In this document: in pieces, positions 1 through 64,000 of the stretch | How the letters are laid out: each line of letters begins with the position of its first letter | Numbering within the stretch: the first letter of the stretch is position 1 | Source of the DNA: Citromicrobium bathyomarinum | GTDB lineage: Bacteria; Pseudomonadota; Alphaproteobacteria; Sphingomonadales; Sphingomonadaceae | DNA: 64,000 nt | Direction: 5' to 3' | Assembly (NCBI RefSeq): GCF_021021475.1 | Contig: NZ_JAINWL010000004.1 | Coordinates: 62,001 to 126,000, forward strand | The notes under the pieces: model-generated | The model's input: the letters and a program-made list of their open reading frames with translations, nothing else | The model's database searches: none | Told to the model about the DNA's origin: nothing | Made by a program: the position numbers and the translations under genes

Positions 1-472
1 TCAGGCCTTCGGTCTGCTGGGCGAGCTTCTTCATCGGATGCGCGCGCCAGCCGCGCGGCGTCTCTTCCGTCCGTGCAAGTACCCGGTCGCCGACCTTGAG
101 CGCGGGCATGCCCCTGGAGCCTTTCCCGCGCGATTTCTCGATGATCGTCAGGCGTGGCGGCTTGGCGCCGTCGTCGGGCTCCCACTTCTCGGGCACCGCG
201 ATCGGGTCGCCATCGTCCAGCTCGACCACGCGCAGCACGGTCACCTTGGGCAGTCCGCCCATCCGGTGGAAGGCGGTCTTCTTTCCGTCGATCAGGCCTT
301 CCTCGGCCATGTCCTTCAGCAGTTTCTTGAGCGCGATCTTCTCCTGCCCCTTGAGGCCGAAGGCGCGCGCGATCTCTCGCTTGCCGACCGTGCTGTCAGA
401 CGTTTCGATGAATTCGAGGACCTGCTTCTGGGTGGGCAGTCCTTTGGGGAGGTTTTTTGCGCGTTTGGCCAT
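1..472 (-). CDS. rnr: Ribonuclease R, N-terminal part (runs off the left edge)
   Basis: This is the first 157 codons of a minus-strand gene starting at the ATG complementary to 470-472 and continuing past base 1. The product starts MAKRAKNLPKGLPT, followed by a winged-helix-like segment (GKREIARAFGLKG, about residues 32-44), as in alpha-proteobacterial RNase R/VacB, a 3'-to-5' exoribonuclease of mRNA and rRNA decay. The catalytic RNB and S1 domains lie outside the window, so the call rests on the N-terminal region only. The gene lies just downstream of the DUF805 gene, on the same strand. Confidence 0.8.
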   Translation of the reverse strand, partial: MAKRAKNLPKGLPTQKQVLEFIETSDSTVGKREIARAFGLKGQEKIALKKLLKDMAEEGLIDGKKTAFHRMGGLPKVTVLRVVELDDGDPIAVPEKWEPDDGAKPPRLTIIEKSRGKGSRGMPALKVGDRVLARTEETPRGWRAHPMKKLAQQTEGL

Positions 473-556
473 ATCATGGCTCTAAACGCATGGGAGGGGC
501 GGTGCTATCCCGCACGCGCCCCCTGCCCCCCGATCTGTGAGCCGCGCTATGCGGCT

Positions 557-1102
557 TCAGTTGACATTGCGGCTTGGGATCAGGCCGCACACGATCACCA
601 CCAGATAGCCGATATAGGCGACCAGTCCGAGGCCGGAGCTGGCAGCGGCAGTATCGCTCATCGTCTGCATGTTGTCGCTCATCATCGCGGCGCGGATATC
701 GTCGACCGCCGCCACGCTGACATAGGACGCGAACAGCGTCGTCAGCACGGGGATGATCGCGATTCCCACCGGCAGGCGCGCATCGCGCAGCCGGCGCACG
801 AAAGACGCGATCAGCAGCGCCAGCCCGATGAGCGAGATTGCCACCCCGATCCATGCCTGCGTTTCCACGCTGCCAGCCATGTTGCGCATCATCTCCATCT
901 GGAGCTGATCCTGATCGACACCCGACATCGCGCCCTGAAACGCAGTGCCCATCGCCCCGGCGGTAAAGACGATGCCCGAGATGAAGCTGAGACCGAAGGT
1001 GATGACCACGATCAGCAGCACCCACCACCAGAACAGCGTGCGGCTGTCGCGGCCCGCAAAGTTCGTCAGGTTCGCAAATCCGTGCCTGATCGCATTGCCC
1101 AT
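557..1102 (-). CDS. DUF805 family membrane protein
   Basis: The product is 181 aa with four predicted membrane segments: a Trp-rich first helix (FWWWVLLIVVITFGL), two central helices and a last one near the C-terminus (VAYIGYLVVIVCGLI). The N-terminal region (GHGF-like start, then NFAGRDSR...FW) matches the layout of DUF805 proteins, small inner-membrane proteins of unknown function. I chose the ATG at 1100-1102 because a strong GGGGGAG ribosome site lies about 8 bases upstream. The reading frame is open further upstream, but that extension overlaps proS and is not credible. Confidence 0.8.
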   Translation of the reverse strand: MGNAIRHGFANLTNFAGRDSRTLFWWWVLLIVVITFGLSFISGIVFTAGAMGTAFQGAMSGVDQDQLQMEMMRNMAGSVETQAWIGVAISLIGLALLIASFVRRLRDARLPVGIAIIPVLTTLFASYVSVAAVDDIRAAMMSDNMQTMSDTAAASSGLGLVAYIGYLVVIVCGLIPSRNVN

Positions 1103-1122
1103 GAAATTCTCCCCCAAAAAAA

Positions 1123-2724
1123 TCAGTATGCGCGTGCGACGTAAATCCGCTCTACCGCCGGTTCTCCGGTGAAGATGCAGGTGCCGTCGGCAGGCGCCGT
1201 GTCGCGCGGTACGTTGCGCACGGTCAGCTTCTGATCCTTCAGCTTCTCGACCACCTGCTCCAGCGCATCGCCGGTCGGCTTGGCCCACTGTACCTCGACC
1301 CAGCCGGGATACTTGCCGTTATTGGCGAAGAACTCGACAACGCCGTCCCAGCTGTCGATGCCGGTCGCGATATTCGCGTCGCGGCGTTCGGCGGCTTCGG
1401 TAAACAGCGCCTGCTGGATGTCGCCCAGCAGGCCCGGAATCGTCTCACCCGCACTCTCACGGGTCGGGGCCTGCGAGTTGAGCTTGCCCGTTTCCATGTC
1501 CCACAGATTGTCGCGCCGGATCAGCGTGACGACGCCGTTCTCCATGTCGCGCCCGCCGACCTCGACGATCACGGGCGCGCCCTTGCGCACCCAGTCCCAC
1601 CGCTTCTGCGCGGGCTTGCCGGGCTTGGTGTCGAGCAGCACGCGGACCGGTTCGCCCAGCGCCTGCTGCCCGGCGAGCGTGGCGCGCAGGCCTTCGCAAT
1701 ATTCGATCAGCGCAGCGTCGTCGTCGTTACCGCGCAGCATCGGCAGGATCACGACTTGCCACGGCGCGAGCTTGGGCGGCACGCGCAGGCCGTCGTCGTC
1801 GCCGTGGGTCATGATGATGCCGCCGATCAGGCGGGTCGAGACGCCCCAGCTGGTGGTGTGCGCGAACTGCTCGCCGCCTTCCTGCGCCTGGTACTTGATG
1901 CCAGAGGCCTTGGCGAAATTGGTGCCGAGATAGTGGCTCGTGCCCGCCTGCAGCGCCTTGCCGTCCTGCATCATCGCTTCGATCGACCACGTCTCGACCG
2001 CGCCGGGAAAACGCTCATGCTCGGGCTTCTCGCCCGCGATCACCGGCAGCGCGAGATCGTCCTCGGCCATCGCGCGATAGACTTCGAGCATGGTCAGCGT
2101 GTGGTCCTTCGCCTCCTCGCGCGTGGCGTGGGCGGTGTGCCCTTCCTGCCAGAGGAATTCGCTGGTGCGCAGGAACATGCGGGTGCGCATTTCCCAGCGC
2201 ACGACGTTGGCCCACTGGTTCAGCTTGAGCGGCAGGTCGCGCCAGCTCTGCACCCAGCGCGCCATCGCATCGCCGATGATCGTTTCCGACGTGGGCCGCA
2301 CCACCAGCGGCTCTTCCAGCTTGGCCTCGGGATCGGGTATCAGCCCGCCCTTCCCGTCCGCGATCAGGCGGTGGTGGGTGACGACCGCCATTTCCTTGGC
2401 AAAGCCTTCGACATGGTCCGCTTCACGCTCGAAATTGGAGAGCGGGATGAACAGCGGGAAATAGGCGTTGTCGTGCCCCGTCGCCTTGATCCGGTCGTCG
2501 AGCAGGCGCTGGATCCGTTCCCAGATGCCATAGCCCCACGGCTTGATGACCATGCACCCGCGGACCCCCGATTCCTCGGCCATTTGCCCGTCGGCAATGG
2601 CGGCCTGATACCAGGCGGCGAAATCGTCTTCGCGTTTGACGGAAAGGGCGTGACGGATTGCGGGCACGGTGATGGCGTCCTGTTGGCTGGGTGATCGGTA
2701 GGGCAGGCTCGATAGGCGAGGCAT
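1123..2724 (-). CDS. proS: Prolyl-tRNA synthetase, archaeal/eukaryotic-like type
   Basis: This class II aminoacyl-tRNA synthetase charges tRNA-Pro. The sequence has the archaeal/eukaryotic-like layout (ProRS type 3): GVRGCMVIKPWGYGIWE near the N-terminus, motif 2 around RWEMRTRMFLRTSEFLWQEGHTAH, TSWG and motif 3 GDDDGLRVPP, an anticodon-binding domain, and a C-terminal tail ending in Tyr (ARAY). It lacks the long insertion typical of bacterial ProRS. The zinc-binding tail domain of the family is degenerate, with one Cys left (GTCIFTGEP). The longest frame gives 533 aa. A GTG at 2665-2667 (VPAIRHALSVKRE) preceded by AGGA gives 514 aa, closer to family length, and may be the true start. Confidence 0.95.
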   Translation of the reverse strand: MPRLSSLPYRSPSQQDAITVPAIRHALSVKREDDFAAWYQAAIADGQMAEESGVRGCMVIKPWGYGIWERIQRLLDDRIKATGHDNAYFPLFIPLSNFEREADHVEGFAKEMAVVTHHRLIADGKGGLIPDPEAKLEEPLVVRPTSETIIGDAMARWVQSWRDLPLKLNQWANVVRWEMRTRMFLRTSEFLWQEGHTAHATREEAKDHTLTMLEVYRAMAEDDLALPVIAGEKPEHERFPGAVETWSIEAMMQDGKALQAGTSHYLGTNFAKASGIKYQAQEGGEQFAHTTSWGVSTRLIGGIIMTHGDDDGLRVPPKLAPWQVVILPMLRGNDDDAALIEYCEGLRATLAGQQALGEPVRVLLDTKPGKPAQKRWDWVRKGAPVIVEVGGRDMENGVVTLIRRDNLWDMETGKLNSQAPTRESAGETIPGLLGDIQQALFTEAAERRDANIATGIDSWDGVVEFFANNGKYPGWVEVQWAKPTGDALEQVVEKLKDQKLTVRNVPRDTAPADGTCIFTGEPAVERIYVARAY

Positions 2725-2751
2725 CGGCCCGCGCCAAGCCTTCGACCGGCG

Positions 2752-3348
2752 TTATTCGGCGGCCGGGCAGTGGAGGAAGCCGGTCATGACTTCCTTGAAG
2801 GTGGCCTGCGGGTCGAAACCCTCCGGCGCGCTTCCCTCGTTGCCCGTGAATGCGCCGAGCCCATGGCGCGACATGTAGCGCGGCTGATAGGTCGGCGGGC
2901 CGAGCGCGGCGATCGCGCTGCACAGCGCGCCCAGTTCCTCCGGATCGTCGGCAATGCGGCCGACCGTTTCGGACAGCTTCGCCTGCTGCGCCTCTTCGAG
3001 ATCGCCGAACGCGCTCATCTGCGCGACCAGCACTGCCTGATGTGCAGTCCGGTCGGACACGCGGCGCATGTCGTAGCGGCCATAGACCCCGCCCAGCGCA
3101 AACAGGCTGGCCGCGTCGTCCCATTCCTCGCGCGCGATACAGGCGGCGGCGCCACGGTAGAGATCGACTGGATTATAGGCGGGCCTTGCCTGATCGATCG
3201 GGATGCAGCCGATATCGTTCGGGCTCTCGAGGTCGCCCTCCATCTGGTAGTTGCGGATCACCGGCCCGTCGTTCTGCGCGCCGACTGGCCCGGCAGGCAT
3301 TGCCACGATGAGCAGCGCGCCCATCGCCATCGATATTCCTCGCATCAC
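2752..3348 (-). CDS. Secreted hypothetical protein
   Basis: The product is 198 aa with a clear Sec signal peptide (MMRGISMAMGALLIVAMPAG, cleavage probably after VGA-Q). The mature part has five Cys residues and acidic, helical stretches (for example DDAASLFALGG and FGDLEEAQQAKLSE) that resemble tetratricopeptide-like helices. I do not recognise a family. It lies 27 bases upstream of proS on the same strand and could be co-transcribed with it. It is probably periplasmic. Confidence 0.7.
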   Translation of the reverse strand: MMRGISMAMGALLIVAMPAGPVGAQNDGPVIRNYQMEGDLESPNDIGCIPIDQARPAYNPVDLYRGAAACIAREEWDDAASLFALGGVYGRYDMRRVSDRTAHQAVLVAQMSAFGDLEEAQQAKLSETVGRIADDPEELGALCSAIAALGPPTYQPRYMSRHGLGAFTGNEGSAPEGFDPQATFKEVMTGFLHCPAAE

Positions 3349-3383
3349 GGATCCCTTCCCGTCCTGAGCGGGCAGGTGTCGCG

Positions 3384-3953
3384 CTACTTGCCCAGCTCGT
3401 CGAGCTTTTTCTGCATCGCGGCCATCTGGTCGCGCATCGAGGCGAGTTCCTGCGCGGTCTCGTCAGACGGGCTTTCGGCGCGCGGTGCTTTCTTGCCTGC
3501 GCCGGCCTGCCCGGTGAAGGCGTCGGTCGCGGCGCGCATCATCGCTAGGTTGGTCTCGGCCATCTTGGCGAAGGGGTTGCCGGCCATGCCGCTCTGCCAC
3601 GCCTCGGCGATCTTCGCCTGGTTGGCGCGGAAATTGGCCATGCTCGCTTCGAGATAGCTGGGCATCATCGACTGCATCGAATTGCCGTACATCGAGATCA
3701 GATCGCGCAGGAAGCTGACCGGCAGGATATGCTCTCCGTTGGCCTCTTCCTCGACGATGATCTGGGTGAGGATGGAATGGGTGATGTCATCCCCGCTCTT
3801 CGCGTCGACCACAGTGAATTCCAGCCCCTCGCGCGTCATCTTCGCCAGGTCTTCGAGCGTGATGTAGCTTGAGGAATGGGTGTTGTAGAGTCGCCGGTTG
3901 GCGTATTTCTTGATGACGATCGTGTCGCCCTCGGTGTATTTCTTGTTAGGCAT
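3384..3953 (-). CDS. phaR: Polyhydroxyalkanoate synthesis repressor PhaR
   Basis: PhaR binds DNA and PHA granules and represses phasin and PHA genes. The N-terminal PHB accumulation regulator domain is plain: VVIKKYANRRLYNT-type core (here IVIKKYANRRLYNT, about residues 13-26) followed by SSYITLEDLA and a second conserved block around DITHSILTQIIVEEE. The C-terminus ends in a short coiled coil (MRDQMAAMQKKLDELGK). I chose the ATG at 3951-3953 because family members have short N-termini. A longer frame starts at 3992, where TGATG overlaps the alr stop with AAGG just upstream, so a 202-aa form coupled to alr is possible. No PHA synthase gene lies in the window. Confidence 0.9.
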   Translation of the reverse strand: MPNKKYTEGDTIVIKKYANRRLYNTHSSSYITLEDLAKMTREGLEFTVVDAKSGDDITHSILTQIIVEEEANGEHILPVSFLRDLISMYGNSMQSMMPSYLEASMANFRANQAKIAEAWQSGMAGNPFAKMAETNLAMMRAATDAFTGQAGAGKKAPRAESPSDETAQELASMRDQMAAMQKKLDELGK

Positions 3954-3991
3954 GAAGAGTGCCGGGCTCCAGTACTGAATGCTGCGCAGCA

Positions 3992-5089
3992 TCAGGCCTT
4001 AGCATTTGCAGCATCGCTTGGGCAATGCGCCTTGACGCTACGTTCGAACCGGTGACCGAGCGTGGTCAGCAATTCATACTGCGACAGGCCGGAATGCTGC
4101 GCAGCATCGGGCAGGTGGTACGGCACGTCGAGCCAGTCGCCGACATCCAGTTCGGGTGTCGGCGCGAGGTCCACCACCACCATATCCATCGAGACCTTGC
4201 CCAGCAGCGGGAGCGTGCGGCCCTGGTGGCTCAGGAAGCCCTTCGCGCCCCAGCTTCGCAGGAACCCGTCGGCATAGCCGAGCGAGACGGTCCCTACGCG
4301 CATCGGGCCGCTGGCGGTGAATTCGCGGTTGTAGCCGACCGCATCGCCCGCTTCGAGACGGCGGACATTGATGATCGCGGCCTGCGGGAAGGCGACCTGG
4401 CGGATGTGATCGGCAAGATCGGGCGTCGGCACCCCGCCATAGAGCGCAAGGCCCGGGCGGGTGAGGTCGCAGCTATAATCGCGGCCCAGCGCAATCCCTG
4501 CGCTGTTGGCGATGCTCGTCTCGCGGTGCGGCAACAGCGCCTGTGCTGCGCGGAACGCGGCCAGCTGGTGGCCATTCGCCGCCGAGTGCTCTTCCGCTGA
4601 GGACAGGTGCGACATCAGCACCTGCACATCGAGCCGGGCGAGCAGCGGGTCGCTCAGCTCCGTGGGGGCGAGGCCCAGCCGGTTGATCCCGGTATCGACC
4701 ATCAGGTTGCACGTGCCCCCTCCGGCATCGAGCCACACCTTCGCCTGATGGAGCGAGTTGATCACCGGGCGCACCCCGGTCGCGATGGCGTAGCGCGCTT
4801 CCTCGCCGGTCATCACGCCGTGCAGCACCGCCACCTGCTGCGGTGCGACATGGTCCAGCACGGGTGCGACCTCGCTCCAGTGCGCGACGAAGAAATCGCG
4901 CGCGCCGGCCTCGACCAGCGCAGGCACGCAATTCTGCGTACCCAGCCCGTAACAGTCCGCCTTGACCGCCGCGCCCGCCCGCGCACTGTCCGACAGCTTG
5001 TCGAGCGCGCGCCAGTTATGCGCCAGTGCGGCGGTGTCGATCGCGAGGCGGAGCGTCGGGGGCGGCGGAGTTTGCGGGTGCGTATTCAC
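3992..5089 (-). CDS. alr: Alanine racemase
   Basis: This PLP enzyme interconverts L- and D-alanine for peptidoglycan synthesis. The PLP lysine is K43 in AAVKADCYGLG, the catalytic tyrosine lies in SLGYADGF, and GKVSMDMVVVD is the conserved C-terminal strand. At 365 aa it has family length. The start overlaps the stop of the upstream transporter gene by four bases (ATGA), indicating translational coupling. One base of its stop codon overlaps the alternative start of phaR. It is one of several wall-related genes in the window. Confidence 0.96.
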   Translation of the reverse strand: MNTHPQTPPPPTLRLAIDTAALAHNWRALDKLSDSARAGAAVKADCYGLGTQNCVPALVEAGARDFFVAHWSEVAPVLDHVAPQQVAVLHGVMTGEEARYAIATGVRPVINSLHQAKVWLDAGGGTCNLMVDTGINRLGLAPTELSDPLLARLDVQVLMSHLSSAEEHSAANGHQLAAFRAAQALLPHRETSIANSAGIALGRDYSCDLTRPGLALYGGVPTPDLADHIRQVAFPQAAIINVRRLEAGDAVGYNREFTASGPMRVGTVSLGYADGFLRSWGAKGFLSHQGRTLPLLGKVSMDMVVVDLAPTPELDVGDWLDVPYHLPDAAQHSGLSQYELLTTLGHRFERSVKAHCPSDAANAKA

Positions 5090-6720
5090 GCATCCCCGAA
5101 ATCACGTGGCGGCCCGCTCGGCAAGCCCCACCATGCGACAAGCAGGCCGAAAGCGACCACGATCCACGTATACCACAGGCCTGCGTAGATATCCCCGCTG
5201 CGCGCGACGATGATCCCCGCGATCAGCGGCAGGAACCCGCCAAGGTATCCAGCGCCGATGTGATAGGGGATCGACATCGACGAATAGCGGATCTGCGGCG
5301 GAAACATCTCGGTCAGCAGCGCTGCGACGGAGCCATAGGTCAGCGCGGAGAGCATCCCCATCACCAGCAGCAGGCCGACAATGCCGAGTATATTCGCGAC
5401 CGGCGGCACCTGCGTGCTGAAATCGAAGCCCTTGGCGCTCAAGGCGTCGCGCACGCCGTCGCGCAGCGCTGGCCCTTGCGCGAACAGCGCGGGATCGAGC
5501 GGCTGCGCCTCTCCGCCCACGGACAGCCCGAGCGCCCCGCCCTCACGCAACTCGTAGCGCACGCCGCTGGAGGTCAGCGCGTCGAGCAGCTTGCCGCAAT
5601 CGGTCTGTTCGCGGCCGAACAGTTCGGCGAAGGGGTCGGGTGTGCAGTTCTGGCCCGTCACCACCACCGGCGTACGCTCGGCGGCGGCGGACAGGCCCGG
5701 ATTTGCGAGATGGCCCATCCCCCAGAAGACCGGGAACAGCAGCGCCAGCGACAGCCCGGCGCCCAGAATGATCGGCAGCTTGCGCCCGATCCTGTCCGAC
5801 CAGCGGCCGATGACGAGATAGAAGCTCATCGAAATCAGCCCGCCTGCCAGCAGCATCCATTCGACCACGCTCTCGTCCACCCGCATCGGCCCGCGCAGGA
5901 ACGACAGGCTGCTGAAGAAGGCGGTGTACCAGATCGTGGTCAGCACGCCGGTGATGCCGAACAGCGCGACGAAGATACGCTTCTTGTTGCCGGGGTAGGT
6001 AAAGCTTTCGATGAAGGGATTGCCGCTGGTCTCGCCCGCCTCCTTCATCGCCTTGAACACCGGGCTTTCAGAGAGTTTGAGGCGCATCCACAGCGAAATG
6101 CCAAGCAGGATGATCGACAACAGGAAGGGAAGGCGCCAGCCCCAGGCGGCGAATTCCTCCGCCGGGATCAGCCAGCGGCAGGTCAGCACCACGATGATCG
6201 ACAGCACGAAGCCGCCGACCACGCTCGCCTGAATGAAGCTGGTGTAGAACCCGCGCTTCTCGGGCGGGGCGTGTTCCGCGACATAGATCGCCGCGCCGCC
6301 ATATTCGCCGCCCAGCGCGAGGCCCTGCAGGATGCGGAAGCCGATCACGATGATCGGTGCGGCAATCCCGATGGTCGCCGCGTCGGGGATCAGGCCGACC
6401 CCGGCGGTGGCGATGCCCATCAACGTGACGGTGACGAGGAAGGTGTATTTGCGTCCCAGTTTGTCGCCCAGAAAGCCGAACAGGATCGCACCCAGCGGTC
6501 GGAAGCCGAAGCCGACCGCAAAGCCTGCCCACACCAGCAGGATCTGCAGGGTCTCGTTACCACTGGGGAAGAATGCCGCGCCGATCAGCCCGGCGAGCGT
6601 GCCGTAGATGAAGAAATCGTACCATTCGAAGATCGTCCCCGCCGAACTGGCGGCGATGACGAGCCGGATTTCCTTGTCGGTCGGCTCACGGTTGGCCGAT
6701 GCTGCGGCGGACGCGCTCAT
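5086..6720 (-). CDS. MHS-family MFS transporter with a periplasmic insert
   Basis: The product (544 aa) belongs to the metabolite:H+ symporter branch of MFS transporters (ProP/ShiA/KgtP-like). Features seen are FEWYDFFIYG in helix 1, FRPLGAILFGFLGDKLGRK after helix 2, and GLALGGEYGGA in helix 4. About 105 residues (338-442) are inserted between late transmembrane helices; they are polar, contain two Cys (359 and 375), and by topology would be periplasmic. I chose the ATG at 6718-6720 with GGAGGGGG upstream; the frame is open 20 codons further. The gene is coupled to alr by a four-base overlap. Substrate is not predictable; the pairing with alr might hint at an amino acid. Confidence 0.9.
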   Translation of the reverse strand: MSASAAASANREPTDKEIRLVIAASSAGTIFEWYDFFIYGTLAGLIGAAFFPSGNETLQILLVWAGFAVGFGFRPLGAILFGFLGDKLGRKYTFLVTVTLMGIATAGVGLIPDAATIGIAAPIIVIGFRILQGLALGGEYGGAAIYVAEHAPPEKRGFYTSFIQASVVGGFVLSIIVVLTCRWLIPAEEFAAWGWRLPFLLSIILLGISLWMRLKLSESPVFKAMKEAGETSGNPFIESFTYPGNKKRIFVALFGITGVLTTIWYTAFFSSLSFLRGPMRVDESVVEWMLLAGGLISMSFYLVIGRWSDRIGRKLPIILGAGLSLALLFPVFWGMGHLANPGLSAAAERTPVVVTGQNCTPDPFAELFGREQTDCGKLLDALTSSGVRYELREGGALGLSVGGEAQPLDPALFAQGPALRDGVRDALSAKGFDFSTQVPPVANILGIVGLLLVMGMLSALTYGSVAALLTEMFPPQIRYSSMSIPYHIGAGYLGGFLPLIAGIIVARSGDIYAGLWYTWIVVAFGLLVAWWGLPSGPPRDFGDA

Positions 6721-6755
6721 ATTCCGATTTTCCCCCTCCGTTTTATGGAGTTGGT

Positions 6756-7184
6756 CTAACGCGGCTGCGCGGCCTTGCAAAGCGCGTCTGTCGCGGCCCT
6801 CCAGGGGAGCAGGATCGCGCCTTGCCGTCCGGGGAAGGCGCGTGCGGGTTCCAGCACGGCGAAGCCCGGCCAGTCTGGGAGCTGTGCGTTCTCATCCGCC
6901 AGCCATGCCTCGATTTCCTTGAGGCTGGCGCGCACCTTTTCCGCCGTGCGGCCCTGCGCCGCTTGCGCGAACACCGCCGCCGCCGCCTGCCCGATCGCGC
7001 AGGCGGATACGGCAAGGCCCAGCGCCTCCACGCGATCTTCGGCGTTAAGCACGAGGTCGAGCGTCAGCGTGCCGCCGCAGGTGCGCGAGCGTGCCTCTGC
7101 GCTGGCATCGGGCGCGGACAGGCGCGGATAATCGGCCAGCGAGACCGCGAGCGAGAGGATTTCGGGCGTATAGAGCTTGGTCAC
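6756..7184 (-). CDS. IscU/NifU-N-like iron-sulfur scaffold protein
   Basis: The product is 142 aa and matches the NifU N-terminal (IscU-like) fold, which assembles Fe-S clusters. Conserved cysteines appear in SRTCGGTLTLDL and VSACAIGQAAAAV, with a third Cys near the C-terminus (DALCKAA). The canonical CGD motif reads CGG here, so the usual Asp is absent. The start is a GTG at 7182-7184 that overlaps the cvpA stop (GTGA), implying coupled translation. The longer upstream frame is a shadow of cvpA. Confidence 0.8.
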   Translation of the reverse strand: MTKLYTPEILSLAVSLADYPRLSAPDASAEARSRTCGGTLTLDLVLNAEDRVEALGLAVSACAIGQAAAAVFAQAAQGRTAEKVRASLKEIEAWLADENAQLPDWPGFAVLEPARAFPGRQGAILLPWRAATDALCKAAQPR

Positions 7185-7732
7185 TGGCTGGCTGTGTCGC
7201 CGGTTACGGGGCCACCATCCTCCGACCGCGCCCGGCGCACTTCGGCACGGCGATCGTGGATATAGCCGACCAGCGCTTCGCTGCCCGCGTTGATCGAGGG
7301 GTACGTCCGCGCGGTGACGATCCAGTTCGGGCGGCCCTCTTCGCCCCACACCGTATCATAGCCGAGCACCAGCAGCGCGAAGCCGATCACCACGATGATC
7401 GCGCCCTTCACCGCGCCGAAACCGAAGCCGAGCACCCGGTCGAGCGGGCCGAGCAGCGAATCGCGCGCTCTGGTGCCGACCATCGATGCGATCAGCTTGA
7501 CCGCGCTGAAGGGGATCAGCAGCAGCAGCGCGAAGGCGACGATCGCGGCGGTGGTCGCCGAGCCAACCTGCGGTTCGAGCAGCGCCTGCACCTGCGTGTG
7601 GAACTGCCGGATCGCGAGCAGCGCGAGAATCCACGCGGCGAGCGAGAGCATTTCCTGAACGAAGCCGCGCATGAAGCCGCCCGCAGCGGCCACCGCGACG
7701 ATCAGCAGCACGATGATGTCGAACCCGGTCAT
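7181..7732 (-). CDS. cvpA: CvpA family membrane protein
   Basis: The product is 183 aa with an N-terminal helix (FDIIVLLIVAVAAAGGFMRGF) and three more membrane segments, the pattern of CvpA (colicin V production) proteins. The typical G-x-x-RGF turn after helix 1 is present (GGFMRGFVQE). CvpA contributes to envelope homeostasis, but its mechanism is not settled. It lies 25 bases downstream of radA and is coupled to the Fe-S scaffold gene. Confidence 0.88.
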   Translation of the reverse strand: MTGFDIIVLLIVAVAAAGGFMRGFVQEMLSLAAWILALLAIRQFHTQVQALLEPQVGSATTAAIVAFALLLLIPFSAVKLIASMVGTRARDSLLGPLDRVLGFGFGAVKGAIIVVIGFALLVLGYDTVWGEEGRPNWIVTARTYPSINAGSEALVGYIHDRRAEVRRARSEDGGPVTGDTASQ

Positions 7733-7757
7733 AGAATTTCAGCCTAGCACGCCATTG

Positions 7758-9122
7758 CTATCGCATCACGCGATCCACCAGTTGCGATAGCTGCCTTATT
7801 CCGTCGAATTGAATGCCGCGTGAAGCCTTTTCTTCCATGAAAGGGCCCTGCGCGCTCGAAAAACCGAGCTTGGCCGCTTCGCGCAGCCGCAAGCCGCCAT
7901 GGGCGACGGGGCGGATTTCGCCGGCGAGCGAGACTTCGCCGAACCAGACAGAGCGATCCTTCAGGGGCCGGTCGGCAAGCGCGGAGACCAGTGCTGCGGC
8001 CACCGCCAGATCCGCCGCAGGGTCCGCCAGCCGGTATCCGCCCGCGACGTTGAGATAGACCTCCGCCGCGCTGAAATTGAGGCCGCAGCGCGATTCGAGC
8101 ACCGCCAGCAGCATCGCGAGGCGGCCATTATCCCACCCCACCACCGCGCGGCGCGGGGTCGCGCCCGATTGCAGCCGCACGATCAGCGCCTGAATCTCTA
8201 CCAGCACTGGCCGCGTACCCTCCATCGCGGGGAATACCGCGCTGCCCGCCAGCGGCGCGTCGCGTCCGGAGAGGAACAGCATGGAGGGGTTCTCGACCTC
8301 TTCAAGCCCCTCGGTCGCCATCGCGAACACGCCGATCTCGTCGACCGCGCCGAAGCGGTTCTTGAGTGCGCGCAGGATGCGGTATTGGTGGCTGCGTTCG
8401 CCTTCGAAGCTCATCACCACATCGACCATGTGCTCCAGCACGCGGGGCCCCGCGATATTGCCGTCCTTGGTCACATGGCCCACCAGCACCAGCGCGGTGC
8501 CGCGTTCCTTGGCGTAGCGGATCAGTTCGAACGCGCAGCCGCGCACCTGGCTGACCGTGCCCGGCGCGCCCTCGATCGTGTCCGAATACATCGTCTGGAT
8601 CGAATCGACGACGAGCAGGTCGGGCGCTTTGTCCTGCGCGCCCAGCGTGGTCAGGATGTCGCGCACATTGGTGCTGGAGGCGAGCCGGACCGGCGCATCG
8701 GCCAGCCCCAATCGCTCAGCCCGCAGGCGCACCTGCGCGGAGGCTTCCTCGCCGCTGACATAGACGACATCGCCGCCCTTGCGCGCGATTGCGCCTGCGG
8801 TTTGCAGCAGCAGGGTCGACTTGCCGATCCCCGGATCGCCGCCGATCAGGATCGCGGCGCCGGGCACCAGCCCGCCACCCAGCGCGCGGTCGAATTCCTT
8901 GAGGCCGGTGGTCGCCCGCTCGGGCGGCTTCACCGCATCGCTCAGCGAGACGAATTGCAGGCGTCGCCCGCCGCCGGAAAGATCGTGCTTGGCAGAAAAC
9001 ACCGTCGCGGGTGCATCCTCCACCAGCGTGTTCCATTCCGCGCAGTCCGGGCATTGTCCCTGCCAGCGCGGCGAGACACCGCCGCAGGCCTGACAGACAT
9101 AGCGTTTCTTCGGCTTGGCCAT
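7758..9122 (-). CDS. radA: DNA repair protein RadA
   Basis: RadA (Sms) is a RecA-like branch-migration ATPase in recombinational repair. Domains in order are a C4 zinc finger (CQACG...CPDC, residues 10-30), a RecA core with Walker A GGDPGIGKST, Walker B LLVVDSIQT, the RadA-specific KNRFG motif, and a C-terminal Lon-like P5 domain (AEVYLNVAGGYRLADPAAD). Its 454 aa are family length. It is divergent from the patatin-like gene. Confidence 0.97.
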   Translation of the reverse strand: MAKPKKRYVCQACGGVSPRWQGQCPDCAEWNTLVEDAPATVFSAKHDLSGGGRRLQFVSLSDAVKPPERATTGLKEFDRALGGGLVPGAAILIGGDPGIGKSTLLLQTAGAIARKGGDVVYVSGEEASAQVRLRAERLGLADAPVRLASSTNVRDILTTLGAQDKAPDLLVVDSIQTMYSDTIEGAPGTVSQVRGCAFELIRYAKERGTALVLVGHVTKDGNIAGPRVLEHMVDVVMSFEGERSHQYRILRALKNRFGAVDEIGVFAMATEGLEEVENPSMLFLSGRDAPLAGSAVFPAMEGTRPVLVEIQALIVRLQSGATPRRAVVGWDNGRLAMLLAVLESRCGLNFSAAEVYLNVAGGYRLADPAADLAVAAALVSALADRPLKDRSVWFGEVSLAGEIRPVAHGGLRLREAAKLGFSSAQGPFMEEKASRGIQFDGIRQLSQLVDRVMR

Positions 9123-9201
9123 GCCACCTCCTTAAGGCGGGGAGTTAGGTGGAACATTAGCGGAACGCAAGTTGCCATTCATACCCCTCCCCCTCTAGAA
9201 T

Positions 9202-11523
9202 ATGACCATGCGGCAAAAGGAATTGAGGATCGGTCTTGTCTGCTACGGCGGGGTCAGCCTCGCCGTTTACATGCATGGCGTGACCAAGGAGGTGTGGAAC
9301 CTGGCGCGCGCCAGCCGCGACTTCCATACACCCGGCCATTCCAGCCACGGGGTCGCGGGCGAATACCGCCGCCTGCTCGACCTGCTTGCCGACCGCCACG
9401 ATCTGCGCCTGCGCGTGCTGCCCGACATTTTCAGCGGCGCGAGCGCGGGCGGGATCAACGCGGTGTTTCTGGCGCAGGCGATCTTCTCCGGCCGGTCGCT
9501 GGAGCCGCTGACCAACCTGTGGCTCGACAATGCCGATATCGACCGACTGACCGCGGAGGACGCGCGGCCTGGCTGGCGCTTTGCCAAGGTGTGGGCGCAG
9601 CCGCTCGCCACCTTCGTGCTCAGGCGGCCGGGCAATCTGGTGTCCGAAAGTGTCGCGCCCGAGACACGCTCCGAAGTGCGCGAGAAAGTCTCCAAGCTGG
9701 TGCGTGGGCGCTGGTTCCAGCCGCCGTTCTCCGGCGAGACGATGTCGCGCATGCTGCTCGAAGCGCTGGAGGCGATGGATGGCTCACCCGCCGACGGGCC
9801 GCTGCTGCCGCCGGGCCACCCGGTCGATCTCTACGTGCCGACCACGGACTTCCACGGCTACCTCGCCCGGCTGCGGCTCAACAGTCCGCCGGTGGTGCTG
9901 GAGAGCGAGCATCGCATGCCGATCTCCTTCACCGGGCGCACGCCGGAGCTTGCCGGGGGCTGGCTTGCCGATCCGCTCGAACTGACCTTCGCCGCGCGCG
10001 CGACCGCCAGTTTCCCGGGCGCCTTCCCGCCGCTGCAGGTGGGCGAGATCGATACGATCGCGGCGGAGAAGAACCTGTCGTGGCATTCGCGCGACCGGTT
10101 CCTTCGCCGAGTCATGCCGGTGCATTGCGACGACGGGTCCGCGGAAGGCGTCTCGCTGATCGACGGGTCGGTGCTGGTCAATCGCCCGTTCGAAGGCGCG
10201 ATCGACGCGCTGCGCGGGCGGCCTGCGGTGCGCGAGGTGGAGCGGCGCTTTGCCTATGTCGATCCGCGGCCCGAGCGATACATGCGCGACAGGGAGAAGA
10301 TGCGCGCGCCGGTCGGCTTTTTCGAGAACATCTTCGGCTCGCTCTCCACCCTCCCCCGCGAACAGCCGATCCGCGACAACCTGGAGGTGATCGGCGAGCA
10401 ATCGCGCCATGCCGCGCGGCTTCAGGCGATGATCGCCGAACTGCGCCCGCAGGTGGAGGGCGCGGTCGAAAAGCTGTTCGACCGCACGGTGTTCTTCGAC
10501 CGGCCCACGCCGAAGCGGCTGTCCAACTGGCGCAGGAAGGCGCAGCAGGCGGCGGCGGAACAGGCGGGTTATACCTTCGCAGGCTATGCCGAGCTGAAAT
10601 ATGTCGGGATCGTCGAGCGGATCGCGGAGCTGGCGCGCAAGGCCGCGCCCAGGGATGCCGAGCCCGATCCGCAGGTGCTCGCGGTGGTGCTGCGCGCCTG
10701 TCTGCGCGAGCGGGGGCTGGAAACGCTCGGCGGGGCGACCGGCGGGGCGAGCCCGGGGGCGATCGACTTCTTCCGCACCTATGATCTGGCGTTCCGTATC
10801 CGCCGTCTGCGCCTGCTCGCCCGCCGCACCGCGCGCGACTGGGAGGCGGACCCGGAGATCCCCAACGAGGCGCTCGATAGCGCGCGCGAGGCGATCTACA
10901 CGATCCTGTCCGCCTATTTCGAGCGGGATGGGCTGAGCCCAATGGGCCCGGAGTTCCGCGATCTGGCGCGCAATGCGGTGTCCGATCCGGGCGCGCTGCT
11001 CGATCATATTGCGCAGCGGCGCGGGCTGAAGGATCTGGATACGCAGGCCGAAGAGGCGCTGTCGCTCGCGCTGAGCGATATGCCCCGCAGCCTGCGCCGG
11101 CGCATGATGTATGCCTATCTCGGCTTCCCGTTCTACGATGTCGCCACGCTGCCGATCCTCGGCACGCAGGGGATGAACGAGTTCGAGCCGGTCAAGGTCG
11201 ACCGGATCAGCCCCGAGGACGCCCAGGCGATCCGCGAAGGCGGTGCGGCGGAGACGCTGCGGGGAATCGAATTCTACGACTTCGGCGCCTTCTTCAGCCG
11301 CGCCTATCGCGAGAACGATTATCTGTGGGGCCGCCTGCATGGCTGCGAGCGGATGATCGACATCGTGCTGTCGACCAGCGACGAGGCGATTCCCTTCGAG
11401 GAACGCCGCGCGATCCTGCGCAGCGCCTTCCTCGCCATCATCGAGGAAGAGCGCGAGGCGAAGCGCTGCGCGGACGGAACGCTGAAGGCCTTGCGCGACG
11501 AGATCGAGGCGCGGCTAGGATAG
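9202..11523 (+). CDS. Large patatin-like phospholipase-domain protein
   Basis: The product is 773 aa. The N-terminal half is a patatin domain: an oxyanion motif near CYGGVSLAVYMHG, the nucleophile serine in FSGASAGGIN (GxSxG), and the catalytic Asp in LIDGSVLVN. The remaining 400 residues form an all-helical region matching the long patatin-related family (TIGR03607, DUF3376-like C-terminus), so it probably hydrolyses acyl esters of lipids. There is no signal peptide. ATG codons at 9202 and 9208 are both possible starts. It converges on dnaJ with a 9-base gap. Confidence 0.88.
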   Translation: MTMRQKELRIGLVCYGGVSLAVYMHGVTKEVWNLARASRDFHTPGHSSHGVAGEYRRLLDLLADRHDLRLRVLPDIFSGASAGGINAVFLAQAIFSGRSLEPLTNLWLDNADIDRLTAEDARPGWRFAKVWAQPLATFVLRRPGNLVSESVAPETRSEVREKVSKLVRGRWFQPPFSGETMSRMLLEALEAMDGSPADGPLLPPGHPVDLYVPTTDFHGYLARLRLNSPPVVLESEHRMPISFTGRTPELAGGWLADPLELTFAARATASFPGAFPPLQVGEIDTIAAEKNLSWHSRDRFLRRVMPVHCDDGSAEGVSLIDGSVLVNRPFEGAIDALRGRPAVREVERRFAYVDPRPERYMRDREKMRAPVGFFENIFGSLSTLPREQPIRDNLEVIGEQSRHAARLQAMIAELRPQVEGAVEKLFDRTVFFDRPTPKRLSNWRRKAQQAAAEQAGYTFAGYAELKYVGIVERIAELARKAAPRDAEPDPQVLAVVLRACLRERGLETLGGATGGASPGAIDFFRTYDLAFRIRRLRLLARRTARDWEADPEIPNEALDSAREAIYTILSAYFERDGLSPMGPEFRDLARNAVSDPGALLDHIAQRRGLKDLDTQAEEALSLALSDMPRSLRRRMMYAYLGFPFYDVATLPILGTQGMNEFEPVKVDRISPEDAQAIREGGAAETLRGIEFYDFGAFFSRAYRENDYLWGRLHGCERMIDIVLSTSDEAIPFEERRAILRSAFLAIIEEEREAKRCADGTLKALRDEIEARLG

Positions 11524-11532
11524 CGCGGGGCT

Positions 11533-12648
11533 TCAGGCCCCGAACGCATCCTTGATCCGGTCGAAGAAGCCGCGGCTTTCGGGGCATTCCTCACCCGTCT
11601 CCGTCTCGCTGAATTCTTCGAGGATCTCGCGCTGGCGTTTGGTCAGCTTGGTCGGCGTTTCCACCGTGATCTCCGCGACCAGATCGCCCCGCCCGCGCCC
11701 TTGCAGCACGGGCATGCCCGCGCCGCGACGGCGCAGCTGCTTGCCCGACTGGATGCCGGCGGGAATCTCGATCGTGTTGGTCGACCCGTCGAGGTCGGGA
11801 ATTTCGACCTTTCCACCCAGCGCGGCGGTGGTGAAGCTGATCGGGACGCGCGCAATCAGGTTCGATCCGTCGCGTGCGAACACGCTGTGCGCGCGGATGT
11901 GGATGAAGATGTAGAGATCGCCCGGAGGCGCGCCGCGCGGACCAGCCTCTCCCTTGCCGGACAGGCGGATGCGGGTGCCGGTATCGACGCCCGGCGGAAT
12001 ATCGACCGAGAGCGACTGCGGCGCATCGACGCGACCGTCCCCTCGACAATTGCGGCAGGGGGTCTCGATCACCTCGCCGCGACCGTGGCAATTGGGGCAT
12101 GGCCGCTCGACCACGAACAGGCCCTGCTGCGCACGCACCTTGCCGTAGCCCGCGCACATGTTGCACGCCCGCGTGCCGGTGCCCGGCTCCGCGCCGGAGC
12201 CGGTACACACCTCGCATTGCTGCGAGACTTCGATCTCGATGGTGGTCGACTTGCCGTGGAAGGCTTCTTCCAGGGTGATTTCGAGGTCGTAGCGCAGGTC
12301 CGCCCCGCGCCGTGCGCCCTGGCGCATTCCGCCAAAGGCGCTGCCGAAGATCGTTTCGAAGATATCGCCGATATCGCCGAAGTCGGCCTGATGGCCGCCA
12401 CGGCCGCCACCCCCGCCCTGCTGGAAGGCGGCATGGCCATACTGGTCGTAGGCGGCGCGTTTCTGAGGGTCTTTCAACACCTCATAGGCAGCGCCGATCG
12501 CCTTGAAGCGCGCCTCAGCCTCGGCATCGCCGGGGTTGCGATCGGGGTGATACTGCATCGCCATCTTGCGATAGGCAGCCTTGATCGCCGCCGCATCCGC
12601 ATCGCGCGAGACGCCAAGCAATTCGTAAAGATCGGGTTCGGAAGCCAT
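11533..12648 (-). CDS. dnaJ: Chaperone protein DnaJ
   Basis: This is the Hsp40 co-chaperone of DnaK. It has an N-terminal J domain with HPD at residues 34-36, a Gly/Phe-rich linker (QQGGGGGRGGH), four CxxCxGxG zinc motifs (CEVCTGSG, CNMCAGYG, CPNCHGRG, CRNCRGDG), and a C-terminal substrate-binding region. At 371 aa it is full length. It lies 86 bases downstream of dnaK with a hairpin between them, a classic dnaKJ operon. Confidence 0.98.
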   Translation of the reverse strand: MASEPDLYELLGVSRDADAAAIKAAYRKMAMQYHPDRNPGDAEAEARFKAIGAAYEVLKDPQKRAAYDQYGHAAFQQGGGGGRGGHQADFGDIGDIFETIFGSAFGGMRQGARRGADLRYDLEITLEEAFHGKSTTIEIEVSQQCEVCTGSGAEPGTGTRACNMCAGYGKVRAQQGLFVVERPCPNCHGRGEVIETPCRNCRGDGRVDAPQSLSVDIPPGVDTGTRIRLSGKGEAGPRGAPPGDLYIFIHIRAHSVFARDGSNLIARVPISFTTAALGGKVEIPDLDGSTNTIEIPAGIQSGKQLRRRGAGMPVLQGRGRGDLVAEITVETPTKLTKRQREILEEFSETETGEECPESRGFFDRIKDAFGA

Positions 12649-12678
12649 TATTCAGAGCACCGGTGCAACAAACATAGG

Positions 12679-12715
12679 CGGGCCCGCGCAGGCCGGGTGG
12701 TCTGCGCGGAGCCCG
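12679..12715 (-). terminator. Hairpin between dnaK and dnaJ (attenuator or processing site)
   Basis: The inverted repeat CGGGC/GCCCG encloses CGCGCAG/CTGCGCG, giving a two-part GC stem with a 10-base loop. Read on the minus strand it is followed by a moderately T-rich tract (TATGTTTGTTG). It could partly terminate dnaK transcripts or stabilise the dnaK mRNA end. This is seen in sequence only; function is inferred. Confidence 0.45.
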
Positions 12716-12734
12716 TTTCTCATGACCGTCCGGC

Positions 12735-14687
<1,953 letters not shown>

Positions 14688-14778
14688 GATACCCCGCATC
14701 CGTTTGGCTATGTTGGACACTGCCCTTCGCGACACCCCCGTCAGTGGGCGATGCCGCTCGGCAGCTCTGGTTGAGCCG

Positions 14779-14809
14779 CGGATATAGGTGCGCTTGTTCT
14801 TGGCACAAG
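14779..14809 (-). promoter_or_regulatory. Sigma-32 (RpoH) heat-shock promoter of dnaK
   Basis: On the minus strand CTTG (14806-14809) is followed after 17 bases by CCTATATCCG (14779-14788). The alpha-proteobacterial RpoH consensus is CTTG-N17/18-CYTATNTNNG, so every defined position matches. It sits 92 bases upstream of the dnaK ATG and faces dnaK. Confidence 0.85.
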
Positions 14810-14861
14810 AGATGCCAGCGCCTAGTCGTCAGGCGGGACACAACCTTGGGAGGAGCCTGAC

Positions 14862-15326
14862 ATGAAATCGATTTACCTCGCCTGCGCACTTGGCCTTGGT
14901 GCCGTGACACTGGCCGGATGCGATCAGAAACCCGCCGAGGAAGAGGTTGCAGCCGCACCGCTGACCGCGAGCGAAGGCAAGCTGTTCCTGCCCGCCGTCT
15001 CAGGCAATCCGGGCGCGGTCTATTTCAAGCTGGAGAACCCGGGCGACAGGGCGATTTCGGTCCGCAAGGCCGACGTGGAAGGCGCGGGAAGCGCGGAATT
15101 GCACGACTATATGGAATATGACGATACCGAGATGGGATCGATCGGCGTGGTCACCGTGCAGCCGGGCGAAACGGTCTCCTTCGAACCGGGCGGCAAGCAC
15201 GTGATGGCGTTCGACCTCTCGCCCGAGCTCAAGCCCGAAAGCGTCACCTCGGTCACCCTGACCATGGCCGGGGGCAAGACGATGTCGTTCGATGTCGACG
15301 TGCTGCCCGCCGACGCGGAACGCTGA
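14862..15326 (+). CDS. PCu(A)C-type periplasmic copper chaperone lipoprotein
   Basis: The product is 154 aa with a lipoprotein signal (lipobox LAGC, Cys about residue 20). The copper-binding motif H-(M)-X10-M-X21-H-X-M is visible as ELHDYMEYDDTEMGS followed by GGKHVMAF. The family delivers Cu(I) to cytochrome oxidase in the periplasm. A GGGAGGAGCC ribosome site precedes the ATG. It is divergent from dnaK. Confidence 0.88.
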   Translation: MKSIYLACALGLGAVTLAGCDQKPAEEEVAAAPLTASEGKLFLPAVSGNPGAVYFKLENPGDRAISVRKADVEGAGSAELHDYMEYDDTEMGSIGVVTVQPGETVSFEPGGKHVMAFDLSPELKPESVTSVTLTMAGGKTMSFDVDVLPADAER

Positions 15327-15349
15327 AGCGCGGCCAATCGACGAGCGTC

Positions 15350-15877
15350 ATGGATCACCCGATAGATGCCGAGACGCATGAAACCCGCGTCGCTCCCTGC
15401 CCTGCGGGTGGGGAGCGGCGGCTGACGCCGGGCGAGGTGGCGCTGGCGCAATCGGTGTTCGGCACCGCGATCGATTATCGCAAGGTCACCATCCGGCGGC
15501 GCAAGTGGGCGTTCTTCCAGCCCAAGAACACCACCATGGCCCCGCGCGGCCACCTGCATTTCCACCCGGATGCGGCAGGATATTGCGACGATTTTTCCGC
15601 CGGAAATCACCATTCGCAGGGCCATTTCATACATGAGATGACGCATGTGTGGCAGACCCAGACCAGGGGCGAGTGGTACCTGCCGCTCCACCGCCATCCC
15701 TGGTGCCGCTACGACTACAGCATCAAACCGGGCTGGGGCCTCGAAAAATACGGGATCGAGCAGCAGGCGGAGATCGTGAAGCACGCCTTCTGGCTGAGGA
15801 ACGGCGTGCGCGTGGCAGGCATCGCCAGCCGCGAGACCTATGATCTGCTGGTGCGCTTTCCCGGGGCAAAGCCTTGA
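15350..15877 (+). CDS. Putative zinc-metallopeptidase-like protein (vgr-related)
   Basis: The product is 175 aa without a signal peptide. A central HEMTHVWQ is an HExxH-type motif with Met and Thr in the variable positions, flanked by His-rich segments (HLHFHPDAAGY, NHHSQGHF, LHRHPW). A conserved C-terminal part (YGIEQQAEIVKHAF) may supply the third zinc ligand, Glu. Similar proteins in this group are often labelled vgr-related, but I see no VgrG domains here. Activity is not shown. The next gene starts within its stop codon. Confidence 0.72.
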   Translation: MDHPIDAETHETRVAPCPAGGERRLTPGEVALAQSVFGTAIDYRKVTIRRRKWAFFQPKNTTMAPRGHLHFHPDAAGYCDDFSAGNHHSQGHFIHEMTHVWQTQTRGEWYLPLHRHPWCRYDYSIKPGWGLEKYGIEQQAEIVKHAFWLRNGVRVAGIASRETYDLLVRFPGAKP

Positions 15878-16446
15878 CCGATTACGAGTTTATCTTCGCG
15901 CTCTACGCGCTGCTCCTCGGCCTCTCGCTGGTCGAGATTCTCTCCGGCCTCGGGCGCACGCTGGAATTGCGTTTCGCGAGCGATGCCGGGGGGGAGCGGT
16001 TCTCGATCGGCTGGCTGACGCCGCTGCTCGCCGTGTTCGTCATCCTCGACCTGCTGTCGTTCTGGATGTTCTCGTGGACGGTGCGCGATGTGATGGCGGT
16101 CAATCCCGCCACTCTGCTCGCCGTGGTCGGCTTCGCGAGCGCCTATTACCTCGCGGCAAGGCTCGTGTTCCCCGGCGACCCGGAGCGTTTCCGCGATCTC
16201 GACACGCATTATTTCCGCGTATGCCGCACGGTGATCGCGATGCTGATCTCGCTAGTTTTCGTGCAGTGGGCCTTTCTGCTCAGTCTGCCGCAGCTACGAG
16301 AGCATCTGCTAACCGCGACGAGCATCGGGATTACCGCGTTGTTCGTCGGATTGATGGGCGCCCTGCTGTTCGTTCGGAACCGCCGGATCCACGCGGTGCT
16401 GCTGGTCGCGCTGATCATCCGCTATCTGGTGATCTATCTGCGATGA
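15874..16446 (+). CDS. Hypothetical membrane protein (five or six helices)
   Basis: The product is 190 aa and mostly hydrophobic, with helices near residues 5-25, 45-70, 80-100, 115-140, 145-165 and 170-188. The start appears to be TTG at 15874, overlapping the upstream stop (TTGA); the next in-frame Met is far inside helix 2. No family is recognised. The overlap suggests translational coupling with the HEMTH protein. Confidence 0.65.
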   Translation: MTDYEFIFALYALLLGLSLVEILSGLGRTLELRFASDAGGERFSIGWLTPLLAVFVILDLLSFWMFSWTVRDVMAVNPATLLAVVGFASAYYLAARLVFPGDPERFRDLDTHYFRVCRTVIAMLISLVFVQWAFLLSLPQLREHLLTATSIGITALFVGLMGALLFVRNRRIHAVLLVALIIRYLVIYLR

Positions 16447-16537
16447 CGTAGCGTCATGGCTTGAGCGGCCCCGCGCCGCTTGTTAGTCGATGCGCCGTCC
16501 GGGCGGCCCAACCCGCGCCCGGCGAATGGTCCCAACA

Positions 16538-17701
16538 ATGGAGCTGAGCAATTACGGCATGTCGCGGGAACGCGGCTACCTTTCGCATTACGAAATCGAC
16601 ACGATCACCCTCCCCACCCAGTTCGCCCCGATCGTGGAAGCGGCAGGCAATCTTTCCGCCCTGCTGACCACCGGCCGAGTACGCCACTGGCTGGACGCGC
16701 TGCCCGATCCGCAGATCGGCGAATGGGCGAAGGACGCGCCCGAGGAAGAAGTCCGCACCGCGATGGTGCACTATTCCTTCCTCGTGCAGGCCTATGTGTG
16801 GGGCGAGGACGATCCCCCCGCGCACCTTCCCGCCAATCTCGCCCGCCCGATGGTCGCGCTGGCCGACCGGCTCGGCCAGGCGCCGCTGCTGCCCTATTCG
16901 GGCTACGTGCTCGACAACTGGTACCGGCTCGACAAGTCCGGCCCGGTCACACTCGATAACATCGCGATGCACCAGAACTTCCTCGGCGGTGCGGACGAGA
17001 ACTGGTTCGTGCTGGTCCATGTGGCGATCGAGGCGGAGGCAGGCGTCCTGCTCGACAATGCGGCGAAGCTGGTCACCGTGTGCCGCGATGGCGACGAAGA
17101 TACCGCGCTCACCCTGCTGCGGGAGATGGATGAAGCGTGGGAGCGTATCTACGCCCACTTCGCGCGGATGCCCGAGCGGTGCGATCCGTACGTCTATTTC
17201 CACCGCGTGCGGCCCTACATCCACGGCTGGGCCAACAACCCCGCGCTGGATGGTGGGCTGGTGTACGAAGGGATCGAGAAGTTCGGCGGCAAGCCGCAGG
17301 CGTTTCGCGGGCAGACCGGGTCGCAGTCCTCCATCGTTCCGGCAATGGATGCGCTGTTTCAGGTCGGTCACAGCGACGACCCGCTCAAGAGCTTCCTCGA
17401 CGAACTGCACGCCTACCGTCCGGTCGAGCATCGGCGCTTCATCGAAGACCTCGCCGCGCAATCGACGCTGCGCAGCTTCGTCGCCGACAGTCGCAATGCG
17501 GCGCTGAAGGAAGCGTTCAACGCCTGCCTCGAACAGGCGGCGCGGTTCCGCACGCGGCATCTCGAATATGCGGCGAGCTACATCAACAAGCAGGCGGGCA
17601 GCATCGCGGGGAACGACCCCGATGTCGGCACCGGCGGCACGCCGTTCATGAAGTATCTGAAGAAGCACCGCGACGAGAACCGCGCGCAGGTGGTCGACTG
17701 A
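16538..17701 (+). CDS. Indoleamine 2,3-dioxygenase-like heme protein
   Basis: The family opens the indole ring of L-tryptophan to N-formylkynurenine using heme and O2. Signatures are an N-terminal YGMSRERGYL, the central FRGQTGSQSS, the proximal heme His in RTRHLEYAASYI (residue 341 from this start), and GTGGTPFMKYLKKHRDEN near the C-terminus. From the ATG at 16538 the protein is 387 aa; longer starts exist at 16526 and 16490, none with a good ribosome site, so the start is uncertain. No kynureninase or kynurenine formamidase gene is adjacent. A terminator follows. Confidence 0.88.
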   Translation: MELSNYGMSRERGYLSHYEIDTITLPTQFAPIVEAAGNLSALLTTGRVRHWLDALPDPQIGEWAKDAPEEEVRTAMVHYSFLVQAYVWGEDDPPAHLPANLARPMVALADRLGQAPLLPYSGYVLDNWYRLDKSGPVTLDNIAMHQNFLGGADENWFVLVHVAIEAEAGVLLDNAAKLVTVCRDGDEDTALTLLREMDEAWERIYAHFARMPERCDPYVYFHRVRPYIHGWANNPALDGGLVYEGIEKFGGKPQAFRGQTGSQSSIVPAMDALFQVGHSDDPLKSFLDELHAYRPVEHRRFIEDLAAQSTLRSFVADSRNAALKEAFNACLEQAARFRTRHLEYAASYINKQAGSIAGNDPDVGTGGTPFMKYLKKHRDENRAQVVD

Positions 17702-17707
17702 TACGAA

Positions 17708-17735
17708 AAGGGCCGCCCTTCGCGGGGCGGCCCTT
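17708..17735. terminator. Bidirectional terminator between convergent genes
   Basis: An 11-bp perfect stem (AAGGGCCGCCC/GGGCGGCCCTT) with a 6-base loop lies seven bases after the dioxygenase stop. It is bounded by A-rich and T-rich edges on either side, and the lipoprotein gene ends 20 bases further on the opposite strand. It fits a rho-independent terminator used from both sides. Confidence 0.8.
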
Positions 17736-17754
17736 CATTCAACGCATTGCGCGA

Positions 17755-18063
17755 TCAGCGACGCGGATCGGCCGGGTAGCCACGCGTGCCGAAGCAATCC
17801 TCGTCCAGATAACCGTCGCGGTCGTAACCGTCGCAGCGGTCGTTCTTGTCGACGAAATAGCCTGCCAGCGCACCCGCGGCAGCACCGGCGAGTGCGTAGC
17901 GGGCAATATCGCCACCCGTCACCGCCGCGAGGCCGGCACCGGCTGCGGCGCCCGCAAGGCCGCCTTCAGCCGAGTAGTTTTCCGCACACGCGCTGAGCGA
18001 GAGGGCGGAAATCATCGCCACGGGGATGAGGGCGAAACGGGTCTTGCTTTTGTTGGCAATCAT
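17755..18063 (-). CDS. Glycine-zipper lipoprotein
   Basis: The product is 102 aa with a lipoprotein signal (lipobox LSAC, Cys about residue 26). It then has two Gly/Ala-rich hydrophobic stretches (GGLAGAAAGAGLAAVTGG and ALAGAAAGALAGYF), the glycine-zipper 2TM layout of SlyB/Rick_17kDa-like proteins. The tail is polar and rich in Asp, Tyr and Cys (RCDGYDRDGYLDEDC). It is probably an outer-membrane or envelope-stress lipoprotein. Confidence 0.72.
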   Translation of the reverse strand: MIANKSKTRFALIPVAMISALSLSACAENYSAEGGLAGAAAGAGLAAVTGGDIARYALAGAAAGALAGYFVDKNDRCDGYDRDGYLDEDCFGTRGYPADPRR

Positions 18064-18134
18064 CGGGGGTCTCTCCTTGCACCTTGTGCTGGGTGAAAGC
18101 CCCGATAACGCTGTTTTGTTCCGCAGCTTTACGC

Positions 18135-18758
18135 TCAGTCCGGCTTCTTCGCGACACCGACCAGCGCAGGGCGCAGCAGACGATCGCGGATCAGATAGCC
18201 GGCCTGCATCTCTTGGACGACGGTGCCCGGCTCGGCCTCGTCGTTGGGGATTTCCATCATCGCCTGATGCACGTTGGGGTCGAGCGGCAGGCCCATCGCG
18301 GCAACCCGCGTCACGCCATGCTGGCCGAACACGCGGTCCAGCTCGCGCTGGGTCGCCTCGATCCCGGCGACCAGCCCCTTGAACTTGCCGTCTTCGCGCA
18401 GCTCTTCGGGGATGGAATCGATCGCGCGCGACAGGTTGTCCGAAACCGACAGGATGTCGCGGGCAAAGCCGGTCGCCGAATAGGCGCGCGTGTCGGCAAT
18501 GTCCTTCTCCATCCGGCGGCGCACGTTCTGCGTCTCGGCGCGGGCATAGAGCACTTCCTGCCGCGCGGTCTCCAGCTCTTCGTTGAGCTTCGCGACCGTT
18601 TCGGCAAGCTTGGCTACGCCCTGCTCGCTCTCGTCGTCGCCATCGTCGCCCTGGTCGCGCAGGTGTTCGGGAACGCCTGCCAGTTCACGTTCGGCTTCCG
18701 CATCGAGCTTGCTGTCGTCGCGGACAGGCTCGTCCTTGGGATCATGTTCTTCTTGCAT
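18135..18758 (-). CDS. grpE: Nucleotide exchange factor GrpE
   Basis: GrpE releases ADP from DnaK. The product is 207 aa: an acidic N-terminus, a long coiled coil (AKLNEELETARQEVLYARAETQNVRRR), and the C-terminal beta domain with the GrpE signature DPNVHQAMMEIP...VVQEMQAGYLIRDRLLRPALV. It lies 24 bases downstream of hrcA on the same strand, giving an hrcA-grpE operon. Confidence 0.97.
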   Translation of the reverse strand: MQEEHDPKDEPVRDDSKLDAEAERELAGVPEHLRDQGDDGDDESEQGVAKLAETVAKLNEELETARQEVLYARAETQNVRRRMEKDIADTRAYSATGFARDILSVSDNLSRAIDSIPEELREDGKFKGLVAGIEATQRELDRVFGQHGVTRVAAMGLPLDPNVHQAMMEIPNDEAEPGTVVQEMQAGYLIRDRLLRPALVGVAKKPD

Positions 18759-18782
18759 AGTCTTTACGTGAATTCTGCCCTG

Positions 18783-19823
18783 TTAGCCGGTCAATCGGCC
18801 CAGTGATTGTGCGGTGAAATCCACCATGGGAACGATGCGCGCGTAGTTCAAGCGCGTGGGGCCGATAACCCCCAGCACCCCCACGATGTTCCCCTCCCGA
18901 TCGCGGAAGGGGGAGGCGATAACAGACGACCCGCTGAGCGCGAAGAGGCGATTTTCGCTGCCTATGTAGATCCGCGTAGCCTGCGCCGTGCGCGCGCGCT
19001 CCAGCACCTCGGCCACCGCCTGCTTGTTCTCCAGTTCGTCGAGCAGTTGCCGCACCCGCTCGACATCGCCGACCGCCTCGTCGTCGAGCAGCTTGGCCTG
19101 CCCGCGCACGATCAGCACCGGGTTGCGGTCTGGCGCCTCGCTCCACATCGCGATCCCGCGCCGCACCAGGTTGCTGCTTGCCGCGTCCAGCGCGCTGCGC
19201 CCGCCGTCGATCTCGTGCTCGATTTCCTTCAGCGCTTCGCCAAGGCTGCGATTGGCGAGGCGGGCGGAAAGATAGTTGGACGCCCTGTCCAGCGTGGCGC
19301 TGTCGACCCCCTCTAGTTCGATCAGCCGGTTCTCGATCTGCCCGTTCGCATCGACCAGCACCGCGAGCGCGCGCGCGGCGTCCAGCGGGACGAAACTCAT
19401 CTGCGCCAGCCGCCGCTCCGCCGTGGGCACGAACACCATGCCCGCCGCGCCCGACAGGTCGGACAGCATAGCACTGGCCGCCTCCAGCCGCGCTTCCAGC
19501 GGGCCGGGATCGCCCAGCTTGGCCTCGATCGCGCGGCGCTCGTCCTCGCTCGGCTGGGTGATCTGCATCATCCCGTCGACGAACAGGCGTAGGCCCGTCT
19601 CGGTCGGCTTGCGCCCGGCGGACACATGCGGCGCGGCCAGCAGGCCCAGCTTTTCGAGATCTGCCAGCACGCTGCGGATAGAAGCGGGCGAGAGGTCGAC
19701 CGCCCCACCCTCGGCCAGCGTCTTCGATCCGACCGGCTGCCCCGTCGCCAGATACTGCTCCACCACCACGCGAAAGATGTCGCGCGTCCGGGCGGTCAGT
19801 TCGGTTAGCGGCGGGGTGCTCAT
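18783..19823 (-). CDS. hrcA: Heat-inducible transcription repressor HrcA
   Basis: HrcA represses groE-type heat-shock genes by binding CIRCE elements. The N-terminal winged helix is seen in LTARTRDIFRVVVEQYLATGQPVGSKTLAE...LSPASIRSVLADLEKLGLL, then HVSAGRKPTETGLRLFVD, a GAF-like dimerisation domain, and a C-terminal segment ending VIGPTRLNYARIVPMVDFTAQSLGRL. No CIRCE inverted repeat was seen upstream of hrcA, grpE or dnaK, so its targets probably lie outside the window. Confidence 0.96.
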   Translation of the reverse strand: MSTPPLTELTARTRDIFRVVVEQYLATGQPVGSKTLAEGGAVDLSPASIRSVLADLEKLGLLAAPHVSAGRKPTETGLRLFVDGMMQITQPSEDERRAIEAKLGDPGPLEARLEAASAMLSDLSGAAGMVFVPTAERRLAQMSFVPLDAARALAVLVDANGQIENRLIELEGVDSATLDRASNYLSARLANRSLGEALKEIEHEIDGGRSALDAASSNLVRRGIAMWSEAPDRNPVLIVRGQAKLLDDEAVGDVERVRQLLDELENKQAVAEVLERARTAQATRIYIGSENRLFALSGSSVIASPFRDREGNIVGVLGVIGPTRLNYARIVPMVDFTAQSLGRLTG

Positions 19824-19850
19824 GCTCGGTGGTTCAGCCTTGTTCGCAGC

Positions 19851-20369
19851 TCATCTGTTCTGGTCGTAAATCTGGCGGTTCTCGGCGGTGCCGACAAGGT
19901 CGTCCACGGGCAGTTCCTGCCAGGCCTGGTAGAGCGCGTCGCGGTTCTCGGCGAGGCCGGGCTGGCGGCAGCCCATGTACCAGTTCAGCGTAACCGGCTG
20001 TTTGCCCGCTTCGTGCCAGGTGATTTTTACCGACGGGGAGTCGGTCGCCACGGGGCCGTCGCAATTCTCGTACCCGTACTCGACAGAACTTTCCGGGCGG
20101 AACGGGGTGATCCGCCGGGCGAAGGCCTCGACCTCATCCGGGCTGGCGGTGAAGGATGCTGCGCCCTTTTGCTGCACGAAACGCTCGCCGTGATAGGTCC
20201 CGGTGCCATCCTGCGACACGGACAGCGTGAAGGACGGGCAGAAGCCGAAGCACGGGGTCACGGCGTAGTCGATTTTCTCGACCGGCGCCGTGCTGCCGGG
20301 CCCGGCTGCGGGCGTGACGCAGCCTGCGATGGCGAGGGGCAGCGCGCAAATCGATAAAGTGCGGATCAT
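19851..20369 (-). CDS. DUF6438-like lipoprotein
   Basis: The product is 172 aa. It starts MIRTLSICALPLAIAGC, a lipoprotein signal with Cys at residue 17, at the ATG 20367-20369 preceded by AAAGG. The mature part begins with CFGFCPSFTLSVSQDGTGTY, the pattern of DUF6438 domains (a C-x3-C-P segment followed by a short beta strand). Function is unknown. The frame is open 29 codons upstream, but that part has no coding character. It is divergent from rph. Confidence 0.75.
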   Translation of the reverse strand: MIRTLSICALPLAIAGCVTPAAGPGSTAPVEKIDYAVTPCFGFCPSFTLSVSQDGTGTYHGERFVQQKGAASFTASPDEVEAFARRITPFRPESSVEYGYENCDGPVATDSPSVKITWHEAGKQPVTLNWYMGCRQPGLAENRDALYQAWQELPVDDLVGTAENRQIYDQNR

Positions 20370-20477
20370 CCGGGATGCCTTTCGTAACGGGGCGCTGGTG
20401 ATGCAGCATGTCCACTGGCCACCCGATGAATAGGTCGCTAGGGCGCTCGCGACCATACAGACCAGAGGATTTCCCCC

Positions 20478-21191
20478 ATGCGACCTTCAGGCCGCGCGCC
20501 CGACCAAATGCGCGCCATCTCCATCGAAACCGGTTTCACCAAGCACGCCGAAGGCAGCTGCCTGATCAGCTTCGGCGATACGCGCGTGCTGTGCACCGCC
20601 AGCGTCGAAAACTCCGTGCCGCCGTGGATGCGCGGCAAGGGCGCGGGCTGGGTCACCGGCGAATACTCGATGCTCCCGCGCGCGACGCACACCCGTGGCA
20701 GCCGCGAGGCTGCGCGCGGCAAGCAGTCGGGTCGGACGCAGGAAATTCAGCGGCTTATCGGGCGTTCCTTGCGCGCTGTCGTAGACATGAAGAAGCTTGG
20801 TGAGCGTCAGATCACGCTCGATTGCGATGTCATCCAGGCCGATGGCGGCACGCGCACGGCGGCGATTTCCGGCGCATGGGTCGCGCTGCGTCTGGCGATC
20901 GATGGGCTCAAGAAGTCGGGGGCGATTCTGGAAGACCCGATCACCGGCAAGATCGCCGCAATCTCCTGCGGCGTATACAAGGGCACCCCGGTTCTCGACC
21001 TCGATTACGACGAAGACAGCTCGGCCGATGCCGATGCCAACTTCGTGCTGATCGAAGGCGGCAAGATCGCCGAAGTGCAGGCCACCGCCGAAGGCGCGGC
21101 CTATGACGAAGAAGCGCTGCTGCGCCTCCTGCGCCTCGCCCAAATGGGCTGCGGCGAGATCTTCAAGGCACAGGATGCGGCGGTGAAATGA
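20478..21191 (+). CDS. rph: Ribonuclease PH
   Basis: RNase PH trims tRNA 3' ends by phosphorolysis. The 237-aa product has the full family pattern: MRPSGR.PDQMR start, [13 protein letters not shown], the phosphate-site region [17 protein letters not shown], and [18 protein letters not shown] with [21 protein letters not shown] lies 8 bases upstream of the ATG. It overlaps rdgB by four bases, a common gene pair in Alphaproteobacteria. Confidence 0.97.
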
Positions 21192-21814
21192 CTCGCCGTA
21201 TCGGCTCGGGCAAGCTCGTCATCGCGACGCATAATGCGGGCAAGCTGAAAGAGATTTCGGCGCTGCTCGCACCTTATGGGGTCGAGTGCATCTCCGCCGG
21301 TGCGCTCGGCCTGCCCGAGCCGGAGGAAACGGGCACCACCTTCGTCGAGAACGCGCTGCTAAAGGCCCGCGCTGCGGCGCAGGGGTCGGGCATCGTGTCG
21401 TTGGCCGATGACAGCGGGCTGTCGGTCGCCGCGCTCGATGGCCGGCCGGGCGTCTACACCGCCGACTGGGCCGAGCGGCAGTGGTTCGAAGGCGAGCCCG
21501 GGCGCGATTGGTACATGGCGATGGGCAAGGTCGAGGGCCTGCTCGCGCAGCAGGGGCCGGACGTGGATCGCAGCGCGGCGTTCCACTGCACGCTGGCGCT
21601 CGCCTGGCCCGATGGCGAATATGCGGTTTACGAAGGGATCGCGCCCGGATCGCTCACGTGGCCGCCGCGCGGGAAGCTCGGCTTCGGCTACGATCCGATG
21701 TTCGTGCCGAATGGGCGCGAGCAGACATTCGCCGAGATAGAGCCTGAGGAAAAGCACACGATCAGCCACCGCGCGGATGCCTTTGCAAAGCTGGTCGCCG
21801 AGCAGTTCGGCTAA
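21188..21814 (+). CDS. rdgB: RdgB/HAM1 XTP/dITP pyrophosphatase
   Basis: The enzyme hydrolyses non-canonical purine nucleotides (dITP, XTP) to monophosphates and keeps them out of DNA and RNA. Motifs are [14 protein letters not shown], the active-site [11 protein letters not shown]...[21 protein letters not shown], and [13 protein letters not shown]. At 208 aa it is full length. It is translationally coupled to rph. Confidence 0.96.
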
Positions 21815-21854
21815 CTCGCTGGCCATCGCGGCCCGCGCCTCCTAGATTCGCTCC

Positions 21855-23018
21855 ATGCCCGCCGCAGACGATCTTGCGCTTTATATCCACTGGCCCTTCT
21901 GCCTGAAGAAGTGCCCCTATTGCGACTTCAACAGTCATGTTCGCGATGATGTGGATGCCGACGCGTGGCAGGCCGCGCTGCTGGCCGACCTGGCGCACGA
22001 GCACGCGCTGACGGAAGGCCGCCGCGTAGGCTCGATCTTCTTCGGCGGGGGCACGCCTTCGCTGATGCCGCCCGCGCTGGCGGGTGCGCTGATCGGGCAG
22101 GCACAGCGCCTGTGGGGCCTCGCGCCCGATGCCGAGATCACGCTCGAAGCCAATCCCACCTCTTACGAGGCGGGCAAGTTTGCGGATTTCCGCGCCGCCG
22201 GGGTCAACCGCGTCTCGCTTGGCGTGCAGTCGCTGCATAACGAGGCGCTCGCCTTCCTCGGGCGCGAGCATAGCGCTGCCGAGGCGATGGCAGCGGTCGA
22301 GAGCGCGCAGGGGCTGTTCGGGCGCGTGACCTTCGATCTGATCTATGCCCTCCCCGGGCAGAGCGCCGCGGCTTGGGAAGCGCAACTGGCGCGGGCGCTG
22401 GCCTTCGGGACCGAGCACCTCTCGCTCTACCAGCTCACCATCGAGCCGGGCACGGGGTTCGCCGGAGCGGTGGCGCGCGGCCGTTTCGAGCCGATGGATG
22501 CGGACGAAGCCGCCGATCTCTTCGTGCAGACGCAGGCGCAGACGGCGGCTGCGGGGCTGCCCGCCTACGAGATCAGCAACCATGCGCACAAAGGCGCGCA
22601 AAGCCATCACAACCTCACCTACTGGCGGTACCGCGACTATGTCGGCATCGGTCCGGGTGCACACGGGAGGCGCGGCGGGATCGCGACGGTCCGCCACAAG
22701 AAGCCCGAGGCGTTTCTGCGCCGCGTCGGCGAGAACGGGCACGGCATTTCGGAAGAGCGTGCGCTCGCGCGTGACGAACAGTTGAGCGAGGCGCTGCTGA
22801 TGGGCCTGCGGCTGGCCGAGGGGCTCGATCTGGCGGTGCTTGCCACTCGGTTCGGGACGACGCCTGATGCGCTTGTCGATGCAGACCGCGCCGCGTTCTA
22901 CGCCGATCTCGGCTTCGTCGAGCGCGAGGGCGACCGGCTGACGATCACCCCGCAGGGCATGCCGCTGCTCGATGCGCTGCTGGCCGAGCTGGTCCCGGCG
23001 CATCTCGTCGCCGCATGA
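21855..23018 (+). CDS. hemW: Radical SAM protein HemW
   Basis: HemW is a radical SAM protein that binds heme and is thought to insert it into target enzymes. The [4Fe-4S] motif CxxxCxxC is at residues 16, 20 and 23 (FCLKKCPYC), followed by GGGTPSLM and the conserved TFDLIYALPGQ, GTEHLSLYQLTIEPGT and HNLTYWRYRDYVGIGPGAHGR. The CxxxCxxCDFNSH spacing identifies HemW rather than HemN, which has a further Cys. It overlaps xerC by four bases. Confidence 0.94.
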   Translation: MPAADDLALYIHWPFCLKKCPYCDFNSHVRDDVDADAWQAALLADLAHEHALTEGRRVGSIFFGGGTPSLMPPALAGALIGQAQRLWGLAPDAEITLEANPTSYEAGKFADFRAAGVNRVSLGVQSLHNEALAFLGREHSAAEAMAAVESAQGLFGRVTFDLIYALPGQSAAAWEAQLARALAFGTEHLSLYQLTIEPGTGFAGAVARGRFEPMDADEAADLFVQTQAQTAAAGLPAYEISNHAHKGAQSHHNLTYWRYRDYVGIGPGAHGRRGGIATVRHKKPEAFLRRVGENGHGISEERALARDEQLSEALLMGLRLAEGLDLAVLATRFGTTPDALVDADRAAFYADLGFVEREGDRLTITPQGMPLLDALLAELVPAHLVAA

Positions 23019-23923
23019 GCGGTCTGCTCGCCCGCTGGGAGAGCCACCTTGCGAGCGAGCGCCGCCTGTCGCCGCATACGGTCCGCGCTTACGTCCGCGC
23101 CGCCGACCGGCTGCTCGAGGAGACCGATGCGACCGACTGGCAGGCGGTTGCGAAGCTTGAAGCCCCTGCCCTGCGCGCCCAGCTCGCCCGCCGCCGCGCC
23201 GATGGCCTGTCCAACCGCTCCGCCGCGCGCGAGCTGTCTGCCCTTCGTGCCTTCCTTGCCTTCGCACGCGCCGAGGCAGGCTTCGACGACGCGCAGGCCC
23301 CGCGCCTTCGCGGGCCTCGGATCAAGCGCACCCTGCCCCGCCCGGTGACACCCGACGAGGCGGTCCATCTCGCCGAGAGGATCGGCGAGGAGCGGCGCGA
23401 GGAGTGGACCGGCCTGCGCGACCGCGCGGTCCTCCTGCTGCTCTACGGTGCGGGAATGCGGCTTGGCGAGGCTCTGTCGCTGACCGGCGAACACGCGCAG
23501 ATCGCCGAAACGATCCGCGTCACCGGCAAGGGCGGCAAGACCCGCGTGGTCCCGATCCTGCCCGCGATCCGCGTCGCCATCGCCGCCTATGTCGCCGCGT
23601 GCCCGCATGATCTCGCACCCGACAAACCCCTGTTCCGGGGCCAACGCGGTGGCCCGCTCTCTCCCGGCCTCGTGCAGAAGGCGATGGCGCAGGTGCGCGG
23701 CGAAATCGGCCTGCCCGCCAATGCCACGCCGCACGCGCTGCGCCATTCCTTCGCCACGCACCTGCTCGGCGCAGGCGCAGACCTCAGGAGCCTGCAGGAA
23801 CTGCTCGGCCATGCGAGCCTGGGCTCGACGCAGATCTATACCGAGGTGGATGCGGCAAGCCTGCTCGACACCTATCGCAACGCGCATCCCAGAGAGAAGA
23901 CGGTGCCCGAACGGGGCGACTAA
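23015..23923 (+). CDS. xerC: Tyrosine recombinase XerC
   Basis: XerC resolves chromosome dimers at dif together with XerD. The N-terminal SAM-like DNA-binding domain covers about residues 5-90. The catalytic set is visible: Arg in GAGMRLGEALSL, Lys in TGKGGKTR, His and Arg in HALRHSFATH, His in LLGHASLGSTQ and Tyr275 in IYTEVD. At 302 aa it is complete. It overlaps hemW and converges on dedA. Confidence 0.93.
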   Translation: MSGLLARWESHLASERRLSPHTVRAYVRAADRLLEETDATDWQAVAKLEAPALRAQLARRRADGLSNRSAARELSALRAFLAFARAEAGFDDAQAPRLRGPRIKRTLPRPVTPDEAVHLAERIGEERREEWTGLRDRAVLLLLYGAGMRLGEALSLTGEHAQIAETIRVTGKGGKTRVVPILPAIRVAIAAYVAACPHDLAPDKPLFRGQRGGPLSPGLVQKAMAQVRGEIGLPANATPHALRHSFATHLLGAGADLRSLQELLGHASLGSTQIYTEVDAASLLDTYRNAHPREKTVPERGD

Positions 23924-24525
23924 CGCTCGGCGCGCGGCTTCCATGTGTAGAGCCGCCATCCGTACCCTGCCACCGCGAGCAGCAGCGAGCCGATTACGAT
24001 CCACCCGACCAGATCCTGGATCTGCGAGAAGGTGCCGACCAGCCAGCGCGTGCCGTAGATCAGGATCGCATTCCAGATCGCCGCGCCCGCGGTGGTGAAG
24101 ACCAGGAATTTCCAGAGCTTCATGTGAGCGAGACCCGCCGGGAGCGAGATCATCGTACGCATCACCGGGAAGAACCGGAGGAAGAACACCGCCCATTCGC
24201 CGCGCTGCTTGAAGAAGCGCGATGTGCGCTCGATGTCTTCCCATTCCAGCGTCAGCCACCGGCCCCAGCGCTCGATAAACGGCCCCAGCTTTTCGTAGCC
24301 GACCCGGTCGCCGAACCAGAACCAGCCGTAATTGCCTGCCACGGTCCCGATGGTCGCGAAGATCAGCAGCGGCCAGAAGCTCATGCTGCCATTCTCGATC
24401 GCGAGCGCGCCCGCGCCCATGATCGCTTCCGACGGGAGCGGCGGGAAGATGTTTTCGAGGGCCATGAGAACGGCGATGCCGAAATAGCCGAGCCGCTCGA
24501 CGATGGAGACTATGATCTCGTCCAT
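23920..24525 (-). CDS. DedA family membrane protein
   Basis: The product is 201 aa with a DedA/SNARE-associated domain. The start MDEIIVSIVERLGYFGIAVLMALENIFPPLPSE is typical, with the key E/D and two prolines, followed by GNYGWFWFGDRVGYEKLG and RFFPVMRTMISLPAGLAHM (the conserved F/R-x-x-P-x-x-R segment). Family members are linked to membrane-potential homeostasis and undecaprenyl-phosphate or phospholipid flipping. I chose the ATG at 24523-24525; the frame is open 40 codons upstream into the repeat array. Confidence 0.9.
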   Translation of the reverse strand: MDEIIVSIVERLGYFGIAVLMALENIFPPLPSEAIMGAGALAIENGSMSFWPLLIFATIGTVAGNYGWFWFGDRVGYEKLGPFIERWGRWLTLEWEDIERTSRFFKQRGEWAVFFLRFFPVMRTMISLPAGLAHMKLWKFLVFTTAGAAIWNAILIYGTRWLVGTFSQIQDLVGWIVIGSLLLAVAGYGWRLYTWKPRAER

Positions 24526-24595
24526 GGGGCACCAATGCACGGGACGGCGGAAAGTTACGGCGCGGCTTGGGAGATTTTTCGCTAGTGCGCTCAAA

Positions 24596-24668
24596 CGGTT
24601 CGCCGATGAATTGGCACGTTTCATCGCCCATTCATCTCGTTTCATCGATATGATTGCACGGTTTATCG
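24596..24668. repeat. Array of four 10-bp motifs at a 21-bp period
   Basis: Four related 10-mers lie exactly 21 bases apart, at 24596 (CGGTTCGCCG), 24617 (CGTTTCATCG), 24638 (CGTTTCATCG) and 24659 (CGGTTTATCG). The middle two are identical. A 21-bp spacing is two helical turns, as in operator arrays bound on one DNA face. It equals seven codons, and one plus-strand frame reads a repeated RF-I heptad. The array ends 58 bases before the SIMPL gene start and lies between divergent genes. Confidence 0.6.
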
Positions 24669-24726
24669 CAGGGCAAGCCAGCCAATCGGGGCTTCGCCGC
24701 TGCGAACCTGTCGAGGAGAATGAGGT

Positions 24727-25467
24727 ATGGCCGTGTTTATCGAGGACAATCGTTTCGTGGTGCTGGGTTCGGTTGCGATCGTGATGGTCGGGCTGATGGG
24801 CAGCGGCTTCCTGCTCGGCGATGGATTGCGCCGCGCGAAAGAGGCCGACCGCGAAGTGACCGTGAAGGGCGTGTCCGAACGCGACGTAACCGCCGATATC
24901 GCCACCTGGTCGATCCGCTTCTCCGACACCGGCAATGATCTGGCGAGCGTGCAGGGTTCGGTCGACCGGCAGGCGCAGGCGGTGCGCAGGTTCTTCACCG
25001 AAGCGGGCTTCAAGCCGAGCGATTTCACCGACAGCGACATCTCGCTGATGCGCGATCAGCAGCGCGATGCCTATGGCAACCCGCTCCCCGAAAGCCTCAC
25101 CGTCTCACGCACGATCCAGCTGCGTACCAATGACGTCATGAAGGCGCGGGCGGCCTACGCGAAACAGGCCGACCTGCTGCGTGCCGGGGTCGAGATGGGT
25201 GGCGGGTCGGTCAACTACACCTTCACCGGCCTCAACGAGTTGAAGCCCGACATGATCGCCGAGGCCAACCGCAGCGCGCGCGAAAGTGCGCAGCAATTCG
25301 CCAATGACAGCGGCGCGTCGGTCGGCAAGATCAAGACCGCCAGCCAGGGCTATTTCTCGATCAGCGCGCGCGACGGGGTCGACTGCGAATATTGCGACTC
25401 GAGCGGCGCGAACACGCCGTTCCAGAAGGTGCGGGTGGTGACGACCGTGGCGTATGAGTTGAACTAA
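24727..25467 (+). CDS. SIMPL (DUF541) domain protein
   Basis: The product is 246 aa with an N-terminal membrane anchor (FVVLGSVAIVMVGLMGSGFLLG, about residues 9-30) and a periplasmic SIMPL domain. Characteristic stretches are EVTVKGVSERDVTADIATWSIRF and a C-terminal VVTTVAYELN. It carries a CEYC pair near residue 220. Family members are periplasmic or surface proteins of unclear role, some linked to oxidative stress. The 21-bp array lies just upstream. Confidence 0.88.
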   Translation: MAVFIEDNRFVVLGSVAIVMVGLMGSGFLLGDGLRRAKEADREVTVKGVSERDVTADIATWSIRFSDTGNDLASVQGSVDRQAQAVRRFFTEAGFKPSDFTDSDISLMRDQQRDAYGNPLPESLTVSRTIQLRTNDVMKARAAYAKQADLLRAGVEMGGGSVNYTFTGLNELKPDMIAEANRSARESAQQFANDSGASVGKIKTASQGYFSISARDGVDCEYCDSSGANTPFQKVRVVTTVAYELN

Positions 25468-25508
25468 ACGCGCCGGGACGCGACTTCCAACCAACCTACC
25501 AGCGCAAT

Positions 25509-25592
25509 CCGTTCGTACTGAGCTTGTCGAAGTGCGGACGGATTGCTCAGCGCCCCTTCTCTCGCCCTTCGACAGGCTCAGGACGAACGGCG
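25509..25592. repeat. REP-like inverted repeat pair downstream of gshB
   Basis: Two arms face each other: CCGTTCGTACTGAGCTTGTC-type (25509-25532) and CCTTCGACAGGCTCAGGACG-type (25566-25590). They can form a long hairpin between the convergent SIMPL and gshB genes. A second short inverted repeat (CAATCCG/CGGATTG) encloses the first arm. The arms match those at 26584-26661. The placement suits transcription termination or mRNA 3'-end protection. Confidence 0.8.
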
Positions 25593-25599
25593 GTCCATC

Positions 25600-26571
25600 T
25601 CACATCTCGCGATGCCGCCGCTCGGTCGCGTCCCACAGCGCGCCTGCGGTATCGGTGCCGTTGAAGCGATCGATCGCGACGATGCCGGTGGGCGAGGTCA
25701 CATTGATCTCGGTCAGCCATTCGCCGCCGATCACGTCGATCCCCACGAACACGAGGCCGCGTTTCTTCAGCTCCGGCCCCATTGCGGCGCAGATTTCCTC
25801 CTCGCGCGCGGTCAGTCCTGCCGCTTCGGCCGAGCCGCCCTGCGCGAGGTTGGACCGGAACTCGCCCTCGCCCGGCTTGCGGTTGATCGCGCCTGCAACC
25901 TCGCCGTCGACCAGCACGATCCGCTTGTCGCCCTCGCTCACCGTGGGGAGGAAGGCCTGCACCATGTGCGCCTCGGGCCACTGGTTGTCGAAGACTTCGG
26001 ACAATGCGGAAAGGTTCGTTCCGCTCTCGTCGATTTTGAAGATCGCCTTGCCGCCATTGCCGTGCAGGGGCTTCACCACCACCGCGCCGTGCTTCTTCTG
26101 GAACGTCTGAATGTCCGCCAGCCTGCGCGCGATCAGCGTCGGCGGCATGAAGCGCGCGTAATCGAGCACGAACATCTTTTCGGGCGCGTTCACGACCTCG
26201 CGCGGGTCGTTGACCACCAGCGTGGTGCCCTTCAGCCGGTCGAGTAGGAAGGCGGCTGTGATGTAGCCCAGATCGAAGGGCGGGTCCTGCCGCAGCCAGA
26301 CGACGTCGATGTCCTTCGCGAGGTCGATCACGCGCCGCTCGCCCAGCCATTCGTAGTGATCACCCTCGACGCGCTTCACGCGCACAGGGCGCGCGAAGGC
26401 GGTGATCTTTCCGGCGGGCGAGCCGTCGCTTTCCCACGCGAGGCTCTTCACGTCGTAGTGCCATACCTCATGCCCGCGCTCCTGCGCCGAGAGCATAAGC
26501 GCGAAGCTGGAATCGCCCGCGATCTTGACGTTCTCGATCGGGTCCATCTGGAAGGCGGTTTTGAGTGGCAT
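25600..26571 (-). CDS. gshB: Glutathione synthetase
   Basis: The enzyme joins gamma-glutamylcysteine and glycine using ATP (ATP-grasp fold). Seen are the N-terminal MDPIENVKIAGDSSFALMLSAQ, the linker DVVWLRQDPPFDLGYI, the ATP-grasp segments VVVKPLHGNGGKAIFKI and IGVDVIGG-like GIDVIGGEWLTEINVTSPTG. The ATG at 26569-26571 has GGAG 10 bases upstream and gives 323 aa. The open frame further upstream is repeat sequence. The gene is bracketed by two related REP-like pairs. Confidence 0.96.
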   Translation of the reverse strand: MPLKTAFQMDPIENVKIAGDSSFALMLSAQERGHEVWHYDVKSLAWESDGSPAGKITAFARPVRVKRVEGDHYEWLGERRVIDLAKDIDVVWLRQDPPFDLGYITAAFLLDRLKGTTLVVNDPREVVNAPEKMFVLDYARFMPPTLIARRLADIQTFQKKHGAVVVKPLHGNGGKAIFKIDESGTNLSALSEVFDNQWPEAHMVQAFLPTVSEGDKRIVLVDGEVAGAINRKPGEGEFRSNLAQGGSAEAAGLTAREEEICAAMGPELKKRGLVFVGIDVIGGEWLTEINVTSPTGIVAIDRFNGTDTAGALWDATERRHREM

Positions 26572-26583
26572 ATTCGGCTTTCT

Positions 26584-26661
26584 CCGTTCGTCCTGAGCCT
26601 GTCGAAGGGCGAACAGGCCTCGCGCTGGAAGTTCGCGGTTCGACAGGCTCACCACGAACGG
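26584..26661. repeat. REP-like inverted repeat pair upstream of gshB
   Basis: The arms CCGTTCGTCCTGAGCCTGTC-type (26584-26609) and GGTTCGACAGGCTCACCACG-type (26637-26661) are inverted copies of one 24-26 bp unit. The same unit occurs at 25509-25592. This pair lies between the ends of yraN and the start of gshB, on the same strand, so it could separate the two transcripts. Such units are common in sphingomonad intergenic regions. Confidence 0.8.
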
Positions 26662-26668
26662 TGATGTT

Positions 26669-27025
26669 TCACGGCATCCAGGCGTTCGCGATGTGGCGAG
26701 GGTGCGCGCCGGGTGCAAGCAGGATCACGTCGATCCGTATGTCCTCTCCATCGCTCGCATATTCATGAGCCACCGCGCCCACCGCCGCCGCGACCCGCGC
26801 CAGCCGCCGCTCGTCGATCGCAAGGTCGAGGTCGGGCACGCTGCGCCGCCATTTCACCTCGACGAAGGCGATCAGGTTTTCGCGCCGCGCAACGAGGTCG
26901 ATTTCACCGAGCTTCGTCTTGCGGCGGCGGGCGAGAATCTCCCACCCCTCGCCCTCGAGCCAGCGGGCAGCCTCTTCCTCTCCGCCGCGACCAGCCTTTT
27001 CGGCACGTTCGCGCTTGGCGGTCAT
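26669..27025 (-). CDS. yraN: YraN family (UPF0102) nuclease-like protein
   Basis: The product is 118 aa with the restriction-endonuclease-like core of UPF0102: GEEEAARWLEGEGWEILARRR, then GEIDLVARRENLIAFVEVKWRR, which supplies the E-x-D...E-x-K residues. Biological role is not established. The start overlaps the stop of rsmI by four bases, the usual rsmI-yraN arrangement. Confidence 0.93.
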   Translation of the reverse strand: MTAKRERAEKAGRGGEEEAARWLEGEGWEILARRRKTKLGEIDLVARRENLIAFVEVKWRRSVPDLDLAIDERRLARVAAAVGAVAHEYASDGEDIRIDVILLAPGAHPRHIANAWMP

Positions 27026-27888
27026 CCGCGCAGTTCCATCGCGCGGGCATAGAGCGCCTTCCTATCCGCGCCGGTCGCCTTTGCGACCTTGGCCGCGGCC
27101 TGCGAAGCCTTTTCGGTCTTCAGAGCCTCGCGCAGCAAGGCATCGACATCCTCCGCGCTCGCCTCGGTCTCTTGCGGCGGCTCGACCAGCAGCACGATCT
27201 CACCCCTGGGCGGCTTGGCTTGGTAATGCGCGGTAAGGTTAGCCGGAGTATCCACCCGGCATTCCTCGTGCAGCTTGGTCAGCTCGCGCGCCACACCCAC
27301 CCGGCGGCCGGGCAGCGCGGTGTCGATCGCGGCGAGCGATTTCGCCAGCCGCCCGGCGCTTTCGTAGAACAGCAGCGTCGCATCGATCCCGCCCAGTTCG
27401 GTCAGCATGTCGCCGCGCGCCTTGTCCTTCACCGGCAGGAAGCCTGCGAACAGGAAGCGGTCGCTCGGCAATCCCGCCAGCGTGATCGCGGCGATCGCGG
27501 CGCAGGGGCCGGGGATCGTCTGCACCTCGACCCCCGCCTCGCGCGCGGCGTTGACCAGGCGGTATCCGGGATCGGAGATCAGCGGTGTGCCCGCATCGCT
27601 GACCAGCGCCACCGCGCGGGTCTGCATGCTCTCGATCAGCCGCGCCCGGTCGCGCTCCTCGGCATGATCGTTGTATCGCCACAGCGGTTTGGACAGGCCG
27701 AGGTGCTTCATCAGCTTGCCGGTCACGCGCGTATCCTCGCACGCAACACCGTCGCACCGCGAAAGCACGTCGACTGCCCGCAAGGTTATGTCGCTCAGAT
27801 TGCCAATCGGGGTCGCGACGATATACAGGCCCGGCGCAAGCGCGGCGTTCGGATGGGCGTCGCTGGTATCGTTCACGAATCCAGCCAT
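27022..27888 (-). CDS. rsmI: 16S rRNA (cytidine-2'-O)-methyltransferase RsmI
   Basis: RsmI methylates C1402 of 16S rRNA using SAM. The tetrapyrrole-methylase fold is clear: LYIVATPIGNLSDITLRAVDVL, CEDTRVTGKLMKH, LVSDAGTPLISDPGYRLV and IPGPCAAIAAITLAGLPSDRF. The ATG at 27886-27888 gives 288 aa; the longer frame is antisense to the divergent lipoprotein gene. It is coupled to yraN. Confidence 0.96.
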   Translation of the reverse strand: MAGFVNDTSDAHPNAALAPGLYIVATPIGNLSDITLRAVDVLSRCDGVACEDTRVTGKLMKHLGLSKPLWRYNDHAEERDRARLIESMQTRAVALVSDAGTPLISDPGYRLVNAAREAGVEVQTIPGPCAAIAAITLAGLPSDRFLFAGFLPVKDKARGDMLTELGGIDATLLFYESAGRLAKSLAAIDTALPGRRVGVARELTKLHEECRVDTPANLTAHYQAKPPRGEIVLLVEPPQETEASAEDVDALLREALKTEKASQAAAKVAKATGADRKALYARAMELRG

Positions 27889-27915
27889 GGACCAACGCAG
27901 GGGATATTCGCAAGC

Positions 27916-29151
27916 ATGATGGGCTCCACCAAGACCGGCTTGATCCACTGCCGCCGCCTGATCCTTACCCTCGGCATGGGCCTGCTGCTCGCCGGGTGCC
28001 AGATCATCCCGCAGGTCGATCCGCCCTATTCCCCGCCGCCGCCCTCGCAGCCGACAGGCCAGCAGGGCACGACCGACGACCGGCGGACCCCGCCCCCGAT
28101 CGACCGCAGCAGCCCCACCCCTCTGCCGCAGGAACCGGGCGACAGCACCCGCCACCGGGTCGCGCTGCTGGTGCCGACCACGGGGGATAACGGGCGCGTC
28201 GGCCAGTCGATCGCCAATGCGACGACGATGGCCCTGCTCGACACCAATGCCGACAGCCTGCGGATCACCACCTACGACACCGCCGACAATGCCCGCGAGG
28301 CCGCGCGCCGCGCGGTGGCGGACGGCAACCAGCTGATCCTGGGCCCGCTGCTGGGCAGCAACGTCGCCGACGTGCTGGCGGAGGCGCGCCCGCGCAATAT
28401 TCCGCTGATCGCTTTCTCCAACGATGTCAGCGTGGCTTCGCCCGATGTCTACCTGATGGGCCTGTCGCCCTCGCAGTCGGTCGCGCGTACGGTCCGCTTC
28501 GCGCAGAGCCAGGGCGCGCGCACTTATGGCGCGCTGGTGCCCGAGGGCGAGTATGGCCGCCAGGCCGAGCTCGCACTGCTCGAAGCGCTGCGCGGCGTCG
28601 GCGGTAGCCTGGTCGCGACCGAACGCTATGCGCGCAACGACGGGTCCGCCGCGAGCGCCGCGCGCCGCCTGCGTGCACGTGGCGGGTTCGACACGGTGAT
28701 GATCGCCGACAGCCCCCGGCTCGCAATCATCGCTGCGGCCGAGCTGCGCGACGAGACCGGCGCCGGCCCGCGCCTGCTCGGCACCGAATTGTGGAGCGGC
28801 GAAAGCGCCATTCCCGCCGCCGGAGTGATGCAGGGCGCGTTGTTCTCAGCCCTGTCCGATGCGCGCTATCGCCGCTTTTCGGAAAGCTACCGCAGCCGCT
28901 TCGGCGATTCCCCCTACCGGATCGCGACGCTGGGCTATGACGGCGTGCTGCTCGCGCTGCGGGTGGCGGGCAATGGCTGGCAGCCGGGGCGCCCCTTCCC
29001 CACCGGTCAGCTGACCGATGCGGGCGGCTTCCTCGGCCTCGACGGCGCGTTCCGCTTCAGCAGCGACGGCACTGCCCAGCGCGCGCTCGAAGTGCGCGAG
29101 GTGCGTGACGGGCAGGTCGTGGTGGTCTCCCCCGCGCCCGAGAGCTTCTAG
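27916..29151 (+). CDS. Penicillin-binding protein activator (LppC/LpoA-like) lipoprotein
   Basis: The product is 411 aa, with a lipoprotein signal (LLLAGC, Cys about residue 26), a Pro-rich linker (PPYSPPPPSQP) and a periplasmic-binding-protein fold (VALLVPTTGDNGRVGQSIANATTMAL...LGPLLGSNVADVL...IPLIAFSND). The fold matches LppC/LpoA, outer-membrane activators of the bifunctional synthase PBP1A; it lacks the TPR domain of E. coli LpoA. Tandem ATG codons at 27916 and 27919 are possible starts. The gene is divergent from rsmI (27 bases), the usual arrangement. Confidence 0.88.
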   Translation: MMGSTKTGLIHCRRLILTLGMGLLLAGCQIIPQVDPPYSPPPPSQPTGQQGTTDDRRTPPPIDRSSPTPLPQEPGDSTRHRVALLVPTTGDNGRVGQSIANATTMALLDTNADSLRITTYDTADNAREAARRAVADGNQLILGPLLGSNVADVLAEARPRNIPLIAFSNDVSVASPDVYLMGLSPSQSVARTVRFAQSQGARTYGALVPEGEYGRQAELALLEALRGVGGSLVATERYARNDGSAASAARRLRARGGFDTVMIADSPRLAIIAAAELRDETGAGPRLLGTELWSGESAIPAAGVMQGALFSALSDARYRRFSESYRSRFGDSPYRIATLGYDGVLLALRVAGNGWQPGRPFPTGQLTDAGGFLGLDGAFRFSSDGTAQRALEVREVRDGQVVVVSPAPESF

Positions 29152-29222
29152 CACGCGGAAATTGCGGACATCGCGCCCCTCCCGGCTTGTTATAGTCGGG
29201 TGGGGCGCTCACATTCACGACC

Positions 29223-31211
29223 ATGTCCGATGATCTGTTCGAAGGTACGCCGACCTCCAGCGGCGATTACGATTCCTCCTCGATCGAGGTGCTCGAAGGG
29301 CTGGAGCCCGTGCGCCGCCGCCCCGGCATGTATATCGGCGGGACGGACGACCGCGCGCTGCACCACCTCGCCGCCGAAGTGCTCGACAACTCGATGGACG
29401 AGGCGGTGGCGGGCCACGCGAGCCGGATCGAGGTCAAGCTGGAGGAAGGCAACCGCCTGACCATCGCCGATAACGGGCGCGGCATGCCGATCGACGAGCA
29501 TCCCAAGTTCCCCGGCAAGTCCACGCTGGAGGTGATCCTCTCCACTCTCCACTCGGGCGGCAAGTTCTCAGGGAAAGCCTATGCGACTTCGGGCGGCCTG
29601 CACGGCGTCGGCGTCAGCGTGGTCAACGCGCTGTCCGAACACACCCGGGTCGAGGTCGCGCGCGACAAGACGCTTTATGCGCAGGAATTCTCCAAGGGGC
29701 AGACGCTGGGCCCGATCGAGACGGTCGGCGCGGCGCCCAACCGACGTGGCACCACGGTCAGCTTCACCCCCGACCCGGAAATCTTCGGCCCGCGCCAGTT
29801 CAGCGCCAAGCGGCTGTTCAAGCTCGCGCGCTCGAAAGCCTACCTTTTCGCCGGTGTCGAGATCCGGTGGAAATGCGCCCCCAGCCTCGCGACCGACGAT
29901 GTGCCCGAGGAGGAAACTTTCAAGTTCCCCGGCGGGCTTGCCGACCACCTGACCCAGCGGGTCGCCGGGCGTGAATGCGTCACCGCGCAGCCCTTCGCCG
30001 GCAGCCAGGATTTCCCGAGCGTCGATGGCGTGTCCAACGGGCGGGTCGAATGGGCGATCGCCTGGCCGCTGTTCTCCGATGCCGCGACCAGCTGGTACTG
30101 CAACACCGTGCCCACGCCCGATGGCGGGACGCATGAACAGGGGCTACGCAACGCGCTGACCAAGGGCTTGCGCGCATTCGGCGAACTGGTCGGCCAGAAG
30201 AAGGCGAAGGACATTTCCGCCGACGACGTGATGGCGGGCGCCGAGGTGCTGCTGAGCGTCTTCATCCGCGATCCCCAGTTCCAGAGTCAGACCAAGGACC
30301 GGCTGACCAGCCCGGAAGCGACCAAGCTGGTCGAGAACGCGGTGCGCGACCATTTCGACCACTTCCTCGCCGACAATATGGAGCGCGGCAAGGCGCTGCT
30401 GGGCGAGGTGATGGAGCGGATGGACGAACGCCTGCGCCGCCGCGCCGAGCGTGAGGTCAAGCGCAAGACGGCCACGAATGCCAAGAAGCTGCGCCTGCCG
30501 GGCAAGCTGACCGACTGTTCGGGCGAAGGCGACAAGGAAACCGAGCTCTTCATCGTCGAGGGCGATTCCGCGGGCGGCAGCGCCAAGCAGGCGCGCGACC
30601 GCAAGACGCAGGCGATCCTGCCGATCCGCGGCAAGATCCTCAACGTCGCCAGCGCCTCCGCCGACAAGATCCGCGCCAACAGCGAAATCGCGGACCTCAT
30701 CCTCGCGCTCGGCTGCGGGGTGCGCAAGGACTGCGATGCCGATCAGCTGCGCTACGACCGCGTGGTCATCATGACCGATGCCGATGTCGACGGCGCGCAT
30801 ATTGCGACGCTGCTGATGACGTTCTTCTTCCAGGAAATGCCCGACCTGGTGCGCAAGGGGCACCTGTTCCTCGCCCAGCCGCCGCTCTACCGCCTGACCG
30901 CGGGCAAGGAGAGCCGCTATGCCCGCGACGAGGAGCACCGGCGCGAGCTGGAAGAGACGGTGTTCAAGGGCAAGAAGATCGAGATCAGCCGCTTCAAGGG
31001 CCTCGGCGAAATGAACCCCGCGCAATTGCGCGAGACCACCATGCACCCTGACAGCCGCAGCCTGATCCGCATCACCCTGCCCCCTGAGTTCGAGGACCGC
31101 GCGGCGGTGAAAGAGCTCGTCGGGCAGCTGATGGGCCGCAATCCGGAGCACCGCTTCCAGTTCATCCAGAACAAGGCGGGCGATCTGGATCGGGAGTTGA
31201 TCGATGCTTGA
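29223..31211 (+). CDS. parE: DNA topoisomerase IV subunit B
   Basis: ParE is the ATPase subunit that decatenates chromosomes with ParC. It has the GHKL ATPase (VLEGLEPVRRRPGMYIGG, AEVLDNSMDEAVAG, GRGMPIDEHP, SGGLHGVGVSVVNALS), a transducer domain, and TOPRIM (FIVEGDSAGGSAKQARDRKTQ). The IGGTDDR form distinguishes it from GyrB. The 662-aa product is full length. The downstream repeat begins 10 bases after its stop. Confidence 0.94.
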   Translation: MSDDLFEGTPTSSGDYDSSSIEVLEGLEPVRRRPGMYIGGTDDRALHHLAAEVLDNSMDEAVAGHASRIEVKLEEGNRLTIADNGRGMPIDEHPKFPGKSTLEVILSTLHSGGKFSGKAYATSGGLHGVGVSVVNALSEHTRVEVARDKTLYAQEFSKGQTLGPIETVGAAPNRRGTTVSFTPDPEIFGPRQFSAKRLFKLARSKAYLFAGVEIRWKCAPSLATDDVPEEETFKFPGGLADHLTQRVAGRECVTAQPFAGSQDFPSVDGVSNGRVEWAIAWPLFSDAATSWYCNTVPTPDGGTHEQGLRNALTKGLRAFGELVGQKKAKDISADDVMAGAEVLLSVFIRDPQFQSQTKDRLTSPEATKLVENAVRDHFDHFLADNMERGKALLGEVMERMDERLRRRAEREVKRKTATNAKKLRLPGKLTDCSGEGDKETELFIVEGDSAGGSAKQARDRKTQAILPIRGKILNVASASADKIRANSEIADLILALGCGVRKDCDADQLRYDRVVIMTDADVDGAHIATLLMTFFFQEMPDLVRKGHLFLAQPPLYRLTAGKESRYARDEEHRRELEETVFKGKKIEISRFKGLGEMNPAQLRETTMHPDSRSLIRITLPPEFEDRAAVKELVGQLMGRNPEHRFQFIQNKAGDLDRELIDA

Positions 31212-31220
31212 GGGTTGTTG

Positions 31221-31333
31221 CCCCTCATCCAGGCGTCGCTAGTCACTTGCGTGACAAGCTCTGCCATCCTTCTCCCAACGGGAGAAGGATGGCAGGTGTG
31301 GCGCGAAGCGCTTAGCCGGAGTTGGATGAGGGG
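31221..31333. repeat. Left inverted repeat of the DUF559 element
   Basis: The outer ends CCCCTCATCC and GGATGAGGGG pair with each other. A perfect 16-bp inner stem (CTGCCATCCTTCTCCC, 31261-31276, with 31280-31295) closes a 3-base loop. The last six codons and the stop of the DUF559 gene are encoded here. The strong hairpin also sits right after parE and could terminate its transcript. Confidence 0.85.
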
Positions 31334-31653
31334 CCTACCTGCCGCTCCAGTTCCGCCAGCACGCCCTCAGTATTGTCCATCACCTCGTGGTTCCAGAATC
31401 GCACGACGCGGTAGCCCTCGCTTTCCAGCCATTGCGTGCGGGGCCGGTCGCTCTCTTCAGAATGCTGCCCGCCGTCGAGTTCGATGACGAGCAGCAATTC
31501 GTGGCAGTAGAAGTCGACGATGTAGCGCCCCAGCGGCACTTGCCTGCGAAACTTGAGGTTGCAGAAGCGTCGGTTGCGAAGGTGCGACCAGAGCAGTGCT
31601 TCGGCGTCGGTTAAAGCTTTGCGTAATTCCCGGGCGCGCTTGATCTCTCTCAT
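31312..31653 (-). CDS. DUF559 endonuclease-like protein
   Basis: The product is 113 aa, full length for the family. The PD-(D/E)xK-type active site is visible as D47 (YIVDFYCHE), E58 and D60 (VIELDGGQHS), followed by RVVRFWNHEV. The N-terminus (ARELRKALTDAEALLWSHLRNRR) is the standard DUF559 helix. DUF559 is related to Vsr-like nucleases, but its role is not established. The last six residues (PSSNSG, from within VGPSSNSG) and the TAA stop come from the flanking repeat. No methylase partner is adjacent. Confidence 0.88.
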   Translation of the reverse strand: MREIKRARELRKALTDAEALLWSHLRNRRFCNLKFRRQVPLGRYIVDFYCHELLLVIELDGGQHSEESDRPRTQWLESEGYRVVRFWNHEVMDNTEGVLAELERQVGPSSNSG

Positions 31654-31661
31654 TTGCTTAC

Positions 31662-31776
31662 CCCCTCATCCAACTCCGACTAGGCTCCTTCGTCGCCAAG
31701 TCTTCATATCCTTCTCCCCTGGGAGAAGGATAGCTGAGCTTGTCGCGACAGCGACTAGCGATGCTTGGATGAGGGG
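31662..31776. repeat. Right inverted repeat of the DUF559 element
   Basis: This is the second copy of the palindromic repeat, starting eight bases upstream of the DUF559 ATG. Outer ends are CCCCTCATCC and GGATGAGGGG. A perfect 12-bp inner stem (TATCCTTCTCCC, 31707-31718, with 31721-31732) has a 2-base loop. Relative to the left copy it is inverted. With no other gene between 31654 and 31840, it makes up most of that gap. Confidence 0.85.
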
Positions 31777-31840
31777 GCTTGCCGACAAAAAAATCCCTTG
31801 CCCCCTGTAAGAAATCCGCTCCTTGGCCGACTAAAGGCGC

Positions 31841-32362
31841 ATGACCGGGCAACAGGCCACTCTTTACCACCAGGCGGGCGAGCAGTTCGCGCCGGCCATC
31901 GCGCGGCTTGCCCGGGCGATGGAGCGCGATGCGGACAAGGCGCGCGATCTGGAGCAGGATATCCATCTGGAGCTGTGGCGCAGCTTCGAACGCTTCGATG
32001 GCAAGTGCGCGCTCAAGACCTGGGTGTTTCGCGTCGCCCACAACGTTGCGGCGGACCATGTCGGGCGCGATGCGCGTAAGCCTGCCACCGTCGATATCGA
32101 TGAGCTCGACAGCCTGACCGCGACCGGTGAAGGCGAGGTTGCGCGGGCCGAGACCCACGCGCTCCAGCGCCTCCACGCCATAATCCGCACCCTCCCCCTG
32201 CTCGACGCGCAGGTGATCCTGCTGTGGCTCGAAGGCCATTCGGGCGCGGAGATCGCGGAGGTGACGGGCCTGTCCAGCGGCGCGGTCGCCACCCGCCTCT
32301 CGCGGTTGAGGGAGAAACTCGCCGCGCAATTCGAACTTCCGGAGATCGACCATGACCGATGA
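31841..32362 (+). CDS. ECF-type RNA polymerase sigma factor
   Basis: The product is 173 aa with region 2 (DIHLELWRSFERFDGKCALKTWVFRVAHNVAADHV) and region 4 (LPLLDAQVILLWLEGHSGAEIAEVTGLSSGAVATRLSRLREKL). It has no extra domains. AAAGG lies just ahead of the ATG. The overlapping downstream membrane protein is a candidate anti-sigma factor by position. Signal and regulon are unknown. Confidence 0.92.
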   Translation: MTGQQATLYHQAGEQFAPAIARLARAMERDADKARDLEQDIHLELWRSFERFDGKCALKTWVFRVAHNVAADHVGRDARKPATVDIDELDSLTATGEGEVARAETHALQRLHAIIRTLPLLDAQVILLWLEGHSGAEIAEVTGLSSGAVATRLSRLREKLAAQFELPEIDHDR

Positions 32363-32924
32363 TCTCAAGCAGATCTGGCAGGCCGAGGGCGCTGCCGAAA
32401 CCTTCACCAAGCCGGAGAATCTCATGGACCGCAGCAGTACATTCGAACGCAAGATCCGTCGGCGCAATATCCTGGAATATGCGGCGGGCGTGCTCGTCCT
32501 GCTCGCCAGCGTGCCGACATGCCTGATGTTCGCAGGGATGGGCGAATGGTTGCTGGCCGGATCGATGGGGCTGATGGTCCCGGCGACGCTGTTCGTCCTG
32601 TGGAACCTGCACCGCCGCGCATCGAACCTCGCGCGTCGTCCGGAAGAGGACTGCCGCAGCCATCTGAGCGCGCAGTACCGGCGGCAGGCGGAGGCGCTGC
32701 GCAAGGTTCCGCTGTGGTACGTCGCGCCGTTCGTGCCCAGTGTTCTGGGCGTCTACGGCACGGTCGCGATCAAGGCGATGGGGGTACGCCCGGCAGCCGA
32801 GATCATCGAGAGGATCGGCTTACCGATGGGCGCGACCCTCGCCTTCTTCGGCTTCGTCATCTGGCTCAACCTGCGTGCCGCGAAGGCGCTGCAGCGGCAG
32901 GCCGAGGAGTTGGAGCAGGCGTGA
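32352..32924 (+). CDS. Membrane protein downstream of the ECF sigma factor
   Basis: The product is 190 aa: a 50-residue soluble N-terminus (DDLKQIWQAEG...), two adjacent membrane helices near residues 38-78, a polar middle, and two more helices near 120-165. It overlaps the sigma factor gene by 11 bases, so the two are co-translated. No zinc-anti-sigma motif (HxxxCxxC) is present. The position suggests it may hold or modulate the sigma factor, but no family is recognised. Confidence 0.72.
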   Translation: MTDDLKQIWQAEGAAETFTKPENLMDRSSTFERKIRRRNILEYAAGVLVLLASVPTCLMFAGMGEWLLAGSMGLMVPATLFVLWNLHRRASNLARRPEEDCRSHLSAQYRRQAEALRKVPLWYVAPFVPSVLGVYGTVAIKAMGVRPAAEIIERIGLPMGATLAFFGFVIWLNLRAAKALQRQAEELEQA

Positions 32925-32938
32925 CCAGCTTGCCTGCC

Positions 32939-34153
32939 CTATTCGCTCCGCGTGGTATGGATGTGCAGGGTGCCTTCGAGCGTACGATGGACCGGGCACT
33001 TGTCCGCGATCTCGATCAGCCGGTCGCGCTGCTCGGCGGTCAGATCGTCGCCCAGCAGCGTGATCTCGCGGTGGAGCGCCTGGACCTTCGCCTCGTCCTC
33101 CTCGCAATGGTCGCAGTCGCGCCCGTGATCCCGCTCGTGCGTCACCGCCACCCGCGCGCCCTCGAAGGGCAGCCCCTTGCGATCCGCGTACATCTTCATC
33201 GTCATCGCGGTACAGGTGCCCAGCGCTGCGTTCAGCAGGTCGTAGGGCGTGGGTCCGGTATCGTCGCCGCCATGGCCGCGCGGCTCGTCGGAGACGAAGC
33301 GGTGCGAGGGGGTGTGAACCTCGGTGCCGAACTTGCCGTGGCCGGTGCACACGACAACGCCGGTCTCCGGATGCGGCCAGTCGGCCTTCATCGGCAGGTA
33401 GCGTGCGCCCCACGCGGCGATGATGTCCGCGATGAAATGCGCGTCGTCCGCCTTGGTCAGCAGATGATCCGCCTCGCCAAGACTGATGAAGCTCTTCGGG
33501 TGACGCGCTGCCTCGTAGAGCGCAGAGGCATTCTCGATCCCCACGATCTGGTCGGTCGGCGAATGCGCGATCAGGATCGGCAGGCGCAGGCGGCCGACCA
33601 ACTCGGGCAGGTCGATCGCGCGCGTCTTGTCGAGGAATTCGCGGCTGAGGTGGAAGGCGCGCCCGCCGATGGTCACCTCACCCTGCCCGTCCCGCTCGAT
33701 CGCGGCGAGATCACCGTTGATATTGCCGAGCACGTGGGGAACGTCGGACGGCACGCCGATCGTGGCCACGCCCGCGATCCGGTCGTGTCCGATCATATCC
33801 GCCGCGGCGAGCACCGCCGCCCCGCCCAGGCTGTGCCCGATCATCAGGATCGGCCCGCCGAACCGGGTGCACAAATGGTCGGCCGAGGCGACCAGATCCT
33901 CGATATCGCTGGCAAAGCCCGCGCGGCCGAAATCGCCGCCGCTGCCGCCCAGCCCGGTGAAGTCGAACCGCAGCGTCGCGATCCCCTGCCGGGCGAGCGC
34001 GCGCGTCACCTCGACCGCCGCCTTGCTCTGCTTCGTGCAGGTAAAGCAATGCGCGAACACCGCCGCCCCGCGCACCAGCCCGGTCGGCATTTCGAGCGCA
34101 CCCGCCAGTTCGTAGCCGCGCGTGGTCGCGATGGTGATCTGTTCGGTGGGCAT
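32939..34153 (-). CDS. Alpha/beta hydrolase-OsmC fusion protein
   Basis: The product is 404 aa. Residues 1-250 form an alpha/beta hydrolase with the nucleophile elbow GHSLGG (S108) and a C-terminal His (GEADHLL). Residues 260-404 form an OsmC-like peroxidase domain with the peroxidatic Cys in GTCTAMTMKMYADRKG and the resolving Cys in DKCPVHRTLEG. OsmC proteins reduce organic hydroperoxides, and the fused hydrolase may supply or remove an acyl substrate. The ATG at 34151-34153 has AGGA 8 bases upstream; the longer frame is antisense to the next gene. Confidence 0.92.
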   Translation of the reverse strand: MPTEQITIATTRGYELAGALEMPTGLVRGAAVFAHCFTCTKQSKAAVEVTRALARQGIATLRFDFTGLGGSGGDFGRAGFASDIEDLVASADHLCTRFGGPILMIGHSLGGAAVLAAADMIGHDRIAGVATIGVPSDVPHVLGNINGDLAAIERDGQGEVTIGGRAFHLSREFLDKTRAIDLPELVGRLRLPILIAHSPTDQIVGIENASALYEAARHPKSFISLGEADHLLTKADDAHFIADIIAAWGARYLPMKADWPHPETGVVVCTGHGKFGTEVHTPSHRFVSDEPRGHGGDDTGPTPYDLLNAALGTCTAMTMKMYADRKGLPFEGARVAVTHERDHGRDCDHCEEDEAKVQALHREITLLGDDLTAEQRDRLIEIADKCPVHRTLEGTLHIHTTRSE

Positions 34154-34256
34154 ATCGGGAATCCTGAGAAATCTGAGCGATGGCGTGTAGCCATTTCGCC
34201 CAGTCGTGCAAATTTTGTCACGCAAATCGTTAGGCAACCGCAAGGGGAGAACCAGC

Positions 34257-35576
34257 ATGCAAATGCAGACACTTCGCGCAATGATGCTCGGCACCGCGCT
34301 GGCCGTGGCCAGCGTCGCCACAACCGCCAGCCCGGCCTATGCCCAGGCAGGCACCGAGGCGAGCGAGGAGGCTGCGCTGCAGGCCCGCCTCGAAGCGCGC
34401 GCGGACGATGTGATCGCGGTCATCAATGGCGAGAAGCCGGCCGACGAGGTGTTCGCCCCGGCGTTCCTCGCGCAGGTTTCGCCAGAACAGTTCACGCAGA
34501 TCAGCCAGCAGATGACCTCGCAGTTCGGTGCGGCGATGGGCGTCGAAACGGTCGAGCCGGTCAATGCCAGCACGGCCAAAATCACGCTGCGCTTCGAAAA
34601 GGCGCTGGCGAGCGGGCCGCTGGGCCTGCAGGCGCAGGCGCCCTTCCTGATCGAGACGCTGTTGCTGCAGGATTTCCAGCAGCTGGATGACGGGCCGGAC
34701 AAGATCGACGCGGACATCGCGGCGCTTTCGGGCAGCACGGCGGCGTGGTTCGGTCCGCTCGATGGTGAGGCGATCTACAGCTATGGCGATCCGGCAAAGC
34801 CCTACGCACTGGGCTCCGCGTTCAAGCTTTACGTCCTCGCCGCGCTGTCGCGCGCGGTGAGCGAGGGGCGGCTCGCGTGGGACGATGTCGTGCCACTCGA
34901 CGCCAAGAGCTTTCCCAGCGGCATCATGCAGACCTGGCCTGACGGCACGCCGGTGACGCTCCAGACCGCGGCGATCCTGATGATCTCGATCAGCGACAAC
35001 ACCGCGACCGATCTGGTGATGCGCACGGTCGGGCGCGATGCGGTGGAGGCGGAGATGCGCGCCAGCGGCCACGCGGGCGGCGGCAAGACGCTGCCCTTCC
35101 TCACCACGCGCGAGATGTTCTCGCTCAAGGCGGGCGATATGGGCGAAGCCTATGCTGCGGCGGACGTGGCGGAGCGGCGCGCGATGCTCGAAACGCTCGA
35201 CAGCGACGAACTGACCCGCAAGCGGGTAATGGAGGTGTTCACCTCGGGCACGCCGGTGCTGATCGAGGATATCGAATGGTTCGCCAGCATGCGCGACGAG
35301 CTGGGCCTGATGCGCCTGCTCGCCGATCTGCCAGAGGATACCGCGCGCCGGATCATGAGCGTCAACACCGCGCTGAGCGAGGCGGAGCGCGAGGGTTGGA
35401 GCTATGTCGGCTACAAGGGCGGGTCCGAGGCCGGGGTGCGCAACCTCTCGTGGCTGCTGCGCGATGGCGACGGGCGCTGGTACATGCTGGCAATCAGCCA
35501 GATGGACCCCGCGAGCGAGATCGACACCACCGCACTGCTGATGATCGCCAAGCGCATCCTGACGCTCAAGGAATAG
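34257..35576 (+). CDS. Class A beta-lactamase-fold serine hydrolase
   Basis: The product is 439 aa with a Sec signal peptide (cleavage near AYA-Q, residue 30). An N-terminal 130-residue domain (DUF3887-like by position) precedes a class A beta-lactamase fold: SAFK at residues 187-190 (the SxxK motif), SDN at 246-248, and YKGGSEAG as the KTG-like element. It lacks an obvious Glu166 equivalent segment, so lactamase activity is uncertain; it may be a carboxypeptidase- or esterase-like relative. AAGGGGAG lies ahead of the ATG. Confidence 0.85.
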   Translation: MQMQTLRAMMLGTALAVASVATTASPAYAQAGTEASEEAALQARLEARADDVIAVINGEKPADEVFAPAFLAQVSPEQFTQISQQMTSQFGAAMGVETVEPVNASTAKITLRFEKALASGPLGLQAQAPFLIETLLLQDFQQLDDGPDKIDADIAALSGSTAAWFGPLDGEAIYSYGDPAKPYALGSAFKLYVLAALSRAVSEGRLAWDDVVPLDAKSFPSGIMQTWPDGTPVTLQTAAILMISISDNTATDLVMRTVGRDAVEAEMRASGHAGGGKTLPFLTTREMFSLKAGDMGEAYAAADVAERRAMLETLDSDELTRKRVMEVFTSGTPVLIEDIEWFASMRDELGLMRLLADLPEDTARRIMSVNTALSEAEREGWSYVGYKGGSEAGVRNLSWLLRDGDGRWYMLAISQMDPASEIDTTALLMIAKRILTLKE

Positions 35577-35647
35577 GCGCGGCCCCTTGCAGCGCGCCGC
35601 GCAGGCCCCTAGCAAGTTTCGAAACAGGACTTGATAGGGCTCGGTAG

Positions 35648-36493
<846 letters not shown>

Positions 36494-36567
36494 GGCTGCT
36501 TCGGGCAGCATATTCCAGCTAGGTCGAGCGCGATTCTTCCCATATGCTTCCCCGCGAGGGGGAGCAT

Positions 36568-37623
36568 ATGTCACGCCTGTCACTTCTGATTTTCATCACG
36601 CTCGGTTGCGCGACGCCGGTTGCAGCCGAGCCTCAGCCGCTCGACGTCGATCCGCAGGCGGACTGGGTTCACGAACCGACCGGGCTGAACTTTCCCGCGC
36701 GGATCAGGGACCTCGCGCGCGATCGGATCGTCAGCTATCTGGCGGACGAGAACAATGTCGGCGCGACCTATTTTACCGCCGACGACAGCGAGATCCTGTC
36801 GGTTTATGTCTACCGGGCCGCAAGCTACGACGTCTCCATGATGGCCGACGCCGCGATGGCCGCGGTATCCTCTAACGACCGGTTGGGCACCATCGATACG
36901 GAAGGCGCGCTTTTTTCGACTTTCGGTGATGAGGCGATTGGCAAGGATAGCGGCGTCCTGGCGAGCTTTCCGGTGGACGGCCCCTATCGATCGACCGCGC
37001 TGGCCCTGTTCCGCTCCGGCAACTGGCTTATCAAGCTGCGCCTGTCGTCGAAGCAGGTCGATGCGCAGACGCTGGACAAGCGACTGGCGCTGCTCGCATC
37101 CGGACTTCCGCTGACACCCCCGCCCTACTCCGCACCGCCCGCATACCGTCTCGCAGATTGCGGAAACGTGCCCGCGCGCGGGCAGGTCGGCCGGCGAGAG
37201 CTGTCGACGACCGACTGGATCATTGCGACCACGGTGATTTCGATTTCCTATGACGAGAGTGTTCAGGACCAGATCGCGGAGAAAACGGGTCAGCGCGACA
37301 CCCGGCGCCTGTGCCGGGACGCTCGCTCGAAGCCGGTGCGCATGTTCTACCGCGAGGCGGAGAGCGGCGAACCTTCGGCGATCGTGTTCGGCGATTCCGG
37401 GACGGTAGCCAGTGTCGGAACCGCCGATATCACGCTGGACAAGAAGACGCCGCCTCCGGTGATCCTCGCGATCGGCAACGGCATGAAAACCGAATTTTTC
37501 CAAGGCTTCGGGAGCATTCCCGGGTTCGATCAGATGATGCAGGTGCTCGAGAAGGGCCGCGTCATGGCGAGCGTCGAGCGTACCCCCGAAGGGTCCGCAA
37601 TCACGCTTCCCCCGCCTGATTAG
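36568..37623 (+). CDS. Secreted hypothetical protein
   Basis: The product is 351 aa with a signal peptide (MSRLSLLIFITLGCATPVAA; the internal GC may instead be a lipobox-like Cys). The mature part has beta-rich segments, a Pro-rich hinge (LPLTPPPYSAPPAY), and three further Cys. The ATG at 36568 follows AGGGGGAG; an in-frame ATG at 36544 is less likely. I recognise no domain. GC content looks a little lower than in the neighbours. It is a candidate partner of the MoxR ATPase by position only. Confidence 0.7.
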   Translation: MSRLSLLIFITLGCATPVAAEPQPLDVDPQADWVHEPTGLNFPARIRDLARDRIVSYLADENNVGATYFTADDSEILSVYVYRAASYDVSMMADAAMAAVSSNDRLGTIDTEGALFSTFGDEAIGKDSGVLASFPVDGPYRSTALALFRSGNWLIKLRLSSKQVDAQTLDKRLALLASGLPLTPPPYSAPPAYRLADCGNVPARGQVGRRELSTTDWIIATTVISISYDESVQDQIAEKTGQRDTRRLCRDARSKPVRMFYREAESGEPSAIVFGDSGTVASVGTADITLDKKTPPPVILAIGNGMKTEFFQGFGSIPGFDQMMQVLEKGRVMASVERTPEGSAITLPPPD

Positions 37624-37653
37624 GTGTTTGGCAGGAGGGCCTTGCCCCCCCCC

Positions 37654-38772
37654 TTACTGCACCGGGAAGCAGTCCGTACCCGCGCGCTTGAGCGAGCTGC
37701 ATGCGGCAAAGGCACCGGGGCCGGTCACGCGCAGGCGGTAATATTGCCGCCGGTCGACCACCGCGGGGATGATCGCCTTCTCGTATTCGCCGAGTTCGGG
37801 ATAGCGCGCGCTGATGCGCGACCAGTAGGCTTCCGCCTCGCCGGGGCTGCTCTTGGCTGCCAGCTGGATCGTCTGTCCGCGAGCGCGCGGGCGGGCCTGG
37901 TCGAGCAGGTCGACCGGCTGCGGAGCCGGGCGTGCGGCCTCGGCCAGCGCGGGGCGACGGCGCTCGGATCGGGGTGTTTGGGGCTGGGGCTGTTCAGCCC
38001 GCGCCAGTCTCGGTTCGCTCTCCTGTAGCGGCGTCATCTCTTTCAGCGGCGGCTCGGGCCGCTGGACCAGATGGCCCCGGGCACCCGGCAGTGGATTGGG
38101 CATGTTGAGCGCGACCCGCCTTGCCGTCTCGTCCGAGCCGACGCGCTGGTCGGTCACGACCACGGTGGTGGTCTCCGGCCGGGTCAGCGCAAACAGCGCG
38201 CGCGCGAAATCGGCGGGCAGGCGGATGCAGCCATGCGATGCGGGATAGCCGGGCAGCTTGCCCGCGTGTATCGCGATCCCGCCCCAGGTCAGCCGCTGCA
38301 TGTGCGGCATCGGCGCGTTGGAATAGATGTTGGATCGGTGGAAGGTCCGCTTCTGCAGAATCGGGAACATGCCCGATGGCGTGGTGTGGCCGCGCTTGCC
38401 GGTCGATACGGGCGAGCTGTTCCACAGCGCACCGTCCTTGAACACGTACATCGTCTGCGACGGCTTGCTGATCACGATCAGCACGCCCGACTTGAGCACC
38501 GCGTTCACCGCCGGGGGCAATGTCGCGCCGTCCACCTTCGTCGCAGTGGCGGCGGGCACCGGCTCCGGCGGCCGCGGCGGCACTTTCTGGACCACGGGGT
38601 TGGAGACGAATTCGATATTCTCCGCCGCATTGGCCGAAGTCTGAATCTCCAGCACACGCCCTGCCGACGTGACAAGCAGCAGCGCCGCACACAGCGCGGT
38701 CGCCAAGCTGATTATGGTAAAGCCCGCTTTAACCATATTTTCATTGATGGGGCTGCGGGCGATTCGGTTCAA
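37654..38772 (-). CDS. L,D-transpeptidase (YkuD) with C-terminal SPOR-like domain
   Basis: The product is 372 aa: an N-terminal membrane anchor or signal (residues 15-38), a YkuD domain with the catalytic motif H169..SHGCIRLP (His180, Cys182), a Pro/Arg-rich linker (220-290), and a C-terminal segment (IQLAAKSSPGEAEAYWSRIS...YYRLRVTGPGAF) matching SPOR domains that bind denuded glycan at division sites. L,D-transpeptidases make 3-3 cross-links or attach proteins to peptidoglycan. The second ATG at 38734-38736 is an alternative start. It overlaps no gene, but begins within the leader of the VWA gene. Confidence 0.88.
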   Translation of the reverse strand: MNRIARSPINENMVKAGFTIISLATALCAALLLVTSAGRVLEIQTSANAAENIEFVSNPVVQKVPPRPPEPVPAATATKVDGATLPPAVNAVLKSGVLIVISKPSQTMYVFKDGALWNSSPVSTGKRGHTTPSGMFPILQKRTFHRSNIYSNAPMPHMQRLTWGGIAIHAGKLPGYPASHGCIRLPADFARALFALTRPETTTVVVTDQRVGSDETARRVALNMPNPLPGARGHLVQRPEPPLKEMTPLQESEPRLARAEQPQPQTPRSERRRPALAEAARPAPQPVDLLDQARPRARGQTIQLAAKSSPGEAEAYWSRISARYPELGEYEKAIIPAVVDRRQYYRLRVTGPGAFAACSSLKRAGTDCFPVQ

Positions 38773-38867
38773 TGCGATTTACGCAGCCGAGCGCGATTGA
38801 GCGCGGGACTGTTGCCCCATTCCCTCCATCATTCTACGCATGCAGGCTGCTGAAGGAGCGGTTGCCA

Positions 38868-40049
38868 GTGTTTTTGAATTTCGTCGACGAGCTGCGCGCA
38901 GCGGGCATTTCCGCCAGCCTCAAGGAGCATCTCACGCTGCTCGAGGCGCTCGACAAGGATGTGATCGAGCAGACGCCCGAGGCGTTCTACTACCTCGCGC
39001 GCGCCACCTTCGTGAAGGACGAAGGGCTACTCGACCGGTTCGACCAGGTCTTCGCCAAGGTCTTCAAGGGCATCATGTCCGACTATGGGCAGAACCCGGT
39101 CGAGATTCCCGAGGACTGGCTGAAGGCGGTGGCCGAGAAATTCCTCACCGAGGAGGAAATGGCCGAGATCGAGAAGATGGGTTCGTGGGACGAGCTCATG
39201 GACACGCTCAAGAAGCGGCTCGAAGAGCAGAAGGAGCGGCACGAGGGCGGCAACAAGTGGATCGGCACGGGCGGCACCTCGCCCTTCGGCCACTCCGGCT
39301 ACCACCCCGAAGGCGTGCGGATCGGCGGCGAGAGCAAGAACAAGCGCGCCGTCAAAGTCTGGGAAAAGCGCGAGTTCAAGAACCTCGACAACACCAAGGA
39401 ACTGGGCACCCGCAACATCAAGATGGCGCTGCGCCGTCTGCGCCGTTTCGCGCGCGAGGGCGCGGCGGATGAGCTGGATATCGACCAGACGATCCGCGGC
39501 ACCGCCAAGCAGGGCTGGCTCGACATCCACATGCGGCCCGAACGCCGCAATGCGGTGAAGCTGCTGCTGTTCCTCGATGTCGGCGGATCGATGGACCCGT
39601 TCATCAAGGTGACAGAAGAGCTGTTCAGCGCGGCCACCAGCGAGTTCAAGAACCTCGAATTCTTCTACTTCCACAACTGCCTCTATGAAGGCGTGTGGAA
39701 GGACAACCGCCGCCGCTGGCAGGAGCGGACCAAGACCTGGGACATCCTCCACAAGTTCGGCCACGACTACAAGATCGTGTTCGTCGGCGATGCGGCGATG
39801 AGCCCCTACGAGATTTCGCATCCCGGCGGCTCGGTCGAGCACATGAACGAGGAAGCGGGCGCCACCTGGATGCAGCGTATGACCAACACCTATCCCGCGA
39901 CCGTATGGCTCAACCCGATCCCCGAGCGGCAGTGGAGCTATTCGCAGTCCACCAGCATGATGAAGAAGCTGGTCAACGATCGCATGTACCCGCTGACGCT
40001 CGAGGGGCTGGACGATGCGATGCGCGAGTTGAGCCGCAAGCAGGGTTAG
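38868..40049 (+). CDS. VWA domain protein, CoxE-like
   Basis: The product is 393 aa. The N-terminal 220 residues are helical and charged; the C-terminal half is a von Willebrand A domain with a MIDAS-like DVGGSMDPF (237-245), where the usual DxSxS reads DxGxS. Family members pair with MoxR ATPases as metal- or cofactor-insertion chaperones. The start is a GTG at 38868 with AAGGAG nine bases upstream, which beats the longer ATG frame at 38772. The MoxR gene lies 2.4 kb upstream. Confidence 0.92.
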   Translation: MFLNFVDELRAAGISASLKEHLTLLEALDKDVIEQTPEAFYYLARATFVKDEGLLDRFDQVFAKVFKGIMSDYGQNPVEIPEDWLKAVAEKFLTEEEMAEIEKMGSWDELMDTLKKRLEEQKERHEGGNKWIGTGGTSPFGHSGYHPEGVRIGGESKNKRAVKVWEKREFKNLDNTKELGTRNIKMALRRLRRFAREGAADELDIDQTIRGTAKQGWLDIHMRPERRNAVKLLLFLDVGGSMDPFIKVTEELFSAATSEFKNLEFFYFHNCLYEGVWKDNRRRWQERTKTWDILHKFGHDYKIVFVGDAAMSPYEISHPGGSVEHMNEEAGATWMQRMTNTYPATVWLNPIPERQWSYSQSTSMMKKLVNDRMYPLTLEGLDDAMRELSRKQG

Positions 40050-40079
40050 GATATACTGCGCGGCGGAGGACAGCCCCCA

Positions 40080-40451
40080 ATGCGTATCGCCATCATCCTT
40101 GCCGCGCCTCTGGTCCTGGGCTTCGCACCGGCCGAGCAGGCACCGGGTTCGCCTGAGGCGCTGCCCTTCGACATGCCCGGCTATTCGAAGCCTGCCCCGC
40201 TCGCCACGGGCGACCTCAAGGATTTCGTGAACCGCGCCACCTGCCGCGACACAATGGAGCAGGCGCGCGAGGAAAGCGGCCAGCCCAAGCTGGAAACGCA
40301 GCCTGCCGAGGCAGCCGAGCCGCTGCTCTACAAAGCGGTCGACCGCGATGTGGACGGGTGCGACGTGCTGGTGATGGCCGACGATACGGACGATATCCGC
40401 CCGGTGCCGGAAGGTGGGCCGGTCGTGATCCAGCGCGCCGAAGGCAACTGA
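40080..40451 (+). CDS. Small secreted hypothetical protein
   Basis: The product is 123 aa with a short signal peptide (MRIAIILAAPLVLGFAPA). The mature part is acidic with two Cys (ATCRDTMEQ and DGCDVLVM). A GCGGAGGACAG stretch precedes the ATG. It is followed within 12 bases by the DUF2314-like gene. No family is recognised. Confidence 0.65.
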   Translation: MRIAIILAAPLVLGFAPAEQAPGSPEALPFDMPGYSKPAPLATGDLKDFVNRATCRDTMEQAREESGQPKLETQPAEAAEPLLYKAVDRDVDGCDVLVMADDTDDIRPVPEGGPVVIQRAEGN

Positions 40452-40462
40452 GCACATTCTCG

Positions 40463-41119
40463 GTGAGCGAAATCGAATTGCCGCCGGGCATCGCGCTTAA
40501 CGATCCCCGACCGATCGCCGCGTCCGCTCGCTATACTTACGAAATGCCTTTTGCCGAGGAGATCGAGGCGCTCGAACCCGAAGATGGTGTGAAGGCGATC
40601 TTTCGCGAAACCGCCGGTGGGCGCGAGTTCGATGCCGAGCGCATGTGGGTCACAATAGAGCGCATCGAGGACGGCTTCGTGTTCGGAAAACTGGATAACG
40701 ACCCGTTCGACATGCCTTCAATGAAGGCGGGCGATCCAGTCCGCCTTCCTCTCACTCACGTTATCGCGGTAACCTTCAAAGCCGGCAAAGCCTGGCCCGA
40801 CACACCGTATCGCCGAACCTACTGGGAGCGATGCCTCGTCGATGCGTGCGTCGTCGAGGGCCGATCTTACGCCGATTACATCTATCGCGAAGTGCCGGAA
40901 ATGGCAGAGGACGGCGACAAATATCCCGATAGCGGATGGCGCATCCGAGGGTCCGAGGAGATGATCGAGGAAGACAAGCGCTTGGACAAAGGACCTTTGT
41001 ATATCGCCGTCGGAAAGGTGCTGAATGCGGACGATCGCTGGCTGCACCTGATCGATGAAGGGGTCGGAACAGCATTCCAATGGGACGCGGCACGCAGCGA
41101 TTACGTGAAATTGGAGTGA
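40463..41119 (+). CDS. DUF2314-like protein
   Basis: The product is 218 aa from the GTG at 40463; an ATG at 40544 is an alternative. The stretch MWVTIERIEDGFVFGKLDNDPFDM...KAGDPVRLPLTHVIAV fits the DUF2314/DUF2185 layout, in which a small beta domain ends with a D/V-x-x-W-like strand. Such domains occur in stress and immunity-type proteins, but the role here is unknown. GC content appears lower than in the flanking genes, which could mean acquisition. Its stop overlaps the next start. Confidence 0.62.
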   Translation: MSEIELPPGIALNDPRPIAASARYTYEMPFAEEIEALEPEDGVKAIFRETAGGREFDAERMWVTIERIEDGFVFGKLDNDPFDMPSMKAGDPVRLPLTHVIAVTFKAGKAWPDTPYRRTYWERCLVDACVVEGRSYADYIYREVPEMAEDGDKYPDSGWRIRGSEEMIEEDKRLDKGPLYIAVGKVLNADDRWLHLIDEGVGTAFQWDAARSDYVKLE

Positions 41120-42009
41120 TCTCCCCTCCCCACTCCCGCTTCCAGCAGATCCGCGCCCGGCTCGAAGCCTTCGACCCCGGCGAAGGCTGGCGGCTGTGGC
41201 TGTACGAGTTCCTGCTGTTCGGCTTCAAACAGGGCTGGGCCTGCCTGTTCGGCGGCCTGCTGCTCGCGCTGCTGCTGGCGACGCATTTCCTCTATCCCGA
41301 CGATTCTGCCCTCGCCCGCTACGATTTCCTCACCCTCGCCGCGCTGGCGATCCAGATCGGCATGCTCGCCTTCCGGCTCGAGACCTGGGACGAGGCGAAG
41401 GTCATCCTGATCTTCCACGTGGTCGGCACCGCGATGGAGGTGTTCAAGACCTACGCCGGATCATGGGTCTATCCCGAGGCGTCGCTGCTCAGGATCGCGG
41501 GCGTGCCGCTGTTCTCCGGCTTCATGTATGCCAGCGTCGGCAGCTATATCGCGCGGGTGTGGCGGATCTTCGATTTTCGCTACACGCACTATCCGCCCGC
41601 CTGGACCACGTGGCTGCTGGCGGGCGCGATCTACGCCAATTTCTTCCTCCACCATTTCTGGATTGATCTGCGCTGGCTCCTGTTCGGCGCGACCGCGCTG
41701 ATCTTCTGGCGCACGCGCATCTACTTCCGCAATTTCCGCGAACACCGCTGGATGCCGTTGCTGCTGGGCTTCGGGCTGGTCGCGCTGTTCATCTGGCTGG
41801 CGGAGAACATCGCGACCTTCGCCAATGCGTGGAACTATCCCGGGCAGGAGGCAGGATGGCAGCCGGTCGGGCCGGAGAAGCTGGGCAGCTGGTTCCTGCT
41901 CATGCTGATCAGCTTCGTGCTGGTCGCGCTGGTGCAGCCGGTCCGGCGTCCCGGCAAATCGTCAGCCCCGGATGCGAAACCGATAGCGGAGCAGCCGGCA
42001 CGCGCCTAA
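41116..42009 (+). CDS. DUF817 integral membrane protein
   Basis: The product is about 297 aa with seven or eight predicted helices (for example FLLFGFKQGWACLFGGLLLALLL and WMPLLLGFGLVALFIWLAENIATF). The FHVVGTAMEVFKTYAGSWVYPE and FSGFMYASVGSYIARVWRIF segments are typical of DUF817, a family of unknown function. The likely start is GTG at 41116 overlapping the previous stop (GTGA); an ATG at 41080 gives 309 aa. Confidence 0.85.
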   Translation: MISPPHSRFQQIRARLEAFDPGEGWRLWLYEFLLFGFKQGWACLFGGLLLALLLATHFLYPDDSALARYDFLTLAALAIQIGMLAFRLETWDEAKVILIFHVVGTAMEVFKTYAGSWVYPEASLLRIAGVPLFSGFMYASVGSYIARVWRIFDFRYTHYPPAWTTWLLAGAIYANFFLHHFWIDLRWLLFGATALIFWRTRIYFRNFREHRWMPLLLGFGLVALFIWLAENIATFANAWNYPGQEAGWQPVGPEKLGSWFLLMLISFVLVALVQPVRRPGKSSAPDAKPIAEQPARA

Positions 42010-42020
42010 AGCAGCGCGCA

Positions 42021-42824
42021 ATGGACGCCCAACTGCTGGTCATCTGCCTGCTGACCTTCGTCATTCATCTGATCGGCACGCTGGCCTACGCAGCCCGCAT
42101 CGCGGGGGTGCGCACGCGGCGCATCGCGATGAGCTTCGCGCTGTTCAACGTGCTGGTGCTGGTCTCGCGCACCGCAAACGGCTTCCTGGGGCCGTTCCTT
42201 GCCAAGAGGGTGGAGAACCGCCTGCAATTCGGCGGGGGCGACGATCTCGCATGGGATTTCCGGCTCGTGCTGCTCTCCGCGAGTCTGGCCGTGCTGGTGG
42301 GCATCGTGCTGGTGCCGACCGCGCAGCGGCTGTTCGCGGTCGCGATCGGGCATTTCCAGCGCCATCGTTCGACCGGGCGGATGCTGCTGCGCAGCGCCTC
42401 GCCCACCGGCCTGCGGATCATTCGCGAATCGATCGCCGCGCCCTCGCGCGCGACCTTCACCGGCCTCGGCAAGCCGCGCGGGGTGAGCTGGACCGTGCTC
42501 GCGGCCAATGCGCTGGCGCAGGCGCTGCTGGTGGTGGGGGTGCTCGCCTCGATCTACGCCGGCTATCTCAACCCCGAATTCCGGGTCACCGCCTCGCAGC
42601 TCTCCGCCGTCATCAACGGGGTCGCGACGATCCTGCTGTTCGCGCTGATCGACCCGCAGATTTCGGTGATGACCGACGACGTGGTCGACGGGAAGACCAG
42701 CGAGGCGGAGTTCCGCCGCACGATCGTGTGGATCAGCTTCAGCAGGCTGGCGGGCACCGTGCTGGCGCAGGCGGTGTTCATCCCCGGCGCGCTGGCGGTT
42801 GCGTGGATCGCCGGGGCGTTCTGA
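42021..42824 (+). CDS. amj: Amj-family lipid II flippase
   Basis: The product is 267 aa, polytopic, with the Amj (DUF2837) hallmark near the N-terminus: FVIHLIGTLAYAARIAGVRTRRIAMSFALFNVLVLVSRTANG. Amj can replace MurJ in flipping lipid II across the membrane for peptidoglycan synthesis in Bacillus. The ATG at 42021 lies 11 bases after DUF817; the longer open frame is antisense-like. The gene symbol follows homology; whether it is a true flippase here is inferred. Confidence 0.85.
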   Translation: MDAQLLVICLLTFVIHLIGTLAYAARIAGVRTRRIAMSFALFNVLVLVSRTANGFLGPFLAKRVENRLQFGGGDDLAWDFRLVLLSASLAVLVGIVLVPTAQRLFAVAIGHFQRHRSTGRMLLRSASPTGLRIIRESIAAPSRATFTGLGKPRGVSWTVLAANALAQALLVVGVLASIYAGYLNPEFRVTASQLSAVINGVATILLFALIDPQISVMTDDVVDGKTSEAEFRRTIVWISFSRLAGTVLAQAVFIPGALAVAWIAGAF

Positions 42825-42846
42825 CCGGCGGCTTCAGCGCGACCGA

Positions 42847-43866
42847 TCAGTAGGCGTCGACCGTTGCGAACAGCGCCTGGATCTGTTCGCGTTCCACCTC
42901 TTCCAGCTCCGGCCGCCAGATATCGAAGATCAGCACCAGCCGATCCTTCGCCGCGTTGTTCCACGCTTCATGCTCGACACTATCGTCGAACATCATCAGC
43001 TTGCCGACTTCCCAGCTTTTCTGAAGCGGGCCGACACGCAGCGCGCCCTCGCCCGGCACGATCAGCGGCAGATGGCAGATGAATCGGGTGTTGATCATGC
43101 CGTGATGCGGCGGGATACGCTTGCCCGCTGCGAGCAGCGAGAACATGGGCGTTGGCGCGCGCGACACAATCCGGCACAGCGGGGCGCGCTCGTTCAGCGT
43201 TGCAGTCGTGATCGGACATAGGTCGGTGCGTTCATCGACGAACACGCCCTTCTCGGTCAGTTCGAAACTGGTCCAGTCCCGATTTTCGAGCATTCCATGA
43301 ACATCGCCCTGAGGGCGGTCATGGATCTTCTTCACATAGGTATCGAAACCGCCGGTCGCGCCCAGCAGGGCCTCTGCTTCGGTACGGATGGCGTCGGTCT
43401 GCGCCTCGACCGCTTCGGCCCAGGCGAACTCTTCGCGATCGGCAAAATGGACCAGCGGCAAGCCGTCGTAAAAGAAGGTCTGCGGATTTTGCGGATAGCG
43501 GACCGGCACCGGGGCACGGCTTGCCTTACCCTGCATGATTGCGATCGAGTTGGCAAAGCGCGGGTGCCAGTCCTTGCGCGGGAAACCCATCGCAGCAAGG
43601 CCCTGCTCCAGGTGGTTGGCGAATTGCCGGTCGAGCCAGCCCATCATCTCGCTCACGTGGCCCGCAATCGGCTCCCCTGCCCGGCCGAGCCGGTGGAGAT
43701 GTTGAAGGCCGACATTGTAATAGCCCGATGCCGCGCGGTTGTCGCCCGCGATGAGGTGGTGATCGGCCATCGCGATCATCGCGTCGACATCGCTGCCATT
43801 GGCGATAAGCCGCCGCTTTGCCTCGTCCTGAGACATAGCGGGTTGGGGGCTGGGGGTGCTGTTCAT
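42847..43866 (-). CDS. AspH-like aspartyl/asparaginyl beta-hydroxylase
   Basis: The product is 339 aa. The C-terminal half is a non-heme Fe(II)/2-oxoglutarate oxygenase domain: PPHHGMINTRFICHLPL carries the first His ligand (H254), with Gly256 at the position that is Asp in most relatives, as in mammalian AspH; H299 in DDSVEHEAWN is the second. The N-terminal 100 residues look like a TPR-type helical domain (YYNVGLQHLHRLG). Its start overlaps the DUF1343 stop by one base (TGATG), so it is co-translated with that gene. Confidence 0.88.
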   Translation of the reverse strand: MNSTPSPQPAMSQDEAKRRLIANGSDVDAMIAMADHHLIAGDNRAASGYYNVGLQHLHRLGRAGEPIAGHVSEMMGWLDRQFANHLEQGLAAMGFPRKDWHPRFANSIAIMQGKASRAPVPVRYPQNPQTFFYDGLPLVHFADREEFAWAEAVEAQTDAIRTEAEALLGATGGFDTYVKKIHDRPQGDVHGMLENRDWTSFELTEKGVFVDERTDLCPITTATLNERAPLCRIVSRAPTPMFSLLAAGKRIPPHHGMINTRFICHLPLIVPGEGALRVGPLQKSWEVGKLMMFDDSVEHEAWNNAAKDRLVLIFDIWRPELEEVEREQIQALFATVDAY

Positions 43867-45062
43867 CAGTAAAGTAGGACCCGTTCGATCTGGTCGCGCC
43901 ATTCGGTCTCATCGTTCGCTGCCATCCGGTCGAGGTCTACCGGAGAGGCGGAGGGATTATCGACCCATTCGCGCAAGGCCGGGCCACCGTTGATCACGTC
44001 GATCGCCAGCCGGTCCAGCTCGTATTCGTAGGGAAAATCGCGCCAGATCTCGTAATCCGGATAGAGCGCGCGGATCGCCTTGAAGGCGAGCGCCTGCAGT
44101 CGCCACGGGCGGAAATGCTTGTGGTCGTAGAACGGCCCTTCTGCGTGGATCATCAGCCCGTTGCACAGCTGGCCCGCATGCTTGTGGAAGGTCGGTTCGA
44201 ACCAGCATTCGCGCAATGCGCAGCCTTTCAGCCAGCTTGGCGCGATCCGGCGCATTTCGGCGTGGACCGCCTTGGCGTCGATATCCGGCGCGCCGAACAG
44301 CACCTCGAGCGGGCGGGTCGTGCCCCGCCCCTCGCTCAGCGTGGCGCCCTCGATCATCACCGTGCCCGCATAGGCGCGGGCCATGTTGACGTTGGCGGCG
44401 TTCGGCGAAGGATTGATCCAGACGCGGCTTTCGGGCCAGCCATGGTCGGGGCCGTCAGGCTCCCAGCCCTCCATAGCGATCACCCGGTAATCGACGTCGA
44501 GCCCGAAATGCTTGATGAACCAGTGGCCCATCTCGCCCATGGTCAGGCCGTGGCGCATCGGCATCGGCCCGGCCCCGACGAAACTTTCCTGCCCCGGCAT
44601 CAGCATCGTGCCTTCCACCGGGCGACCGGCGGGATTGGGGCGATCGAGCACCCATACGCTCTTGCCCGTCTTCGCCGCCTCTTCCAGCAGGTAGAGCAGC
44701 GTGGTGACGAAGGTGTAGATGCGGCAGCCCAGGTCCTGCAGGTCGAACAGGAACACATCCGCGCTCGACATCATCTGACCCGTGGGGCGGCGCACCTCGC
44801 CATAGAGGCTGAACACGGGGATGCCGTAGGTGGGATCGGTCTCGTCCGCCGTCTCCACCATATTGTCCTGCTTGTCGCCCTTCAGCCCGTGCTGCGGGCC
44901 GAACGCGGAGGTGACGTTCACCCCCGCGGCGACCAGCGCGTCGAGACTGTGCTCCAGATCCCTCGTGACCGATGCCGGGTGGGCAACAAGCGCGACCCGC
45001 TTGCCTTCGAGTGGTTTGCGCAGGTCCGGCTCTGAAAGAAGCCGGTCGATCCCGAATTTCAT
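43866..45062 (-). CDS. DUF1343 protein, NamZ-like exo-beta-N-acetylmuramidase
   Basis: The product is 398 aa. DUF1343 contains NamZ (GH171), which removes terminal MurNAc from muropeptide chains. Typical blocks are FGPQHGLKGDKQDNM, DVFLFDLQDLGCRIYTFVTTLLYLLE, VLDRPNPAGR and LSEGRGTTRPLEVLFGAP. There is no signal peptide, unlike many secreted NamZ proteins, which suggests a cytoplasmic recycling role if active. It overlaps the DOMON-like gene by four bases and the AspH-like gene by one. Confidence 0.9.
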   Translation of the reverse strand: MKFGIDRLLSEPDLRKPLEGKRVALVAHPASVTRDLEHSLDALVAAGVNVTSAFGPQHGLKGDKQDNMVETADETDPTYGIPVFSLYGEVRRPTGQMMSSADVFLFDLQDLGCRIYTFVTTLLYLLEEAAKTGKSVWVLDRPNPAGRPVEGTMLMPGQESFVGAGPMPMRHGLTMGEMGHWFIKHFGLDVDYRVIAMEGWEPDGPDHGWPESRVWINPSPNAANVNMARAYAGTVMIEGATLSEGRGTTRPLEVLFGAPDIDAKAVHAEMRRIAPSWLKGCALRECWFEPTFHKHAGQLCNGLMIHAEGPFYDHKHFRPWRLQALAFKAIRALYPDYEIWRDFPYEYELDRLAIDVINGGPALREWVDNPSASPVDLDRMAANDETEWRDQIERVLLY

Positions 45063-45622
45063 GCGTGCTGAAGTGCCTCTTTGGGTTTGGCCGGTGCGCT
45101 GCTGCCGAAACGGATGGCAAAGCTCATCGGATCATGGAAGTCGGGCTCGTCCCGGCGGTGGGCCATCGACCATAGCGAATGGTGCCCGCCTTCTTCCTCG
45201 ATCACCGCGCATAGCGAAGCCGAGCTGACCCCGTCCAGTACGCGCGCGGGCAGCCGCACGGTTACCGTGATGACCTGAGGGCCACGCTGGAAATCGATCT
45301 GCGGCGGCACCTCGGGCACATAATCGCCGGCGCGCTTCCGGTAGGATGCGAATTTGAACGCGGCCCAGTCACCCGCAGGCGCGAAGTTGAATTCGCGATA
45401 GCGCCCGTTCTGGTCGTAGACGAAGAATTCGAGGCAGGTCCGCCGCCACAGATCTTCCTCGCTACGATGCGCGAAGCCGCGCGGCACCACCACCTTGGCC
45501 GCCTGGTTGATGCGATAGCGCAGCAGCAGCTCGCCGCCCATCAGGCGCATCATGGTGACCGAGATCCCGCTCACGTCGAGCGGCGGCGTGGTTGGATGTG
45601 GCTTCAACCTGTACGTTTGCAT
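45059..45622 (-). CDS. DOMON-like domain protein
   Basis: The product is 187 aa without a signal peptide and matches the DOMON-like (murB-like) family: an early YRLKPHP segment, LLRYRINQAAKVVVP, RTCLEFFVYDQNGRYREFNFAPAGDWAAFKF, and the C-terminal SLWSMAHRRDEPDFHDP. DOMON folds bind sugar or heme; the ligand here is not known. It is the first gene of the coupled unit with DUF1343 and the AspH-like gene. Confidence 0.85.
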   Translation of the reverse strand: MQTYRLKPHPTTPPLDVSGISVTMMRLMGGELLLRYRINQAAKVVVPRGFAHRSEEDLWRRTCLEFFVYDQNGRYREFNFAPAGDWAAFKFASYRKRAGDYVPEVPPQIDFQRGPQVITVTVRLPARVLDGVSSASLCAVIEEEGGHHSLWSMAHRRDEPDFHDPMSFAIRFGSSAPAKPKEALQHA

Positions 45623-45671
45623 TTTCGACCCCCCATGCTAGCGGGCCCGGTCATTCCCCCCGGAGGAACCA

Positions 45672-46895
45672 GTGCCCACCTATCGATCCGAACTTCTGAA
45701 CGTGCTCGACCAGCGGCACTATACGCATCAAATCACCGATGCGGAAAGACTTGATTTGCTTGCTTCCGAGCAGATTGTCCCAGGATATGTCGGTTTCGAT
45801 CCGACCGCGTCGAGCCTGCATGTCGGATCGCTGGTCCAGATCATGCTGCTGCGCCGGTTGCAGCAGACAGGGCACAAGCCGATCGTCGTGATGGGTGGCG
45901 GCACCGGCAAGATCGGTGATCCTTCGGGCCGCGACGAGAGCCGCCAGCTGATGACCGAAGAGGTGATCGCGGCCAATATTGCGAGCATTCGCAAGGTCTT
46001 CGAACGCATCCTGACCTTCGGCGACGGTCCTACCGACGCGGTGATGGTCAACAACGACGAATGGCTCAGCGGCCTCGGCTATCTCGATCTGCTGCGCGAT
46101 GTCGGCCCGCACTTCACGGTCAACCGCATGCTGACCTTCGATTCGGTCAAGATGCGGCTCGACCGCGAGCAGCCGCTGACCTTCCTCGAATTCAACTACA
46201 TGATCCTGCAGGCCTACGATTTCCGCGAACTGGCGGAGCGCTATGGCTGCCGTTTGCAGATGGGCGGCAGCGATCAGTGGGGCAATATCGTCAACGGAAT
46301 CGAGCTGACGCGGCGTACCGGCGGAGGCGAACTCTTCGGCTTCACCACCCCGCTGCTGACGACCGCGGACGGCAAAAAGATGGGCAAGACCGCGAGCGGT
46401 GCGGTCTGGCTCAACGAAGACATGCTGCCCGCCTACGATTTCTGGCAATTCTGGCGCAATACCGACGACCGCGACGTGGGCCGCTTCCTGCGCCTGTTCA
46501 CCGACATTCCGCTGGACGAGATCGAACGGCTCGAACGGCTCGAGGGGGCGGAGATCAACGACGCCAAGGTCGCGCTCGCCAATGCGGTGACCGCGCTGGT
46601 GCGCGGCGAGGATGCAGCGGCAGCGGCGGAGGCGACTGCGCGCGAAACCTTCGCCGGGGGCGCGGGCGGCGACCTGCCCACGCTTTCGGTCGGCGACGGC
46701 ATGGGCCTGCCCGCTGCACTCAGCGCGCTGGGCTTCACCGCTTCCAACAAGGAAGCCAAGCGCAAGATCGCGGAGGGCGCGGTGCGGCTCGACGACGAGG
46801 TTTTGAGCGACCCCGCCATGGTGCTGAACGTGGCGGAAGGCGAACAGCGGCGGCTGTCGCTGGGGCGCAAGAAGCACGCGATCCTGCTGCGCTAG
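45672..46895 (+). CDS. tyrS: Tyrosyl-tRNA synthetase
   Basis: This class I enzyme charges tRNA-Tyr. The HIGH-like motif is HVGS (50-53), the KMSKS-like loop is KMGKT (236-240), and [13 protein letters not shown] and [10 protein letters not shown] are typical. The C-terminal part is an S4-like RNA-binding domain ([20 protein letters not shown]). The start is a GTG at 45672 with GGAGGAAC ideally placed. It is 407 aa. Confidence 0.97.
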
Positions 46896-47029
46896 GCGCT
46901 GCGTAAGTCTCTCGGAACGCATCCTTTTGTCCCGAATTAGGACAAGGGGGCTTAACCCAAAATCAGCCTTTGGGCCGCATAAGTCGGGGCCTTGGAAGTC
47001 CCCGTCAGAGCCGTGAGAGGAATACGCAA

Positions 47030-47362
47030 GTGGCATCGCATCTGAGTGTACCTGACCAGCGGGCGGCGATCCGTCATCCGGTCGATTACGATGTGATCGC
47101 GGATTATTTCGGTCGTGGCGATGTGCCGTTCCACATCAGCAACGTGTCCGCCACCGGCTTCATGATCGACAACGCCAGCGATGGCGCGCGCGGCGACCGC
47201 GTGATCGTGAGCTTCCCGGTGATCGGCCGGATCGAGGCCTATCTGATCTGGACCAAGGAGAATCGCGCCGGGTTCCAGTTCGAACGGCTGATCCGGGTGG
47301 ACGATTTCCTGCTGCTAATCGACGAGTTGCAGCCCAACCCGCGCCTGCGCCGCCGCCGCTAG
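47030..47362 (+). CDS. PilZ domain protein
   Basis: The product is 110 aa, a stand-alone PilZ domain that may bind cyclic di-GMP. The (D/N)xSxxG motif is NVSATGF (about residues 43-49). The upstream R-x3-R element is partly degenerate (QRAAIRHPVDYD). The start is a GTG at 47030 with GAGAGG nine bases upstream; the longer ATG at 46970 lacks a ribosome site. Whether the ligand is bound is open. Confidence 0.82.
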   Translation: MASHLSVPDQRAAIRHPVDYDVIADYFGRGDVPFHISNVSATGFMIDNASDGARGDRVIVSFPVIGRIEAYLIWTKENRAGFQFERLIRVDDFLLLIDELQPNPRLRRRR

Positions 47363-47445
47363 GCCGATCTGGCGGAAAGCCAGGCTTCAAGGCCCGATCC
47401 CAGAATTTGCTTTTGTAGCACCCGCGCGCCTGCCATGGCGCCTGT

Positions 47446-48750
47446 GTGACGGCTACCGAAAAACCAGATTCCACCCCGCTGCGGATCCATAATTTCCGCG
47501 CCTACCTGCTCGCCCGATTCTCGATGATCGTGGGCCAGTACGCGATGATGCTGATCATCGGTTGGCAGACATACACGATCGCGCGCGGCAACGGCCTCAA
47601 CGCGTTCGAGGCGTCGGGCCAGCTTGCGCTGATCGGCCTGCTCCAGTTCCTGCCGCTGTTCGTGCTCTCCCCCTTCTCCGGGCTCGCAGCCGATCGCTTC
47701 AACCGCAAGACCGTGTCGCGGCTCACCATCGGCCTCCAGTTCCTCGGCGCGGCCTATCTCGCGTGGACCACCTATACCGGCCATATCGACCTGACTGCGC
47801 TGTTCTCGGTTGCGGTGCTGCTGGGCGTCGTGCGCGCGTTCAACGGCCCTGCCCTGTCCGCATTGGCACCGAACCTCGTGCCAAAGGCGATCCTGCCCAA
47901 CGCGATCGCGTTATCTTCGATCGCGTGGCAGACCGGGATGATCGTCGGCCCGGCGGTGGGCGGCTATGCCTATGACGCGGCCCCTGCCCTGCCCTATGCC
48001 ATCGCCAGCGGCCTGTTCCTGATCGCGATCATCTCGATTAGCACCATCGGCAAGGTGCCGCGCTCACCGATCAACGGCGCGCAGCATCCGATCGGTCAGA
48101 TCGTCGATGGCTGGCGCTATGTGATCCAGAACAAGATGGTGCTCGGCGCGATTACGCTCGACCTGATGGCGGTGTTCCTCGCCGGCGCGACCGCGCTGTT
48201 CCCGCCCTTTGCTTACGACATCCTGAAGGTGGGCGAGACCGGCCTGGCGCAGCTCGCTGCCGCCCCCGCGATCGGCGCGGCGGTGACCGCGCTGTGGTTC
48301 AGCTTCCGCCCCTTGAAGACCAATGTTGGCCCCAAGATGCTGTGGGCGGTGGCCGCGTTCGGCGTTGCCACCATCGTCTTCGGCTTCTCGCGCTTCATGC
48401 CGCTGAGCCTTGCGATGCTGGTGATCGTGGGCGCGGCGGACATGTTCAGCGTCTATATCCGCCAGTCGCTGATCCAGCTGCACACGCCCGACGAGAAGCG
48501 CGGCCGCGTCTCTTCCGCCAGCCTGCTGACCATCAGCGCCTCGAACGAGGGCGGCGATGCGTTCTCCGGCTTCCTCGCCAGCGTCATCGGCCCGGCGGGC
48601 GCGGTGATCTTCGGCGGGGTCGGCGCGATCGTGACGGTCGCGATGTGGAGCCGGATTTTCCCCGTCCTGCGACACACCCGGACCTTCGACCCGCCTGCGT
48701 CGTTGGAAGAGGAAACCCCTGAACAGACCTTGCAGGAGAAGATCCCATGA
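47446..48750 (+). CDS. MFS transporter, EntS/MFS_3-like
   Basis: The product is 434 aa with about 12 helices. [25 protein letters not shown] and the loop [15 protein letters not shown] are typical of the EntS-type drug and siderophore exporter branch (MFS_3). A GTG at 47446 is the likely start. It overlaps cysK by four bases, so a cysteine- or sulfur-related substrate is possible, but that is inferred from position only. Confidence 0.87.
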
Positions 48751-49664
48751 AAGCCGACTCGATCCTCGAAACCATCGGCAACACGCCGCATATCCGCCTC
48801 TCGCGCCTGTTCCCCGACCATGATGTCTGGGTGAAGAGCGAACGCGCGAACCCCGGCGGCTCGATCAAGGACCGTATCGCGCTCGCCATGGTCGAGGATG
48901 CGGAGAAGGCCGGCAAGCTCAAGCCCGGCGGCACTATCATCGAGCCGACCAGCGGCAACACCGGCATCGGCCTCGCGATGGTCGCGGCGGTCAAGGGCTA
49001 CAAGCTGGTGCTGGTGATGCCCGAGAGCATGAGCCTGGAACGCCGCCGCCTGATGCTCGCCTACGGCGCGACCTTCGACCTGACGCCCAAGGAAGGCGGC
49101 ATGAAGGGTGCCATCAGCCGCGCGCAGGAACTGGTCGAGCAGGACTCCAGCGCCTGGATGCCGAGCCAGTTCGACAACGAGAGCAACTGGCAGGTCCACG
49201 TGCGCACCACCGCCAAGGAAATCCTCGGCGATTTCACCGATCGCCCGGTCGATGCGATGATTACGGGCGTCGGCACCGGCGGCCACCTGACCGGCTGCGC
49301 CGAAGAACTGAAGCGCCACTGGCCCGAGATGAAGGCCTGGGCGGTCGAGCCTGCAGGCTCCCCCGTCATCAGCGGCGGCGAACCCGGCCCGCACCCCATC
49401 CAGGGCATCGGCGCGGGCTTCGTGCCCGAGAACCTGCACACGCAGGCGATCGACGGCGCGATCCAGGTCGATCCCGAAGACGCCAAGGAAATGGCCCGCC
49501 GCGCCGCGAGCGAGGAAGGCATGCTGGTCGGCATCTCCAGCGGCGCGACGCTGGCCGCGATCGCCAAGAAGCTGCCCGACCTGCCCGAAGGTTCGCGCGT
49601 CCTCGGCTTCAACTACGATACCGGCGAGCGGTATCTGTCGGTGCCGGACTTCCTGCCGGAGTGA
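48747..49664 (+). CDS. cysK: Cysteine synthase A
   Basis: The PLP enzyme makes L-cysteine from O-acetylserine and sulfide. The PLP lysine is K41 in [32 protein letters not shown] and GISSGAT supply the phosphate and carboxylate contacts, and LPE at the C-terminus is normal. At 305 aa it is complete. It overlaps the MFS gene and the dienelactone hydrolase gene by four bases each. Confidence 0.96.
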
Positions 49665-50368
49665 ACGCGTTCGAGGAAATCGCCTATGCCGACGGCGATA
49701 CCCCGCTAACCGGGCTCGCCCTGCATCCGCAGGGGGATGCCCGGGCGGCGGTGGCGATTTTCCCGACCTTCATGAACAGCACCCCGGCGGTCGAGGCCAA
49801 GGCCCGGTCGCTGGCGGCGCAAGGTTATGCCGTCCTGATCGGCGATTTCTACGGGCCCGATGCGCCTGCCGACATGCAGCAGGCCTTTGCCGCGATGACC
49901 CGCCTGCGCGCCGATCCGGTGGCCGCTCGCCAACGGCTGAGGGCGACGGTCCGGCTGCTGCGCGAACGGCATCCCGATCTGCCGCAGCTGGCCATCGGCT
50001 TCTGCCTCGGCGGGTTTGCCGTGCTGGAAATGGCGCGCGACGGCCAGGACCTGGCCGCCGTGGCGAGCTTCCACGGCATGCTCGAAACCGCGCTTCCGGC
50101 GACAACGCCGATCCACCCGCGCATCCTCGTTTGCCACGGCGATGCGGACACGCTGGTCCCGCGCAGCCAAGTGATCGATTTCTGGGAGGAAATGGACCGC
50201 GTCGACGCCGACTGGCACTTCCACAGCTACGCCGGTGTCGAACACGGCTTTACCAACCCGCGCACGCTCGATGGCGCGCCCAACCCGGCCTATGATGCGA
50301 ACGCGGACCGGCAGAGCTGGGCAGCTTTGCTGGGCTTTTTCGACGAGGTTCTCGATCCGCAAGATTGA
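49661..50368 (+). CDS. Dienelactone hydrolase family protein
   Basis: The product is 235 aa with an alpha/beta hydrolase fold. The nucleophile is Cys in [11 protein letters not shown], the acid Asp in [10 protein letters not shown], and the His in GVEHGFTNP, the Cys-Asp-His triad of dienelactone hydrolases. It starts at the GTG 49661, which overlaps the cysK stop. It is a general carboxylic ester or lactone hydrolase; the natural substrate is not predictable. Confidence 0.9.
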
Positions 50369-50488
50369 GACAGCGAAGAAATCAGGTCTTTTAAGCGAAT
50401 GTCCGGGTTCACAAACGTCCGATTTTCCTACTCACCCCGCCGCTGCTAGCTTCGCACCGGCTCTTTGAACCTCAGAATATAACGTCAA

Positions 50489-50522
50489 ACGCGGGATGCC
50501 CTATGGTGAGGGCACCCCGCGT
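50489..50522. terminator. Hairpin terminator between convergent genes
   Basis: A 13-pair stem with one mismatch (ACGCGGG-a-TGCCCT with AGGGCA-c-CCCGCGT) and a 6-base loop lies between the ends of the dienelactone hydrolase gene (plus) and the acyl-CoA dehydrogenase gene (minus). Neither side has a long T-tract. It probably ends one or both transcripts. Confidence 0.65.
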
Positions 50523-50569
50523 CTGTACTTCATCAACTAGGTCCCAGCGTGACGCTGCGACTCGGGCGA

Positions 50570-52375
50570 TCAGGAGGCGGTCGCGAAGGCCTCTTCGCCT
50601 AGCGCCATCATCGATTCGCTGCCGCTTTCGATCTTGCGGCGCAGCGCACCGGCATCCGGCACGAAGCGGTCGGCGAAGTAGCGGGCGGTGGCGATCTTGG
50701 CTTCGTAGAACGCCTTGTCGTCGCTGCCCTCGGCCAGCTTTGCCTTGGCGACGCGGGCCATCTTGACCCACATCAGCATCAGGCAGGCGATGCCCATGAT
50801 GTGCATGTAGTGGTGCGCGCCCGCGCCCAGGTGGTTGGGGTTCTGCATTGCGTTCTGCATGAACCACATGGTCGCAGCCTTCTGTTCGCCGACCGCCTTC
50901 TCAAGCGCCCCGGCCAGTTCGGCCATGCCTTCTTCGCCCTTGACCGAAGCGACTTCGTCGTCGACCAGCTTGAAGAACGCCTGCACCGCGCGGCCGCCGT
51001 GCATCGCGAGCTTGCGCCCGGCGAGGTCCATCGCCTGAATGCCGTTGGTGCCTTCGTAGATCATCGCGATGCGGGCATCGCGCACGAACTGCTCCATGCC
51101 CCACTCGGCGATGTAGCCGTGGCCGCCATAGACCTGCTGCATGTTGTTCGCGACGTCATAGCCTTTGTCGGTGCCGTAGCCCTTGATGACCGGGGTCATG
51201 AGGCCGACGAGGTCGTCCGCCAGCTGGCGCTCGTCCTCGTCCTGCAGCGCGTGGCTGAGATCCTGCTGAAGCGCGGTCCACAGCGCGAAGGCGCGCATGC
51301 CTTCGTTGAAGGCCTTGGCGTCCATCAGCATCCGGCGCACGTCGGGGTGAACGAAGATCGGATCGGCCTTCTCGTCCGGCTCTGCCGGGCCGGTCAGCGC
51401 ACGGCCCTGACGGCGGTCGAGCGCGTAGGTCACGGCGTTCTGGTAGGAGACTTCGGCCTGGCTGAGGCCCTGGATGCCCACGCCAAGGCGCGCGGCGTTC
51501 ATCATGATGAACATCGCGGCGAGGCCCTTGTTCTCCTCGCCGACCATCCAGCCTTTCGCCTCGTCATAGTTCATGACGCAGGTCGAGTTGCCGTGAATGC
51601 CCATCTTGTGCTCGATCGAACCGCACATCACGCCGTTGCGATCGCCCACCGAGCCGTCGTCGTTGACGAGGAACTTGGGCACCACGAACAGCGAGATGCC
51701 CTTCGAGGAATCGGGCGCCCCCGGCGTCTTCGCCAGCACGAGGTGGATGATGTTTTCCGCCATGTCGTGCTCGCCGGCGGAGATGAAGATCTTGGTCCCG
51801 GTGATCGAATAGCTTCCATCAGCCTGCGGTTCAGCCTTGGTGCGGATGAGGCCCAGATCGGTGCCGCAATGCGGCTCGGTCAGGTTCATCGTGCCGGTCC
51901 ATTCGCAGCTGACCATCTTGGGCAGATACTTTTCCTTCTGCTCCTGGCTGCCCTTGGCGATCAGCGCCGAGATCGCGCCGTTGGTGAGGCCGGGATACAT
52001 GCCGAAAGCCTGGTTGGAAGAGCTGATCATTTCTTCCATCGCGAAGGCGACAACGTGCGGCAGGCCCTGCCCGCCGAATTCCTCGGGCATGGAAAGCGTG
52101 CCCCAGCCCGCCTCGCGGAACTGGTCGAAGGCTTCCTTGAAGCCCGTCGGCGTGGTCACCGAACCGTCATCGTGGCGGGTGCAGCCTTCCTGGTCACCGA
52201 CCTGGTTGAGCGGCTGCAGCACCTCGGCGGTGAACTTGCCGGCCTCGTCGATGATCGAGGTGACCATGTCGGTCGTCGCGTTCTCGAAGCCGGGCAGGTT
52301 GCCGTAGCTTTCGAGGTCGAGCATCTCGTTGATGATGAAGCGAAAATCGCGAGTGGGGGCAGTATAGCTGGGCAT
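50570..52375 (-). CDS. Acyl-CoA dehydrogenase (long, with C-terminal extension)
   Basis: The product is 601 aa, of the long FAD-dependent acyl-CoA dehydrogenase group (AcdX/FadE-like) with an additional C-terminal domain (PF12806-like). Typical segments are [27 protein letters not shown], and the catalytic Glu region [21 protein letters not shown]. It starts fatty-acid or related acyl-CoA beta-oxidation. The MerR gene lies 31 bases upstream on the same strand and probably regulates it. Confidence 0.94.
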
Positions 52376-52406
52376 TCAAAGGTCCTCTGAAGCGGGGATT
52401 TGGGGA

Positions 52407-52847
52407 TCAGTCCTGATCGATTTGCTCGATATGGGCGATAAACTCGGAAAGCTCGCTGATCGATGAGTCGATATCGTCACGCTGCTGTTTCAGCTTGGCG
52501 ACGTGGGCGCGGCAACGTTCGATGGTGACCCTTCGCTGCTCCACCCGGCCGTCGCCCAGATCGTAGAGATCGATCATCTCCTTGATCTCGCCAAGGCTGA
52601 AACCGACGTTCTTGGCCCGCATGATCCACGCGAGCCGGGCGCGGTCGCGCTTGGAATAGATCCGCGTCAGCCCGTTTCGGGTCGGCGCTATAAGGCCTTC
52701 GTCTTCGTAGAAGCGCAGCGCGCGCGCGGTGCAGTCGAACTCGGCGGTAAGGTCGGAGATCGAATAGCTCTCACGCTCCTGCGCATCGGGCCGGTCGAGA
52801 TGGGCTCCGGCCCCGGTATAGGGCCTTTTGGCAGCAGCTTGGGTCAT
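52407..52847 (-). CDS. MerR family transcriptional regulator
   Basis: The product is 146 aa with an N-terminal HTH (YSISDLTAEFDCTARALRFYEDEGLIAPTRNGLTRIYSKRDRARL) and a coiled-coil dimerisation helix ending DSSISELSEFIAHIEQ. No metal-binding cysteines follow the HTH, so it is probably not metal-sensing; LiuR-like regulators of acyl-CoA catabolism have the same architecture. The next gene is an acyl-CoA dehydrogenase, consistent with local control. Confidence 0.9.
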   Translation of the reverse strand: MTQAAAKRPYTGAGAHLDRPDAQERESYSISDLTAEFDCTARALRFYEDEGLIAPTRNGLTRIYSKRDRARLAWIMRAKNVGFSLGEIKEMIDLYDLGDGRVEQRRVTIERCRAHVAKLKQQRDDIDSSISELSEFIAHIEQIDQD

Positions 52848-52879
52848 AGGCGGGAATATATATGCCCTTTACGTAAAGG

Positions 52880-53257
52880 TCAATCCGTGACCGGTTCGAG
52901 TTGGCCGTCCGTCAGCCGGCGATAAAAGCAGCTGCGCGCGCCCGTGTGGCATGCCGGGCCCGCAGGCTCGGCGTGGATCACCAGCGCATCCTGATCGCAG
53001 TCGACCAGAATCTCGCGCACCCGCAGCACATTCCCGCTGGTCTCTCCCTTGCACCAGAGCTTGCCGCGCGAACGGGAGTGGAAGTGCGCGAGCCCGGTCT
53101 TCAGCGTCGCGTCGAGCGCTTCGCGATCGAGATGCGCGACCATCAGTACTTCCCGGCTCGCGGCATCCACCACCACGCCTGTTAGGAGCCCGTCGGCACC
53201 GAATTTCGGCAAGAACTGCGTGCCCGATTCGCGCTCCGCATCATGTGTGTGAGCCAT
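52880..53257 (-). CDS. hisI: Phosphoribosyl-AMP cyclohydrolase
   Basis: HisI opens the purine ring of phosphoribosyl-AMP in histidine synthesis. The 125-aa product has LLTGVVVDAASREVLMVAHLDREAL, HFHSRSRGKLWCKGETSGNVLRV, and the metal motif DCDQDALVIHAEP.GPACHTG (Asp residues and two Cys). The ATG at 53255-53257 has AAAGGA upstream; the frame is open 20 codons further. There are no other his genes in the window. Confidence 0.95.
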   Translation of the reverse strand: MAHTHDAERESGTQFLPKFGADGLLTGVVVDAASREVLMVAHLDREALDATLKTGLAHFHSRSRGKLWCKGETSGNVLRVREILVDCDQDALVIHAEPAGPACHTGARSCFYRRLTDGQLEPVTD

Positions 53258-53339
53258 GCTATCCTTTCGTTTCCCGTCGCCTAGCCGGTTAGACCGATTG
53301 TTGCCAATCCACCACACCGGGGGGTGAATCCTTTCATTT

Positions 53340-53600
53340 TTACAACGGCACCGTTGGCAAGAGCCCGTCGCTTTGGGAAGAATGCGTTCTGTGGCCGGGA
53401 ACGGTCGCCCTTCAGGCCGAGGCGCCGCGCAGATGCGCCGGGTTCAGGGGGATGCATTTTCCGGATGGGGGTTTTTCCGGAGGTGCGAAGACGATGGTTT
53501 TGGTCTGCCGATCGGCCTTTCGGGGGAATGGCCGGGCAGATTTGGAAATTCGTCACGCGGCGCCCGGGATCGTTTCGGTCCCGGGCGTTTCGTTTTCCGG
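53340..53600 (+). ncRNA. Hairpin-rich intergenic region, possible structured RNA
   Basis: No convincing gene lies between hisI and comF. On the plus strand the region holds a chain of potential hairpins (AACGGcaCCGTT near 53344, GGCGC/GCGCC, CCGGA/TCCGG, GGCC/GGCC) and ends with CGCCCGGGA/TCCCGGGCG followed by TTTCGTTTT, a rho-independent-like terminator at about 53559-53595. The last part overlaps the 3' end of comF on the opposite strand. It does not resemble tmRNA, SRP RNA or RNase P. No promoter is clear, so the boundaries are approximate. Confidence 0.3.
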
Positions 53601-54320
53601 CACCCTGGCAAAGCACGCGATTCTCACACTTTTTGCCCCTGCCCCCAGTAATGCCACGGTGCACGCGGTGCTGGTCGCGCCGCTGGTGAGCACGTCGTCG
53701 ACCAGAATGACATGACGGCCCGCAATATCTTCGCGACGCCCCGCCCTCACCCGGATCGCCCCGCGCAGAGCTTCGGCACGGCTTGCCCTGCCCAGTCCGC
53801 CCAGCTTGGGCGTCGCGCGAGTCCGCTGCAACGCATCAACCCGCACTGCATGGCCACTGTGCTTCGCAATTGCACGGGCGAGCAGCGCGGACTGGTTATA
53901 GCCGCGCTGCCACAGCCGCGTGGGATGAAGCGGCACCGGCACCAGCAGCGAATCGCGGGGAGCATGGGCAAGCCGGCTCGCCATCAGCCGCCCCATCAGC
54001 GCGGCAAGCCCGATCCGCCCGCCATGCTTGAACCTCAACACCAGCTGCCGGGCAGGCTCGTTATAGAGCGCCGCCGCGGCGATCCCTGCGTGTTGGGGCG
54101 GGTGCGCAATACAGTGGCGGCAGACGCTATCCGGCCCGCCTTGCGGGAGCGGCGTGTGGCACAGGCTGCACGCAGGCTCTCCCGGAAACTCGAAATCCTC
54201 CCAGCAGGCGGCGCACAATCCCGGCCCTGCCGCGATTCCATCCCCGCAGAGCGGGCAGCGTGGCGGATAGACGAAATCGACCAGCGGCCTGAAGGCGGAG
54301 GACACGACATTGCTGGCCAT
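53553..54320 (-). CDS. ComF family phosphoribosyltransferase
   Basis: The product is 255 aa. The N-terminus has a double zinc-finger-like Cys set (RCPLCGDGI...GLCAACWED...CSLCHTPL...CRHC), and the C-terminal part is a PRTase fold with the PRPP loop HVILVDDVLTSGATSTA. ComF homologues act in DNA uptake in Bacillus, but in Proteobacteria the role is unclear (GntX relatives). The last residues are encoded in the terminator-like stem. Confidence 0.9.
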   Translation of the reverse strand: MASNVVSSAFRPLVDFVYPPRCPLCGDGIAAGPGLCAACWEDFEFPGEPACSLCHTPLPQGGPDSVCRHCIAHPPQHAGIAAAALYNEPARQLVLRFKHGGRIGLAALMGRLMASRLAHAPRDSLLVPVPLHPTRLWQRGYNQSALLARAIAKHSGHAVRVDALQRTRATPKLGGLGRASRAEALRGAIRVRAGRREDIAGRHVILVDDVLTSGATSTACTVALLGAGAKSVRIACFARVPENETPGTETIPGAA

Positions 54321-54362
54321 CGCGGACTATGCTGCTCCCCTGCCCCGATGTAGGCAAGCGCG

Positions 54363-55123
54363 ATGACTGAAGGCCCCATCGAACGTAGCGTCCCTCGCAT
54401 CTTCTCCCCAGCCCGCAGACGGGCCCGCTACCACCGTGCTCTCGCCCGGCAGCGCGTCGAGGATGCCGCGCGGTTCGTGTTCGACGACTTGATCGAGGAT
54501 GTGCTCGAGCGGTTCGACTTCACACGCGCCGAACCCGGCTCCGCGCTTTTGATCGGCGACGTCACCGGACAGCTCGCCACCGAATTGCGCGCGCGCGGTT
54601 TCGAGGTCGAGAGCGCTGGGCCGGACGTGCTCGACGAAGAGCAGCCCTTCCCCCGCACCTATCGTTACGTTCTCAACCTCGGCCTGCTCGACACGCTCAA
54701 CGACCTGCCGGGCGCGCTGGTCCATGCGCGCCATGCGCTGGAGCCGGGCGGGATGATGATCGCCCAGTGTCTTGGCGCGGGCACCCTCCCGGCGCTGCGG
54801 CAGGTGGTGCAGGTCGCGGATGGAGCGCGGACCTATGCCCGCATCCACCCGCAGATCGATCGTCCCGCCGCGAGCGGGCTGATGAGCCGCGCGGGGTTTG
54901 CCAAGCAGGTGGTCGACAGCCGCGTGCTCCGCGCCCGATACCGCGAGCTGGACCGTCTCATCGCGGACCTGCGCGATCAGGGACTGACGGGCATCCTTGC
55001 CGATGCCCCGCCCGCTTTCACCCGGTCAAGCTGGGCGCGCGCGCAGGCGGGGTTCGAGCCGCTGAGGGAAGAGGACGGGAAGGTCACCGAGACCTTCGAA
55101 ATCCTCTCCCTCACAGGCTGGGG

Positions 55124-55127
<4 letters not shown>
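54363..55127 (+). CDS. SAM-dependent methyltransferase, NDUFAF5/BioC-like
   Basis: The product is 254 aa. An N-terminal basic segment (RRRARYHRALARQR) precedes a Rossmann-like fold (ALLIGDVTGQLATELRARGFEVESAGPDVL and MMIAQCLGAGTLPALRQV). The layout resembles NDUFAF5/BioC relatives; in such proteins the SAM-binding GxGxG is often weak, and here it reads IGDVTGQ. The target is unknown. It overlaps ppdK at the 3' end by four bases on the opposite strand. Confidence 0.75.
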
Positions 55128-57793
<2,666 letters not shown>

Positions 57794-57850
57794 TTCGATC
57801 GTACCCCGGTATTCCCTGACACACCTGACACACTGTCCAGGCGCAAATTT

Positions 57851-60280
57851 CTATCCCTCGATCTTTCCGAAATCCGCCACCTGATGGACGGCATTACGGA
57901 ACCGCGCCAGCAGGCCGAGGCGCGCGGTGCGCTTCGCTTCGTCGTCATCGTTGACGGTGACGTTTTCGAAGAAATCATCGATCGGCTTCCTCAGGCTGGC
58001 GAGCGCGGACATGGCATCGGCAAAACGCTCTTCCTCGACTGCCCGTTCCGCCTGCGGGCCTGCCGCGTCGAGCGCGTCGATCAGCGCCTTCTCGGCCGGT
58101 TCGGGCGTGTAGGACAGGTCTTTACCAGACGGGTGAGCGGATTTTTCCGCCATCTGGGCGGCGACGACGTCCTTCATGTCCGGATCGTCGACCATCACCA
58201 GCGGGTCTTCCTCGCCGGTATGCGGCGCATCGTCATCCGCGCCCTGCCAGTCTTCCTTCTTGAGGATATTCGCCGCGCGCTTGTACCCCGCGAGCAGGTT
58301 CCGGCCGTCCTCGGTCTCCATGAAGCTCTGGAGCGCATGGACGCGGGCGAGCAGACGGACGAGATCGTCCTCCCCGCCAAGCGCGAACACCGCGTCGATC
58401 AGGTCGTGCCGGACGCCCGCCTCACGCTGCTGGACCTTCAGGCGGTCGGCGAAGAAGTCGAGGAGATCGTGTGCGGTCTCCGAGAACTTTTCGTCATACC
58501 TACCGAAAGACTTACTTACATACGAAGTGACTTCACCACCCATCACCACCGACATGCTTTCGTCCATGCCCGCCTTCGCCTTCTTGAGACGCTGCGCATT
58601 GCTGAACGATTGAATATCCTCGCGAACTGCGCCCAGCGCTCGCTCAAAGGCTTGCATCAGCGGGATACGAATTTCAGCATCCTGGTTGATGCGCAAGGTA
58701 CTCAGCGTCGCACGACGCAGTGCATAAGGATCCTTCGATCCGGTTGGTTTCTCTGCGATTTCGAAGAATGCGGCAAGCGTATCCAGCTTATCCGCCAGAC
58801 TCACCGCCACCGTCACCGGCGCAGTCGGCACCTCGTCGCCCTGCCCGACCGGCTTGTAGTGATCGCGGATCGCGTCGGCCACGGCATCGGGCAGGCCCTC
58901 GGCGCGGGCGTAGTAGCCGCCCATCAGGCCCTGCAGCTCGGGGAATTCGCCGACCATTTCGGTGACGAGATCGGCCTTGCACAGGCGCGCGGCCTGTTCG
59001 GCCATGTCGGCCAGTTCCTCTTTCGTCACCCCCGCGGAGGCGGGGGGGGTCCCGCTCCCTTTCGCGTTCGCTCCCGAAAAAGCGGGATTCCCGCCTTCGC
59101 GGGAATGACGGGGTTGAGCGGTGACGACATCGGATTCCACCAGCCAGCGGGCCAGCTTGGCGACCCGTTCGACCTTGTCGGCGACGGTGCCCAGCTTCTC
59201 ATGGAAAGTGATCCGCTTGAGCCCCTCGGCATGCTGCGCGAGGGTTTTCTTCTGGTCGACCTCCCAGAAGAAGCGCGCGTCGGACAGCCGCGCGGCGAGC
59301 ACCTTGCGGTTGCCGTCGACGATCGCTGCCCCGCCATCAGCCGCCTCGATATTGGCGGTGCAGATGAAGGCGTTGGCGAGCGTGCCTTGCGCGTCCTCGC
59401 ACACGAAGTACTTCTGGTTCACCCGCGCGGTGAGCTGGATCGTCTCGGGCGGGACTTCTAGGAAATCCTCCTCGAACCGGCCGAGCAGTGGGATCGGCCA
59501 TTCGGTGAGCCCGGCATTCTCGACCACCAGCCCCTCGTCCTCGACCAGGCTCAGCCCGGCCTCCGACGCGACCCTGGCCGCACCTTCTCGGATCAGCGCG
59601 GCGCGTTCCTCATGATCGACGATCACATGCGCAGCGCGCAGCTTCACCGCATAGTCGTCCGCATCGCCGATGGTGATGTCGCCCGAGTGGTGGAAGCGGT
59701 GGCCCAGCGTGACCGCGCCGCTCGTGACGCCATGCACCTCGCACTCGACCACCTCGTCGCCCAGCAGTGCGACGATGCCGGAGAGCGGGCGCACCCAGCG
59801 CATGCTCTCGGTCGAGATCGACGCCGCGCCCCAGCGCATCGACTTGGGCCAGGCGAAATCGCGGATGATCGCCGGGATCGCCTCGGCCAGCACATCGCGC
59901 ACCGCCCTGCCCGGCGTGTCGATCACGGCGAAGTACGTCTCGCGGCCCTTCACGTCGCGCACCTCGAGCTGGTCGCGGGTCACATTGTTCTTGCGGCAGA
60001 AGCCGTCGACGGCTTGGTCTGGCGCGCCCACCGGCGGGCCCTTGGCTTCCTCGCTGATGGCCTGCGTCTCGACCGGCAGCCCGCGCGCGATCAGCGCGAG
60101 ACGGCGCGGGGTGGACCACACGGTCACCTCGCCCATCGCGACGCCCGCCGCGTCCATCTCGCGCCGGAACAGCTTTTCGAGCTCGGCGCGCGCACCCGCC
60201 TGCATCCGCGCGGGGATTTCTTCGGAGCGCAGTTCGAGGAGGAAGTCGCTCGCGTTCTTGTCGGGTGAACGTTCGTTCAC
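57851..60280 (-). CDS. glyS: Glycyl-tRNA synthetase beta subunit (with in-frame repeat)
   Basis: GlyS forms the alpha2beta2 enzyme with GlyQ. The start is a GTG at 60278-60280 overlapping the glyQ stop (GTGA), giving [26 protein letters not shown]. The product is 809 aa, longer than the E. coli beta subunit (about 690). Two segments add length: residues 391-419 come from an inserted palindromic repeat ([13 protein letters not shown]...), and about 50 acidic residues near 690-735 ([17 protein letters not shown]) form a linker in the C-terminal region. The protein must tolerate both. Confidence 0.96.
59024..59110 (-). repeat. RHSREGGNP-type palindromic repeat inside glyS
   Basis: On the minus strand CGTCATTCCCGCGAAGGCGG opens an 87-bp imperfect palindrome whose far end, read in reverse, is CGTCACCCCCGCGGAGGCGG. 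The two 30-bp arms differ at a few positions. It is exactly 29 codons long and falls in frame at codon 391, encoding [13 protein letters not shown] through GVT. This translated signature is a known marker of dispersed bacterial palindromic repeats, usually intergenic. Confidence 0.9.
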
Positions 60281-61176
60281 AGAGACCACTCCGGATATTT
60301 CTCGGCCCATTTCGGCGCCATCAGCTCGGCGTATTTCTCGCAGGAGCCACGCGCCAGATCGCGCACGCGGCCCATGTAGCTCGCGCGTTCCTGCACGCTG
60401 ATCACGCCGCGCGCCTGCAGCAGGTTGAAGATGTGGCTCGCTTCCACCGCCTGTTCGTAGGCGGCGATGGGGACGTTGTTGGAGAGCGCGTTCTCGCACT
60501 CCTTCTCCGCCTTGGCGAACAGATCGAACAGCGCATCCGTCTCCGCGACCTCGAAGTTCCACTTGGACATCTGCTTCTCGTTTTCGAGAAACACGTCGCC
60601 GTATGATACGCCGCGATCGTTGAACTGGAGGTCGTACACGTTGTCGACGCCCTGGATATACATCGCGAGCCGTTCGAGCCCGTAGGTCAGCTCGCCCGCG
60701 ACCGGCTTGCAGTCAAACCCGCCCATCTGCTGGAAATAGGTGAACTGCGTCACTTCCATCCCGTCGCACCAGACTTCCCAGCCCAGCCCCCAGGCGCCCA
60801 GCGTGGGCGATTCCCAGTCGTCTTCCACGAAGCGGATATCGTGCTTGAGCGGATCGATCCCGATCACCCGCAGCGATTCCAGATAGAGGTTCTGGATGTC
60901 GGGCGGGCTCGGCTTCAGGATCACCTGATACTGATAGTAGTGCTGCAGCCGGTTCGGGTTCTCGCCATAGCGGCCATCGGTCGGCCGGCGGCACGGCTGC
61001 ACGAAGGCGGCATTCCAGGGCTCCGGCCCCAGCGCGCGCAGCGTCGTCGCGGTGTGGAACGTGCCTGCCCCCATACGCATGTCGTAGGGTTGCAGGATGA
61101 CACACCCTTGCGCGCTCCAGAAATCGTGAAGCGCAAGGATCATGTCTTGGAAACTGGACTGCGGGGACCGGCTCAT
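60277..61176 (-). CDS. glyQ: Glycyl-tRNA synthetase alpha subunit
   Basis: GlyQ is the catalytic class II subunit. Seen are [75 protein letters not shown], and the C-terminal [24 protein letters not shown] chose the ATG at 61174-61176 (299 aa), close to family length; ATG at 61189-61191 is an alternative. The open frame further upstream has no coding character. Its stop overlaps the glyS start. Confidence 0.95.
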
Positions 61177-61477
61177 GGTGCGAGCGGCCATGGCGAAGCC
61201 GCGCGACAGCGTCAACGGCGTGAACGGTGAAAGATTCGCAAGAGCGTGCGCGGCACGCGCATCGCTATTGCAATGGATAGCCCAGAGTTTGCGGGAAAAT
61301 GTTCCCTGTAAATACAGAGCTATACAGCCATTTTCCCGTCTCACGTGTCAGGAATATCGGTCTTAATGTCAGGTCATGTTGACAGCGTCAGCGAATCGAG
61401 CCATATAGTCAGCACAACCTGACATACCGGAAGGTTGGCATGACCATTGGACCCAATATCCAAAAAGGAATGAACTG
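61177..61477. other. Intergenic region between glyQ and urcA-like gene
   Basis: This 301-base gap separates divergent genes and holds no convincing ORF. It is less GC-rich than the genes (runs such as TACAGAGCTATACAGCCATTTTC). It carries three TGTCAGG-type words, described separately, and presumably the promoters of both genes. GGAAGG and AAAGGAATGAACTG near 61430 and 61469 provide the downstream ribosome site. Confidence 0.8.
61346..61425. promoter_or_regulatory. TGTCAGG direct and inverted words upstream of the urcA-like gene
   Basis: TGTCAGG occurs at 61346 and 61367 (21 bases apart) and inverted as CCTGACA at 61418-61424. The longer words ATGTCAGGT (61366-61374) and ACCTGACAT (61417-61425) are perfect inverted repeats. 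The second copy also forms TGTC-N10-GACA (61367-61384), the consensus of the PpsR/CrtJ photosynthesis repressor. Either a LuxR/TetR-type or PpsR-like regulator could bind; no regulator gene of that type is in the window. Confidence 0.5.
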
Positions 61478-61798
61478 ATGAAAACCCGTATCCTCACCGC
61501 CGTCCTGTTCGCCGCCGCCCTCGTCCCCGTGAACGCATCGGCGCACACCCGTTCGATCGAAATCGACACCGGCAACTTCGACCTCTCGACCCAGGCCGGA
61601 CGCGACATGCTCGATGCGCGGATCGACGGCGCGGTGCGCAATCTCTGCCGCAGTGGCCAGCGCGGTGTCGCCGCACGCCTCGAAATGCAGACCTGCGCGG
61701 CAGATGTCCGCAGCGCGGTGCAGTCGCAGGTCGCACTGGCTCTGGCCGATGCACGCGGCGCTCACCTGGCCGGCCTGCCCATCGATCCGGAAGCGTGA
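61478..61798 (+). CDS. UrcA family protein
   Basis: The product is 106 aa with a signal peptide (MKTRILTAVLFAAALVPVNASA). The mature part is the UrcA pattern: IDTGNFDLSTQAGRDMLDARIDGAVRNLCRSG with a second Cys in QTCAADVR. UrcA proteins are small secreted or periplasmic proteins of unknown function, common in sphingomonads. AAAGGAATGAACTG supplies the ribosome site. A terminator follows. Confidence 0.87.
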   Translation: MKTRILTAVLFAAALVPVNASAHTRSIEIDTGNFDLSTQAGRDMLDARIDGAVRNLCRSGQRGVAARLEMQTCAADVRSAVQSQVALALADARGAHLAGLPIDPEA

Positions 61799-61806
61799 CC
61801 CCCACA

Positions 61807-61845
61807 GGGCGGAGCCGACGCCCCAAAGTCTGCTCCGCCCCTTTC
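61807..61845 (+). terminator. Terminator after the urcA-like gene
   Basis: GGGCGGAGC (61807-61815) pairs with GCTCCGCCC (61832-61840) with a 16-base loop, followed by CTTTC. It lies nine bases after the stop and separates the urcA-like gene from the small membrane-protein cluster. Confidence 0.7.
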
Positions 61846-61889
61846 GGCGCAAAGCCTTCAGCCCTTCGCATCAAACGAAAGATACCGAG

Positions 61890-62024
61890 ATGACCAACAC
61901 GCTGAGCCCAACCCGACAGCCGCTTTGGAAGCGCATCGCCGCCGGCGCATTCGTCGTGCTCGCCGGCTATGGTGCGGGCAATATCGCGGCGAAGATCGTC
62001 ATGTTCTCCGGGAGCGCCGCATGA
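61890..62024 (+). CDS. Small membrane protein, 44 aa
   Basis: The product is 44 aa with one membrane helix (IAAGAFVVLAGYGAGNIAA, about residues 16-34) and polar ends (TRQPLWKR before, SGSAA after). It starts at an ATG with GAAAG upstream, and its stop codon overlaps the next start (ATGA). It looks like the first member of a coupled cluster. No family is recognised; the single helix after a basic patch is typical of small regulatory membrane peptides. Confidence 0.65.
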   Translation: MTNTLSPTRQPLWKRIAAGAFVVLAGYGAGNIAAKIVMFSGSAA

Positions 62025-62407
62025 CCCGGGACAAGCGCACGCGCCTGTATCTCACCGCCGCGTCGATGGGTTTTGTCGCGACCATCCTGATGGTGGTTTC
62101 GCGGATCCTCGACTGGCCCGACTTCGTGGCCGGGCTGAGTGTCGGCGTATTGCTGGTCAGCCTGGTGATGCTTTTGCTGCGGCGGTTTCGCGACGAATAT
62201 ATCGAGCAGCTGTGGAACAGCGGCACCGGCTTCGCCTTCGTGGCGGTGGTTGCCACCTTCGCCTTCGCCCCCTTCCTCGAAGGGTTTGTCGACGGGGTGA
62301 CCAGATCGGCCCGCGACCAGATGATCAGCCCCGAGTTCGTCGGCCCGATCGCCCTCATCGCCTTCTTCGTAGGCTTCCACCTCAAGTGGCTGAGGAGCAG
62401 CTTGTGA
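62021..62407 (+). CDS. Hypothetical membrane protein, 128 aa
   Basis: The product has four predicted helices (for example LYLTAASMGFVATILMVVSRI and GPIALIAFFVGFHLKWL) and a short polar loop with two acidic patches. It overlaps the upstream 44-aa gene and the downstream XRE gene (GTGA), so the three are co-translated. Polytopic proteins coupled to small XRE repressors are common, but the function is unknown. Confidence 0.72.
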   Translation: MTRDKRTRLYLTAASMGFVATILMVVSRILDWPDFVAGLSVGVLLVSLVMLLLRRFRDEYIEQLWNSGTGFAFVAVVATFAFAPFLEGFVDGVTRSARDQMISPEFVGPIALIAFFVGFHLKWLRSSL

Positions 62408-62601
62408 AGAACCGTCTCAAAGTTTTGCGCGCCGAACGCGACTGGAGCCAGGCGGAGCTGGCCGGGAGGCTCGACGTGTCGCGGCAGGCGGTCAACGCCA
62501 TCGAGACCGGCAAGCACGACCCCTCGCTGGGCCTTGCCTTCAAGATATCGCGCGTGTTCGACATGCCGATCGAAACCATTTTCCTCGAAGAGGAGGACTG
62601 A
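62404..62601 (+). CDS. Small XRE-family HTH regulator, 65 aa
   Basis: The product starts at a GTG overlapping the previous stop and reads KNRLKVLRAERDWSQAELAGRLDVSRQAVNAIETGKHDPSLGLAFKISRVFDMPIETIF, a compact Cro/C1-type HTH of the YozG-like group. It consists of the DNA-binding domain alone. Such regulators usually repress their own operon, here with the membrane-protein genes. It is absent from long-ORF listings because of its length. Confidence 0.88.
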   Translation: MKNRLKVLRAERDWSQAELAGRLDVSRQAVNAIETGKHDPSLGLAFKISRVFDMPIETIFLEEED

Positions 62602-62603
62602 CA

Positions 62604-63056
62604 ATGGATCACGAACTCGACGAAACCCGCAATCCGGGTGAGGCGCGCAACCGCGCCCGCCAGCGGCGCAAGTGGGCTTTCCTGATCTTCGCCGGGCTGG
62701 TCGGTGCAGTGATCGGCGCGCTGCTGTCCGGGCTCGAGAACGGGGAAGGAAACTTCCTCGTCGGTCAAATCGAGACGCTGACCATGCCCGCATGGGCGGC
62801 GATCGCGATGGCTGCGGCGTTCTTCTTCGCCTTCGCGGTGCTGCCGGTCTGGGGGTTCACCCAGATCGACGACTACCAGATGCGCCAGAACCTGATCGGC
62901 TATGCCGGCGGCTGCATCGCTGCCGTCGCGGGCTACCCGATCTGGGCGGTGCTCGCGATGGGCGGGCTGGTGCCCCACCCCACCGCATTCGGAATTTTCG
63001 TCATTGCCTTTGCCGCTACGATGCTGACATTCCTTGCCGTCAAATTGCGCGGCTAG
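62604..63056 (+). CDS. Hypothetical membrane protein, 150 aa
   Basis: The product has a charged N-terminus (DETRNPGEARNRARQRRK) and four predicted helices: WAFLIFAGLVGAVIGALLSG, AAIAMAAAFFFAFAVLPVWGF, GCIAAVAGYPIWAVLAMGG and FGIFVIAFAATMLTFLAVKL. It starts two bases after the XRE stop. No family is recognised. It completes the four-gene coupled cluster. Confidence 0.72.
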   Translation: MDHELDETRNPGEARNRARQRRKWAFLIFAGLVGAVIGALLSGLENGEGNFLVGQIETLTMPAWAAIAMAAAFFFAFAVLPVWGFTQIDDYQMRQNLIGYAGGCIAAVAGYPIWAVLAMGGLVPHPTAFGIFVIAFAATMLTFLAVKLRG

Positions 63057-63113
63057 GCGGATGCATCGCAGCTTTCCTCAGACTTCCGCCTTTTTCTTCC
63101 AGGAGCACACAAC

Positions 63114-63995
63114 ATGCTTGCCAGAATGACCCGCAACACCCTGATCGGCCTTGCCGCCGCATTCTCCCTCACCACCGGCGCGATGGCGCAGGATGCACCC
63201 GCCCTGTGGCGCGTGGCGGACGCGGATACGACGATTTACCTGTTCGGCACGGTCCACGCCCTGCCTTCCGACGTCGACTGGTACAGCGGCCCGGTGAAGA
63301 CCGCGCTGGACGAGAGCAGCACCCTCGTCACCGAAATCGACATGAGCCCTGAAGCGCTGGCCGAGATCGGCCCGATGATCCAGCAAATCGCCATCCTGCC
63401 TGAGGGAACCTCCCTGCGCGGCATGATGAGCGAAGAACAACGCGAAACCTATGAGGCAGCGATGGCCTCGCTCGGCGTGCCGCCGGAAGCGTTCGATAAT
63501 CTCGAACCCTGGTTCGCGGCCCTGCAGCTGAGCAATATTGCCTTCGCCAAGGCCGGCTTCCAGCCCCAGAACGGCACCGAAACCGTGCTGGAGGCGACCG
63601 TGGGCGACACCAAGGGGCGCGATGCGCTGGAAACGCCGCGATACCAATTCTCGATCTTCGACGAACTGCCGATGGACGCGCAGATCGATTACCTCGTCGA
63701 AACCGCCGCGGAGATCGACACGCTTGGCCCGATGCTCGACGAGATGATCGCCGAATGGGCAGAGGGCGATGTCGAGGCGCTGGGCCACCTGCTCAATGAC
63801 GCCCTCCAATCCGACCCCGTTCTTGCCGAGCGGCTGCTCTATGCCCGTAACGCCAACTGGGCGGTGTGGATCGACGACCGGCTCGATACGCCGGGCACGA
63901 TTTTCATGGCGGTTGGCGCCGGGCACCTTGCGGGGACCAACAAGCTGCAGGATCTGCTGGCAGAGCGCGGCATTCAGGCAGTGCGGGTACAATGA
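63114..63995 (+). CDS. TraB/GumN family protein
   Basis: The product is 293 aa with a signal peptide (cleavage near AMA-Q). It has the TraB/GumN pattern: YLFGTVHALPSDVDWY (GxxH-type motif), LVTEIDMSP, and the C-terminal AVGAGHLAGTNKLQDLLAERGI with GxxH. Members are periplasmic or lumenal proteins proposed to be metallopeptidase-like. The last codons contain ATGACCATA from 63992, which could start a further gene overlapping this stop by four bases. Confidence 0.88.
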   Translation: MLARMTRNTLIGLAAAFSLTTGAMAQDAPALWRVADADTTIYLFGTVHALPSDVDWYSGPVKTALDESSTLVTEIDMSPEALAEIGPMIQQIAILPEGTSLRGMMSEEQRETYEAAMASLGVPPEAFDNLEPWFAALQLSNIAFAKAGFQPQNGTETVLEATVGDTKGRDALETPRYQFSIFDELPMDAQIDYLVETAAEIDTLGPMLDEMIAEWAEGDVEALGHLLNDALQSDPVLAERLLYARNANWAVWIDDRLDTPGTIFMAVGAGHLAGTNKLQDLLAERGIQAVRVQ

Positions 63996-64000
63996 CCATA

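Follow-up and report, generated by a model that had tools for sequence, protein, structure and literature searches.

The window analysed here, a stretch of 64,000 nucleotides from Citromicrobium bathyomarinum, carries between a parE-type topoisomerase gene and a sigma factor gene a single short gene of the DUF559 family, enclosed by two palindromic repeats in inverted orientation (Table 1). A first-pass annotation, made from the sequence alone, had described a DUF559 gene between inverted hairpin repeats, and this observation is confirmed. Its end-to-end alignment of the reverse-complemented left repeat with the right one also held (inverted-repeat score 115), as did the perfect stems of 16 and 12 bp, the placement of the last six codons and the stop within the left repeat, and the lack of an obvious target-site duplication, of which we found none. 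Its extent of 31221-31777 held in part and is corrected to 31221-31776, and the length of 115 bp that it gave for the repeats is right for the right repeat, the left one being 113 bp long.

Table 1. Features of the DUF559 unit and the genes that anchor its site (positions in the window)
Feature	Position	Strand	Remarks
DNA gyrase B / ParE-type topoisomerase subunit (parE)	29223..31211	+	left anchor of the site
Left palindromic repeat, 113 bp	31221..31333		gene-downstream side; inverted relative to right repeat; holds DUF559 stop and last six codons
Central hairpin of left repeat	31261..31295		16-bp perfect stem, arms 31261-31276/31280-31295
DUF559 (PF04480) PD-(D/E)xK Vsr-like nuclease, 113 aa	31312..31653	-	PF04480, 139 bits
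Gene-proximal tail of left repeat	31323..31333	+	TGGATGAGGGG
Right palindromic repeat, 115 bp	31662..31776		gene-upstream side; solo copy of same type at same junction in relative G006
Gene-proximal tail of right repeat	31662..31672	-	TGGATGAGGGG on minus strand
Central hairpin of right repeat	31707..31732		12-bp perfect stem, arms 31707-31718/31721-31732
Sigma-70-type sigma factor	31841..32362	+	right anchor of the site

Both repeats are themselves palindromic, with CCCCTCATCCA at the start and TGGATGAGGGG at the end, and their central hairpin has the form CCTTCTCCC...GGGAGAAGG. This hairpin pattern matches twice in the window and in none of 100 shuffles; a count of the same pattern across the 3.2-Mb window genome gave five places, two of which are the unit's own repeats. 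A covariance model of the whole repeat was run on ten genomes of the genus, with the two strands of the palindrome counted once. It found five places in the window genome (G000), a set slightly different from that of the hairpin pattern, five in G179, which belongs to the same species, four in G001, nine in G006, two each in G005 and G002 and one in G003; there were no places in G004, G007 and G008. No gene was found bracketed by the nine places in G006, which we read as orphaned solo repeats from a unit that is lost or unsampled.

With 139 bits against the curated PF04480 cut-off of 20.6, the protein meets the standard for membership of DUF559, and the five residues that are invariant among 53 relatives (E18, D47, E58, D60 and H64) are all present in it. 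Its AlphaFold model is confident (mean pLDDT 87). In a Foldseek search the first rank was taken by 3hrl, a DUF559 protein from N. gonorrhoeae, and ranks 2 and 3 by 3r3p, the catalytic domain of the homing endonuclease I-Bth0305I (E 4e-5); mitochondrial ribosomal proteins followed at ranks 4 and 5, and Vsr (1vsr) at rank 6. Sequence profiles matched 3hrl and 3r3p alone, the latter at E 0.0014. The model thus predicts a homing-endonuclease-like fold for the window protein. The candidate role of a defence nuclease was rejected, the PADLOC match being weak (DpdF, 13.6 bits).

Bracketing of DUF559 genes elsewhere was scored by local alignment of the 250 bases upstream of a gene with the reverse complement of the 300 bases downstream, a score of at least 36 counting as a pass. 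This threshold was one of five tried and was adopted as the standard after the named-genome result described below; the contrast was similar from 30 to 60. Among 147 genomes of the window's order, 72 carried DUF559, in a patchy distribution and with 1 to 10 matches per carrier genome. Matching inverted repeats were present on both sides of 86 of the 110 DUF559 genes scored in this order, compared with 1 of 422 control open reading frames from the same stretches and 1 of 101 isolated control frames; the exception encodes a GIY-YIG nuclease. In named genomes from several phyla, 50 of 74 DUF559 genes passed against 4 of 408 control frames, and the passing loci include Chloroflexi, Planctomycetota and Melainabacteria in addition to many proteobacteria. 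The four passing controls, which belong to ordinary families or to none, lie about 430 bases or less from a DUF559 gene and therefore share one of its repeats. The first-pass annotation had proposed to test whether such repeats flank DUF559 genes more often than other genes; these comparisons show that they do and that the bracket is common to most of the DUF559 genes sampled. Two features of sampling should be kept in mind: the 111 places in the order are a part of those found and were chosen in descending rank with their flanks unseen, so that low-scoring DUF559 matches are under-sampled, and the 80 named loci were those closest to the query among 576 candidates. One of the former and six of the latter remained unscored as a flank ran off the stretch.

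In 75 of the 86 bracketed units of the order the open frame enters or crosses the downstream repeat, with the first stop inside the repeat in 13 and beyond it in 62, the stop lying before the repeat in the other 11. Immediately beyond the unit an extra copy of the repeat is found in 17 of 86 cases, against 0 of 86 for control windows at about 0.7 kb greater distance, whichever side is taken. Not every DUF559 gene is bracketed. Below the threshold fell 24 of 110 genes in the order and 24 of 74 in named genomes, some high-scoring DUF559 matches among them. A DUF559 type of about 195 aa that is found across the genus had no bracketing repeats in the four loci examined (L003, L178, L179 and L180), and it is possible that this is a domesticated form. 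One genus unit used below, at locus A (L156), scores just 27, since the repeat variants on its two sides differ. A DUF559 locus of N. gonorrhoeae (L133) has closely similar repeats on both sides with a direct score of 150 and an inverted score of 22.

Some insertion contexts recur. Nine loci with an lpd signature have units at pdhC-lpd (L044, L046, L054-L058, L060 and L065), and six have units beside carB (L040, L043, L045, L051, L066 and L067). The DUF559 proteins in these two contexts apparently come from several branches, at least three in the case of pdhC-lpd, with tree support values not considered. In-frame stops were seen in several DUF559 copies (L157, L170, L175 and L043), so units degenerate and their repeats outlast them.

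Particular repeat variants accompany particular genes. Where at least two units had been read in a genome (30 genomes), the repeat there that best matched a unit's upstream copy was its own downstream one for 67 of 71 units, against an expectation of 23.2. Across the 86 units, protein identity was correlated with repeat similarity (Mantel r 0.54, 0 of 999 permutations); this test took in close relatives, and part of its signal is common descent. Within the genus of the window, distinct DUF559 lineages are accompanied by distinct repeat variants.

Most of the bracketing repeats belong to a type that is already known and are hence not wholly new. The elements described as BoxC, PIT or 'intrastrand triplex motif' (TM-ECO) have been reported with 23 copies in E. 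coli MG1655 and in over 260 genomes (PMC4666352). TM-ECO forms a stable triplex in vitro, in vivo footprinting gave no support for stable triplexes, and neither mobility genes nor remnants of transposases or integrases were found around the E. coli sites (PMC4666352). A form common among the repeats that bracket DUF559 genes is CCCTCTCCC-loop-GGGAGAGGG-NN(N)-GGGTGAGGG, and a purine-rich hairpin is present in 266 of 368 flanks. The window repeat is a variant of this type. Part of its tail, GGATGAGGG, mirrors the arm GGGAGAAGG of the hairpin except that one A is replaced by T, and arm and tail are set apart by an additional spacer hairpin. The defining feature of the triplex motif, a hairpin followed by a tail that mirrors the 3' arm, is therefore met; the strict consensus GGGAGAGGG-NNN-GGGTGAGGG is not, as the window genome has no match to the pattern GGGAGAGGGNNNGGGNGAGGG.

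The mirror relation is maintained across loci, where arm and gene-facing tail co-vary. Among 186 non-symmetric combinations of arm and tail, a mirror fits better in 129 and a direct copy in 10, and the mean mirror match is 0.842 compared with 0.749 (sd 0.005) when arms are shuffled among loci. The commonest mismatch between arm and tail is again A to T. Such a mismatch is expected from the T.A-T triad of a triplex. The strict triplex pattern occurs in 27 of the 147 genomes of the order, and 24 of these 27 carry DUF559 as opposed to 48 of the 120 without the pattern (Fisher p 3e-6, uncorrected for relatedness). All 17 genomes with at least three matches carry DUF559; the three pattern-bearing genomes without it have one, one and two matches. 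A search of positions 31100-31900 for known RNA families, with an E-value threshold, gave RF02940 as its best match (E 0.011, 22.4 bits against a gathering score of 42.5), then mir-5681 (E 0.13). We took these as chance matches and rejected a known RNA family.

The same association extends in part to E. coli, whose ycjD (b1289) is a DUF559 gene. In MG1655 a TM copy lies about 165 bases past the 3' end of ycjD, with decayed copies between, and strain KE47 has a TM copy overlapping the ycjD stop codon. Upstream of ycjD no TM copy turned up, so that E. coli keeps half a bracket. YcjD has been classed with Vsr as a related PD-(D/E)xK protein, with no mention of repeats in the passages that bear on it (PMC1189080). 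A 1-kb query of the ycjD locus is covered to at least 80% in 3361 of 5426 E. coli genomes. As a clean empty-site test for ycjD we rejected the species, since four genomes without ycjD carry efflux genes at the site; an eef operon has been described there, which is consistent with this (PMC12817139). The alx-sstT junction was likewise rejected as a clean insertion, as two of its three variants are what would be expected if a deletion had occurred between CCCTCTCCC repeats inside the pair. The third variant, and the single variant at ygfF-gcvP, have different DNA there and no clean insertion. The ycjD loci sampled were L183, L184 and L328. Two of the E. coli records with the ycjD locus, NZ_CP141089.1 and NZ_OL790696.1, are of chromosome size (4.9 and 4.8 Mb) yet labelled as plasmids in the plasmid collection.

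Comparison of orthologous junctions within the genus shows that unit, solo, other and empty states alternate. Three junctions were compared, the window locus, locus A and locus B (L181), with G004 left out at all of them. At the window locus the full unit is present in G000, G179 and G001; G006 has a solo repeat between flanks that are the same, and G002, G003, G005, G007 and G008 have other intergenic DNA. At locus A the unit is full in G001 and G005 and solo in G000, G179, G002 and G007, with no insert in G008 and other inserts in G003 and G006; in G001 this unit adjoins a second direct copy of the repeat, placed where the relatives have their solo. At locus B the unit is full in G001, G005 and G008, G006 has a solo half-repeat, G002 has no insert, and G000, G179, G003 and G007 have other DNA. 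In G000 and G179 this other DNA comprises a small open reading frame, which in G179 is broken by an apparent IS element (L241, G179:C1:2363300-2365300). Solo repeats at the same junction in relatives were thus found at all three loci, and a relative without an insert at two of them (A and B). Neither a target-site duplication nor sharp insertion ends were visible at the three loci, where the flanks are too different for ends to be defined. The tree for locus A is weakly resolved (node support 0.156), so that loss of the gene in G000 and G179 fits as well as its gain in G001 and G005. The first-pass annotation had held that its reading of the locus as a minimal mobile unit would be refuted if DUF559 genes elsewhere lacked such repeats, random genes were equally flanked and no relative had an empty site. 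This combination was tested and not met, and that reading is supported; the mechanism remains unproven, as no transposition, cleavage or target duplication has been seen.

The cassette at the window locus does not share the history of its flanks. DUF559 has a dS of 0.60 between the window genome and G179, compared with 0.23 for parE, and of 0.064 between G179 and G001, compared with 0.20. This discordance indicates a cassette history distinct from that of the flanks, as would be expected from gene conversion or transfer between units. Against either relative the dN/dS of the window gene is about 0.14, and the protein is therefore maintained under purifying selection.

We regard the window as likely to hold one copy of a REP-like selfish unit, composed of a homing-type nuclease gene and its own cognate hairpin/triplex repeat, inverted on both sides. 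That gene and repeat form a real mobile unit appears very likely. A homing-like mechanism is a more open matter, for which we see roughly equal grounds for acceptance and doubt, since cutting, the form of DNA recognised, the direction of spread and the origin of new solos are all inferred. In such a mechanism the nuclease would recognise its own repeat in hairpin or triplex form, most likely while this is extruded in single-stranded DNA, and would nick or cut solo copies or nearby DNA. Repair of the break from a repeat-bearing copy as template would convert a solo repeat into a gene-bearing unit, and end-joined or slipped repair would leave new solo repeats. Recombination between repeat copies would delete the gene and return the site to the solo state.

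Several known systems resemble this unit in part. The REPtrons of REP-RAYT systems (TnpA-REP) share the arrangement of a single gene between inverted short palindromes, with non-autonomous solos elsewhere. Unlike these, the window enzyme is a PD-(D/E)xK nuclease and not a Y1 HUH transposase, neither window repeat contains GTAG or CTAC, and repeats of the window type have a mirror-image tail of the triplex type. BoxC/PIT/TM-ECO elements share the hairpin followed by a purine tail mirroring the 3' arm (PMC4666352), and many of the repeats that bracket DUF559 genes, those beside ycjD included, fall in the same sequence class. However, no enzyme was linked to them in the relevant sections of PMC4666352, and the window variant uses other letters (GGGAGAAGG / GGATGAGGG) and a spacer hairpin. 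The free-standing homing endonuclease I-Bth0305I (3r3p) shares the predicted fold of its catalytic domain and, by inference in the absence of cleavage data, the proposed logic of spread, in which sites without the gene would be cut. It differs in that the window protein, at 113 aa, barely exceeds the DUF559 core, its gene lies between hairpin repeats, and its relatives are not bound to one conserved host gene. Finally, the fold is shared with the Vsr/VsrA endonucleases (1vsr; Caulobacter VsrA, PMC12907096), of which VsrA has a DUF559 domain. In contrast to these, no methyltransferase adjoins the window gene, and the cognate repeats suggest, again by inference, that a repeat rather than a T:G mismatch may be the substrate.

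An alternative in which DUF559 is a passenger, captured between two copies of a palindrome that another enzyme moves (a RAYT-like Y1 or IS transposase), has some points in its favor: REPs with RAYTs show the same layout, E. coli bears triplex repeats and has a Y1 transposase (it served as control in our Y1 search), and many solo repeats lack a gene. We nevertheless consider it unlikely. A RAYT-type Y1 transposase (Y1_Tnp) was found in none of the ten genus genomes, in a search that did not cover other IS families; gene and repeat lineages are coupled; and in the two control sets together just 5 of 830 frames were bracketed, namely a GIY-YIG nuclease gene and four frames that lie next to a DUF559 unit. 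We also find it unlikely that DUF559 serves the host as a Vsr-like mismatch-repair or caretaker nuclease encoded by a locally mobile host gene, for which the hairpins would act as terminators or regulatory structures. This model can draw on the fold match to Vsr, on the dN/dS of 0.14 and on Caulobacter VsrA, a DUF559 protein that has been proposed as a mismatch-repair enzyme nicking T:G mismatches, is SOS-induced and has been named as the cause of the SOS response of a methyltransferase mutant (PMC12907096). Against it, the immediate neighbours of the window gene are parE and the sigma factor with no methyltransferase, DUF559 is patchy and varies from 1 to 10 matches per carrier genome, and terminators would not be expected to show gene-specific variants, mirror covariation or polymorphic sites.

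More remote still is a model of repeat control, in which a domesticated DUF559 cleaves extruded cognate hairpins and keeps their copy number low, the bracket serving autoregulation. The frequent overlap of the open frame with the downstream repeat (75 of 86 units) and the low number of class-A repeats, the window type (five places in 3.2 Mb), would agree with it. Yet the presence of DUF559 in 17 of 17 genomes with three or more triplex motifs is the opposite of suppression, and the gene-bearing sites are polymorphic, so we hold this model to be very unlikely. An artefact of chance or low complexity in G-rich flanks can be all but excluded. The repeats are G/A-rich and mutually similar, and among the named loci 164 of 1094 cross-locus pairs and 29 of 74 direct-orientation comparisons pass; however, own inverted pairs pass far more often (50/74 and 86/110) than controls from the same DNA (4/408 and 1/422), which refutes it.

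The GIY-YIG exception in the control set led us to examine this nuclease family, as a lead apart from the main claim. Stand-alone GIY-YIG genes appear to be bracketed too. In family f1, inverted repeats were present on both sides in 37 of 40 places, and 125 of 1560 cross-locus pairs passed; the 40 places were exclusively of this family and did not include every f1 place. Among the 30 best-scoring GIY-YIG loci, mostly of other families, 7 were bracketed. By simple patterns, CGTC-REP-like repeats lay on both sides in 13 of the 40 places compared with 1 of 1600 random window pairs, and TGTCGAAGG/TCGAGCGAAGTCGAG-like repeats in 15 of 40 compared with 0 of 1600. The loci concerned are L381-L420, L253:7571-7885, L335, L353, L355, L358-L360 and L363. 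CGTC-type REPs are a repeat class reported without an enzyme (PMC3733652). A bolder reading, toward which we lean slightly less than away, would have small stand-alone nucleases of at least two unrelated folds that occur in homing endonucleases, DUF559 and GIY-YIG, as the missing enzymes of large orphan palindrome families, which would together make up a class of mobile repeat that spreads without a transposase by structure-guided cutting and repair. DUF559 would then serve the BoxC/intrastrand-triplex repeats, those of E. coli ycjD included, and GIY-YIG the CGTC-type REPs and the TGTCGAAGG-type. No link of DUF559 or GIY-YIG to these repeats was found in the open-access literature searched, the coverage of which was partial, and priority is unproven.

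For the narrower and preferred reading, in which a DUF559 nuclease travels with its own cognate repeat, the consequences reach beyond Citromicrobium. The origin of the BoxC/PIT/triplex repeats had been an open question, and a cognate nuclease makes it directly testable, also in E. coli K-12, where ycjD is annotated. DUF559, a common family of unknown function, gains a concrete hypothesis unlike the mismatch-repair reading. The DUF559 nuclease is probably the hitherto missing enzyme behind the spread of a common orphan repeat family and, if this is true, short repeats would have a transposase-free route by which to colonise genomes.
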